This document shows positions 1 through 43,194 of a stretch of 43,194 bases of DNA, piece after piece; position 1 is the first letter of the stretch, and every line of letters begins with the position of its first letter. Both the position numbers and the translations under genes were made by a program. Origin of the DNA: Oerskovia enterophila (GTDB taxonomy: Bacteria; Actinomycetota; Actinomycetes; Actinomycetales; Cellulomonadaceae). The DNA is taken from the NCBI RefSeq assembly GCF_001692445.1, contig NZ_MAQA01000041.1, positions 1 to 43,194 of the forward strand. Reading direction: 5' to 3'. Under the pieces are notes generated by a model. That model was not told the DNA's origin, ran no database searches, and worked only from the letters and a program-made list of their open reading frames with translations.

Positions 1-211
1 CAGCGGGGGACGGGGCCGAGGGGGCCGACGCCGCCGCACCGCGCCCGGCGGTGGGCGCGGGACGGTGCCCGTCCTCGCGCGTCTTGCCCTTGCGTGCCGT
101 GATCTTGGTGCCGTACAGGTCGCGTCGCAGCACGCCGATCGCGGCGAACACGAACACCCACAGCAGGACCAGGTACCCCAGCCGCAGCAGGGTGAACGTC
201 AGCTCGGTCAT
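1..211 (-). CDS. fhaB: FHA-domain protein FhaB, N-terminal part (cut by window edge)
   Basis: The visible 70 residues begin MTELTFTLLRLGYLVLLWVF, a single N-terminal membrane segment, followed by the cytoplasmic stretch RRDLYGTKITARKGK and an Ala/Pro-rich linker. This is the conserved start of actinobacterial FhaB (FipA). The phosphothreonine-binding FHA domain would lie beyond base 1 and cannot be seen. FhaB proteins act at the membrane with Ser/Thr kinases in cell-wall growth and division. The start codon is only 10 bases after the fhaA stop on the same strand, so the two genes form an operon. The name rests on the N-terminus plus the fhaA neighbour. Confidence 0.85.
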   Translation of the reverse strand, partial: MTELTFTLLRLGYLVLLWVFVFAAIGVLRRDLYGTKITARKGKTREDGHRPAPTAGRGAAASAPSAPSPA

Positions 212-221
212 GCGGGGTGGA

Positions 222-926
222 TCACCATTCCTCGTTCTCGGGCGCACCCGTCCAGAACATGATGCGGGTCCGCCCGATGGTCAGGCTGTTCCCGTCGAGC
301 AGGGTAGCGGCCGGGACCTGGTGGCCCTCGACGAAGAGTCCGTTCGTGGAACCGAGGTCCGTCGCGATGACCCCGTCCTGCGTCACCCGGATCTCGAGGT
401 GACGGCGTGAGACCCCGGGGTCGTCGACGACGATGTCCGCCTCCGAACCGCGGCCGATCACGGTCACGGGACCGGTCAGCAGGTAGCGCTGGCCGTCGAT
501 GTCCACCAGGGGGTGGCGCGCGCTCGGGGCCGACGCCGTCGCCGGCGCGACGTTCCCGCGCACGCTCGCGGAGCGCAGCTGGAAGCGGCCCGTGTCGAGC
601 GAGTCGTTCTGCTCGAAGGACACGCTGACCGGGCCGACGAACGCGTAGTGCTGCGACGCCGCGTGCTCGGTGACATTGGCTGCGAGCTCGTCGGCGAGCG
701 ACTCGGCCCCCCAGCCGTCGACCTGCGCGTAGTCGTCCGGTGACAGCTCGATGGTGAACTGGTTGGGCACCACGGTCCGGTCGCGGTCCACGACCGCGGC
801 CCGGTCGTCGACCTCACGACGCAGAGCGCTCGCGAGCTCGACAGGCTTGACCTCGCTGCGTCCGACCTTGAAGGCGTTGTTGACGACGCGTTCGACGCCC
901 TTCTCGAAACGATCCAGGACTCCCAT
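222..926 (-). CDS. fhaA: FHA-domain protein FhaA (DUF3662 + FHA)
   Basis: A 234-residue protein. The first ~115 residues (from MGVLDRFEKGVERVVNNAF) match the DUF3662 domain that starts actinobacterial FhaA. A short linker follows, then a C-terminal FHA domain from about residue 140 with the phosphothreonine-binding motifs GRGSEADIVVDDPGVSRRH and DLGSTNG. FhaA is a kinase-substrate adaptor that reads phosphothreonines of PknB-type kinases and affects peptidoglycan synthesis. I chose the ATG at 926 because GGGAGGAGG lies just upstream and the family starts here; an in-frame upstream ATG at 968 lacks this support. It is the first gene of the fhaA-fhaB operon. The linker between domains is much shorter than in mycobacterial FhaA. 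Confidence 0.92.
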   Translation of the reverse strand: MGVLDRFEKGVERVVNNAFKVGRSEVKPVELASALRREVDDRAAVVDRDRTVVPNQFTIELSPDDYAQVDGWGAESLADELAANVTEHAASQHYAFVGPVSVSFEQNDSLDTGRFQLRSASVRGNVAPATASAPSARHPLVDIDGQRYLLTGPVTVIGRGSEADIVVDDPGVSRRHLEIRVTQDGVIATDLGSTNGLFVEGHQVPAATLLDGNSLTIGRTRIMFWTGAPENEEW

Positions 927-1218
927 GCCACCTCCTCCCTCATCGACGTTCCCACGACCGGGGTACACGGTCCCCGGGCAGACTACCTAGATCGTAACGA
1001 CCCGGGGCCTCGACGGGCCGGGAATCTCCCGGAATCGAGGGGGAGATCGCGGGGAGATCGGGTGACTCGGGCGTGAGGCGCTCTGCGGAGCGGCTACTGT
1101 TCTCTCTGGTGCACCACCGGGCTCTGGCCCGGTCGGGGCGCAGGTGGAAGAGCGCACGAGGACGGCCGTCCGACCGATGCACGGTTGGGTCCGCTCTCGT
1201 GATAATCTTCTGCGGCAC

Positions 1219-1301
1219 GCGCGAGTGGCGGAATGGCAGACGCGCTAGCTTCAGGTGCTAGTGTCCGAAAGGGCGTGGGGGTTCAAGTCCCCCCTCGCGC
1301 A
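1219..1301 (+). tRNA. tRNA-Leu (anticodon CAG)
   Basis: The 83-base gene folds as a class II tRNA. The acceptor stem GCGCGAG (1219-1225) pairs with CTCGCGC (1294-1300), with discriminator A at 1301 and no encoded CCA. The anticodon stem is CTAGC/GCTAG with loop TTCAGGT, so the anticodon is CAG (Leu, CUG codons). The T arm contains GGGGGTTCAAGTCCCCC, and the variable arm is long, as expected for leucine. A TAATCT hexamer at 1203-1208 is a plausible -10 element. A tRNA-Leu next to fhaA is also familiar from mycobacterial chromosomes. Confidence 0.97.
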
Positions 1302-1312
1302 CGTGATGTACG

Positions 1313-1342
1313 AAGGCCCCGGATCTCAGATCCGGGGCCTTT
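1313..1342 (+). terminator. Intrinsic terminator after tRNA-Leu
   Basis: AAGGCCCCGGATCT (1313-1326) is perfectly complementary to AGATCCGGGGCCTT (1328-1341), followed by a short T run (TTTC). It lies 12 bases past the tRNA. The stop codon of the convergent gene at 1326-1964 falls inside it, so the hairpin may end transcription from both sides. Confidence 0.85.
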
Positions 1343-1964
1343 CGTCGTTCCCGGGGTCGGCTCGAGGTGTCGCCCGACGGGTCCACCGTGCGCGCTTCCC
1401 GCGCAGACGCTGGACGAGCCCCGCGCTGCGCAGGTGCTCCACGACCTGGGGCGGCAGGTCTGCGAGCACGGTCGGTCGCGGCGAGCCCGCCGTGCGCGGC
1501 AGCAGGCTCACGGTGCCCGCGTCGCCCGTGACGACGAACGTGGCGCTCGCGGGTCCGGGCCGGTAGACGACGCTCCGGAGGGTGGCGAGCGGCTGCTCGT
1601 GCACGAACGATCCGCCGTCGGTGATCGAGAGGTGCTGTGCGGTGATGCTGATCCGGTAGGGGCGAGACCGTGACCCCACGCCCAGCGCCACGGTCACCGA
1701 CACCATCGCGAGCGGGGCGAGCAGCCACCAGGGCGCGCCGCGCCCGTTGATCGAGGACATGACGTCGTCCAGGTCGATCCCCAGGCCGGCCAGCACGGCG
1801 AAGGTCGCCCCGATCACGACGACGCCGAGTGCGAGGAGAAGGGTGACGAGGGTCGCGTGGCGCATCCGGAGTGCGGTCGTCTCGAGGGTCGCGATGCCGT
1901 GGACGACGTGCCAGGCGCTCACCTCGAGGTCCTGCCGCTCGGTACGGGCTCGGCCTGGTCTCAT
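1326..1964 (-). CDS. Small membrane protein, unknown function
   Basis: A 212-residue protein I do not recognise. Residues ~37-65 (LVTLLLALGVVVIGATFAVLAG) and ~78-95 (WWLLAPLAMVSVTVALGVG) are two membrane segments. A soluble C-terminal part with alternating beta-like hydrophobics follows (ITAQHLSITDGGSF...), similar in style to bacterial PH-like domains. The tail is basic. The ATG at 1964 sits exactly six bases after a CAGACT -10-like hexamer (1971-1976), so the mRNA is probably leaderless. It is divergent from the padR operon and shares its control region. The layout of two helices plus a PH-like soluble part recurs in the gene at 5688-6443, but I cannot show homology by eye. Confidence 0.7.
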   Translation of the reverse strand: MRPGRARTERQDLEVSAWHVVHGIATLETTALRMRHATLVTLLLALGVVVIGATFAVLAGLGIDLDDVMSSINGRGAPWWLLAPLAMVSVTVALGVGSRSRPYRISITAQHLSITDGGSFVHEQPLATLRSVVYRPGPASATFVVTGDAGTVSLLPRTAGSPRPTVLADLPPQVVEHLRSAGLVQRLRGKRARWTRRATPRADPGNDERPRI

Positions 1965-2005
1965 CCGGGGAGTCTGCCAAAGCGAGGCTCCGCTCGGCGA
2001 CCATA

Positions 2006-2043
2006 CCTAGACCTGCTAGGTTAGAACACCTAGCAGCACTAGG
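2006..2043. promoter_or_regulatory. Doubly symmetric CCTAG operator, probably for PadR
   Basis: Two 15-bp sites of form CCTAG-N5-CTAGG occur at 2006-2020 and 2029-2043. They are separated by 8 bases, and the inner halves CTGCTAGG/CCTAGCAG form a perfect larger dyad centred near 2024.5. The element lies between divergent genes and just upstream of the padR start, the expected place for PadR autorepression. CTAG is rare in high-GC DNA, so four copies in 38 bp are notable. Confidence 0.7.
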
Positions 2044-2055
2044 CATAGGAGTGTC

Positions 2056-2427
2056 ATGCACATCGACAAGGACCTGGTCGCGGCCTCGGCCACACCGCTC
2101 GTCCTCGGCATCCTCGCCGACGGCGAGTCGTACGGCTACGCGATCGTCAAGCGCGTCAACGAGATCTCGGACGGCCGCATGCAGTGGACCGACGGGATGC
2201 TCTACCCCCTGCTCCACCGGCTCGAGCGCCTCGGGCACGTCGAGGCGTCGTGGGGAGTGTCCGACGTCGGGCGCAGGAGGAAGCACTACGCGATCACCCC
2301 CGCCGGGCGCGAGGCCCTCGCCGAGCGGCAGGCGCAGTGGAGCGTCGTCGCCGACGCGCTCCAGAAGGTGTGGAGCGACGCACGCGACACACAGGCCCCG
2401 CGGACCGTCGCCGAAGGGTGGGCCTGA
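2056..2427 (+). CDS. PadR-family transcriptional regulator
   Basis: A 123-residue protein with the PadR winged-helix signature: TPLVLGILADGESYGYAIVK, then GMLYPLLHRLERLGHVEASW and a YAITPAGREAL wing end. These regulators bind inverted repeats in their own promoters and release them on ligand binding or membrane stress. AGGAG at 2047-2051 serves the ATG. The stop overlaps the next start (TGATG at 2425-2429), so this gene is translationally coupled to the membrane protein that follows. PadR plus a permease-prefix membrane protein is a common actinobacterial and firmicute pairing, often near membrane-stress or efflux functions. The C-terminal effector helix is short, as in subfamily 2. Confidence 0.93.
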   Translation: MHIDKDLVAASATPLVLGILADGESYGYAIVKRVNEISDGRMQWTDGMLYPLLHRLERLGHVEASWGVSDVGRRRKHYAITPAGREALAERQAQWSVVADALQKVWSDARDTQAPRTVAEGWA

Positions 2428-3779
2428 TGAGCACGCACCCCGAGCTCGAGGCGCAGATCGACCAGTGGCGCGGCTACGTCCAACGCCGCCAGGCGATCTC
2501 CACGGCCGACGTCGACGAGATGGAGGACCACCTGCGCGAGCAGGTCGCCGACCTGACCTCGACCGGCCTCGACGACGACGAGGCGTTCCTCGTCGCGGTC
2601 AAGCGCATGGGCAACCTCGACGAGGTCTCGCGCGAGTTCGCCCGCGAGCACTCCGACCGCCTGTGGAAGCAGCTCGTCCTGGTCCCCGACGCGGCCGCGG
2701 CCGGTGGCGGCTCACCGCGGTGGCGCGAGCTCGCGGTCGTGCTTGCGCTCGCCGTCGGCGCGGGGCTCGCGGTCAAGGTCGCCGCGGAGACCATCAGCGA
2801 CGAGACGGTCCTGCTGCGCAACGTCAGCCTGCTCGTCTTCCCCTTCCTCGCCGGGTACTTCGCGTGGAAGCGCCGCCTCACCTGGGGTGTGGGCGCCATG
2901 CTCGCGATCCCGTTCGCGGTGCTCGCGGTCGTCCTCAACGTCTACCCCTTCGCGCCCGAGGGGTCGACCCTGCTGCTCGCGGCCCTGCACGCCCCGGTCG
3001 TCCTGTGGGCCCTCGTCGGGGTCGCGTACGTCGGCGGGCGCTGGCGCTCCGACAGCGGTCGCATGGACTTCGCCCGGTTCACAGGCGAGCTCGCGATCTA
3101 CTTCACGCTCCTCGCCCTGGGCGGCGGCGTGCTGCTCGGCCTCACGTTCGGGACGCTGAACCTCGTGGGGATCGACCCCGAGCCGTTCTTCGAGGGCTGG
3201 GTCCTGCCGTTCGCCGTCCCGGGCGCGCTCGTCGTCGCCGCCTGGCTCGTCGAGGCCAAGCAGAACGTCGTCGAGAACATCGCCCCCGTCCTCACGCGCG
3301 TCTTCACCCCGCTGACCGTCGTCATGCTGCTCGTGCTCTTCGTCGTGCTCGCGACCGCCGGCTCCCTGCTCGACACCGACCGCGGCCTCCTCATCCTCAT
3401 GGACGCGATCCTGGTCCTCGTCCTGTGCCTGCTGCTCTACTCGGTCTCGGCCCGCGACCCCCTCGGCCCGCCGCACCTGTTCGACGGGCTGCTGCTCGTC
3501 CTGGTCGTCGCGGCGCTCGCGGTCGACGCCGTCGCGCTCACCGCGATGCTGACCCGCATCGCCGAGTTCGGGTTCAGCCCCAACAAGGTCGTGGCCCTGG
3601 GCCTCAACGTGCTGCTGCTCGTGCACCTCGTGGGCTCGGCCCTCCTGCTGACCGGGTTCCTGCGGGGGCGGCGCCCGTTCGCGGCCCTCGGCCGGTGGCA
3701 GACGCAGTTCCTGCCGGTCTACGCGGTGTGGGCAGCGGTCGTCGTCGTGGTCTTCCCGCCCGTGTTCGGGTTCGTCTGA
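2427..3779 (+). CDS. Permease-prefix-domain multi-pass membrane protein
   Basis: A 450-residue protein. Residues 1-80 form a soluble helical domain (PELEAQIDQWRGYVQRRQ, then DEMEDHLREQVADL and RMGNLDEVSREFAREH), the permease prefix / HAAS-type domain typical of PadR-linked proteins. From about residue 100 on there are roughly ten hydrophobic helices with no recognisable catalytic motif, resembling the broad DUF4153-like membrane class. Its start overlaps the padR stop by one base, so synthesis is coupled. Transport or membrane-sensing functions are possible, but nothing in the sequence decides. The protein ends in hydrophobic VVVVVFPPVFGFV. Confidence 0.8.
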   Translation: MSTHPELEAQIDQWRGYVQRRQAISTADVDEMEDHLREQVADLTSTGLDDDEAFLVAVKRMGNLDEVSREFAREHSDRLWKQLVLVPDAAAAGGGSPRWRELAVVLALAVGAGLAVKVAAETISDETVLLRNVSLLVFPFLAGYFAWKRRLTWGVGAMLAIPFAVLAVVLNVYPFAPEGSTLLLAALHAPVVLWALVGVAYVGGRWRSDSGRMDFARFTGELAIYFTLLALGGGVLLGLTFGTLNLVGIDPEPFFEGWVLPFAVPGALVVAAWLVEAKQNVVENIAPVLTRVFTPLTVVMLLVLFVVLATAGSLLDTDRGLLILMDAILVLVLCLLLYSVSARDPLGPPHLFDGLLLVLVVAALAVDAVALTAMLTRIAEFGFSPNKVVALGLNVLLLVHLVGSALLLTGFLRGRRPFAALGRWQTQFLPVYAVWAAVVVVVFPPVFGFV

Positions 3780-3781
3780 CC

Positions 3782-3850
3782 CGTCGCCGTCGTCGTCGCC
3801 GTCGCCGTCGCCTCGGCAGCGGCCCGGCGGCGGCCCGGCGGCGGCCCGCT
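3782..3850. repeat. GC-rich simple repeats between genes
   Basis: A run of GTC/GCC triplets (3782-3810) is followed by two and a half tandem copies of the 11-base unit GGCCCGGCGGC (3821-3847). It fills most of the gap between the membrane protein and the next gene. It could form stable hairpins or a slippage-prone tract. No other feature is visible here. Confidence 0.75.
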
Positions 3851-3875
3851 CCGGCCCGCGTCGTAGTCTCGGAGG

Positions 3876-4850
3876 ATGACCGACGACGCTCTGGTCGACT
3901 GGCTCCTCGACGCGGACCCCGCACTGCGGTGGCGGGTCGAGCGCGACCTCGTCCGAGCCCCCGACGAGGTCTGGCAGCAGACACGGTCCCGCGTCGCGAT
4001 CGAGGGCTTCGGTGCTCGTCTGCTCTCGCTGCAGGACCCGGACGGGCAGTGGGCGGGTGGTGCGTTCTTCCCCGCCGACTTCGACATGGACGGCCCCGAA
4101 GCCCGGTCCGGCGCCGGTCAGCCCTGGACCGCGACGACCTGGTCGTTGAACGCGCTGCGGGAGTGGGGGCTCGACCCGGCGGTCCTGCGCGAGCGCCGGA
4201 CCGCCGAGCTCCTGGCGCAGCACAGCCGCTGGGAGTACGACGACCTGCCCTACTGGGGCGGGGAGGTCGACTGCTGCATCAACGCGTGGACCCTGGCGAA
4301 CGGCGCGTGGCTCGGTGCCGACGTCGCGCCCCTCCTCGACGCGATGCTCGCGGTGCGCATGGCCGACGGCGGCTGGAACTGCGAGTGGGTCGAGGGCTCG
4401 GTCCGGTCCTCGTTCCACTCGACCCTCAACGTCATCAAGGGACTCCTGGCGCACCAGGCCGCGACGGGCGGTACCGACGAGTCGCGCGAGGCACGGCGCT
4501 CGGCCGAGGAGTACCTCCTGCGTCGAGGCCTGTTCCGCCGCGAGTCGACGGGAGAGCCCGTCGCGTCCTGGGTGCGGTACTTCACCTACCCGTACCGCGC
4601 GTTCTACAGCGTGCTCAACGCGGCCGTCCACTTCCGCGAGGCGTCGCTGCTCGACGGTACGCCCCCGGACCCTCGCATGGCCGAGGCGATCGGGATGATC
4701 CGGGCAGCTCGGCAGCCGGACGGGACCTGGCTCCAGTCGCCGCGGCACCCGGGCACGGTGTGGTTCGAGGTCGACGCGCCGGCAGGTGAGGCCTCGAGGT
4801 GGCTGACCCTCGACGCGACGCTCGTGCTCGCCTGGTGGGACGGACGCTAG
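3876..4850 (+). CDS. Squalene-cyclase-like alpha/alpha-toroid protein
   Basis: A 324-residue protein with repeated toroid motifs of the prenyltransferase / squalene-oxidocyclase repeat class: LLSLQDPDGQWAGG (~45), MLAVRMADGGWNCEWVEG (~155) and MIRAARQPDGTWLQSPRHPG (~275), all variants of QxxDGxW. It is half the length of a true squalene or diterpene cyclase, and no DxDD or DDTA acid motif is visible, so cyclase activity is not shown. The start is supported by a TAGTCT hexamer six bases upstream (3864-3869) and by GGAGG immediately before ATG. idi follows 160 bases downstream on the same strand, which hints at an isoprenoid context but proves nothing. Confidence 0.75.
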   Translation: MTDDALVDWLLDADPALRWRVERDLVRAPDEVWQQTRSRVAIEGFGARLLSLQDPDGQWAGGAFFPADFDMDGPEARSGAGQPWTATTWSLNALREWGLDPAVLRERRTAELLAQHSRWEYDDLPYWGGEVDCCINAWTLANGAWLGADVAPLLDAMLAVRMADGGWNCEWVEGSVRSSFHSTLNVIKGLLAHQAATGGTDESREARRSAEEYLLRRGLFRRESTGEPVASWVRYFTYPYRAFYSVLNAAVHFREASLLDGTPPDPRMAEAIGMIRAARQPDGTWLQSPRHPGTVWFEVDAPAGEASRWLTLDATLVLAWWDGR

Positions 4851-5011
4851 CGCCGCGCTCCGTCGTCGGGCTCGCCGTGCCCGCCGGGCAGCCGAGACGC
4901 CCGGCCGCTCGTCCCACGGACGGACTTCCTTCCTCTCCCCCGGTGTGTGACAGTGGGCCGGATGCTCCGGTGCACACCCCCCGATCGCACCGCAGGACCC
5001 CTGGAGGAACC

Positions 5012-5611
5012 ATGACCGACGTGCACGTGCCCGTCGCCGCCGACCATGTCGTGACCGTCGACGACGAGGGGACCCGCACCGGGACCTTCGCGCGCAGCGC
5101 CGTCCACACCACCGAGACGCCGCTGCACCTCGCGTTCTCCTGCTACGTGGTCGACGACGCCGGTCGCCTCCTGGTGTCCCGCCGGGCGCTGTCCAAGCGC
5201 ACGTGGCCCGGGGTGTGGACCAACTCGTTCTGCGGGCACCCGCGCTGGACCGAGACGACCGAGCAGTCGATCGTGCGCCACGCCGCGCACGAGCTGGGCC
5301 TCGAGATCACGGGGCTCGAGGTCGCCGTGCCCGGCTTCCGCTACCGGGCCGTGGACGCGTCGGGCGTCGTCGAGAACGAGATCTGCCCCGTGTACGTCGC
5401 GCGCGCCGCGAGCGACCTCACGGCCAACCCGGACGAGGTCGCCGAGCTCGCGTGGGCCGAGCCCGGCACGCTGGGGCGCGCGGTCGACGCCACGCCGTGG
5501 GCGTTCAGCCCGTGGATGGTCCTGCAGGTCGCGGCGCTGCGCGACGCGGCGAGCGGGCCCGACGGCGCCGTCTCACCCCTGCTGGCAGAGGTCGCCTCGG
5601 CCCTGGGCTGA
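5012..5611 (+). CDS. idi: Isopentenyl-diphosphate delta-isomerase, type I
   Basis: A 199-residue cytosolic NUDIX-fold enzyme interconverting IPP and DMAPP at the entry to isoprenoid synthesis. Seen directly: the catalytic Cys in WTNSFCGHPRW (~residue 75), the metal-binding His motifs, the NUDIX-like region RHAAHELGLEI (~90), and the acidic catalytic ENEICPVY (~125). The length is normal. GGAGGA at 5003-5008 gives a clear ribosome site for this ATG; a GACAGT hexamer at 4949-4954 is a possible -10. It is probably a separate unit from the toroid-protein gene upstream, because 160 bases and a promoter-like element lie between. The GAGCGGCC repeats right after the stop (5611-5636) may form a terminator stem. 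Confidence 0.95.
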   Translation: MTDVHVPVAADHVVTVDDEGTRTGTFARSAVHTTETPLHLAFSCYVVDDAGRLLVSRRALSKRTWPGVWTNSFCGHPRWTETTEQSIVRHAAHELGLEITGLEVAVPGFRYRAVDASGVVENEICPVYVARAASDLTANPDEVAELAWAEPGTLGRAVDATPWAFSPWMVLQVAALRDAASGPDGAVSPLLAEVASALG

Positions 5612-5687
5612 GCGGCCGAGCGGCCGAGCGGCCGGGCGCGTCGGGCGCCCGGCCCGCCCGGCAGTCCGACGCGCCGTGCGAGGGAGC

Positions 5688-6443
5688 TCAGTGCGCCCCG
5701 GCCCGGACCTGCAGGCTCGTGGAGCGCAGGCGCTCGGGCAGGTGCAGGTGGTCGGCGTCCGCGACGCTCACGCGCAACCGCCGGGCGGGCAGCGCGTGCG
5801 GCAGGACGAGGTCGGCTCCCGGCTGGCCCGAGAGCCGCAGCGCGGCGGCGAGCTCGTGCACCAGGACCTCCTGGCGGTGGGCGTCGCGCACCGAGAACAC
5901 CCACAGGTCCTGCCGGTCGGGCTGCGGCTGCCAGGTCCCGGTCCGCGTGAAGGTGCGCGAGACCTCGGCCGTGGGCCCGACGAACGTGACCGAGCGCAGC
6001 GACCACAGCGCCGTGCGGTTGGTCGCGGACGCCCCCTGGTCGGCCTTGAGCAACGAGACGGGTCGCTGGGTCCCGACGATCGCGGCCACGCTCGGCGCCA
6101 CGACGTCCGCATAGGGCACGGCGTACGGGCTCAGGAACGGACCGAACGATCCGACCACGAGCCCTCGCTCGAGCACGAGGAGCTTCTCGCTCGCGACGAA
6201 CCGCAGGATCACGGCCAGGACGAGCCCCATGCCCACCGCGAAGATCGCGACCTGCAGGACGCTCCCGTTGAACGCCATGACGGCGACGACGAGGGCGAAG
6301 ACCCCGGCCACGATCCCGATCGCGCGTGCCGACAGGGTGCACGACTCGACGTGGCGCAGCTCGCCGAGGGTGGCACGGTGCCGTTCGGCGACGTCGCGGA
6401 CCTTGCGGGTCGCGCGGTGGCTCGACGGCGAGAGGTGGGGCAT
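5688..6443 (-). CDS. Membrane protein of unknown function
   Basis: A 251-residue protein I do not recognise. The N-terminal ~45 residues are basic and soluble. Two membrane helices follow (AIGIVAGVFALVVAVMAF and VLQVAIFAVGMGLVLAVIL), then a soluble domain of about 150 residues with a regular beta pattern. This resembles proteins with a membrane-proximal PH-like domain, but no catalytic motif is visible. The ATG at 6443 is the only in-frame ATG near the family-like beginning; GGAG lies about 12 bases upstream. A TAGCAT hexamer near 6511 (minus strand) would give a ~55-base leader. It is convergent with idi and divergent from the methyltransferase. Confidence 0.65.
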   Translation of the reverse strand: MPHLSPSSHRATRKVRDVAERHRATLGELRHVESCTLSARAIGIVAGVFALVVAVMAFNGSVLQVAIFAVGMGLVLAVILRFVASEKLLVLERGLVVGSFGPFLSPYAVPYADVVAPSVAAIVGTQRPVSLLKADQGASATNRTALWSLRSVTFVGPTAEVSRTFTRTGTWQPQPDRQDLWVFSVRDAHRQEVLVHELAAALRLSGQPGADLVLPHALPARRLRVSVADADHLHLPERLRSTSLQVRAGAH

Positions 6444-6582
6444 CGGCGGGGCTCTCCGAGGGCTCGTGCGGGGCGGGGTCGTGCTGCGGTCCCGCAGCCG
6501 CGCCGATGCTATCCGAGAGGGAGGATTCCCTACCGGGCGTGCCGTTTCGACTGTGCCCGCGCCAGCGGGTGACAATCGACGC

Positions 6583-7404
6583 ATGTCAGCAGCCGGATCC
6601 CTTCCCGTCCCCGACCCCGCAGCGTCGTTCGAGGCGCACGTCGAGTGGGCGCGGGCGACGCCGGTCGAGGGGTTCGACCTGACGCCGATCGACGACCGCT
6701 GCGTCGAGGACCCGTTGCCCTGGGACTACCTGGTGCTCGCGCGCGAGCTCGTCGGGAGCGGCCGGGGACCGGTCCTGGACCTGGGCACGGGCGGCGGGGA
6801 GGCGTTCTCGTCGCTCGCGCCCCTGCCCGAGGGGTCGGCCGCGACGGAGGGCTGGCCCCCGAACGTCCCCGTGGCCCGACGGCGCCTCGAACCCCTGGGC
6901 GTGGACGTCCGGCAGGTGGGGAGCAGCAAGGGCGAGGGCCTCATGCTCCCGTTCCTCGACGGCCGGTTCGCGGTCGTCCTGGACCGGCACGAGGAGTTCG
7001 AGGCCACGGAGGTGCTGCGCGTCCTCGAACCCGGGGGCGTGTTCATCACGCAGCAGGTCGACAGCCGCGACGGGATCCGGGTCAACACCGCGCTCGGTGC
7101 GGACCTGCCGTGGGACCCGGACGACGTGACGATCGAGGGCGTGACGGCCGAGCTGGCCGAGGCCGGGTTCGTGATCGACGTGGCGCGCGAGCACGTGGGG
7201 ACGCGGCACTTCCACGACCTGAGCTCGCTGCTCTGGTACCTCAAGGTCATCGCGTGGCAGGTCCCGGAGATCGCGAGCCTGTCCCCCGAGGCGGTCGCGA
7301 GGTTCGAGGCGCCGCTGAGGGCGCTGCACATGCACTTCGCGGCGGGCAACGAGTTCGTCGACGAGGCTCCCCGCTTCCTCGTGGTGGCGCGCAAGCCGTT
7401 CTGA
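6583..7404 (+). CDS. SAM-dependent methyltransferase, class I
   Basis: A 273-residue cytosolic protein with the Rossmann SAM-binding motif VLDLGTGGGEAFSSL (~residue 65). It is followed by the acidic end of strand 2 (ATEGWPPNV), a GEGLMLPFLDGRFAVVLDRHE motif, and the post-motif VLRVLEPGGVFITQQVD. These match the Methyltransf_11/25 class. The substrate is unknown; the second half (HFHDLSSLLWYLKVIAWQVP) is a substrate-side helical region seen in many actinobacterial small-molecule methyltransferases. GACAAT at 6571-6576 sits six bases before ATG and no Shine-Dalgarno is visible, so the mRNA is probably leaderless. Confidence 0.88.
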   Translation: MSAAGSLPVPDPAASFEAHVEWARATPVEGFDLTPIDDRCVEDPLPWDYLVLARELVGSGRGPVLDLGTGGGEAFSSLAPLPEGSAATEGWPPNVPVARRRLEPLGVDVRQVGSSKGEGLMLPFLDGRFAVVLDRHEEFEATEVLRVLEPGGVFITQQVDSRDGIRVNTALGADLPWDPDDVTIEGVTAELAEAGFVIDVAREHVGTRHFHDLSSLLWYLKVIAWQVPEIASLSPEAVARFEAPLRALHMHFAAGNEFVDEAPRFLVVARKPF

Positions 7405-7509
7405 GCCGGGGGCGACGGCGCGCCGCGCCGGCGGTGGAGGTGCGCGGCGCCCGCGGTGACGGACGCGCTCGACCCGGGCTCCGCCGTCGGGCTCGCTGGG
7501 CATGAAGAG

Positions 7510-7570
7510 GCCCGCGGGCTGGTGGATCTCTCCACCCGTCGCGCTGGACGAGGGCGCGACACCCGCGGGC
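7510..7570. other. Compact three-way-junction RNA structure
   Basis: Three perfect stems use nearly every base: P1 GCCCGCGGG/CCCGCGGGC (7510-7518 with 7562-7570), P2 GGTGGA-TCTC-TCCACC (7521-7536) and P3 GTCGCGC/GCGCGAC (7538-7544 with 7554-7560). Only one or two bases join them. It can form on either strand. Read on the minus strand, P2 has a GAGA (GNRA) tetraloop and lies at the 3' end of a unit that starts near 7730. It may be a terminator, an attenuator or part of a small RNA. I do not recognise an RNA family. Confidence 0.6.
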
Positions 7571-7601
7571 TCCGGTGGTTGCTCGGTTCTCGCTGGTCGT
7601 G

Positions 7602-7619
7602 GGTGACCTGACGGTCACC
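7602..7619. other. Hairpin in the 7.5-7.7 kb RNA unit
   Basis: GGTGACC-TGAC-GGTCACC is a perfect 7-bp stem with a four-base loop, lying between the short ORF and the three-way junction. Together they make the segment 7510-7730 unusually structured for an intergenic region. Confidence 0.55.
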
Positions 7620-7664
7620 GGTCGGCCGCGGGTTCCTCGCAAGGTCCGTCGCTCGATGGCACGA

Positions 7665-7703
7665 CTAGCGTGCAACCACCTCATGTGTCCGAAGATTCTT
7701 CAC
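7665..7703 (-). CDS. Possible leader peptide or micro-ORF
   Basis: GTG (7703) to TAG (7665) encodes MKNLRTHEVVAR. It is preceded by AAAGGAGGTGGTCC (minus strand of 7709-7722), which can pair with the 16S rRNA tail over its whole length with one G-U pair. That is far stronger than any other ribosome site in the window. An in-frame ATG at 7727 would extend it to 20 residues. A leader peptide in front of an attenuator is the likeliest reading, but no downstream minus-strand gene is visible. Translation is inferred only from the ribosome site. Confidence 0.4.
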   Translation of the reverse strand: MKNLRTHEVVAR

Positions 7704-7736
7704 TTCGTGGACCACCTCCTTTCCCATGTGCCGACG

Positions 7737-7766
7737 ACGCTACGCCTGGCCCACGACGGCTGCCAA
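7737..7766 (-). promoter_or_regulatory. Promoter of the structured unit downstream of the MFS gene
   Basis: On the minus strand, TTGGCA (7766-7761) and TAGCGT (7742-7737) are 18 bases apart. Transcription would start near 7730, just before the strong ribosome-binding sequence. It lies about 20 bases past the stop of the efflux-pump gene. Confidence 0.5.
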
Positions 7767-7784
7767 GGGTATTTCTCCCACGGC

Positions 7785-9524
7785 TCAGCGGGCCGTGGCG
7801 TCGGGCTCGGGAGCCGGCGCCGCGGACGTGCCTGGCCTCGGTCCACCCTGGTCGACGCCCTCGCGCCGGGAGGCCGCGACGACCCGCAACGAGCACAGCA
7901 GACCCAGGAGCAGGAAGCCCCCCGCGACGTACAGCGAGATGCGGGTGCCGTCGCTGAAACCGTCGGACAGCGCGTCGACGACCTCGGGCGTCTTCTCGCC
8001 GAACTGGCTCGTGGTGCCCTCGGCGCGCAGCTGCGGGATGGTCCCGCCCGCGGACTGCTGGGTCGCGTCCGCGACCTGCGTCGCGACCGCGGGCGGGACG
8101 CCGTCGACCTTCTCGAGCGCGGGCGGGACCGCGGTCGAGAGGCCGATCGCGAGCGCGGCACCGATGAACGCGGTGCCCAGCGCCGAGCCGAGCTGGCGTG
8201 CCGTGGACTGCGTCGCGGACGCCTGGCCGGACTCCTCCTCGGGGACGTCGACGAGCGTCGTGCCCGTGAGCTGCGCGGACGCGAGCCCCAGGCCGAGGCC
8301 GTAGATCACGAGCAGGGCCGCGATGAGCCACGACGACACGGTCGGCGTCACGACGAGCGCGACCGCGAGCACCCCGACGACCTCGAGCACGAGGCCCAGG
8401 ACGATCGTGCGCGGCGACCCGATCGCGGCCGCGAGGTGCCGCGCCATGGCCCCCGAGACGAACGCCCCGGCAGCCATGGTCGCGAGGACCACGCCCGCGC
8501 CCAGGCTCGTCAGTCCCAGGATGTTCACGAGGTAGAGCGGCAGCACGAAGATCAGGCCGAACTCGCCGATCGCGACGAGCATCGCGGTGAGGTTGCCCCA
8601 GCGGAACGTCGCGACGCGGAAGAGCGTGAGGTCGAGCAGGGCCGAGCGCGCGATCCGCGCGCGGTGCCGCTCCCAGAACGCGAACAGGACGAGGAAGAGC
8701 ACGCCGATCGCCCCGATCACGGGCACGGGCGAGACGGGGGCGTCGGTCCCCCAGACCGCCCCGAAGAGCTTGAGCTCCGCCTTGGGCGTCCACCAGCCGA
8801 GGGACTGCCCCTCGATCAGCGCGAACACGACCGCACCGAACCCTAGCGCGCTCGTCAGCAGGCCGACGACGTCGAGCCCCGGCACCGTGATGTGCGCACG
8901 TGTCTCGGGAACCACGAGGATCGCCCCGATGATGACCGCGATCCCGATCGGGATGTTGACGAGGAAGATCCACGGCCACGTGAACGACGTCGTGAGCCAA
9001 CCACCGAGGAGCGGCCCGACCGCGGCCATGCCCGAGATCACCGCACCCCAGATGCCGAACGCGACCGCCCGGTCCTTGCCGCGGAACGTCGCGTTGACGG
9101 TCGACAGGGTCGCGGGGAGGACGAACGCGCCGCCGACCCCCTGGATCAGGCGCGCGACGATGAGGGTCCCGGCGTCGTCGGCCTGGGAGGCCAGGATGCT
9201 GCCGCCGAGGAAGACCACGACACCCACGAGGAGCAGGTTGCGTCGCCCGAGCCGGTCGCCCAGGCGGCCCGCGGTCAGCAGCAGCGCCGCGAACACGACC
9301 GAGTAGGACGCGTTGACCCACTGCGCGTCGTTGAGGTCGAGGTGCAGGTCCTCGATGATCGTCGGGAGCGCGACGCCCACGATCGTCCCGTCGAGCACGA
9401 TCATCGACAGCGCGGTCGCCAGGACGAACAGCCCCGCCCAGCGGTGGTCGCGCTTCGCCGCCGTGGTCGACGACCCTCCCGGTGCGGCGGGCGCCGTGCC
9501 CGACTCGTCCGACTGCGCGCTCAT
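7785..9524 (-). CDS. DHA2-family MFS multidrug efflux transporter
   Basis: A 579-residue inner-membrane protein with 14 predicted helices, the EmrB/QacA (DHA2) length and layout. Motif C-like and A-like sequences are visible: helix 1 with the D in SMIVLDGTIVGVALPTI, loop 2-3 GRLGDRLGRRNLLLVG, and IVARLIQGVGGAFVLPATLS. Such proton antiporters export drugs or cationic compounds. GAAGGAG lies just before the ATG. The NmrA-type reductase gene is 48 bases upstream on the same strand, so the two may be co-transcribed, suggesting detoxification of one class of compound. The long periplasmic segment between the last two helices (VPPALEKVDGVPPAVATQ) is typical of this family. No TetR regulator is adjacent. 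Confidence 0.95.
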   Translation of the reverse strand: MSAQSDESGTAPAAPGGSSTTAAKRDHRWAGLFVLATALSMIVLDGTIVGVALPTIIEDLHLDLNDAQWVNASYSVVFAALLLTAGRLGDRLGRRNLLLVGVVVFLGGSILASQADDAGTLIVARLIQGVGGAFVLPATLSTVNATFRGKDRAVAFGIWGAVISGMAAVGPLLGGWLTTSFTWPWIFLVNIPIGIAVIIGAILVVPETRAHITVPGLDVVGLLTSALGFGAVVFALIEGQSLGWWTPKAELKLFGAVWGTDAPVSPVPVIGAIGVLFLVLFAFWERHRARIARSALLDLTLFRVATFRWGNLTAMLVAIGEFGLIFVLPLYLVNILGLTSLGAGVVLATMAAGAFVSGAMARHLAAAIGSPRTIVLGLVLEVVGVLAVALVVTPTVSSWLIAALLVIYGLGLGLASAQLTGTTLVDVPEEESGQASATQSTARQLGSALGTAFIGAALAIGLSTAVPPALEKVDGVPPAVATQVADATQQSAGGTIPQLRAEGTTSQFGEKTPEVVDALSDGFSDGTRISLYVAGGFLLLGLLCSLRVVAASRREGVDQGGPRPGTSAAPAPEPDATAR

Positions 9525-9572
9525 GGACGCTCCTTCGAGTAGGGGGCGATGCGGTGCCCCTGGGGGGTGGGG

Positions 9573-10484
9573 TCAGGCCGGGAGGAGGTGGTCCCACTCC
9601 TCGGGGTAGTCGTCGAGCCACGACGCGAGGGACTGGGCGGGCCGCCCGGCGAAGCGCTCGACGACGTCGCTCACCACCGCCAGGTCGCCCGCGGCGATCG
9701 CGGTGTAGGACGAGACCCAGCCGTCGACCGCGAACGGCGGCGCGGCGTAGACGGCCCGGGACGCGTACGCCTCCTCGACGGTCTCCGGGTGGTACGTGAT
9801 GCTCCGGCCCGTGACCTGGGACAGCAGCGCGGCGACCTCGGTGAGCGTCAGCGCCTCGGGACCTGTGAGGTCGTAGGCCTTGCCGTCGTGCTGCGCGGGG
9901 CGCTCGTCGAGGAGGATTGCGGTCGCGACGTCGGCGATGTCGTCGTGCGAGACCGAGGACAGGCGCCCGTCGCCCCCGGGGCCGCGGATCACACCGTCGT
10001 CCCCGACCATGTGGACCAGACCCTGGTGGTAGAGGTTGTCGCGCAGGAACGTGTGCTTGAGGCCCGTGCCCTTGATGTACTCCTCGGTGTACCAGTGGTC
10101 GCGCGCGAACGTGAACGTGGCCTCCGGGGCCGCGCCGAGGAACGACACGTAGACGATGCGCTCGACCCCGGCAGCCACGGCCGCGTCGACGGCGGCCCGG
10201 TGCTCCTCGACCCGGTTCGGGGCCTCGCGGGCCGAGACCAGGAAGACCGAGCTCGCGCCCTGGAAGGCACGGACCATGTTCGGGGTGTCGGTGTAGCCGG
10301 CCGCGACGGCGACCTCGGACTCGGGCAGCGGCTCGCCGTCGAGCAGGCGGGGTGCGCGCGTCGTGTCGCGCACGACGAGGCGCTGCCGCGCGCCCTCGGC
10401 GGCCAGCCGCAGCGCGAGCTTGGAGCCCAGCCGTCCGCTCGCCCCGGTCACGGCGACGAGCCCCGAGTCGGTCCTGATGGTCAT
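9573..10484 (-). CDS. NmrA/SDR-type NAD(P)-dependent oxidoreductase
   Basis: A 303-residue protein with an N-terminal NAD(P)-binding motif VAVTGASGRLGSKLALRLA (~residue 10). It is an atypical short-chain dehydrogenase of the NmrA / quinone oxidoreductase 2 (QorB-like) class; YVSFLGAAPEATFTFARDHWYTE fits this group. These proteins reduce quinones or sense NADPH/NADP. The start is the ATG at 10484, six bases after a TACCGT hexamer, with no Shine-Dalgarno, so probably leaderless. The efflux gene follows 48 bases downstream. A quinone-detoxification pair is a reasonable inference. Confidence 0.9.
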   Translation of the reverse strand: MTIRTDSGLVAVTGASGRLGSKLALRLAAEGARQRLVVRDTTRAPRLLDGEPLPESEVAVAAGYTDTPNMVRAFQGASSVFLVSAREAPNRVEEHRAAVDAAVAAGVERIVYVSFLGAAPEATFTFARDHWYTEEYIKGTGLKHTFLRDNLYHQGLVHMVGDDGVIRGPGGDGRLSSVSHDDIADVATAILLDERPAQHDGKAYDLTGPEALTLTEVAALLSQVTGRSITYHPETVEEAYASRAVYAAPPFAVDGWVSSYTAIAAGDLAVVSDVVERFAGRPAQSLASWLDDYPEEWDHLLPA

Positions 10485-10582
10485 GCGTCCACGGTAGGCC
10501 GGGCGGAGGGGAACCGCCTGGGGGCGGTCAGTGTCCGCCCGGTCGCGGCCTGCGGGAACGGCTGCTCCGGCACACTGGAGGC

Positions 10583-11158
10583 GTGACGACACCGACCCCC
10601 GACGACGCCCCTCGTACCGCGACCCCCGACCCCTCCCGCCGGCCCTACCGCGTGATGACGGTCTGCACGGGCAACATCTGTCGCTCCCCCATGGCCGAGA
10701 TCGTGCTGCGCGACCGCTTCGAGGCTGCGGGCCTCGGCGGGAGGGTCGTGGTGGACTCGACGGGCATCAGCTCGGAGGAGCACGGCAACCCCGTGGACCG
10801 TCGCGCCCGGCGCGTCCTGGCCGAGCACGGGTACGACACGGGCGAGGGCCACCACGCCCGGCAGGTCCGCCCGAGCGACGTGGTCTCGCGCGACCTCGTG
10901 CTCCCCATGACCTCGCAGCACGCCCGCGCGCTGCGGCGCCTGCACGGCGACGGGAACGTGCGCATGTACCGGTCGTTCGACCCGGCGGCGCCCGTCGTCG
11001 CACCCGAGCGGGTCGAGCGCGACGAGCACCTGCTCGACATCGACGACCCCTGGTACGGGGGCATGCAGGACTTCGAGGACTGCCTGGCGCAGGTCGAGGC
11101 CGCGGCCGACGGGATCGTCGAGCACGTGCGTCAGGAGCTGGCCAGGCGTCAGGCCTGA
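10583..11158 (+). CDS. Low-molecular-weight protein-tyrosine phosphatase
   Basis: A 191-residue cytosolic phosphatase. The P-loop VCTGNICRSPMAE holds the catalytic Cys and Arg (CX5R, ~residues 28-34), and the general-acid region DIDDPWYGGMQDFEDC carries the DP motif. It dephosphorylates phosphotyrosine, often on polysaccharide-export kinases. The GTG start at 10583 gives a 22-residue N-terminal extension rich in Pro and Thr. It lies six bases after CACACT (10571-10576), so translation is probably leaderless; the GGAG between them is too close to serve as a ribosome site. The stop lies inside the tail of the convergent hydrolase gene (10-base overlap). No tyrosine kinase is adjacent. Confidence 0.93.
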   Translation: MTTPTPDDAPRTATPDPSRRPYRVMTVCTGNICRSPMAEIVLRDRFEAAGLGGRVVVDSTGISSEEHGNPVDRRARRVLAEHGYDTGEGHHARQVRPSDVVSRDLVLPMTSQHARALRRLHGDGNVRMYRSFDPAAPVVAPERVERDEHLLDIDDPWYGGMQDFEDCLAQVEAAADGIVEHVRQELARRQA

Positions 11159-12324
11159 GCGCGCGCGCCCGACCTGCCGAACCACCCGCGCACGGCGTCG
11201 CGCACCGCCCCGGCGGTGCGCCCGACCCACCCGGGCGCCCGGCCGTCCGGCGTCGGGTCCTCCTCGGGCGCGGGGGGACGCTCGGGCACGTAGCCCCGCA
11301 CCCACGTCGCGATGTCGTCGTACGCCACGGCCCGCACCGGCGGGGCCGAGAGGACGACGTCGTGCAGCGCCCCGTCGATCCGCACGAGCGTGACCTGGCT
11401 GCCCAGGTCGGTCGAGCGGCGCGCGATCCCGACGACGTCGAGCGCGGTGTCGCTGCGCATCATCTCGGGCGACCACGTGGGCAGCAGGGTGCTGCGCGCC
11501 GAGAGCAGCACGAGCACGGGGACCGTGATCCCGAGGCCGCGCTCGACCGTCCCCTGCCCGCGCAGGATCGCGGTCAGCCAGGCCGGGTGCGTCGGGAACC
11601 CGCGCACGGGGCGCCACGCGAGGTCGTAGTCCCACTCGCCGTCGAGCGTGCGGGACACCGAGCGCGTGTAGAAGCCGAGGTCGACCTGGGGCAGCGGCGC
11701 TCGCGGGTCGAGGCGCGCCTGGAGCTCGAGCGCGGGCGCGAGGACCTTGCGCCCGATCCCCCGGGCCTGGAACTCGAGCCACGGGCTGTTGAGCACGAGC
11801 GCGGCGACGCGGTCCTGGTGGCGCGCGGTCCACAGGCTCATGGTCAGGCCTCCCGTCGAGTGCGCCATGAGGACCAGGCTGCGCTCGTGCTTGGGGCGGT
11901 CCGCGGTCAGGATGCCGTGGCCCATGGTGGTGAGCGCGGCCTCGATGTCCTCGTCGTACGTCGCGAGGTCGGTCACGAACCCGGGGGTCTGCCCCGGGCG
12001 GAGGCTGCGCCCGTACTTGCGCAGGTCGAGCGCGAAGAAGCGTGCGCCGCGCGCCTCCCAGAAGTCCGCGAGCTCGGTCTGGAAGAAGTAGTCGGACCAC
12101 CCGTGCACGTACAGGACGTCGATCCCGCGGTCGGCGACCAGCGGGTCGCGGGACTCCCGGGCGTCGGCCGCGGAGCCGCCGCCCGCCCGACGGCGTCGCA
12201 CGAGCGTCGCGACCACCTCGCCCTCGTCGTCGGGCGTGAGGGGCAGGGTCAGCTGCTCGAACCCGTCGAGCACGTCCGGCTGCCACCTCGGGGTCTCGGC
12301 GGGTCGGGCGGTGGGTTCGGGCAT
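11149..12324 (-). CDS. Alpha/beta hydrolase (serine lipase-like)
   Basis: A 391-residue protein. Strand and oxyanion region IDVLYVHGWSDYFFQTELADF, nucleophile elbow VLMAHSTGGLTMSLW (Ser in AHSTGG), and the late His in IDGALHDVVLSAP make a full Ser-Asp-His triad plausible, with the acid in VLVLLSARSTLLPTW or nearby. The closest style is the lysophospholipase / monoacylglycerol lipase group. The C-terminal 50 residues are Pro-rich and basic. The start ATG follows TACCCT by six bases (leaderless). There is no signal peptide, so it is cytosolic. Substrate unknown. It overlaps the phosphatase gene tail to tail. Confidence 0.87.
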   Translation of the reverse strand: MPEPTARPAETPRWQPDVLDGFEQLTLPLTPDDEGEVVATLVRRRRAGGGSAADARESRDPLVADRGIDVLYVHGWSDYFFQTELADFWEARGARFFALDLRKYGRSLRPGQTPGFVTDLATYDEDIEAALTTMGHGILTADRPKHERSLVLMAHSTGGLTMSLWTARHQDRVAALVLNSPWLEFQARGIGRKVLAPALELQARLDPRAPLPQVDLGFYTRSVSRTLDGEWDYDLAWRPVRGFPTHPAWLTAILRGQGTVERGLGITVPVLVLLSARSTLLPTWSPEMMRSDTALDVVGIARRSTDLGSQVTLVRIDGALHDVVLSAPPVRAVAYDDIATWVRGYVPERPPAPEEDPTPDGRAPGWVGRTAGAVRDAVRGWFGRSGARAQA

Positions 12325-12374
12325 GTCCCGAGGGTAGGAGCCGGGGTGCGGGGGCGCGCGGTGGGAGGGGTGAG

Positions 12375-13028
12375 TCAGGTCCCGTCGTCGTCCCGCCGTG
12401 CCCGACGGCGCCACCACCGTCGGGTCCCCGTCGCGCCCTGGGTGCGGCTCGCGCGGGGCGAGCGGTCCGCAGCGGTGCGGGACGCCGTCGGGCCGGGTGC
12501 GCCGCCGGGCGCGCGACGCTCGCGCCACAGAGCCACCTCCTCCTCGACGTCGCGCAGGGGCGTGACCACCGGAGGGCCGCCCAGGAGCTGGCGCCGTGCG
12601 TCGACGACGCGGGCGTTGAACTCCTCGACGACCTCGCGCACCGAGTCCTCGGAGAACTGGCGGTCGAGCTGGTCGCGCAGCCGGGCGTCGTCGGCCCGGA
12701 GCTGGGCCGGGGGCAGGACGCCCGTGATCTGCTCGCGCTCGACGAGGCTCTTGAGCCACCAGTCGGGGTCGTGGTGGGAACCCAGCCCGGGGATGGGCTT
12801 GCCCGCGAGCGGCAGGTCGTCGAACTCGCCGCGGGCCATGGCCTGGCGCACGAGCTCGTCGACCCACTGGCCGCGGTTCTCGAGCGGCAGCCGGGGCCCC
12901 GCGGTCCGCGGGGGCTCCGTCGCCTCGTCCTCGGCACCGTCCTCCTGGGGGTCCTCCGCCGCCTCGCGCGCCGCCTCGCGGTCGACGCGGTACTGCGCGG
13001 CCCGGCGCACCGGGTCGTCCTCGCTCAT
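12375..13028 (-). CDS. DUF1992 (DnaJC28-like) protein
   Basis: A 217-residue soluble protein. The conserved domain (residues ~50-125) carries VDELVRQAMARGEFDDLPLAGKPIPGLG, then DPDWWLKSLVEREQITGVLPP and LRDQLDRQFSEDSVREVVEEFNARV. This is the DUF1992 signature shared with eukaryotic DNAJC28. No J domain is present. The function is unknown in bacteria. The N-terminus is acidic and the C-terminal ~45 residues are Arg/Ala-rich and disordered. GGGAGG lies upstream of the ATG at 13028. It is divergent from the phytochrome gene. Confidence 0.9.
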   Translation of the reverse strand: MSEDDPVRRAAQYRVDREAAREAAEDPQEDGAEDEATEPPRTAGPRLPLENRGQWVDELVRQAMARGEFDDLPLAGKPIPGLGSHHDPDWWLKSLVEREQITGVLPPAQLRADDARLRDQLDRQFSEDSVREVVEEFNARVVDARRQLLGGPPVVTPLRDVEEEVALWRERRAPGGAPGPTASRTAADRSPRASRTQGATGTRRWWRRRARRDDDGT

Positions 13029-13205
13029 GGGTGCCTCCCTGCGGCCGTCTCGCGAGCGTGCTGGTCCCATCCTTCCTGGTCCTCCCGCTCGCGGAGAAGA
13101 GGCTCGACCACGGAGACTGGCACCCGACGAGACCGGCACGGGGGCGCCCCGTGCGATCGAGGTTGTACGCTGGGCCGCCGCGCTCGGACAGGCGGTGTGC
13201 TCGTG

Positions 13206-13270
13206 CCCGGTGATGAAGCCGCCGGGACAGGCCCGGCAGCGTGCTGCCGTGAACGGCCCGCATCTGCGGG
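13206..13270 (+). promoter_or_regulatory. Structured 5' leader of the phytochrome-phosphatase gene
   Basis: Three hairpins follow in a row: CCCGG/CCGGG (13206-13210 with 13222-13226), GGCAG-CGTG-CTGCC (13235-13248) and CCCGC-ATCT-GCGGG (13257-13270). The last overlaps the ribosome site GGGAGGTGGAG at 13268-13278, so it could hide it. A TACGCT hexamer at 13166-13171 would start the RNA near 13178. No known riboswitch consensus was recognised. Confidence 0.4.
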
Positions 13271-13283
13271 AGGTGGAGCTGCA

Positions 13284-15569
13284 ATGACACAGAGCACTGA
13301 CGAAGGACTGCTCGGACCGGCCGAGGCGATCGACCTCGAGAACTGCGCCCGGGAACCCATCCACATCCCGGGCCGGATCCAACCGCGCGGGGTCCTGCTG
13401 GTGGTCCGCGAGGGTGACGGCCGGGTGGTGCAGTGCTCCACGAACGTGCGCGACGTCCTGGGGCTCGCGCCGCAGGACGTGATCGGTGCCGGGCTGACCG
13501 AGGTCCTCGGCCCCCAGGACGCCACCAGGCTGCTCGACCATGCCGCGCGGCACCAGGACCTGGCCCCCCACAACCCGGTCGAGATCCGCACGGGGCACGG
13601 GCGCACGGTCGAGACCGACGCGATCCTGCACCGCCCGCCGCTCCCGGACGGCGCCGAGCCCGTCGTCGTGATCGAGCTCGAGCAGGCCGTCGTGCGGCCG
13701 CTGAGCTTCCCCAACACGTACCAGGCCGTGCGCACGGCGCTCGCGGACCTCGACCGGGCGTCGACGCTCGACGCGCTGTTCACGACGGCGGCCGAGCACG
13801 TGCGCCGCCTGACGGGCTTCGACCGCGTGATGATCTACCGGTTCGACGCCGACCACAACGGCGAGGTCGTCGCCGAGGCCAAGCGAGAGGACCTCAACTC
13901 GTTCTACGGGCTGCACTACCCCGCGACGGACATCCCCCGCCAGGCCCGGGCGCTGTACGAGAAGAACTGGATCCGGCTGATCGACGACGTGGACTACGTC
14001 CCGAGCGACGTCGTCCCCACGGCCCTCCCGACGACGGGCGAACCGCTCGACCTCACGTACTCGACCCTGCGCAGCGTCTCCCCCATCCATCTCGAGTACC
14101 TGCGGAACATGGGCGTGGGAGCCTCGATGTCGATCTCGCTGCTGCGCGACGGGAGGCTGTGGGGCCTCATCGCGTGCCACCACTACTCCGGCCCGCACCA
14201 TCCGTCCTACGCCGTGCGGGCCGCGGCGGAGTTCCTGGGGTCGGCGCTCTCGGTGCTGCTCGTGGCACAGAGCGAGGAGGACCGGCTCGTCGCGTCGCGG
14301 GCCTCGTCGAGGCTGCTCGCCGGGCTCGTCGCCGACAGCCGCGACGAGGACACCTCGCTCGTCGAGGCCATGACGGCCGACGGGCGTCTCCTCGACCTCG
14401 TGGACGCCGACGGCGTCGTCGTGCTCGCCGAGGGGCGTTCGGCGTCGCTCGGACGGGTACCCGAGGAGGAGGGCGTCGCGCTGCTCGTCGGGTGGCTCAC
14501 GGGCCGGCTCGCCGAGACCGCCGACGAGGTGGTGGCGGTCGACTCGCTGCGCGTCGCGGCCCCCGAGATCGCCGACCTGCTGCCCGACGTCGCGGGCGTC
14601 CTGGGCGTGCTCCTGAGCGACGGGCAGGCCGTGGTCTGGCTCCGGGACGAGGTGCTGCGCAGCGTCGACTGGGGCGGCGACCCCCACAACAAGGCCATCG
14701 CGCTGAGCGAGGGCGACACGGTCCGGCTCAGCCCCCGCAGGTCGTTCGACCGGTGGCGCGAGGTCGTCAGCGGCCACAGCGAACCGTGGGCCGAGGACGC
14801 GGTCGAGAGCGCGGGCGCCCTGCGCAGCCACCTGGTCGAGGCGCTCTACCTCCGTGGACGACGGGACGTGCGGGCCGCGGAGGCGCTCCAGCGCAGCCTG
14901 CTCCCCGCGACGCTGCCCGACGTGCCGGGCTGGGACGTGACCGCGCGCTACGAGCCGGCCGGCGGCGGGTTCGTCGGCGGGGACTGGTACGACGCGTTGC
15001 TGCTGCCCTCGGGGGCGCTCGCGCTCGTCGTCGGCGACGTCACGGGCCACGGGCTCCAGGCCGCCGCCTCGATGGGGCAGATCCGCAACACGCTGCGCGC
15101 AGCGCTCGTGCGCGCAGGGACCGCGCAAGGGGCCGTCGAGCAGCTCGCCGAGACGGTGCAGTGGACCATGCCCGGGCAGATCGCGACGCTCGTGGTCGCG
15201 GTCGTGGACCTCGAGACCGGCACGGTCGAGTACGTCACGGCCGGGCACCCGCCGCCCTTCTTCCTGGTCCCGGGCGAGGGCGTCGTCTGGGGGCGGCTGC
15301 TGGGCAGCCCGCCGCTCGGGCTGCCCAGCCAGGGCGTCGTCGCCGGGACCACCACGATCGGACCCGGAGGTGCGCTCGTGCTCTACAGCGACGGGCTCTT
15401 CGAACGTCGCGACGAGTCCCTCAAGGCCGGGCTGCGGCGGCTCGCGGGGACGTTCGCCGAGCACGTGGGCGACGTCGACGCGGTGCTGCGCTCGACCCGG
15501 GACCCCGAGTCCGAGGACGACGCGACCCTGCTGGTGCTCCGCCGTCGGGCCCGGGACGCGCGCGGCTGA
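13284..15569 (+). CDS. Bacteriophytochrome with SpoIIE/PP2C phosphatase output
   Basis: A 761-residue soluble light sensor. PAS (residues ~15-130) holds the biliverdin-binding Cys21 in ENCAREPIHIPGRIQPRG, the position used by bacteriophytochromes. GAF (~145-315) carries LTGFDRVMIYRFDADHNGEV and the chromophore-pocket motif YPATDIPRQARALY. PHY (~330-510) carries the tongue motif around SPRRSFDRWREVV and SEPW. A helical linker leads to a PP2C/SpoIIE domain (~545-755) with the metal-binding acids in GGDWYDA, VGDVTGHG, LYSDGLFE and EDDATLLVL. All four are present, so an active Mn-dependent Ser/Thr phosphatase is expected. Homologous cores switch between red- and far-red-absorbing states and usually drive a histidine kinase; here the output is the RsbU type. 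The kinase and STAS partners lie just downstream on the other strand. No heme oxygenase for biliverdin is in the window. Confidence 0.95.
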   Translation: MTQSTDEGLLGPAEAIDLENCAREPIHIPGRIQPRGVLLVVREGDGRVVQCSTNVRDVLGLAPQDVIGAGLTEVLGPQDATRLLDHAARHQDLAPHNPVEIRTGHGRTVETDAILHRPPLPDGAEPVVVIELEQAVVRPLSFPNTYQAVRTALADLDRASTLDALFTTAAEHVRRLTGFDRVMIYRFDADHNGEVVAEAKREDLNSFYGLHYPATDIPRQARALYEKNWIRLIDDVDYVPSDVVPTALPTTGEPLDLTYSTLRSVSPIHLEYLRNMGVGASMSISLLRDGRLWGLIACHHYSGPHHPSYAVRAAAEFLGSALSVLLVAQSEEDRLVASRASSRLLAGLVADSRDEDTSLVEAMTADGRLLDLVDADGVVVLAEGRSASLGRVPEEEGVALLVGWLTGRLAETADEVVAVDSLRVAAPEIADLLPDVAGVLGVLLSDGQAVVWLRDEVLRSVDWGGDPHNKAIALSEGDTVRLSPRRSFDRWREVVSGHSEPWAEDAVESAGALRSHLVEALYLRGRRDVRAAEALQRSLLPATLPDVPGWDVTARYEPAGGGFVGGDWYDALLLPSGALALVVGDVTGHGLQAAASMGQIRNTLRAALVRAGTAQGAVEQLAETVQWTMPGQIATLVVAVVDLETGTVEYVTAGHPPPFFLVPGEGVVWGRLLGSPPLGLPSQGVVAGTTTIGPGGALVLYSDGLFERRDESLKAGLRRLAGTFAEHVGDVDAVLRSTRDPESEDDATLLVLRRRARDARG

Positions 15570-15616
15570 CGCACTCCTCGCGCGCCGGCTGCGCCTAGCG
15601 TGCCGGCTGCGCCGGC

Positions 15617-15634
15617 CGTGCCCCCGAGGGCACG
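15617..15634. terminator. Hairpin between convergent genes
   Basis: CGTGCCC-CCGA-GGGCACG forms a perfect 7-bp stem in the 78-base gap between the phytochrome stop and the stop of the RsbW-like gene. There is no T run; it may end both transcripts. Confidence 0.5.
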
Positions 15635-15647
15635 CGCGCTCCGCCGG

Positions 15648-16118
15648 TCAGGGCGCCGCCGCTGCCGGCACGGCCGGCGACGCGGCGTCCCGTGCTGCGC
15701 CGAGGCGCGCCCAGACGTGCTTGCCCTCGGCGACGAACCAGCCCACGTCGAGCGCGAGCCGCTGCGCCAGGACGAGCCCGAACCCGCCGTCGCCCGGGAG
15801 TCGCGGGGCGGCCACCACGGGGGCTCGGCTCGTGTCCTGGTCGATCACGTCGACGATGTACTCCTCGCCGTCGGTGAGGAGCTGGACGGTCGTCGGCGGA
15901 CGTCCGTGCCGCAGCGCGTTCGTGGCGAGCTCGCTCGCGACCAGGACGATCTTCTCCGAGACCTCGGCCATCGCACCGTCGGGGGCCAGCGGACGCCCTG
16001 TCAGCTCCTGGTGCAGCGACGTGCGCAGGATCGAGAGCTCGTCGAGCGAGTCGAGCTGCCAGACGCGGACCACGTGGAAGGTCTCGGGCGGACGGGACGA
16101 GGGGATCGTGATGTCCAT
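15648..16118 (-). CDS. RsbW-like anti-sigma factor kinase (HATPase_c)
   Basis: A 156-residue GHKL ATPase. The N-box is SEKIVLVASELATNALRHGRPP (~55-75), the D-box DVIDQDTSRAPVV, and the G-box GDGGFGLVLAQRLALDVGW. No histidine phospho-acceptor domain is present, as in RsbW/SpoIIAB. Such proteins hold a sigma factor or another client and phosphorylate a STAS antagonist on Ser. GGAGGA lies before the ATG at 16118. It follows the STAS gene by 97 bases on the same strand. The Ala/Pro tail after residue 140 is probably disordered. No sigma gene is in the window, so the client is unknown. Confidence 0.93.
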   Translation of the reverse strand: MDITIPSSRPPETFHVVRVWQLDSLDELSILRTSLHQELTGRPLAPDGAMAEVSEKIVLVASELATNALRHGRPPTTVQLLTDGEEYIVDVIDQDTSRAPVVAAPRLPGDGGFGLVLAQRLALDVGWFVAEGKHVWARLGAARDAASPAVPAAAAP

Positions 16119-16215
16119 GGGCGTTCCTCCGTGGGTTCACAGCGTGCGTGCGTTCGTGCGGGGTGTGCGGGTGCGACGCCGTGGCCGGGGGTGGTGGCCC
16201 GTGGCGTCGGGACGG

Positions 16216-16527
16216 TCAGTCGACGAGAGTGAACTGCGAGATGACGCCGCTGATCTCCAGCAGGTCCCGGATGCGATCCGGTACCCCGACCAGGACGGGA
16301 GGTTCGCCACCTCCGAGCACCGAGAGGTACAGCAGGCGCAGACCCCCCGAGTCCATGAAGGTGACCTCGGTCAGGTCGATCGTGACGGGACCCTCCGCGC
16401 GCTGGACCGAGCGGGCGAGGTCGCCCTCGGAGCGGTCCTGGACCGCGGCGTCGACCTCTCCCCACATGGTCCACCGAGGACCGGAGTCGTCGATACGGAC
16501 ACCGCCTTGCATCGTCTGATCGGGCAC
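16216..16527 (-). CDS. RsbV-like anti-sigma factor antagonist (STAS domain)
   Basis: A 103-residue single STAS domain. The phosphorylation site lies in DLTEVTFMDSGGLRLLYLS: Ser after Asp, followed by GGL, matching SpoIIAA/RsbV. The N-terminal strand is GPRWTMWGEVDAA. I chose GTG at 16527 because GAGAGG sits 6-7 bases upstream; the ATG at 16512 has no ribosome site. In the partner switch the unphosphorylated form binds the RsbW-like kinase and frees its client; the phosphatase encoded at 13284-15569 would regenerate it. It is the first gene of the minus-strand pair. Confidence 0.93.
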   Translation of the reverse strand: MPDQTMQGGVRIDDSGPRWTMWGEVDAAVQDRSEGDLARSVQRAEGPVTIDLTEVTFMDSGGLRLLYLSVLGGGEPPVLVGVPDRIRDLLEISGVISQFTLVD

Positions 16528-16595
16528 TGATCGCCTCTCGCTCGTCTCGTGCGGCCGTGTCACCCGCCGCGCGACGGACGGGGACCCGTGCCAGG

Positions 16596-16620
16596 TTACG
16601 GAACTCCGGGCCGAGGTTCC
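16596..16620 (-). promoter_or_regulatory. Possible ECF-type promoter of the STAS-kinase operon
   Basis: On the minus strand, GGAAC (16620-16616) and CGTAA (16600-16596) are 15 bases apart, resembling GGAAC/CGT promoters of ECF sigma factors. The same segment is an imperfect dyad GGAACTCC...GGTTCC. The gap is slightly short for the class. Confidence 0.3.
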
Positions 16621-16699
16621 TCCCGGGACACGTCTCGTCACGGGACCTGCACACCGCGGGAGGCGTCGTCAGGCGCGTGATCCCGGGCATGATGGCCTC

Positions 16700-17893
16700 A
16701 TGAAGGTCTCGCGCAGGTCGCACGTCCCACCGTTCGCCGTCATGGAGGTGCTCGCCGCGGCCAACGCGCGCCGCGACGCGGGCGAGTCCGTCCTCAACCT
16801 GTGCGCCGGGGAGCCCGCGACGGGGGCCTCGGACGTGGTGCGACGCCGCGCGATCGACCTCCTCGAGTCGGGGGACCTGGGCTACACCGAGGCCATGGGC
16901 GTGCCCGCGCTGCGCCAGGCCATCGCCGACCACTACGAACGGACGTACGGCGTGGTCGTCGACCCGGCGCAGGTCGCGGTGACGACCGGGTCGTCGGGCG
17001 GGTTCATGCTCGCGTTCCTCGCGGCGTTCGACGCCGGGGACCGCGTCGCGCTCGCCCGGCCGGGGTACCCCGCCTACCGGAACATCCTCGCGGCCCTCGG
17101 GTGCGAGGTCGTCGAGCTCGACTGCGGCCCCGAGACCCGCTACCAGCCCACGGTCTCCCAGCTCATGGAGGCCTACTACGAGGGCGGGCTCGACGGGCTC
17201 GTGATCGCGAGCCCGGCCAACCCGACGGGGACCATGATCCCGCCGGCCGAGCTGGCGGCGCTCTCGGCGTGGTGCACCGACCACGACGTCCGTCTCGTCA
17301 GCGACGAGATCTACCACGGCATCGTCTACGCCGACCCGGCCTCGCCGGCCGGGGAGACCGCGACCGCGGCGCAGTACCTCGACGACGGTGCGGTCGTCGT
17401 CAACTCCTTCTCGAAGTACTGGGCCATGACGGGCTGGCGGCTCGGGTGGCTGCTGCTGCCCGAGGACCTCGTGGGCGCGGTCGACGCGCTCGCGGGCAAC
17501 ATCGCGCTGAGCCCGCCCGCGCTCGCCCAGCACGCGGGTGTCGCGGCGTTCTCGCCCGAGGGGTACGCGGCCGCGGCGGAGAACGTCGCCCGGTACGCGG
17601 ACTCGCGTGCGCTCGTTCTGGACCGGCTCGACGACCTGGGGTGGGACCCGGTCGCCCCGGCCGACGGTGCGTTCTACGTGTACGCGAACGTCGCGGCGTC
17701 GGGGCTCGACTCGGTCACGTGGTGCGAGCGGCTGCTCGCCGACACGGGGGTCGCGCTCACGCCCGGCACGGACTTCGACGGCGTGCGCGGGGGCGAGTGG
17801 GTGCGGCTGTCGTTCGCGGCCGCGCCCGAGGTCGTGGCCGAGGCGGTCGACCGGATCGTGGCGTGGCGCGCGGCGGGGTACCGGCGGGTGTGA
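16700..17893 (+). CDS. Class I/II PLP-dependent aminotransferase
   Basis: A 397-residue fold-type I enzyme. Seen are GYTEAMGVPALRQAIADHY (~55), the PLP-phosphate region TGSSGGFMLAFLAAFDAGD, substrate and cofactor residues in ASPANPTGTMIPP (~175) and SDEIYHGIVY (~200), and the Schiff-base Lys in VNSFSKYWAMTGWRLGW (~240). The late Arg is in GGEWVRLSFAAAPE. This is the aspartate/alanine aminotransferase-like family; the amino donor cannot be told. ATG follows CATGAT by six bases with no Shine-Dalgarno, so it is probably leaderless. It is divergent from the STAS operon. Confidence 0.93.
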   Translation: MKVSRRSHVPPFAVMEVLAAANARRDAGESVLNLCAGEPATGASDVVRRRAIDLLESGDLGYTEAMGVPALRQAIADHYERTYGVVVDPAQVAVTTGSSGGFMLAFLAAFDAGDRVALARPGYPAYRNILAALGCEVVELDCGPETRYQPTVSQLMEAYYEGGLDGLVIASPANPTGTMIPPAELAALSAWCTDHDVRLVSDEIYHGIVYADPASPAGETATAAQYLDDGAVVVNSFSKYWAMTGWRLGWLLLPEDLVGAVDALAGNIALSPPALAQHAGVAAFSPEGYAAAAENVARYADSRALVLDRLDDLGWDPVAPADGAFYVYANVAASGLDSVTWCERLLADTGVALTPGTDFDGVRGGEWVRLSFAAAPEVVAEAVDRIVAWRAAGYRRV

Positions 17894-17935
17894 CTCCCGT
17901 GCGCCGCAGAGCGGTCTGAGCCGTCACCGTCGAGC

Positions 17936-17977
17936 TGTCAGAGGTGGCCCGGGGTATGGACCGGCCACGTTCTGACA
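17936..17977. terminator. Bidirectional terminator hairpin
   Basis: TGTCAGA...TCTGACA and, inside it, GTGGCC...GGCCAC form a long stem between the convergent aminotransferase and membrane-protein genes (17936-17949 with 17963-17977). Confidence 0.7.
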
Positions 17978-18006
17978 ACCAGGCCGTGGCAGGGACCGAG
18001 CGACCC

Positions 18007-18348
18007 TCAGGCCGCCAGGTCGACCGCGCGCACCTGGGTCGCGGGCACCTCGAGAGGCACGACGACGGCCTGGGCCTCGCGACGCCGTCGGGCCTTGACG
18101 AGCACCACGATGGCCTGGCCGCCGATCACGATCCACACCACGTTCGCGACCGCAGACGGCCACACGCCGTTGACCGCGGCGACCAGGCACATGAGCCCGG
18201 CACCGACGAAGTTCGTGAGCTGGAACCTCAGCGAGTCCCCCGACCAGCGGCCACGCGTGACCATCGCGTACGCGGTGACCGCGGCGATCGCACCGACCCA
18301 TCCGAGCGGGGTCACGACCATGTCGACGAGGGAGGGGGAAGCGGACAT
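18007..18348 (-). CDS. CBU_0592-family small membrane protein
   Basis: A 113-residue protein with three membrane helices. The pattern GWVGAIAAVTAYAMVTRG, then SLRFQLTNFVGAGLMCLVAAVNG, then WPSAVANVVWIVIGGQAIVV is typical of the CBU_0592-like domain found in many actinobacteria. No function is established. GGAG lies about ten bases before the ATG at 18348. The C-terminal tail is cytoplasmic and begins with a basic RRRR-type stretch. It is divergent from the LysR gene, which may control it. Confidence 0.8.
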   Translation of the reverse strand: MSASPSLVDMVVTPLGWVGAIAAVTAYAMVTRGRWSGDSLRFQLTNFVGAGLMCLVAAVNGVWPSAVANVVWIVIGGQAIVVLVKARRRREAQAVVVPLEVPATQVRAVDLAA

Positions 18349-18507
18349 GGCGGTCTCCGGGCAGGGGTCACGAAGGGATCGGGGAGGGGGGACCTGGTGG
18401 GAGCTGCGACGCTGCAGCGACCAGGGGGATCGTGGGCGCCAGCCCCTTTTGAGGAGGACCGGCCGGCGCCACGTCACAAGTGTGACCCCGAAAATGATTC
18501 AGCACAA

Positions 18508-18537
18508 TTGAAGAACTCTGACGTGGCCGTTTAGTAT
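18508..18537 (+). promoter_or_regulatory. Promoter of the LysR gene (leaderless)
   Basis: TTGAAG (18508-18513) and TAGTAT (18532-18537) are 18 bases apart in an unusually AT-rich stretch. The start codon follows after exactly six bases, so the A of ATG is the expected first RNA base. Confidence 0.7.
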
Positions 18538-18543
18538 CTCTAC

Positions 18544-19449
18544 ATGGCCACGGACCCACGAAGACTTGGTTTCCTGCTTGCCGTGCACCGGGCCGGAGGG
18601 GTTCTGGCAGCGGCCGACCTGCTGCACGTGACGCCTTCTGCCGTGTCTCAGCAAATAGCGCGTCTGGAGGCCGAGGAAGGCATCCAGGTCCTCGACCGCG
18701 GGCCCCGCGGCGTGACCCTCACGCCCGCGGGTCGCATCCTCGCGGACGCGGCCGAGCGCATCGAGGCAGAGATGGTCGAGGCCCGCAAGGCCATCGTCGC
18801 CATGAGCGAGGAGATGACGGGCACGGTGACGGTCGGCTCGTTCCAGACGGCCATCCGGGCGGTCGTCGGCCCGACCTTCGCGTCGCTCGAGTCGCGCTAC
18901 CCGGGCGTCGAGCTCGACGTCCAGGAGGTCGAGCCCGCCGACGCGCTCCGGCTGCTGCGCACGGGCGACCTGGACGTGGTCCTGCTCGAACGTGACGAGG
19001 ACGCCGATTCCCCCGCGCCGCGCGGCATGCGCGAGGTCCCGCTGCTGGACGAGCCGTGGCGCGTCGTGGTGCCCGCGACGTTCCCCACGCCCGCGCGCCT
19101 CGACGACGTGCGCGACGCCGTCTGGCTGGGCCCCGAGCCCACGACGGCCGCGGCCCGCGCCCTGCGGCGCCTGTCGCGCACGCTCGGCACGACGCTGCGC
19201 ACGCGCCACTCGTACTACGACTTCGACGTGGCCCTCGCGCTCGTCGCGGCCGGGCAGGGCGTCGCGATGCTCCCGGCGCTCGCGGTGCAGGGAGAGATGC
19301 CCGACGGCGTCACGGTCGTCCCGCTGCCGGGGCTGGGTTCGCGGCGGCTCGTCGCGCGCCACCGGGCGACCCGGCACGAGCCGCGCCCTGTCGTGAACGC
19401 GGTCATCGACGAGATGGTCGCGTGCGCCTCGGCGATCGAGCTGGGCTGA
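18544..19449 (+). CDS. LysR-family transcriptional regulator
   Basis: A 301-residue protein. The N-terminal winged helix-turn-helix (AVHRAGGVLAAADLLHVTPSAVSQQIARLE) is the LysR signature, and the long linker helix leads to a periplasmic-binding-like effector domain (TVGSFQTAIRAVVGPTF...). LysR proteins activate or repress neighbouring genes in response to a small ligand. There is no ribosome site; translation is predicted to start on the first mRNA base. The likely targets are the divergent small membrane protein or the aminotransferase, by position only. Length and domain order are normal. Confidence 0.95.
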   Translation: MATDPRRLGFLLAVHRAGGVLAAADLLHVTPSAVSQQIARLEAEEGIQVLDRGPRGVTLTPAGRILADAAERIEAEMVEARKAIVAMSEEMTGTVTVGSFQTAIRAVVGPTFASLESRYPGVELDVQEVEPADALRLLRTGDLDVVLLERDEDADSPAPRGMREVPLLDEPWRVVVPATFPTPARLDDVRDAVWLGPEPTTAAARALRRLSRTLGTTLRTRHSYYDFDVALALVAAGQGVAMLPALAVQGEMPDGVTVVPLPGLGSRRLVARHRATRHEPRPVVNAVIDEMVACASAIELG

Positions 19450-19488
19450 GGCACGGCGCTACCGCAGCGCACATCGCCTCACCGCACC

Positions 19489-19692
19489 TCACCGCACTGC
19501 GACGGCGAGCTCTCCGTCGTCGAGGACCGTCAGCTCGTCGAGCAGGCGCGTGAGGGTGCTGACCGACCGGTCCCACCTGCTCGACCGCGGGTCGACGGGG
19601 GTGTCCGCCCCGGCCGGGACGGCGTCGGGCTCGGCGAGGTGCCGCGGGACGTAGGTGCTGGTCGACTGCTGGGCCTGCGTACTGCTGTCCAT
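19489..19692 (-). CDS. Small hypothetical protein
   Basis: A 67-residue predicted product beginning MDSSTQAQQSTSTYVPRHLA, with a hydrophilic N-terminus and a short helical C-terminus (STLTRLLDELTVLDDGELAV). I do not recognise it. GAGGGGG lies 12-17 bases before the ATG. Codon composition is compatible with coding, and the gap between LysR and the surface-protein gene otherwise holds nothing. It could be spurious. Confidence 0.45.
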   Translation of the reverse strand: MDSSTQAQQSTSTYVPRHLAEPDAVPAGADTPVDPRSSRWDRSVSTLTRLLDELTVLDDGELAVAVR

Positions 19693-19894
19693 ACCGGGTG
19701 ATTCCCCCTCGGGGCGCTCGCGACGATCCCCGCCGCACGCGCACGACGAGGTGAGCACCTCATCCTTCCCGGCGGACCTGTGCGGCCGAGGAGGCGCGCC
19801 CCGCGACCGTGCGCGGGTCAGTGGGGAGAGTCGTGGAGATCGTGTGGGAAACGGTCGGCGCGCGCGGCCGGGCTCCGTCTCCTACCGTTTTGCT

Positions 19895-21916
19895 GTGCGC
19901 CTCTCGCGAAGCACGACCGCCCTCCTCGCTGCGGCCCTGGCCGTGCTGCTCGGCCTGCCCTTCGTCCTGCTCGCCGCTGCCCCGGCGGGAGCGGCGACCA
20001 CGGCCGGCTGGGCCGCCTGGGACCCGCTCACGGGCAGCGGGGGGAGCTTCGCGACGACGATGCGCCTGCCCGCCGGAGGGTTCCCCGCGGCGGCCGTCTC
20101 GAGCGACTCGCGGGCCGGCCAGGTGGGCATCCAGTCGGGCGTGAGCTCGTGGCTCAGCGCGACGACGCCCGTGGGGGCGAAGTACGGGTCGAGCCAGGGG
20201 CAGCCGTACCTGAACCTCCGGCCGCGTGCCGACTCGCCGACGGCGCCCTCGACCACGACCTACACGTTCGAGCGCCCGACGCCTGCGAGCGGGTGGACGT
20301 TCGTGCTGGGCGACATCGACGCCGACCAGGTCACGATCACCGCCCGCGGGTCGGGTGGCCGGCTGCTCACTGGCTCGGAGCTGGGCTACCGGAGCAGCTT
20401 CAACTACTGCGCCGTGACGCCGAGCCCGTCGTGCACGGGGACCGACGTGCCCACCTGGGACCCCGCCACGGGGGTGCTCGTCGGGAACGCGACGGCCACC
20501 GACACCTCCGGCGCGTCGGCCTGGTTCGAGCCGACCGTGCCCGTCACGTCGCTGACGTTCGTCTTCCAGCAGCGGTCCGGCTTCCCGGTCTACCAGACCT
20601 GGTTCGCGTCGCTGGCTCGCGACGTGTCGGGGACGGTCACCCTGGAGGGCATCGGCCCGCTCGCCGGTGCCACGCTCACGCTCCTCTCCCCCGACGGCGC
20701 CCGGCTCGCGACGACGACCTCGGGCGTCGACGGGACCTACTCGTTCCTCGGGTTCACCGCGGCCGACGGCTACACGGTCGAGGTGGCCCCGCCGCCGGAC
20801 CCGGACGGGCCGGGGCTGGTCGTCGAGGGGCCCTTCCGGCTCCCCGCGGACCTCGCGGACGCGGACGCGACGGACGTGGACTTCCTCGTGCGAGAGATCG
20901 TCCCTGTCCCCGTGAGCGGCACGGTCCGGACCGACACGGGCGAGCCGGTACCCGGCGCGACCGTCACGATCGACGTCCCCGGCGGTCCGCCGCTCACGAC
21001 CACGACGGACTCCCAGGGGGCCTACCTGATCGACCGGGTGCCCGCCGGGCCGCACACGATCACGCTCACGCCGCCCCCGGGGTTCCCGGAGACTCCTCCA
21101 CCCCTCACGATCGACGTCCCCACGGGCTCGGAGGTGCCGATCACGGACCAGGACTTCGTCGTTCCCACCTTCCCGTCCCTCACCGGGACCGTGACAGCGG
21201 GCGGCACCGGGGTTCCGGGGACGGTCGTGACCTTCACGGGTCCGGGCGGCGCGACGGGCAGCGCCGTCACGGGCACGGACGGCACCTACCGGTTCGAGCA
21301 GCTCCCTGCGGGCCCCTACACGGTCACGGTCGCTCCCCCGGCGGGGTTCACGGTCGACGGGACGGGGTCTCGTGCCGTGACCGTCGGGTCCGACGACGTG
21401 ACCGGTGTCGACTTCGCGCTCGCGCGCCCCGGTGCGATCGGCGGCACGGTCACCGACGACCAGGGGGCGCCCGTCCCCGGTGCCGAGGTGCTCGTGAGCG
21501 GCCCCGACGGGGACGTCCCGCTGACGACCGACGACGCCGGGACCTACTTCGTCGACGGCCTGCCGCCGGGGGACTACACGATCGCGCTGACCGTGCCCGA
21601 GGGCTACACGGCCGGCGGGCCGGTCGAGAGCGCCGTGACGCTCACGAGCGCGGGCGAGTCCCGGCTCGACCAGGACTTCGCGGTGACCCCGGTCGACGAG
21701 CCCGTCGACCCGCCCGTCACACCGCCCGTCGAACCGGGCGGCACGCCCGGCGGGGGCACCGTGCCCGACGACGGACCCTCCACCCCGCGTCCGGCGCCCC
21801 GGCACCTCGCGGCCACGGGCCTCGACGCGGGCGCCCTGCTCGCGGTCGGGCTCGCCCTGACGGCCACGGGGGTCCTGGTGGCGGCGGGCGGACGGAAGCT
21901 GCGCCGTCGGGCGTGA
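19895..21916 (+). CDS. Sortase-anchored surface protein with SdrD-B-like repeats
   Basis: A 673-residue exported protein. The signal peptide (1 to ~39) ends in AAPAGAA. A beta-rich head (~40-240) is followed by four related beta-sandwich repeats starting near residues 242, 339, 427 and 512, each with a SGTVT...PGATVT...TDGTY.F..LPAG.YTV pattern (SdrD-B / carboxypeptidase-regulatory-like). A Pro-rich spacer precedes the cell-wall signal LAATG, a hydrophobic helix and a final RKLRRRA. LAXTG is the class E sortase signal of high-GC Gram-positives. The GTG start lies six bases after TACCGT, which excludes an upstream extension and suggests a leaderless mRNA. Likely roles are adhesion or carbohydrate contact. 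No sortase is in the window. Confidence 0.88.
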   Translation: MRLSRSTTALLAAALAVLLGLPFVLLAAAPAGAATTAGWAAWDPLTGSGGSFATTMRLPAGGFPAAAVSSDSRAGQVGIQSGVSSWLSATTPVGAKYGSSQGQPYLNLRPRADSPTAPSTTTYTFERPTPASGWTFVLGDIDADQVTITARGSGGRLLTGSELGYRSSFNYCAVTPSPSCTGTDVPTWDPATGVLVGNATATDTSGASAWFEPTVPVTSLTFVFQQRSGFPVYQTWFASLARDVSGTVTLEGIGPLAGATLTLLSPDGARLATTTSGVDGTYSFLGFTAADGYTVEVAPPPDPDGPGLVVEGPFRLPADLADADATDVDFLVREIVPVPVSGTVRTDTGEPVPGATVTIDVPGGPPLTTTTDSQGAYLIDRVPAGPHTITLTPPPGFPETPPPLTIDVPTGSEVPITDQDFVVPTFPSLTGTVTAGGTGVPGTVVTFTGPGGATGSAVTGTDGTYRFEQLPAGPYTVTVAPPAGFTVDGTGSRAVTVGSDDVTGVDFALARPGAIGGTVTDDQGAPVPGAEVLVSGPDGDVPLTTDDAGTYFVDGLPPGDYTIALTVPEGYTAGGPVESAVTLTSAGESRLDQDFAVTPVDEPVDPPVTPPVEPGGTPGGGTVPDDGPSTPRPAPRHLAATGLDAGALLAVGLALTATGVLVAAGGRKLRRRA

Positions 21917-21975
21917 GGGCTGCGACCTCCCGGTGCCGCCCTGCGCACAAAACGCCTGCGACGTAGCCTGCTCGG

Positions 21976-23496
21976 ATGGACGTTGCAGTGCTCGGCGCGA
22001 CCGGGGACGTCGGCCGGCAGGTGTGCACGCAGCTCGTCGAGCGGCGCATCCTGCCCGCGACCTCCCGCCTCCAGCTCGTCGGACGCCCCGACGGGGCGTC
22101 CGGGCGCGCGGTCCACGGCCTGCGGGCGGACCTCGTGGACGCCTACGACGAGCACGCGCCCCTGATCGACGTGGCCCACTCCCCCGACGACGTCGTGGCC
22201 GACGTGGTCGTCGTCGCGGCGGGAGCCACGTCCCCCGCACGGGCGGGAGCCTCGCTCGACCGGACCCGCCTCGCGCTCGGCAACCGCGAGGTCTTCGCTG
22301 GGTACGCCGACGCGATCGCCCGGCACGGCTCGGGGCACGAGGTCGTGATCGTCGTGTCGAACCCCGTCGAGGTGGGCGTCGCGGTCATGGCCCGGACCCT
22401 CGGCGCGCACCGCGTGGTCGGGATGGGGGCGTGGCTCGACACGCTGCGCTTCCGGCGCGAGATCGCCGCCGAGCTGGGTGTGCGGAGGCACCGCGTGGGC
22501 GGGTTCGTCGCAGGGCAGCACGGCGAGGACGCCGTCCCGCTGTGGTCGACCGTCCGCATCAGCGGGCAGGACCCGACCGAGCGCGAACGCACCCTGCGCC
22601 ACCTGCGTCGGGGCCGGACGCTCGACGGCTTCCCGCGCGAGGTCGCCGCGGCCCAGGCCGAGCTCGTCGAGGTCGCGGCCGTGGACGTCGGGGCGGCCTA
22701 CCGGCTCGTCGACACCTGGCCCGCGGACCTGCGGCTGGTCGCCCGCCCGTGGATGACGCACCAGAGCGGTGCCAAGACCGCGACCGCGACGGCTGCCGCG
22801 ACGGCGGACCTGGTCGAGGTCGTGCTCGACGGGCGCGAGACCGTCGTCGCGGGCCAGGTCGCCCTCGACGGCGAGGTGTCGCTCGCGGGCGAACCCGTGC
22901 GGGGCGTCCTGGGGGTACCGCTCGTGCTGGGCCCCGAGGGCTGGACGCGCGTCCTCCTGGACCCCCTGCCCGACGACGAGTCGCGCCGCCTGCAGGGAGC
23001 GGCGGCAGCCGTGGTGGCGTCCTTGCGGTCGGCGGGGGTCGAGGGCGGTTCTCGAGGTGGGGAGCCCGGGGAGGCCGGGGAGCCCGGGGAGGCCGGGCGC
23101 GCTGGTTGCGCGGGCGGCGCCGCGGACCCTGAGGGTGCCGGGAACACGGAGGACGCTGCGGGCGTCGGAGGTGCTCGGGACGACACCGGCGCCCGGGACG
23201 GCTCCCCCGCGACCGAGCCCTCGTGGGCCGCCCAGGTCCGTGGACTGCACCGGCCAGGGACGCTCACGGCTCTCGCCGGCGTGTTCTCGACGCGTGGCGT
23301 GAGCTTCGACTCGCTCACGACGGGAGCTGTCGACGGCGACGGTGACGCCGGGACCATCCAGGTGACCTTCCGGGCGACCCCGCGGCGGGCGAGGGCGCTC
23401 GAGCGCGCGGTGACCCGGCTCGCGACGGTGCGCTCCGTCGTCGTGCAGGAGACCACCGACCGACCGGCCTCGCCGCACGCCCACGCCGACCGCTAG
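21976..23496 (+). CDS. Lactate/malate dehydrogenase-like protein fused to an ACT domain
   Basis: A 506-residue protein. Residues 1 to ~345 are a full LDH/MDH fold: NAD motif VLGATGDVGRQV, the loop arginine in PARAGASLD, LGNREVFAGYADAIARHG, VSNPVEVGV, a substrate Arg in WLDTLRFRREI, and the catalytic His in AGQHGEDAVPLWS. A low-complexity Gly/Glu/Pro/Ala linker (~348-412, including GEPGEAGEPGEAG) joins it to a C-terminal ACT domain (~414-495, LHRPGTLTALAGVFSTRGVSFDSLTTG). ACT domains bind amino acids and regulate enzymes. The ATG follows TAGCCT by six bases (leaderless). The gene ends just before the glycine riboswitch; glycine or serine sensing is only inference. The substrate is unknown. Confidence 0.88.
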   Translation: MDVAVLGATGDVGRQVCTQLVERRILPATSRLQLVGRPDGASGRAVHGLRADLVDAYDEHAPLIDVAHSPDDVVADVVVVAAGATSPARAGASLDRTRLALGNREVFAGYADAIARHGSGHEVVIVVSNPVEVGVAVMARTLGAHRVVGMGAWLDTLRFRREIAAELGVRRHRVGGFVAGQHGEDAVPLWSTVRISGQDPTERERTLRHLRRGRTLDGFPREVAAAQAELVEVAAVDVGAAYRLVDTWPADLRLVARPWMTHQSGAKTATATAAATADLVEVVLDGRETVVAGQVALDGEVSLAGEPVRGVLGVPLVLGPEGWTRVLLDPLPDDESRRLQGAAAAVVASLRSAGVEGGSRGGEPGEAGEPGEAGRAGCAGGAADPEGAGNTEDAAGVGGARDDTGARDGSPATEPSWAAQVRGLHRPGTLTALAGVFSTRGVSFDSLTTGAVDGDGDAGTIQVTFRATPRRARALERAVTRLATVRSVVVQETTDRPASPHAHADR

Positions 23497-23540
23497 GCTG
23501 GGACCCGTACGACCACAACCACATACTGCTGCTCGAACCA

Positions 23541-23787
23541 CTGCGGGAGAGCCCGGCCACCTCAGGGTGAGGTCGGCGCCGAAGGAGCAACTCCTCCCCG
23601 AGAAACTCTCAGGCCGACGTACCGCGGTGGCGAGGCAACTCTGGAAAGCGGTGACTCCACCTCCCCTCTCGGGTGGGAGAGTCCCCTACCGACGGTGCAA
23701 GCCGGCGCGCCCCGGGTCCGCGAGGACCATGGCGGACCGGCAAAACTCTCAGGTCGACGCTGCGCGTCCGATGACAGAGCGGGGAGG
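23541..23787 (+). promoter_or_regulatory. Tandem glycine riboswitch
   Basis: Aptamer 1 carries GCGGGAGAGCC (23543 on), GCCGAAGGAGCAACTCC (23578-23594), GAGAAACTCTCAGG (23600-23613) and CTCTGGAAAGC (23639-23649). Aptamer 2 carries GGTGGGAGAGTCCC (23672 on), ACCGACGGTGCAAGCC (23688-23703), CAAAACTCTCAGG (23741-23753) and GATGACAGAGCGGGG (23770-23784). These are the conserved glycine-aptamer blocks. A CATACT hexamer at 23523-23528 would start the RNA near 23535. The gcvP start is 56 bases downstream, so glycine should turn on glycine cleavage. Confidence 0.95.
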
Positions 23788-23843
23788 AACGGGTGGGCTC
23801 CCGAGCCCGCCGCCGTCTTCCTCGCCGACCCCCGGAGACCTCC

Positions 23844-26744
<2,901 letters not shown>

Positions 26745-26750
26745 GGCCGA

Positions 26751-26786
26751 CCGGACCGAGGCGACCCCAGGGTCGCGGCGGTCCGG
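26751..26786 (+). other. Strong hairpin between gcvP and gcvT
   Basis: Outer stem CCGGACCG (26751-26758) with CGGTCCGG (26779-26786) encloses GCGACCC-CA-GGGTCGC (26761-26776). There is no T run. It may lower read-through or stabilise the gcvP end, tuning P-, T- and H-protein ratios. Confidence 0.55.
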
Positions 26787-26878
26787 ACGACCCCGGGCCC
26801 ACCCCGCCCTGCCCCGCCCTGTCGGAGCGAGCGTGACGCAGAGGTCACGCAGGCTCCGGCTCCCCCGAGAGGATCACC

Positions 26879-28051
26879 ATGACGGAGTCCGAGCAGCACA
26901 CCCCGGTCGCTGACCGCCTCAGCCCGCTCCACGACGAGCACGTCGCCCTGGGCGCCTCGCTCACGAGCTTCGGCGGCTGGCAGATGCCGCTGCGCTACAC
27001 GAGCGACCTGGCCGAGCACCGCGCGGTGCGCGAGGCCGCCGGGCTGTTCGACCTCTCCCACATGGGGGAGATCGAGGTCAGCGGGCCGCAGGCCGCTGCA
27101 GCCCTGGACCGGGCGCTCGTCGGCAACCTCTCGGCCGTGGCCGTGGGCCGTGCGCGCTACACCATGATCTGCGCCGAGGACGGCTCGGTCCTGGACGACC
27201 TGGTCGTCTACCGCCTGGCCGAGGAGACGTTCCTCGTCGTGGCCAACGCCGGGAACGCGCCGTTGGTGACCCAGGAGCTGGTCCGTCGCTGCGCTGGCCT
27301 CGAGGCGACCGTCACCGACCAGGCCGCAGAGACCGCGCTCATCGCGGTACAGGGCCCGCGCGCCGAGGAGATCGTGACCTCGCTCGTGGCGGCCGAGGAC
27401 GTACAGGTGGTCAAGGGCCTGAAGTACTACGCGTCGCTCACCGCCCAGGTCGCCGGGATCGACGCGCTCGTGGCACGCACCGGCTACACGGGGGAGGACG
27501 GCTTCGAGCTGTTCGTCCCGGCCGAGCGCGCGCGTGAGCTGTGGCGGGCCGTGCTCGCGGCGGGGGAGCCCCTGGGGCTGGTCCCGGCAGGGCTCTCGGC
27601 CCGCGACTCGCTGCGGCTCGAGGCAGGCATGCCCCTCTACGGCCACGAGCTCGACACCACGACCACGCCTTACGAGGCGGGGCTCGGGCGCGTCGTCAAG
27701 CTCGACAAGGTCGACGCCGAGGGCAACCCGCTCGAGTTCGTCGGCCGCGCCGCGCTCGCGTCGCGCAAGGGCGCACAGCCGGCGCGCGTGCTCGTGGGCC
27801 TGCGCGGGCTCGGCAAGCGCCCCGCCCGCGCGGGGTACGCCGTCGTGATCCCGGGCAAGGACCCCGACGTGCAGATCGGGTTCGTGACCTCCGGGGCCCC
27901 CTCGCCCACGCTCGGGTACCCGATCGCGATGGCCTACGTGACCCCCGAGTTCAGTGCCGAGGGCACCGAGCTCGCGGTCGACGTCCGTGGGCGCGAGGAG
28001 CCGGTGGTGATCGTGCCCATGCCGTTCTACCGTCGTCCCCAGGCGTCCTGA
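26879..28051 (+). CDS. gcvT: Aminomethyltransferase, T-protein of glycine cleavage
   Basis: A 390-residue enzyme that moves the methylene group from aminomethyl-lipoyl GcvH to tetrahydrofolate and releases ammonia. Seen are [13 protein letters not shown] (~28), [19 protein letters not shown] (~50), [19 protein letters not shown] (~95), the catalytic-region [16 protein letters not shown] (~200), [16 protein letters not shown] (~245), and the C-terminal PFYRR. GAGAGGA serves the ATG. The length is normal. It is the second gene of the gcv cluster. Confidence 0.97.
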
Positions 28052-28143
28052 CCGGATCCCGCGCAGCGCACCGACCTCGTTCGACGGGCCCCCGGGCCCG
28101 CCTCTTCCGCACCCGCACCAGCACCAGCACACCAGGAGCTCCC

Positions 28144-28515
28144 ATGGCCGACTTCCCCGGCAACCTGCAGTACACCGCCGAGCACGAGTGGCTCGACGCC
28201 TCGACCCCGGCCGTCATCGGCATCACGAGCACCGCGGCCGAGGCCCTCGGCGACATCGTCTACCTCGAGCTCCCCGAGGTCGGGGCGACCGTCACGGCCG
28301 GTTCGGTGATCGGCGAGGTCGAGTCGACCAAGTCGGTCTCCGAGCTCTACTCCCCGGTCACCGGCACCGTGGCCGAGGTCAACCAGGCAGCGATCGACGA
28401 CCCGTCGCTCGTCAACGCGGAGCCCTTCGCGGGGGGCTGGCTCATCAAGGTCGACGTGACCGAGACGGGCCCCGTGCTCACCGCCGAGGAGTACAGCGCG
28501 CTCGTCGGCGGCTGA
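28144..28515 (+). CDS. gcvH: Glycine cleavage H-protein (lipoyl carrier)
   Basis: A 123-residue lipoyl-domain protein that shuttles the aminomethyl group between GcvP, GcvT and the L-protein. The lipoylated lysine is in [16 protein letters not shown] (~residue 62), and the start YTAEHEWLD is canonical. AGGAG at 28134-28138 supports the ATG. No serine dehydratase or lipoate gene follows in this window, so the cluster ends here. Confidence 0.97.
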
Positions 28516-28960
28516 CTCGCCGCCGTCGGACGACGCGGCCACCACCGGGCGAGACCCCGCCCGTGCCGCGTGCCCGCATCCTCGGACGCGCCCCGGAGGG
28601 CCGGTCTGCGACCTCGTCGCGGGACCGGCCCTTCGTGCTGTCCAGGGTCCGCTCGGCTTGTGGCGTGGCCCTGGTCGGCACACACTGTGAGACGGGTCAC
28701 ATTTCTTGTCGCAACGCAGGAAGGGTGATCTAGGGCACATCGGAGATATCACCTGCTACGGGCAGTCCCGGAAAGATATCGCGCTGACCTGCGGGAATGC
28801 ACCTTAGCGAGAGCGAGAAGAGGTCGCTCAGCGAGGCGTCCGAGATTGAGGGTGAAAAACCGCGTCATGAATCACCGGCTGGGCCATCTCTCCCAGTAGC
28901 AGCAAGGCACCGGATCGATCCATGACGCGATGGAGAGACCGGTCAGCATCTGGAGGAAGC
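28516..28960 (+). other. 445-base region between gcvH and the LuxR-type gene
   Basis: I see no gene here. It holds the CRP-type site, two AGATATC copies (28744 on and 28776 on) about 32 bases apart, and a 9-bp inverted repeat CGCGTCATG/CATGACGCG (28861-28869 and 28921-28929) just before the ribosome site of the next gene. The last third is AT-richer than its surroundings. Together these suggest a long, regulated leader. Confidence 0.5.
28686..28701. promoter_or_regulatory. CRP/GlxR-type operator, perfect palindrome
   Basis: TGTGAGACGGGTCACA matches TGTGA-N6-TCACA, the consensus for actinobacterial CRP/GlxR cAMP-responsive regulators. It is 275 bases upstream of the small LuxR-type gene. A TTGTCG hexamer at 28706-28711 could be the -35 of the promoter it controls; the -10 is unclear. 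Confidence 0.7.
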
Positions 28961-29203
28961 ATGAGCATCATCGAACTGGCCCGGACCGAGTCGCCGGCAA
29001 CCCAGCTCCCCGCCACGCTCACCCGTCGTGAGCACGTGGTGCTGTCGAACCTCTCCGAGGACATCACCCTGGAGCAGATCGCCACCAAGCTGTTCGTCAC
29101 GCGCAACACCGTCAAGTCGCAGGTGCGCAGCCTCTACCGCAAGCTCGGCGTCTCGACCCGTGCAGAAGCGGTCGAGTGGGCCAAGGCTGCCGGGATCCGC
29201 TGA
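28961..29203 (+). CDS. Stand-alone LuxR-type helix-turn-helix protein
   Basis: An 80-residue protein consisting almost only of the GerE/LuxR DNA-binding domain: LTRREHVVLSNLSEDITLEQIATKLFVTRNTVKSQVRSLYRKLGVSTRAEAV. No receiver or ligand domain is present, so activity is probably set by its amount or by a partner. GGAGGAAGC lies directly before ATG. An in-frame ATG at 28922 lacks this support. It is preceded by a long leader and a perfect CRP-type site, so carbon or cAMP control is plausible. Targets are unknown; two AGATATC copies upstream are candidates for autoregulation. Confidence 0.88.
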   Translation: MSIIELARTESPATQLPATLTRREHVVLSNLSEDITLEQIATKLFVTRNTVKSQVRSLYRKLGVSTRAEAVEWAKAAGIR

Positions 29204-29228
29204 GCCTCGACGAGGATCAGCATCGAAG

Positions 29229-29250
29229 CCCGCCGACACGTGTCGGCGGG
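29229..29250 (+). terminator. Terminator after the LuxR-type gene
   Basis: CCCGCCGAC-ACGT-GTCGGCGGG is a perfect 9-bp hairpin (10 bp with a two-base loop) 25 bases past the stop. There is no T run. Confidence 0.6.
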
Positions 29251-29291
29251 GCAGCGGGGTCCAGCAGGGTCGTGAGGCGCGTCGTCGCGCC

Positions 29292-29333
29292 GTGTGACCA
29301 GCCGGACACGTGCCGGGTCACGTGCCGTCACAC
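29292..29333. promoter_or_regulatory. Inverted repeat upstream of the NUDIX gene
   Basis: GTGTGAC (29292-29298) and GTCACAC (29327-29333) flank two CACGTG hexamers (29307-29312 and 29320-29325). The block ends just before the predicted -10 of the NUDIX gene at 29343, so it may be an operator. A folded mRNA role is equally possible. Confidence 0.35.
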
Positions 29334-29354
29334 CGGGCGTGAAACACTCCGCGT

Positions 29355-29783
29355 ATGACTCTCCGCCGACTCGTGGTCGCTGCGGCCGTCGTCGACGACC
29401 TCGCCACGCCCCGCCTCCTGCTCGCCGCACGCCGTTCGCGGCCTGTGGAGCTGGCCGGGCGCTGGGAGTTCCCCGGCGGCAAGGTGGACCCGGGGGAGAC
29501 GCCCGTCGACGGGCTGCACCGTGAGCTCCGTGAGGAGCTGGGCGTGCAGGTCGAGCTCGGTGCAGAGCTCCTCGGTCCCGACGACGGTGGCTGGAACATC
29601 ACGGACCGCCACGTCATGCGCCTGTGGCTCGCGCGCATCGTCGACGGAGAGCCCGAGCCCCTGGTCGAGCACGACGCCCTGCGCTGGCTTCCCGCGGGCG
29701 AGTGGGGGAGCGTCGACTGGCTGGACGGGGACGTCCGGATCGTCGAGGCCCTCAGCGACTGGGTGGAGCAGGAAGCCGTCTGA
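29355..29783 (+). CDS. NUDIX hydrolase, MutT-like (8-oxo-dGTP diphosphatase)
   Basis: A 142-residue cytosolic enzyme with a complete NUDIX box GGKVDPGETPVDGLHRELREELGV (positions ~36-58: G-x5-E-x7-RE-L-x-EE-x-G). The flanks LLAARRSRPVELAGRWEFPGG match the MutT/CTP-pyrophosphohydrolase-like group that removes oxidised nucleotides. ATG follows AACACT by six bases without a Shine-Dalgarno (leaderless). The 3' end overlaps the convergent P-loop gene by 32 bases, so the two mRNAs are complementary at their ends. Confidence 0.92.
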   Translation: MTLRRLVVAAAVVDDLATPRLLLAARRSRPVELAGRWEFPGGKVDPGETPVDGLHRELREELGVQVELGAELLGPDDGGWNITDRHVMRLWLARIVDGEPEPLVEHDALRWLPAGEWGSVDWLDGDVRIVEALSDWVEQEAV

Positions 29784-30336
29784 CCCAGGTCTCGACCTGT
29801 TGCCGGCTCCGCAGCCGCACGAGCGCGACGGGCGGGTCCTGCTGGGCCACGACCGTCGGGAGGTCGCGCAACGACCGGCGCGTCGACCATGCCCACCGGA
29901 CGATGTGGTCACGGTCCGTGAAGATCGTCCAGAGCGGCGGTTCGACGTTCCCGTTCCACAGCACCTCCTGGTGCACGGCCCGGCGCACCGTGCGTGCCAC
30001 GACCTGACGCAGGGTGGTCGCGGTGGGCAGGTCGAGCCACACGACGAGCTCGGCCTCGTCCAGCAGGAGCGGGCGCACGGCGCGGTACTGCCACTCCGTG
30101 ACGAACGCCTCCTGCCCGACGACGGCACGCACGTCCTCGACGAACGTCGCCCGGGGTGTCCAGGCGGGGCCGTGGAAGAGCGCGTCGATCTCGGTGCACG
30201 GCAGGTCGAGGCGCGCGGCGAGCCGTCGTGCGAGCGTCGTCTTGCCCGAGCCGGACACGCCGGCCACGAGGATGCGGCGAGGGACGTGCCCGAGGTGCGC
30301 GACGACGTCGTCCAGGGGTCCGAGGGTCGTGTGCAC
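29752..30336 (-). CDS. P-loop nucleoside/adenylate-kinase-like protein
   Basis: A 194-residue ATPase-fold protein with Walker A VAGVSGSGKTTLARRLA (~residue 25), EIDALFHGPAWTPRATFVEDV (lid and substrate region), and a Walker B-like ELVVWLDLP. It resembles the adenylate-kinase / topology-modulation (FlaR-like) group whose substrate is unsettled. The GTG start at 30336 follows TAGTGT by six bases (leaderless). The 3' end overlaps the NUDIX gene. Confidence 0.85.
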   Translation of the reverse strand: MHTTLGPLDDVVAHLGHVPRRILVAGVSGSGKTTLARRLAARLDLPCTEIDALFHGPAWTPRATFVEDVRAVVGQEAFVTEWQYRAVRPLLLDEAELVVWLDLPTATTLRQVVARTVRRAVHQEVLWNGNVEPPLWTIFTDRDHIVRWAWSTRRSLRDLPTVVAQQDPPVALVRLRSRQQVETWVRRLPAPPSR

Positions 30337-30366
30337 CCCGGGACACTACCGGACGTCGCGTGCGGT

Positions 30367-31515
30367 TCAGCCGTCGGCGGGCTCCCGGGCGGGGGAGTCC
30401 TCGGCCGGCGCCTCGTCGGCCGGGACGCTCTGCTCGCCCAGGTGCTTGGGGGTCCATCCCGTGCTGACGGCCCCGATCATCTGCGGGGGAGTGTGCTTGC
30501 GGGCCCAGGCCTTGAACACGAGGTACATGACGATCACCAGGACGTAGCGCAGCATGGCGAGCAGCGACTGGACCGTGGGCTCGCCGCACCCGAGCGTGGC
30601 CGAGGTGTCGTTGAGCGAGTGGACCACCATGACCAGCAGGATCCCGCCGAGCGCGGCGGGCGTCCCCTTGCGGCCGTACAGGTGCCAGGCCCGCCACGCG
30701 ATGGCGACCGCGATGCCCGTGAAGAGCCAGTGGAACGGCGAGACCCCGAAGATCCGAGCGACCTGTGCCGCGATGACCGACGCGGTGGTCGCGGCAGGAG
30801 TCTCTCCTCCGCAGAAGGCCGGCCCGGACGCCGCAGCGGTCTGGTAGGCGTAGAGCGTGGTCTCGGCGATCGCGAACCCGAACCCGGAGGCCAGGCCGAT
30901 CGCGACGCCCGCCCGCGGGTTGCGATAGGTGCCGAGGAGGAACAGGGCGATCGGGACGAGGAGCTTGGAGGTCTCCTCGGTCAGGCCGACCAGAGCCGTC
31001 GCGAGCGAGATCCCACCGATCGAGCCGGTGAGGTCGTTGAGGTTCAGGCCGACGAGGAACGTCGCCCCGGCCGAGGCGACCGCGACCGCCACGATCTGCC
31101 CGAGCCCGATCACCTCGGGCAGCGCGAGCTGTCGGGCCACGAACCCGTAGAAGGCCCAGCAGACCAGGGCCATGGCCAGGAAGCTCGTGACGGCGATGAC
31201 GTGCACGTTCTCGGTGGACCGGTAGAGCGTGGTTCCCGCGAGGAGCACGACGCCCGCGCCGACGAGCGGCCAGACCCACTGTCCCCAGAAGCGGCCGCGG
31301 AAGTGGTGGCCGCGGTTCGCCGCCTCGGTGCCCGCGGTGACGCGGGCCGTCCAGGCCTGGCCGTCCCAGAAGCGACGGCGCGCGGCCTTCGAGGCCGGGT
31401 CGGGGTACCACCGGGCCGGGGGAGCGTCGGGGCGCCGCGGAGCCAGCCGCCAGGCAGCGTAGAAGCCTGCGGCGAGCAGGACCGCGCCGAGAACGTTGAG
31501 AAGAAGCACCATCAT
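30367..31515 (-). CDS. PrsW-family intramembrane metalloprotease with DUF2510 domain
   Basis: A 382-residue protein. An N-terminal membrane helix is followed by a DUF2510 segment (ARWYPDPASKAARRRFWDGQAWT, ~residues 35-57) and then eight or so helices with the PrsW motifs: EETSKL (~160), GFGFAIAETTLYAY (~190), FHWLFTGIAVAIAWR (~235) and VVHSLNDTSATLG (~270). The conserved Glu and His residues suggest a metal site for site-1 cleavage of membrane-bound anti-sigma factors. I chose the ATG at 31515; an in-frame TTG at 31527 is possible. The acidic C-terminus is disordered. No membrane anti-sigma factor is adjacent. Confidence 0.9.
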   Translation of the reverse strand: MMVLLLNVLGAVLLAAGFYAAWRLAPRRPDAPPARWYPDPASKAARRRFWDGQAWTARVTAGTEAANRGHHFRGRFWGQWVWPLVGAGVVLLAGTTLYRSTENVHVIAVTSFLAMALVCWAFYGFVARQLALPEVIGLGQIVAVAVASAGATFLVGLNLNDLTGSIGGISLATALVGLTEETSKLLVPIALFLLGTYRNPRAGVAIGLASGFGFAIAETTLYAYQTAAASGPAFCGGETPAATTASVIAAQVARIFGVSPFHWLFTGIAVAIAWRAWHLYGRKGTPAALGGILLVMVVHSLNDTSATLGCGEPTVQSLLAMLRYVLVIVMYLVFKAWARKHTPPQMIGAVSTGWTPKHLGEQSVPADEAPAEDSPAREPADG

Positions 31516-31746
31516 GGCTTCAGCCAATCACTGGGAATCGTCGAGAAGAGCTGGTGGGGCGCGACACGCCGTCGACCGGTGGCCGAGACGGTTCGCGCGT
31601 CCCCATGAACCGAGTCTCTCCCGGACGAGCGCGTCGGACGTCGGTCGCACTGACGATCCCTGGGGAGGCACGTACTGCGTCCGCAGCAGCCGCCCCGACC
31701 TGCGTCGATGCGCCGTGCGGATCAGGTCCGCAGTTATCGTCGGACG

Positions 31747-33066
31747 GTGGAACCCGACCGCGCGCGACCGACCGGCACGCGCCGTGCGCGGCTCGCCCGC
31801 CCGGCCGCGCGCTGGGGCGGCCTACCCGTGACGGCGCGCGACGCCGTCGGGGCGCTGGTCCTGCTCCTGGTGCTCGCGGTGCCCCAGGTCGTCGCCCCCG
31901 AGAGGTACGCGAGCACCGTGGCCTCGGCCGTCGCGCTCGTGGTCGCGTGCACGGGGCTCGTGTGGCGTCGGGCGCACCCGTCGGTCGCGGTCGGCGTGGC
32001 CCTGGCCGCGATGGTCGGATCGGCGGCGATCGACGCCGACTCGTCGCTCGCGTTCGCCCCCGGGCTCGTCGCGACCTACTCGGTCGCCGCGTACGCAGGG
32101 CGGCGCGAGGCGGCCTGCGCGACGCTGGCCATGATCGTGGCCTACCCGGCCGTGCTCGTCCTCGTGGGCGGCAAGGACCCGTTCGGGTCCTACGTCGTGC
32201 TCGTCGTGGCCCTGATCGTCCTCGCGGCAGCGCTGGGCGCGGCGGTCGGCGCGCAGCGCGCCGTCGTCGCGGCGGCGCGCGACCGTGCCGTGCGCGCCGA
32301 GGAGTCCCGGGAGGCCGAGGCCGCTCGGCGGGTCACCCAGGAACGGCTGCGCATCGCCCGCGAGCTGCACGACGTCGTCGCGCACCACGCGGCCGTCATC
32401 AGCGTGCAGGCGGGTGCGGCCGAGGCGCTCTTCGACAAGCGTCCCGACCTGGCCCGGGAGGCGATCGGGCACGCGCGCGACGCGGGGGAGCGGGTCCTGT
32501 CCGAGATGTCGTCGCTCCTGCACCTCCTGCGCGACGCCGACGAACCAGGTGCCTCCGCCTCCGCGCCCGGGCTGGCCGACCTTCCGGGCCTCCTCGACGA
32601 GGCGCGGTCCACGGGCCTCGAGGTCGTCGAGCGGACCGTCGGTGTCCCGCGCAGTCTGTCACCGGTGCTGGACCTCACGGTCTTCCGGGTGGTCCAGGAG
32701 GCGTTGACCAACGCGCACCGGTACGGCACCGGGCGGGCGGAGCTGAGCGTGGTGCACGGTGCGGACTCGGTCGTCGTCGAGGTGGTCAACCCCCTGCCGT
32801 CGCGGACGGCGGTCGGCTCCGAGGGCGCGGCCGGCCAGAAGCGTGCGGCCGGCGCGTCCGGCCCTGTCGCCGCGCACGGGAGCGGGTTGGGGCTCGTGGG
32901 GCTCCGCGAGCGGGTCGCCGCGGTCGGCGGCACGGTCGAGACGGGCTCGCGCGAGGGTTCCTGGATCGTCCGGGTCTCGCTGCCCGTGCCTGCGGCGACC
33001 GCAGACCGACCCGCTCGGGCAGGCGCCACCGATGCCGTGCGACCCGCCACCCAGGAGGCCCCGTGA
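31747..33066 (+). CDS. Two-component sensor histidine kinase (HisKA_3 type)
   Basis: A 439-residue membrane kinase. Five or so N-terminal helices (~35-175) make the sensor; a short coiled linker leads to HisKA_3 with the phospho-acceptor His in RIARELHDVVAHHAAVISVQ (~residue 210). The ATP-binding domain shows QEALTNAHRYG and GSGLGLVGLRERVAAVGG. This is the NarL-partner / DesK-like class. The GTG at 31747 is six bases after TATCGT (leaderless) and is preferred to an upstream ATG at 31708. The stop overlaps the regulator start, so they are translationally coupled. The stimulus is unknown. Confidence 0.95.
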   Translation: MEPDRARPTGTRRARLARPAARWGGLPVTARDAVGALVLLLVLAVPQVVAPERYASTVASAVALVVACTGLVWRRAHPSVAVGVALAAMVGSAAIDADSSLAFAPGLVATYSVAAYAGRREAACATLAMIVAYPAVLVLVGGKDPFGSYVVLVVALIVLAAALGAAVGAQRAVVAAARDRAVRAEESREAEAARRVTQERLRIARELHDVVAHHAAVISVQAGAAEALFDKRPDLAREAIGHARDAGERVLSEMSSLLHLLRDADEPGASASAPGLADLPGLLDEARSTGLEVVERTVGVPRSLSPVLDLTVFRVVQEALTNAHRYGTGRAELSVVHGADSVVVEVVNPLPSRTAVGSEGAAGQKRAAGASGPVAAHGSGLGLVGLRERVAAVGGTVETGSREGSWIVRVSLPVPAATADRPARAGATDAVRPATQEAP

Positions 33067-33728
33067 CCGTCCGTGTGCTCGTCGTCGACGACCAGGAGCT
33101 CATCCGGGCGGGCTTCGCCGCGCTGCTCGGGGTGAGCGAGGGGATCGAGGTCGTGGGGGAGGCGGCCGACGGGGCCCGGGCGGTCGAGCTGGCGCGAGAC
33201 CTGCGACCCGACGTCGTCGTGATGGACCTCCGGATGCCGGGGACGGACGGGATCTCCGCGACCGCGCAGATCGTCGGCGACCCCGGGCTCGCTGGCGTGC
33301 ACGTGCTCGTCCTGACGACGTTCGAGGACGACGAGCACGTGATCGGTGCGCTGCGTGCCGGGGCTGCCGGGTTCCTGGGCAAGGGCGTGCGCCCGCAGGT
33401 CCTCGTGGACGCGGTGCGCACCGTCGCGGCGGGTGACTCGCTCCTGTCCCCGCAGGCCACCCGGAGCCTGATCGCGCGGGCGGTCACGACCGAGCCGCGT
33501 CCCAGCGTCGACGGTGAGGCGTTCCGGTCGCTCACCGACCGTGAGCGCGAGGTCGTCCTGCTGGTCGCGGAGGGGATGAGCAACGACGACATCTCGGTGA
33601 GGCTGCACGTCACGCCGCTCACGGCCAAGACGCACGTGAACCGTGCGATGTCGAAGCTCGGGGCCCGTGACCGGGCCCAGCTCGTGGTCCTCGCGTACCG
33701 GTCCGGGCTCGTCACGGGCGAGGCCTGA
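33063..33728 (+). CDS. NarL/FixJ-family response regulator
   Basis: A 221-residue protein. The receiver domain has DDQELIRAGF, the phospho-acceptor Asp in PDVVVMDLRMPG (~residue 54), TTFEDDE, and the conserved Lys in FLGKGV. The C-terminal LuxR helix-turn-helix is LTDREREVVLLVAEGMSNDDISVRLHVTPLTAKTHVNRAMSKL. GTG at 33063 overlaps the kinase stop (GTGA). Its targets are not adjacent in an obvious way; the next gene has its own strong promoter. Confidence 0.96.
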   Translation: MTVRVLVVDDQELIRAGFAALLGVSEGIEVVGEAADGARAVELARDLRPDVVVMDLRMPGTDGISATAQIVGDPGLAGVHVLVLTTFEDDEHVIGALRAGAAGFLGKGVRPQVLVDAVRTVAAGDSLLSPQATRSLIARAVTTEPRPSVDGEAFRSLTDREREVVLLVAEGMSNDDISVRLHVTPLTAKTHVNRAMSKLGARDRAQLVVLAYRSGLVTGEA

Positions 33729-33804
33729 GAGCGAACGGACCTTCTCGGCGTGCAGGCCGGGGGGAACTGTGCACTACTACTGAGCGGTAGGTTTCAACTT
33801 TTGA

Positions 33805-33833
33805 TTGACAGGCGATAGAAGTCGGCCTAGATT
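33805..33833 (+). promoter_or_regulatory. Near-consensus housekeeping promoter for the dehydrogenase gene
   Basis: TTGACA (33805-33810) and TAGATT (33828-33833) are 17 bases apart, the best sigma-70-type promoter in the window. It is flanked by the inverted pair GGTAGG (33786-33791) and CCTACC (33834-33839), a possible operator. The RNA would start near 33840, giving a leader of about 300 bases. Confidence 0.8.
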
Positions 33834-33913
33834 CCTACCAGGTGGTCGAGGAAGACCGCCGTAGTAGCAGGTAGATACATCGCATTCCAGGATCTTCCGG
33901 ATCGCTCGAGCAG

Positions 33914-33927
33914 TGTGAGCGCTCATC
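33914..33927. promoter_or_regulatory. LacI/CebR-like operator in the leader
   Basis: TGTGAGCGCTCATC contains the perfect palindrome TGAGCGCTCA (33916-33925) and matches 10 of 14 bases of TGGGAGCGCTCCCA, the known operator of CebR/CelR cellobiose repressors. It lies about 75 bases past the predicted RNA start, where bound repressor would block elongation. Confidence 0.5.
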
Positions 33928-34058
33928 CTGCCGGGCGACCGGTGACCAGTCGGTGCCACCTGTCAGCGATGACGGAGAACACCACCACTCGACGGCGAGG
34001 GGAGGACGACGACGGTGGCGAGGGCGGGAGTGCCCGGGGAGCCACCTCCACGAGACAC

Positions 34059-34117
34059 AAAAAGACCGGACCACCCGTGATCCCGCTGTCTCAGCAGCGA
34101 GCGGTGGCCCGGTCCGG
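34059..34117 (-). terminator. Minus-strand intrinsic-terminator-like hairpin in the leader
   Basis: CCGGACC (34066-34072) pairs with GGTCCGG (34111-34117), with ACC/GGT and GCTG/CAGC stems inside. On the minus strand it is followed by TCTTTTT (the A run at 34059-34063), the form of a real terminator. On the plus strand it is a leader hairpin ending 31 bases before the start codon. Confidence 0.5.
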
Positions 34118-34147
34118 CGATGAACCCCCATGAGGAGCTGCATCACT

Positions 34148-37100
34148 GTGAAGTCTATTCCTGCACGAAGGACCGCGAGATCCAGGGTGGTCGCCGCGTC
34201 TCTCGCGGGCGTCCTGGCCCTGACGGGGCTCGCGGCCGCAACAGGCCCGGCGACGGCACACGACGGCGTCGACCACGGCGCAGAGCCCGGCGCGGAGGCC
34301 GCGCTCGACTGGTCCAACTACGAGAAGATCCTGCTGACCAAGGACGTCGGCGAGCCCATCGACCTGGCGATCCTGCCTGACGGCAAGATCCTGCACACCG
34401 CCCGCAACGGCGACGTCCGGCTCACCGACCCCGAGACCGGCATCACCTCCGTCACCAACAAGATCCCCGTGTACGCGAACTCGGAGGACGGTCTCCAGGG
34501 CATCGGGATCGACCCGAGCTTCGCGGAGAACGGCTGGGTCTACCTCTCCTACGCACCGCTCAGCGGGACCCCGACCGGCTCGGCTCCCAACACCCTCCCG
34601 GCAGGCGCCGACGAGAGCTACTGGGACCAGTGGAAGGGCGTCAACCGGCTCTCCCGGTTCAAGTGGACGGGCACGGGTCTCGACCTGGCCTCCGAGCAGA
34701 AGATCATCGACATCGAGGTCCAGCGCGGTCAGTGCTGCCACGTCGGCGCGGACATGGACTGGGACGCCGACGGCAACCTCTACCTGTCGAGCGGTGACAA
34801 CACCCCCGCGAGCGCGCCCGGGGCCAACGGCTTCGCGCCCAACAACGACGCTCCGGGGATGAACCCCGGCCTGGACTCGCGTCGCGGTGCGGGCAACACA
34901 AACGACCTGCGCGGCAAGATCCTCCGGATCAAGGTCCAGGACGACGGCACGTACACGATCCCCGAGGGCAACCTCTTCCCGGTCGGTACCGAGAAGACCC
35001 GCCCCGAGATCTTCGTGATGGGCGTCCGCAACCCCTTCCGCATCGACGTGGACCCCGAGACGAACAGCCTCTCGTGGGGCGACTACGGTCCCGACGCGGC
35101 CAACGCCGACCCGAACCGTGGCCCCATGGGCTATGTCGAGTGGAACACCGTGAGCCTCGACGACCCGCACAACGCGGGTTGGCCCTACGTGCACGGCCCC
35201 AACGCGCCCTACAACGAGTGGAACTTCGCGACGAGCACCCCCGGGGCGTTCTTCGACCCGGCCGCGCTCAAGAACAACTCGCGCTGGAACACGGGCCTCG
35301 TCGACCTGCCCCCGGCCCGCGCCGCGACGCTCTACTACGGTGACCGCCCCGGCGACCAGCCGTGGGACGAGCTCGTGAACTTCGGCACCGGCAGCGGCCA
35401 GGCCCCCATGGGAGCCCCCGTCTACCACTACGACGCCGAGAACCCCTCGACGTCCAAGCTCCCCGAGTACTGGGACAACAAGGCGTTCTTCGGCGAGTTC
35501 TCGCAGGACTACCTCGCGGCCTTCACGGTCGACTGGGAGACCTACGAGGTCACGCACATCGAGGACTTCACGCCCAACGCCCAGCTCGCCAAGAACGCGC
35601 AGCCGCTCAACGACAACATGATCGACATGGAGTTCGGGCCCGACGGCTCGCTCTACGTGCTCGACTACGGCGACGGCTTCTTCCGCGCCAACCCGGACGC
35701 CGGCCTCTACAAGGTGTCCTACGCCGAGGGCAACAAGGCGCCCCAGGCCCGCTTCACCGCGACCCCCACCTCGTCGTCCGAGGCCCCGCTCACCGCGGCC
35801 TTCGACGCGAGCACCTCGAGCGACCCCGACGGCGACGCCCTCACCTACCAGTGGGACTTCGACGGCAACGGCACGTTCGACGCCACGGGGATCACCGCGA
35901 GCCACACCTACACGACCCTCGGTCAGTACAACGCCCGCCTGCGCGTCACCGACGCCAAGGGCAAGTTCACGCTGACCTCCAAGGTCATCTCGGTCGGCAA
36001 CCAGGCCCCCGTGGTCACGGTCGACTACCCCGGTGACGGCTCGTTCTTCAGCTGGGGCCAGGCAGTTCCCTTCAAGGTCTCCACGCAGGACGCCGAGGAC
36101 GGCACCGCGACGGCCTGCAACCGCGTCGCATGGACCTACGGTCTGGGCCACGACGAGCACGCCCACCCCGAGGTCTCGGGCACGGGCTGCACGGGCGCCT
36201 GGAAGACGTCGCCCGACTCGCCGCAGCACGGTGAGGGCGCGCACATCTACGGCGCCGTCGTCGTCTCCTACACCGACAACGGCCACAACGGCCTGCCCGC
36301 CGCTCCCGGTGAGGCGACCGTCCAGCTGAACCCGTTCGTCCAGCAGGCCGAGCACGCCAAGAGCAAGGGCGTCGTGGCGTACGAGGACGAGACGGCGGGT
36401 GCCGGTCAGGCGATCCGCGGCCTCGGCAACGGCGACCACCTGTCCTACAGCCCGGTGAACTTCGCCGGGATCACGGGTGTCAAGGTCGTCGCCAACGGTG
36501 GCGGACAGCTCCAGCTCCGCTGGGGTGCGGCCGACGCCGCGCCGTTCGCCACGGCCCAGATCCCCGCAGGCGCAGGCTGGAAGGAGGTCACGGTGCCGTT
36601 CACGAACGCCCCGCAGGGTTCGGGCACGCTGTTCGTGACCTCGGCCAACGAGCTGGCCGTCGACTCGTTCGACTTCCAGGGCGTGGGCGTCGGTGACGTC
36701 AAGGCGCCGACGATCAAGCACACGCTCGACCCGGCAGCGCCCACGGGCGTCGGCGGCGTCTACAACAAGGCCGTGCGCATGAACCTCGACGTCAAGGACG
36801 ACGGCGCTCTCGCGAGCGTCCAGTACTCGACCAACAACGGCCAGTCCTGGACGAACGTGGCCGCGGCCAGCGGCGCGTACAGCGTCAACTTCACGACCAA
36901 CGGCGTGCGGAACCTGCAGTACCGCGCGACCGACACGGGCGGCAACGTCTCCACGGTCGGGTCGGTCTCCTTCACGATCGACCTCGCGGCGCCGAACGAG
37001 CCCACGGTCTCGTCGGTCACCAAGGTCGCCGTGCCGGCAGCCCGCGTCTCGTACGGGGCACCGGGCGAGGCCACGGTCACCGTCACGGGCGAGGGTGGCA

Positions 37101-37591
37101 CGCCGACCGGCGACGTCGTCCTCACCTCGGGCGACACCGAGGTCGGTCGCGGGACCCTCGTCGACGGCGTGGCCACGGTCGCGCTCGACCCGTCGCTCGC
37201 CGTCGGGACGCACACCCTCAAGGCGAGCTACCAGGCCGACCAGGTCTTCAAGAAGTCCTCGTCGACCGTGCGCCTCACGGTCGCCGCGGCGTCCTCGACC
37301 GTCTCGGGCTCGGTCTCGCCCAACCCGGTCAAGCCGTCGATCGCCGCCAAGGCGACCATCTCGGTCGAGAGCTCGACCGGTGTCGTCGCCACGGGCGACG
37401 TCACGGTCACGGTCAAGCGCAACAACGCCACGGTCGCTACCCGCACCGGGACGCTCGACGCCGAGGGCAACGTCGTCGTGACGCTCCCGAAGCTCCCCGA
37501 GGTCGGCACCTACAAGGTCGAGATCGCCTACCAGGGCTCGACCGGCGTCACCAAGAGCGCGACGTCGCTCAACCTCACCGTCCGCAACTAG
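34148..37591 (+). CDS. Secreted PQQ-type sugar dehydrogenase with PKD, CBM6-like and Ig-like domains
   Basis: A 1147-residue exported protein. The signal peptide (1 to ~37) ends ATGPATA. Residues ~45-520 form a beta-propeller of the soluble glucose / aldose sugar dehydrogenase class (DLAILPDGKILHTARNGDV, then GLQGIGIDPSFAENGWVYL and VMGVRNPFRIDVDPET). Then a PKD domain (~528-617, SSDPDGDALTYQWDFDGNG), an Ig-like segment, a CBM6-like carbohydrate module (~733-850, YEDETAGAGQAIRGLGNGDHL), and Ig-like repeats to the end. Such proteins oxidise or bind sugars outside the cell; PQQ use is inferred from the fold. GAGGAG ten bases before GTG 34148 favours that start over the ATG at 34130, which lacks a ribosome site. 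There is no wall anchor. Confidence 0.88.
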   Translation: MKSIPARRTARSRVVAASLAGVLALTGLAAATGPATAHDGVDHGAEPGAEAALDWSNYEKILLTKDVGEPIDLAILPDGKILHTARNGDVRLTDPETGITSVTNKIPVYANSEDGLQGIGIDPSFAENGWVYLSYAPLSGTPTGSAPNTLPAGADESYWDQWKGVNRLSRFKWTGTGLDLASEQKIIDIEVQRGQCCHVGADMDWDADGNLYLSSGDNTPASAPGANGFAPNNDAPGMNPGLDSRRGAGNTNDLRGKILRIKVQDDGTYTIPEGNLFPVGTEKTRPEIFVMGVRNPFRIDVDPETNSLSWGDYGPDAANADPNRGPMGYVEWNTVSLDDPHNAGWPYVHGPNAPYNEWNFATSTPGAFFDPAALKNNSRWNTGLVDLPPARAATLYYGDRPGDQPWDELVNFGTGSGQAPMGAPVYHYDAENPSTSKLPEYWDNKAFFGEFSQDYLAAFTVDWETYEVTHIEDFTPNAQLAKNAQPLNDNMIDMEFGPDGSLYVLDYGDGFFRANPDAGLYKVSYAEGNKAPQARFTATPTSSSEAPLTAAFDASTSSDPDGDALTYQWDFDGNGTFDATGITASHTYTTLGQYNARLRVTDAKGKFTLTSKVISVGNQAPVVTVDYPGDGSFFSWGQAVPFKVSTQDAEDGTATACNRVAWTYGLGHDEHAHPEVSGTGCTGAWKTSPDSPQHGEGAHIYGAVVVSYTDNGHNGLPAAPGEATVQLNPFVQQAEHAKSKGVVAYEDETAGAGQAIRGLGNGDHLSYSPVNFAGITGVKVVANGGGQLQLRWGAADAAPFATAQIPAGAGWKEVTVPFTNAPQGSGTLFVTSANELAVDSFDFQGVGVGDVKAPTIKHTLDPAAPTGVGGVYNKAVRMNLDVKDDGALASVQYSTNNGQSWTNVAAASGAYSVNFTTNGVRNLQYRATDTGGNVSTVGSVSFTIDLAAPNEPTVSSVTKVAVPAARVSYGAPGEATVTVTGEGGTPTGDVVLTSGDTEVGRGTLVDGVATVALDPSLAVGTHTLKASYQADQVFKKSSSTVRLTVAAASSTVSGSVSPNPVKPSIAAKATISVESSTGVVATGDVTVTVKRNNATVATRTGTLDAEGNVVVTLPKLPEVGTYKVEIAYQGSTGVTKSATSLNLTVRN

Positions 37592-37597
37592 GCACGT

Positions 37598-37627
37598 GGT
37601 GGCCCGGGGCTCGCGCCCCGGGCCACC
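37598..37627 (+). other. Perfect 13-bp hairpin between two operon genes
   Basis: GGTGGCCCGGGGC-TCGC-GCCCCGGGCCACC lies six bases after the dehydrogenase stop. There is no T run, and the next ribosome site (GAAGGAGAG) follows within 20 bases. It probably stabilises the upstream message or causes partial termination. Confidence 0.7.
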
Positions 37628-37650
37628 GAACCTCACCTCGAAGGAGAGAC

Positions 37651-38655
37651 ATGAGTTCACACGAGCACCACCACGAGTCCATCCCGGCTCGCCCGATGAG
37701 CCGGCGGAACCTGCTCAAGGCCCTCGCGGCCTCGACGGTCGCCGTCGGTGTGGGCGCGGCGATCGGCCCGACCGCGGCGTCCGCCCTGGGCGGCGTCGCC
37801 GCAGCACCGAGCAGCGGCCGCAACCGCCTCGTCCCCGTCAACCGCATCGGCATCCAGCTCTACACGGTGCGCGACAAGGTCAGCTCGCTCGGCTTCCGGG
37901 CCGTGTTCGAGGAGCTCGCCGACATCGGCTACTCCGAGGTCGAGTTCGCGGGCTACACGCAGGGCAACGTCGGCCCGATCACCATCCCGGAGATCCGCCA
38001 GCTGCTCGACGACAACGGCCTGCGGGCCGTCGGGACGCACGCGACCCTCAACCCGGGCAACATCGACGCCGAGATCGAGAAGGCGCTCATCCTCGGGATG
38101 CCGCACATCGGCCAGGGTGGCCCCATCAACAACACCCCGACCGTCGCTGCGTGGACCGCCGCGGCGAACACGTGGAACCAGATGGGCGTCAAGACCAAGG
38201 CCGCAGGCCTCAAGCTCTACGCGCACAACCACGACGGCGAGTTCCGCTTCACCACGGACGACCCGACGCGCCGCGTGTACGACCTGCTGTGGGACGAGTT
38301 CGACCCCGAGCTCGTCTTCTTCGAGATGGACGTCTTCTGGGCGCACGTCGGCAAGCACAAGTACCCCGGGTTCGAGCCCATCGACTACATCAAGCGCGAC
38401 CCGCGCCGCTTCCCGATGCTCCACCTCAAGGACGGCAAGACCAACACGGGCAGCGCCAACGGCTACGACATCATCGAGTTCGGCGAGGGCAACATCGACT
38501 ACCAGGCCTTCCTGTCGCAGCTGCGCACGCGCGGCCAGCACTTCGGCCTGTTCGAGCAGGACAACGCCAGCTCGGTCGCCGCGCCGCCGAACCCACTGAA
38601 CTCCCTGGGCAACGCACGGCGCAGCTACACCTCCATCTACGGCCTTCGCGGCTGA
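37651..38655 (+). CDS. Tat-exported xylose-isomerase-like TIM-barrel protein
   Basis: A 334-residue protein of the sugar-phosphate isomerase/epimerase (AP-endonuclease 2 fold) class. The N-terminus has a twin-arginine signal (SRRNLLKALAAS) ending near ASALGG, so it is exported folded. The barrel begins at RIGIQLYTVRDKV. Metal-site candidates are in YSEVEFAGY, YAHNHDGEFRF, FFEMDVFWAHVG and PMLHLKDGK. GGAGAG precedes the ATG. It follows the secreted dehydrogenase, as in many actinobacterial sugar-utilisation loci, and probably acts on oxidised or released sugars outside the cell. The exact substrate is unknown. Confidence 0.9.
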   Translation: MSSHEHHHESIPARPMSRRNLLKALAASTVAVGVGAAIGPTAASALGGVAAAPSSGRNRLVPVNRIGIQLYTVRDKVSSLGFRAVFEELADIGYSEVEFAGYTQGNVGPITIPEIRQLLDDNGLRAVGTHATLNPGNIDAEIEKALILGMPHIGQGGPINNTPTVAAWTAAANTWNQMGVKTKAAGLKLYAHNHDGEFRFTTDDPTRRVYDLLWDEFDPELVFFEMDVFWAHVGKHKYPGFEPIDYIKRDPRRFPMLHLKDGKTNTGSANGYDIIEFGEGNIDYQAFLSQLRTRGQHFGLFEQDNASSVAAPPNPLNSLGNARRSYTSIYGLRG

Positions 38656-38681
38656 ACCACCGAGAAAACAGGAGATTCGCC

Positions 38682-39950
38682 ATGAAGTGGAAGGTTTCAG
38701 CAGCCGCTGCCGCAGCGTTCGCGCTGATCGCGGTCGGTGCACCAGCAGCGCACGCCGCCGTCACGAGCTGCACGACCGAGCTCGACGACACGGTCATCGC
38801 GGGTGACCTGGTCGTCCCCGCGGGAGCGACCTGCGTCCTCGGCGGGACCACGGTCCAGGGCTCGATCACGGTCGGCGACGACGCGTGGCTCGACGCGACC
38901 GAGGCAGTCATCGAGGGTGACGTCGTCGCGACCGACGCGTACGGCGTCCTGATCGACGGGGCGAGCGTGGGCGGCGACATCAGCTCGTACACCGCCGGTT
39001 CGCGCGTCGGGTTCCTCTACCTGTACGACCTGCGCGTGGCCGGCAGCGTCGCGGCGGGCGGGGTCGACGTCGAGATCTCGGACTCGAAGATCGCGGGCAA
39101 CCTCTCGACGCAGGCCGCGACGTACGTCGACCTGCTGCGCACGAGCGTGAACGGCGACGTGACGCTCGGTGACAGCGACTTCGGCGTGAGCGTCGGCGGA
39201 GCGGTCGTCGGGGGCAGCCTGTCCGTGACGGGCACCTCGCGCGACGCGCTGGTCGGCGCGACGAGCGACGGGTCGGCAGACCAGTGGGGCAACACGGTGG
39301 GTGGGGACCTCGTCCTGACCGGCAACACCGCGAACCTCCAGGTCGCGGGCACCACGGTCCACGGGGCCGTGCGCCTCGCGGACAACGCGCCGGCCGCGAA
39401 CTTCGGTCCGGGCAACACCGCGGGCTCGGTCGAGGGCGACCTCACCGGCACGGCACCCGGTGCGCTCGCGGCGGGCGACCAGTCGGTCGCCGTCGTGATC
39501 CCCGAGCCCCGTCCGGGCGAGCTCACGTGGAGCCTCGAGGGTTCCTCGGGCCTCGTCGACCTGGGCGTGGCCGAGGAGCAGGGCGACCACTTCGCGGCCT
39601 CGGGCGACCTCGTCCCGGTCCGCGTCACGGACACCCGCATCAACGCCCCGGCGTGGTCGGTGTCCGCACAGGTCGGCGACTTCGTCGCGGGCGGCGAGAC
39701 GGTGTCCGGCAAGTACCTCGGCTGGACGCCCGCGCTCCAGGAGAACGACGGCGGAGCGGTCGCGGGTGCGGCCGTCGCCTCGGGCTTCGTCGAGGGTGAC
39801 GGCCTGTCCGTCGCCCGCACCCTGGGCAGCGCGGAGGCCGGGCACGCCCGCGGCTCCGCGGTCATCGGGGCGGAGCTCGACCTGAAGCTCCCGCTCACGG
39901 TGAACGAGGGGACGTACAACGCGACGCTGACGCTCACGGCGCTCAGCTAG
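38682..39950 (+). CDS. Secreted beta-helix protein with a WxL-like C-terminus
   Basis: A 422-residue exported protein. The signal peptide (1 to ~26) ends PAAHAA. Residues ~30-270 are repeated short strands (GDLVVPAGATCVLGG, then GSITVGDDAWLDAT and GDVTLGDSDFGVSVGG), which suggest a parallel beta-helix. The C-terminal ~140 residues start LTWSLEGSSGLVDLG and run through VTDTRINAPAWSVSAQVGDF to GTYNATLTLTALS. This layout resembles WxL surface domains, with the first W-x-L visible and the final one degenerate. AGGAG precedes the ATG. It lies 26 bases after the isomerase with no terminator between, so it is co-transcribed. The next gene encodes the DUF916 partner type. Confident as secreted; the WxL link is inference. 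Confidence 0.72.
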   Translation: MKWKVSAAAAAAFALIAVGAPAAHAAVTSCTTELDDTVIAGDLVVPAGATCVLGGTTVQGSITVGDDAWLDATEAVIEGDVVATDAYGVLIDGASVGGDISSYTAGSRVGFLYLYDLRVAGSVAAGGVDVEISDSKIAGNLSTQAATYVDLLRTSVNGDVTLGDSDFGVSVGGAVVGGSLSVTGTSRDALVGATSDGSADQWGNTVGGDLVLTGNTANLQVAGTTVHGAVRLADNAPAANFGPGNTAGSVEGDLTGTAPGALAAGDQSVAVVIPEPRPGELTWSLEGSSGLVDLGVAEEQGDHFAASGDLVPVRVTDTRINAPAWSVSAQVGDFVAGGETVSGKYLGWTPALQENDGGAVAGAAVASGFVEGDGLSVARTLGSAEAGHARGSAVIGAELDLKLPLTVNEGTYNATLTLTALS

Positions 39951-39963
39951 TCGCGGAGTGATC

Positions 39964-40007
39964 GTGGTGCCGGCCGGCCCGTTTCTCCGCGGGCCGGCCG
40001 GCACCAC
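39964..40007 (+). terminator. Perfect 18-bp terminator-like hairpin
   Basis: GTGGTGCCGGCCGGCCCG (39964-39981) and CGGGCCGGCCGGCACCAC (39990-40007) pair completely around an eight-base loop. It ends the dehydrogenase-isomerase-WxL-like unit. Confidence 0.85.
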
Positions 40008-40134
40008 CGTTCGACAGCTCTCCTGACCGGCCGCCCTCCTGACGGGCAGCTCTCCTGAGGGGCACGGACGGCCGTCCCGACGCGACGGACCGTCCGGCTA
40101 CTCTCGGTCGGAACCCACGAAAGCAGGCACGACC

Positions 40135-41424
40135 ATGGCGACCCAGCACCTCTCCCTCCCGGGCGCGCGCGACGGCGCGAGCCCGGCCGCGCAGGCGACG
40201 CAGGACCCGCGCTCGGCACAGCGCAACGCGCGTGCCCACCAGCGGGAGAACGGCCACAGCCACGCCCTGTGGCTCCTCGCCGTGCTGGCCGTGACCCTGG
40301 TCGTGGGCCTGCTCGTCTCGCTGGTCGCCCCGACCGCCTCGGCCGTCGTCTCGTCCGCCCCCGCGCGGACCGCCGCGCTCCCGCACGCGGTGAGCGCCGC
40401 CGTCGGGCAGGTGGATCCCGCCGCGCCCGCGCCGGACGCCCCCGCCGAGCCCGACGCCCCCGCGGTGACCACCCCGGTCACCTGGGGCGTGCGCCCCGCC
40501 GACACCGTGCACGGCACCGACCGCCCCAACTACGCCTACGGCCTCGACCCCGGGACGAGCCTCGACGACGCGATCATCGTCTCCAACTACACCGAGGGGC
40601 CGCTGACGTTCCGCGTCTACGCGGCCGACGGGTACATGACCGAGGCCGGCGAGCTCGACCTGCTGCCCGCGGGCGAGGAGTCGCAGGCGCTCGGCTCGTG
40701 GGTCACGTTCGAGGCCGAGGACGTCACGATCGAGGGCGGCGGCACCGCGGTCGTGCCCTTCACCGTGACCGTCCCCGCCGACGCGACGCCGGGCGACTAC
40801 GCGGCGGGCGTCGTGTCCTCGCTGCTCGTCGAGAACGCCGAGGGCGTGAGCGTCGACCGCCGCCTCGGCTCGCGCATGCACCTGCGCGTCGCGGGCGACC
40901 TGGTCCCGGCCGTCGTGGTCGACGACGTGTCGGTCACCTACGACGGCACCCTCAACCCCTTCGCCGCGGGCAGCGCGGTCGTCACGTTCACGGTCACGAA
41001 CGACGGCAACACGCGTCTGGCCCCGGGCCAGTCCGTGCGCGTCGCCGGGCCGTGGGGTGCGGGCGCGCAGAGCGCACCGCGCGTCGACCTCCCCGAGATG
41101 CTCCCCGGCACGTCGCTGACGCGGACCGTGACGGTCGACGGCGTCTGGCCCCTGGGCCGGGTCAAGGGCTCGGTCACGGTCTCCGCGGAGGTCGTGACAG
41201 CGATCGGCGCGGCCGACGCCGCGCCCCTGCCGGTCGCCCCCGCCACGGGTTCCGCGTCCACCATCGCCGTGCCGTGGTCCGCGCTCGCGCTGCTCGTCCT
41301 GGTGGTCGGGGGCGTCGTCCTGCAGCGGCGCGGTGCCCGACGACGGCACGCGAGCGACGAGCGCAAGGTCGCCGAGGCCGTGGCCCAGGCGCTCAAGGAA
41401 CGCGACGAGCAGCCCGTCGTCTGA
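40135..41424 (+). CDS. DUF916 (WxL-interacting) membrane protein
   Basis: A 429-residue protein. A cytoplasmic N-terminus (1-43) is followed by a signal-anchor or cleaved signal (ALWLLAVLAVTLVVGLLVSLV). A DUF916 domain (~113-250) has VTWGVRPADTVHGTDRPNYAYGL and an immunoglobulin-like pattern ending GSRMHLRVAGDL. A second Ig-like domain (~255-345) corresponds to the DUF3324-type partner domain. A C-terminal helix (~378-400) and a basic tail follow. In Firmicutes such proteins bind peptidoglycan and WxL proteins. A TACTCT hexamer at 40099-40104 gives a separate short-leader promoter. No strong Shine-Dalgarno is seen before the ATG. Confidence 0.88.
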   Translation: MATQHLSLPGARDGASPAAQATQDPRSAQRNARAHQRENGHSHALWLLAVLAVTLVVGLLVSLVAPTASAVVSSAPARTAALPHAVSAAVGQVDPAAPAPDAPAEPDAPAVTTPVTWGVRPADTVHGTDRPNYAYGLDPGTSLDDAIIVSNYTEGPLTFRVYAADGYMTEAGELDLLPAGEESQALGSWVTFEAEDVTIEGGGTAVVPFTVTVPADATPGDYAAGVVSSLLVENAEGVSVDRRLGSRMHLRVAGDLVPAVVVDDVSVTYDGTLNPFAAGSAVVTFTVTNDGNTRLAPGQSVRVAGPWGAGAQSAPRVDLPEMLPGTSLTRTVTVDGVWPLGRVKGSVTVSAEVVTAIGAADAAPLPVAPATGSASTIAVPWSALALLVLVVGGVVLQRRGARRRHASDERKVAEAVAQALKERDEQPVV

Positions 41425-41439
41425 GGCGGGCGGCAGCGG

Positions 41440-43017
<1,578 letters not shown>

Positions 43018-43194
43018 GTGAGCACTCCCCCCACGGCACCATCGCCGACCACGAGCCCTCGGTCCCCGTTCGGTCGGTTGCGGGTGGGGTGGTCGTCGTT
43101 CGCGGAGCGTCGGCCGGGGTTGGCTCAGTTCGTGGTGTTCTTCGTGTTGAGCAATGGTGTGACGGTGTTGCAGCTGGCGTTGATGCCGGCGTTC
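43018..43194 (+). CDS. Probable GtrA-like polysaccharide membrane protein (3' end outside window)
   Basis: Fifty-nine residues are visible: a Ser/Pro/Thr-rich N-terminus, then RPGLAQFVVFFVLSNGVTVL and LALMPAF, the first membrane helix. The helix resembles the start of GtrA-type proteins that move lipid-linked sugars, but too little is present to be sure. AAGGAG lies nine bases before the GTG at 43018. Codons after about 43075 are mostly G-ending (GTG, TTG, GCG, CGG), unlike the C-ending codons of other genes here, which suggests separate ancestry. Linkage to glf supports a surface-glycan role. Confidence 0.5.
   Translation, partial: MSTPPTAPSPTTSPRSPFGRLRVGWSSFAERRPGLAQFVVFFVLSNGVTVLQLALMPAF

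Follow-up and report, generated by a model that had tools for sequence, protein, structure and literature searches.

The locus and its three genes

The window analysed here, which is the whole stretch from position 1 to 43,194 of the forward strand of contig NZ_MAQA01000041.1 (Oerskovia enterophila, assembly GCF_001692445.1), contains a gene that fuses a predicted bacteriophytochrome to a predicted phosphatase, and this gene converges on two others, encoding a putative serine kinase and a STAS protein (Table 1).

Table 1. Positions of the genes, domains and sites discussed in the text.
Feature	Position	Strand	Basis
Bacteriophytochrome (PAS-GAF-PHY)–SpoIIE/PPM phosphatase fusion, 761 aa	13284..15569	+	Translation, Pfam, AlphaFold model
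Cys21 codon, predicted biliverdin-binding	13344..13346	+	NCAREPIHIPG motif, invariant in 23/23 aligned fusions
PHY domain, residues 347-521	14322..14846	+	Pfam PF00360, 139.8 bits
Predicted single continuous helix from PHY to phosphatase, residues 504-539	14793..14900	+	Predicted model; fixed 81-residue spacing
SpoIIE/PPM phosphatase domain, residues 576-755	15009..15548	+	Pfam PF07228, 134.9 bits; PDB matches; invariant acids
Stand-alone RsbW/SpoIIAB-type serine kinase (predicted), 156 aa	15648..16118	-	HATPase_c_2; modelled fold
STAS (RsbV-like) protein with predicted phospho-Ser position, ~98 aa	16216..16512	-	STAS/STAS_2; Ser alignment

A preliminary description of this DNA, made from its letters, had proposed that the fusion joins a complete PAS-GAF-PHY core to a SpoIIE phosphatase with its metal-binding acids, and our searches agree. 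The PAS_2, GAF, PHY and SpoIIE domains all score above their Pfam cut-offs. In sequence searches of the PDB, residues 11-523 match the bacteriophytochrome BphP (6bap, E 1.7e-107), and the phosphatase part matches Rv1364c (3ke6, E 2.1e-27) and SpoIIE (3t91). Across 23 aligned fusions, Cys21, the DIP motif (D216-P218), His269 and the PRxSF motif (P484, R485, S487, F488) are invariant. We take Cys21 to be the biliverdin attachment site by its likeness to known bacteriophytochromes, and the DIP motif, the GAF-domain His and the PRxSF of the PHY tongue presumably have the roles assigned to these bacteriophytochrome motifs. The acids D567, D570, D585, D703, D745 and D746 are likewise invariant in all 23 proteins, and the metal-site acids D567 (which sits just upstream of the Pfam SpoIIE stretch), D585, D703 and D746 align with acids of the solved SpoIIE. 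The AlphaFold model of the fusion has a mean pLDDT of 86.8. Counting from the sensor's PRxSF to the phosphatase's GGDW, 104 of 105 fusions from the window's family have a spacing of 81 residues, and the remaining sequence is incomplete. The sequence data support a protein in which a complete phytochrome sensor is joined to a complete SpoIIE phosphatase.

The kinase gene had been described as encoding an HATPase without a His-acceptor, and this, too, was borne out: the 156-aa product matches HATPase_c_2 (34.9 bits, cut-off 27.4), and a Pfam search of it found no dimerisation/His-acceptor domain. Its score against the NCBIfam model of the RsbA anti-sigma factor (41.5 bits) is far under the cut-off of 210. 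The sequence retrieved nothing meaningful from the PDB, either alone or as an 8-row profile. The predicted structure, unlike the sequence, did find matches of the RsbW/SpoIIAB fold, and judged by this model the protein is a stand-alone RsbW/SpoIIAB (GHKL) fold lacking a His-acceptor domain. Kinases of this kind usually carry an N-box Glu and Asn together with G1 and G2 boxes, and glycines normally follow the G1-box Asp. E63, N67, D93 and the G2-box GGFG are invariant in all eight aligned sequences. The glycines after D93 are missing from the same eight sequences, so catalysis by this protein is not certain.

The start of the STAS gene is ambiguous, with 16527 (GTG, the choice of the preliminary description) and 16512 (ATG) as candidates, and 16641 as the mechanical start of the open reading frame. 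The frame from 16216 to 16641 on the minus strand scores above the Pfam cut-offs for STAS and STAS_2, and below that of TIGR00377 (38.1 bits, cut-off 53.45). In an alignment with a SpoIIAA chain (1th8_B), the Ser of its FMDSGGL motif falls on the first Ser of FMDSSGL, a match that is weak by itself (E 0.39), and all seven aligned neighbours share the D-S pair. The predicted product is a single-domain STAS protein of the RsbV/SpoIIAA type with a Ser at the phosphorylation position, as had been suggested.

Conservation of the gene set

The fusion is present in 105 of 200 genomes of the window's family. The preliminary description had proposed a search for the same three-gene neighbourhood in other actinobacteria, and in at least 41 of these 105 genomes this kinase gene is found less than 1 kb from the fusion, in three arrangements; rough arithmetic predicts about 0.7 genomes at most by chance, although co-occurrence tests of this kind ignore the relatedness of the genomes. 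The grouping of fusion and kinase is not a chance one, and its being both kept and re-arranged among relatives is as expected of one functional unit. In only 12 of 44 actinobacterial loci were both the kinase and the STAS protein called in the flanks of the fusion, with the STAS gene of one locus (L043) lying 5.6 kb beyond it. The linkage has its gaps: a genus that contributes 44 of the 105 fusions (g21) has no such kinase within 2.5 kb of the fusion, and in 14 of the 105 genomes no such kinase passed the search threshold. Two further kinase copies (L172 and L174) lie near other PP2C genes, which fits a role in partner switching. Very probably, the kinase and the STAS protein are partners of the fusion.

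Light sites and biliverdin supply

The preliminary description had listed neither a heme oxygenase nor a source of biliverdin. This holds for the window, but not for the genome, which encodes a heme oxygenase elsewhere (PF01126, 212 bits, G000:C8:2621-3223) and thereby answers the question of the source. Heme oxygenase was detected in 95 of the 105 fusion-bearing genomes of the family.

All four scored light sites are retained in 97 of the 105 fusions. One clade, comprising 7 of the 105 and counting as a single evolutionary event, has lost the light sites and retained the phosphatase acids; we refer to it as blind. In 6 of its 7 genomes heme oxygenase was undetected. At least in two of them (G032 and G174) the kinase and STAS genes still adjoin the fusion, which indicates that an input other than light can drive the switch.

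A proposed light-gated partner switch

We consider it probable that the three genes form a red/far-red-gated partner switch that acts through phosphorylation of the STAS protein, and whose client is something other than a SigB/F/G-type sigma factor. Biliverdin bound to Cys21 would let the PAS-GAF-PHY core photoswitch, and the predicted helical spine, of fixed length, would pass this change to the phosphatase and so set its activity. The Ser conserved in the STAS protein would receive a phosphate from the RsbW-type kinase encoded on the opposite strand, and the phosphatase would strip this phosphate in one light state. The unphosphorylated STAS protein would then bind the kinase, which would let its client go; the client may be the primary sigma factor (as reported for Chlamydia), an ECF-type sigma factor or a non-sigma protein. 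The domains, the key residues, the modelled kinase fold, the conserved linkage, the constant spacing and the lack of a SigB/F/G match above the cut-off are direct results of the analysis. From these we infer the control by light and its direction, the kinase activity, the cognate pairing and the partner exchange.

The proposed switch resembles the RsbU/RsbV/RsbW and SpoIIE/SpoIIAA/SpoIIAB systems in its PPM phosphatase, its STAS protein with a conserved Ser, its putative serine kinase, which shares their GHKL fold, and its linked genes, but differs from them in having a phytochrome as sensor and no SigB/F/G-type sigma factor above the cut-off, either here or in the 200 family genomes searched. 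Rv1364c of Mycobacterium tuberculosis carries a phosphatase and a kinase on one chain, with a different sensor; here, by contrast, the kinase and the STAS protein each have a gene of their own, and a phytochrome does the sensing.

The phytochrome–phosphatase fusion as such is already published: the legend of Fig. 2 in PMC9587094 names phytochrome-linked SpoIIE/PPM proteins, with the same sensor-effector architecture as the window's fusion, among several bacteriophytochrome outputs. The available excerpts of that paper, which deals with diguanylate cyclases, mention no kinase–STAS neighbourhood. The phytochrome-activated diguanylate cyclases (PadC) it covers likewise couple a PAS-GAF-PHY core to an enzyme via a length-sensitive helical linker; the effector here is instead a phosphatase, and a single spacing takes the place of the several linker lengths of PadC (PMC9587094). 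We found no report of the phytochrome–kinase–STAS gene set in the open-licence literature, which does not prove its absence elsewhere.

Candidates for the client

The preliminary description had found no client sigma gene in the window, and this can be extended to the genome, where nothing exceeds the TIGR02980 cut-off of 234.35 for SigB/F/G-type sigma factors; the best score, 133.4 bits, belongs to an RpoD-like frame. None of the 200 family genomes has a match above this cut-off either. At E<=1e-50, three of the 200 have one, none of them with the fusion, and of 30 other genomes put through the same search, 17 gave a positive result. Since no such factor was found in the genome or, above the cut-off, in the family, a SigB/F/G-type client is unlikely, which narrows the preliminary description's choice between a sigma factor and another client.

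No client gene recurs in the 44 actinobacterial loci and the window, or in 20 stretches from family genomes, nor did the genome's remaining partner-switch genes yield one. Three neighbours were considered and set aside. One, weighed as a possible output, is an acyltransferase gene that overlaps the fusion's 3′ end; it was seen at the fusion in two loci only, L023 and L160. A sigma gene paired with a YCII-domain gene lies upstream of the fusion in the Cellulosimicrobium group and is not found beside the window's trio. An alpha/beta hydrolase gene (11149-12324) lies one gene from the fusion on the opposite strand. In the RsbQ-RsbP energy sensor, an alpha/beta hydrolase gene stands beside a sensor-PPM gene; in the 44 loci, however, this candidate for an RsbQ-like partner is not kept beside the fusion, and the sole gene there that clusters with it is an incomplete one in L011, at a distance of 5.6 kb from the fusion.

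Alternative readings

The same switch could act on a non-sigma client, with free STAS protein or kinase acting on an enzyme or another regulator. Partner switches with non-sigma targets are known from Pseudomonas (Sia and Hsb), and we regard this as quite possible, if short of an even chance; against it, no candidate recurs near the trio or in 21 loci around other kinase copies (including L166). An ECF-type sigma factor encoded elsewhere is an unlikely client, albeit one worth keeping in view, given that the genome has 17 further sigma region-2 matches above the cut-off, which we take to be of ECF type. The sigma/YCII pair might be cited in favour of such a client: six loci of the Cellulosimicrobium group have it some 1.6 kb upstream of their fusion (with Pfam assignments in L002 only). 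The pair looks like genus-level synteny, however, and we know of no ECF sigma factor held by a GHKL kinase. A slightly smaller chance falls to the primary sigma factor, in which case the kinase would hold the single RpoD-type sigma and light would throttle housekeeping transcription via the STAS protein. The sigma inventory contains just one RpoD-like frame (C7), and in the Rsb network of Chlamydia trachomatis, a partner switch for which the excerpts of PMC4552016 name no phytochrome, the kinase RsbW binds the primary sigma factor, sigma66. The lack of a SigB/F/G-type sigma factor above the cut-off, in this genome and in all 200 of its family, also speaks for this candidate.

Two readings reject the light-gated switch itself. 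The trio could be mere neighbours, with the phosphatase serving other STAS proteins and the kinase–STAS pair belonging to another pathway. There are ten further STAS matches (one under the cut-off) and four further SpoIIE proteins in the genome, and some fusions lack an adjacent kinase; this is nonetheless improbable, because the linkage, far above its chance expectation of less than one genome, has survived re-arrangement and in some relatives takes the form of one-direction, overlapping gene sets. It is very improbable that the window's sensor is degenerate and detects something other than light, as the blind fusions might, since it falls outside their clade, keeps Cys21, DIP, His269 and PRxSF, and has a heme oxygenase in its genome.

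Implications

In the textbook view, bacteria use partner switches to connect stress with alternative sigma factors. The compact set described here, with its phytochrome input, persists in a family in which none of 200 genomes searched has a SigB/F/G-type sigma factor above the curated cut-off, and the identity of its client would reveal what else partner switches govern. The fixed 81-residue coupling and the naturally blind clade make the fusion well suited to testing how a phytochrome can drive a phosphatase; it could also become a red-light-controlled phosphatase tool. Because the blind branch has lost its light sites and detectable heme oxygenase and kept the phosphatase and the helix, it may have been re-wired to another input. 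That the family as a whole carries a light-gated switch on the primary sigma factor or a non-sigma effector, with this one branch re-wired, seems to us about evenly balanced. If true, it would mean that a light-gated partner switch without an alternative, SigB/F/G-type client extends across an actinobacterial family and has been adapted to a different signal in its blind branch.

The fusion and its gene neighbourhood

The bacteriophytochrome-SpoIIE/PPM phosphatase fusion is convergent with a kinase-STAS gene pair whose end lies 78 bases past the fusion stop codon. This trio is flanked upstream by a Pfam-less protein and an alpha/beta hydrolase, and downstream by an aminotransferase. Bacteriophytochromes with SpoIIE/PPM output are already named in the Fig. 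2 legend of PMC9587094, so the fusion as such is not new. In the open-licence literature that we searched, the kinase-STAS set, its conservation, the clade of fusions lacking light sites (below) and the missing SigB/F sigma are unreported.

Judged from its sequence, the window's phytochrome sensor looks intact. Fusion residues 11-523 match the BphP of PDB 6bap (E 1.7e-107), and Cys21, the DIP motif (D216-P218), His269 and PRxSF are invariant in 23 of 23 aligned fusions (the window's and 22 chosen from 44 mapped actinobacterial loci). The phosphatase effector appears similarly intact: the domain hits structures of Rv1364c (E 2.1e-27) and SpoIIE, and D567, D585, D703 and D746 align on the SpoIIE acids.

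Features of the window, of its genome (G000) and of other fusion loci
Feature	Position	Strand	Remarks
Fusion, 761 residues	13284-15569	+	PAS_2, GAF, PHY and SpoIIE, each above the Pfam cut-off
STAS gene	16512 or 16527 to 16216	-	First of two minus-strand genes in reading order
GHKL kinase, 156 residues	16118 to 15648	-	Second, after the STAS gene
Ms_IGR-5 (Rfam RF02471)	7502-7729	-	65.8 bits; actinobacterial small RNA, presumably Ms1, which binds core RNA polymerase
Glycine riboswitch (RF00504)	23534-23634	+	65.8 bits; ordinary; gene behind at 23844 glycine dehydrogenase-like by eye
tRNA-Leu (anticodon cag)	1219-1302	+	Close to the window start
Heme oxygenase	G000:C8:2621-3223		212 bits
Second partner-switch cluster	L187 4579-7914 (G000:C1)		796-aa PP2C-kinase fusion flanked by two STAS genes
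Predicted acyltransferase gene (PF01553)	L023 8235-8834; L160 5880-6479		Overlaps the fusion 3' end
STAS and HATPase_c_2 pair, Mycobacterium	L015, L016, 8.2-9.3 kb		Convergent to the fusion; differs from the window's pair; the same set may have been recruited independently here

Coupling of sensor and phosphatase

Among rows that include near-copies, all 61 proteins passing the motif filter have the first G of GGDW 81 residues past the P of PRxSF. The same spacing holds for all 62 measurable under a looser filter (L161 being without the PRxSF letters and L153 failing the filter) and, by alignment, for 104 of the 105 fusions of the window's family, the remaining one (G164) ending at a contig end. 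Spacing within the photosensory core is variable, at 259-279 residues in 55 of 56 measured proteins, the other being a motif mismatch. Segment 489-534 has no gaps in any of 23 rows, despite a mean pairwise identity of 42%, and in an AlphaFold model of the fusion (mean pLDDT 86.8) an unbroken helix, 504-539, spans the sensor-phosphatase junction. Constant coupling and a junction helix fit the coiled-coil-linker activation published for RsbU-type phosphatases (PMC12143880); light would control the phosphatase.

Linkage of the three genes

The fusion, the kinase and the STAS gene belong together. The preliminary description had proposed a search for the same three-gene neighbourhood in other actinobacteria, and this search found it: gene calls place a kinase as well as a STAS gene in the flanks at 12 of 44 mapped loci (L002-L007, L011, L015, L016, L019, L038 and L043, the last with its STAS gene 5.6 kb past the fusion), and ORF-level matches would bring in L040 and L041. 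The named loci are 80 kept from at least 592 confirmed; 45 extend into the phosphatase and 35 match the sensor part only, and the gene maps cover all of the 45 except L045 (short contig).

Within the family, 200 genomes were drawn evenly (184 with at least 90% completeness and at most 5% contamination). The fusion occurs in 105 and the kinase profile in 111; with kinship ignored, 91 have both, 14 the fusion alone, 20 the kinase alone and 75 neither. The kinase lies less than 1 kb from the fusion in at least 41 of the 105 fusion genomes, less than 2.5 kb in at least 43 and less than 12 kb in at least 56. The 41 closest pairs comprise 35 convergent, five codirectional downstream and one codirectional upstream. 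Eighteen of 20 family stretches have a kinase within about 1.2 kb of the fusion, all 18 with a STAS gene alongside. The window's arrangement is kept in genera g1 (7/7) and g8 (17/17); none of the 44 fusions of genus g21 has a kinase less than 2.5 kb away. In genus g11 (L151, L152) STAS, kinase and fusion are codirectional, and by gene-caller starts the kinase gene shares a few bases with the fusion gene.

In a tree of 50 kinase rows, one group (99/95) unites the g11 kinases, 16 of 20 convergent kinases and a single unlinked row. The window's genus and L154 branch separately, in the tree's other half, and g20-type kinases group with an unlinked copy. Given this split placement, the linkage may have had more than one origin.

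Biliverdin supply

The earlier statement that no heme oxygenase is present is right for the window but not for the genome, which encodes one; the genes behind it include one that is ABC-transporter ATPase-like by eye. Across the family, heme oxygenase (E<=1e-15, a threshold that could miss distant homologues such as some fusion-adjoining genes scoring 25-32 bits) is found in 95 of 105 genomes with the fusion versus 48 of 95 without. Heme-oxygenase-like genes adjoin the fusion in other actinobacteria; of the 44 loci, 15 have such a gene from one cluster and three from another (Pfam check on three genes from the first cluster and one from the second).

The client of the probable switch

The trio supplies each of the components that make up a three-part partner switch and probably works like one. 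It differs from the SigB/F module in one of that module's defining features, the sigma client: no SigB/F/G-type sigma exceeds the cut-off in the window's genome (best 133.4 against 234.35 bits, an RpoD-like frame) or in any of the 200 family genomes. Three family genomes, all of genus g15 and without the fusion, reach E<=1e-50 in this search. The window's genome has 18 sigma region-2 matches above cut-off, one being the RpoD-like frame; the 17 others are taken as ECF-type because the TIGR02980 model missed them at any strength or matched weakly. As a positive control, such a sigma exceeds the cut-off in 17 of 30 fusion-bearing genomes of named loci; the other 13 are ten Cellulomonas, Cellulosimicrobium or Isoptericola, a Georgenia, an Oceanitalea and an Aeromicrobium, whose match of 224 bits is just short.

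From these inventories, a SigF-type client is possible in mycobacteria and Geodermatophilaceae and unlikely in the window's family. Precedents for other clients are Chlamydia RsbW, which interacts with the primary sigma (PMC4552016), and Pseudomonas HsbA, which binds FlgM (PMC6482189).

A natural control: a clade of fusions without light sites

In the full family alignment, Cys21, His269, P484 and F488 are kept in 97 of 105 fusions, G175 being unreadable at Cys21. Seven fusions (G032, G114, G133, G170, G174, G185 and G188) have lost all four sites, the Cys21 position of G133 being an alignment gap. At the loci of this group (L198, L200, L196, L203, L277, L153 and L161), the biliverdin Cys, the GAF His and the tongue motif are gone. 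The seven retain the phosphatase acids wherever readable (G185 ends after the first acid), and their sensor-phosphatase spacing is still 81. A kinase lies beside the fusion in at least G032, G174 and G188, with a STAS gene too in G032 and G174.

When 59 of the 105 fusions are placed on a tree (quick method, scored sites excluded), the seven group as a single clade (support 100), nested in light-type fusions and adjoining the Cellulosimicrobium-like genus g8; the window's fusion falls outside it. A heme oxygenase match is absent from six of the seven genomes versus four of the 98 other fusion genomes (Fisher's p 9e-7, not to be taken at face value, since these fusions form one clade and the loss is therefore one event). 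The simplest reading is that this is a branch whose sensor went blind, with the switch driven by another input.
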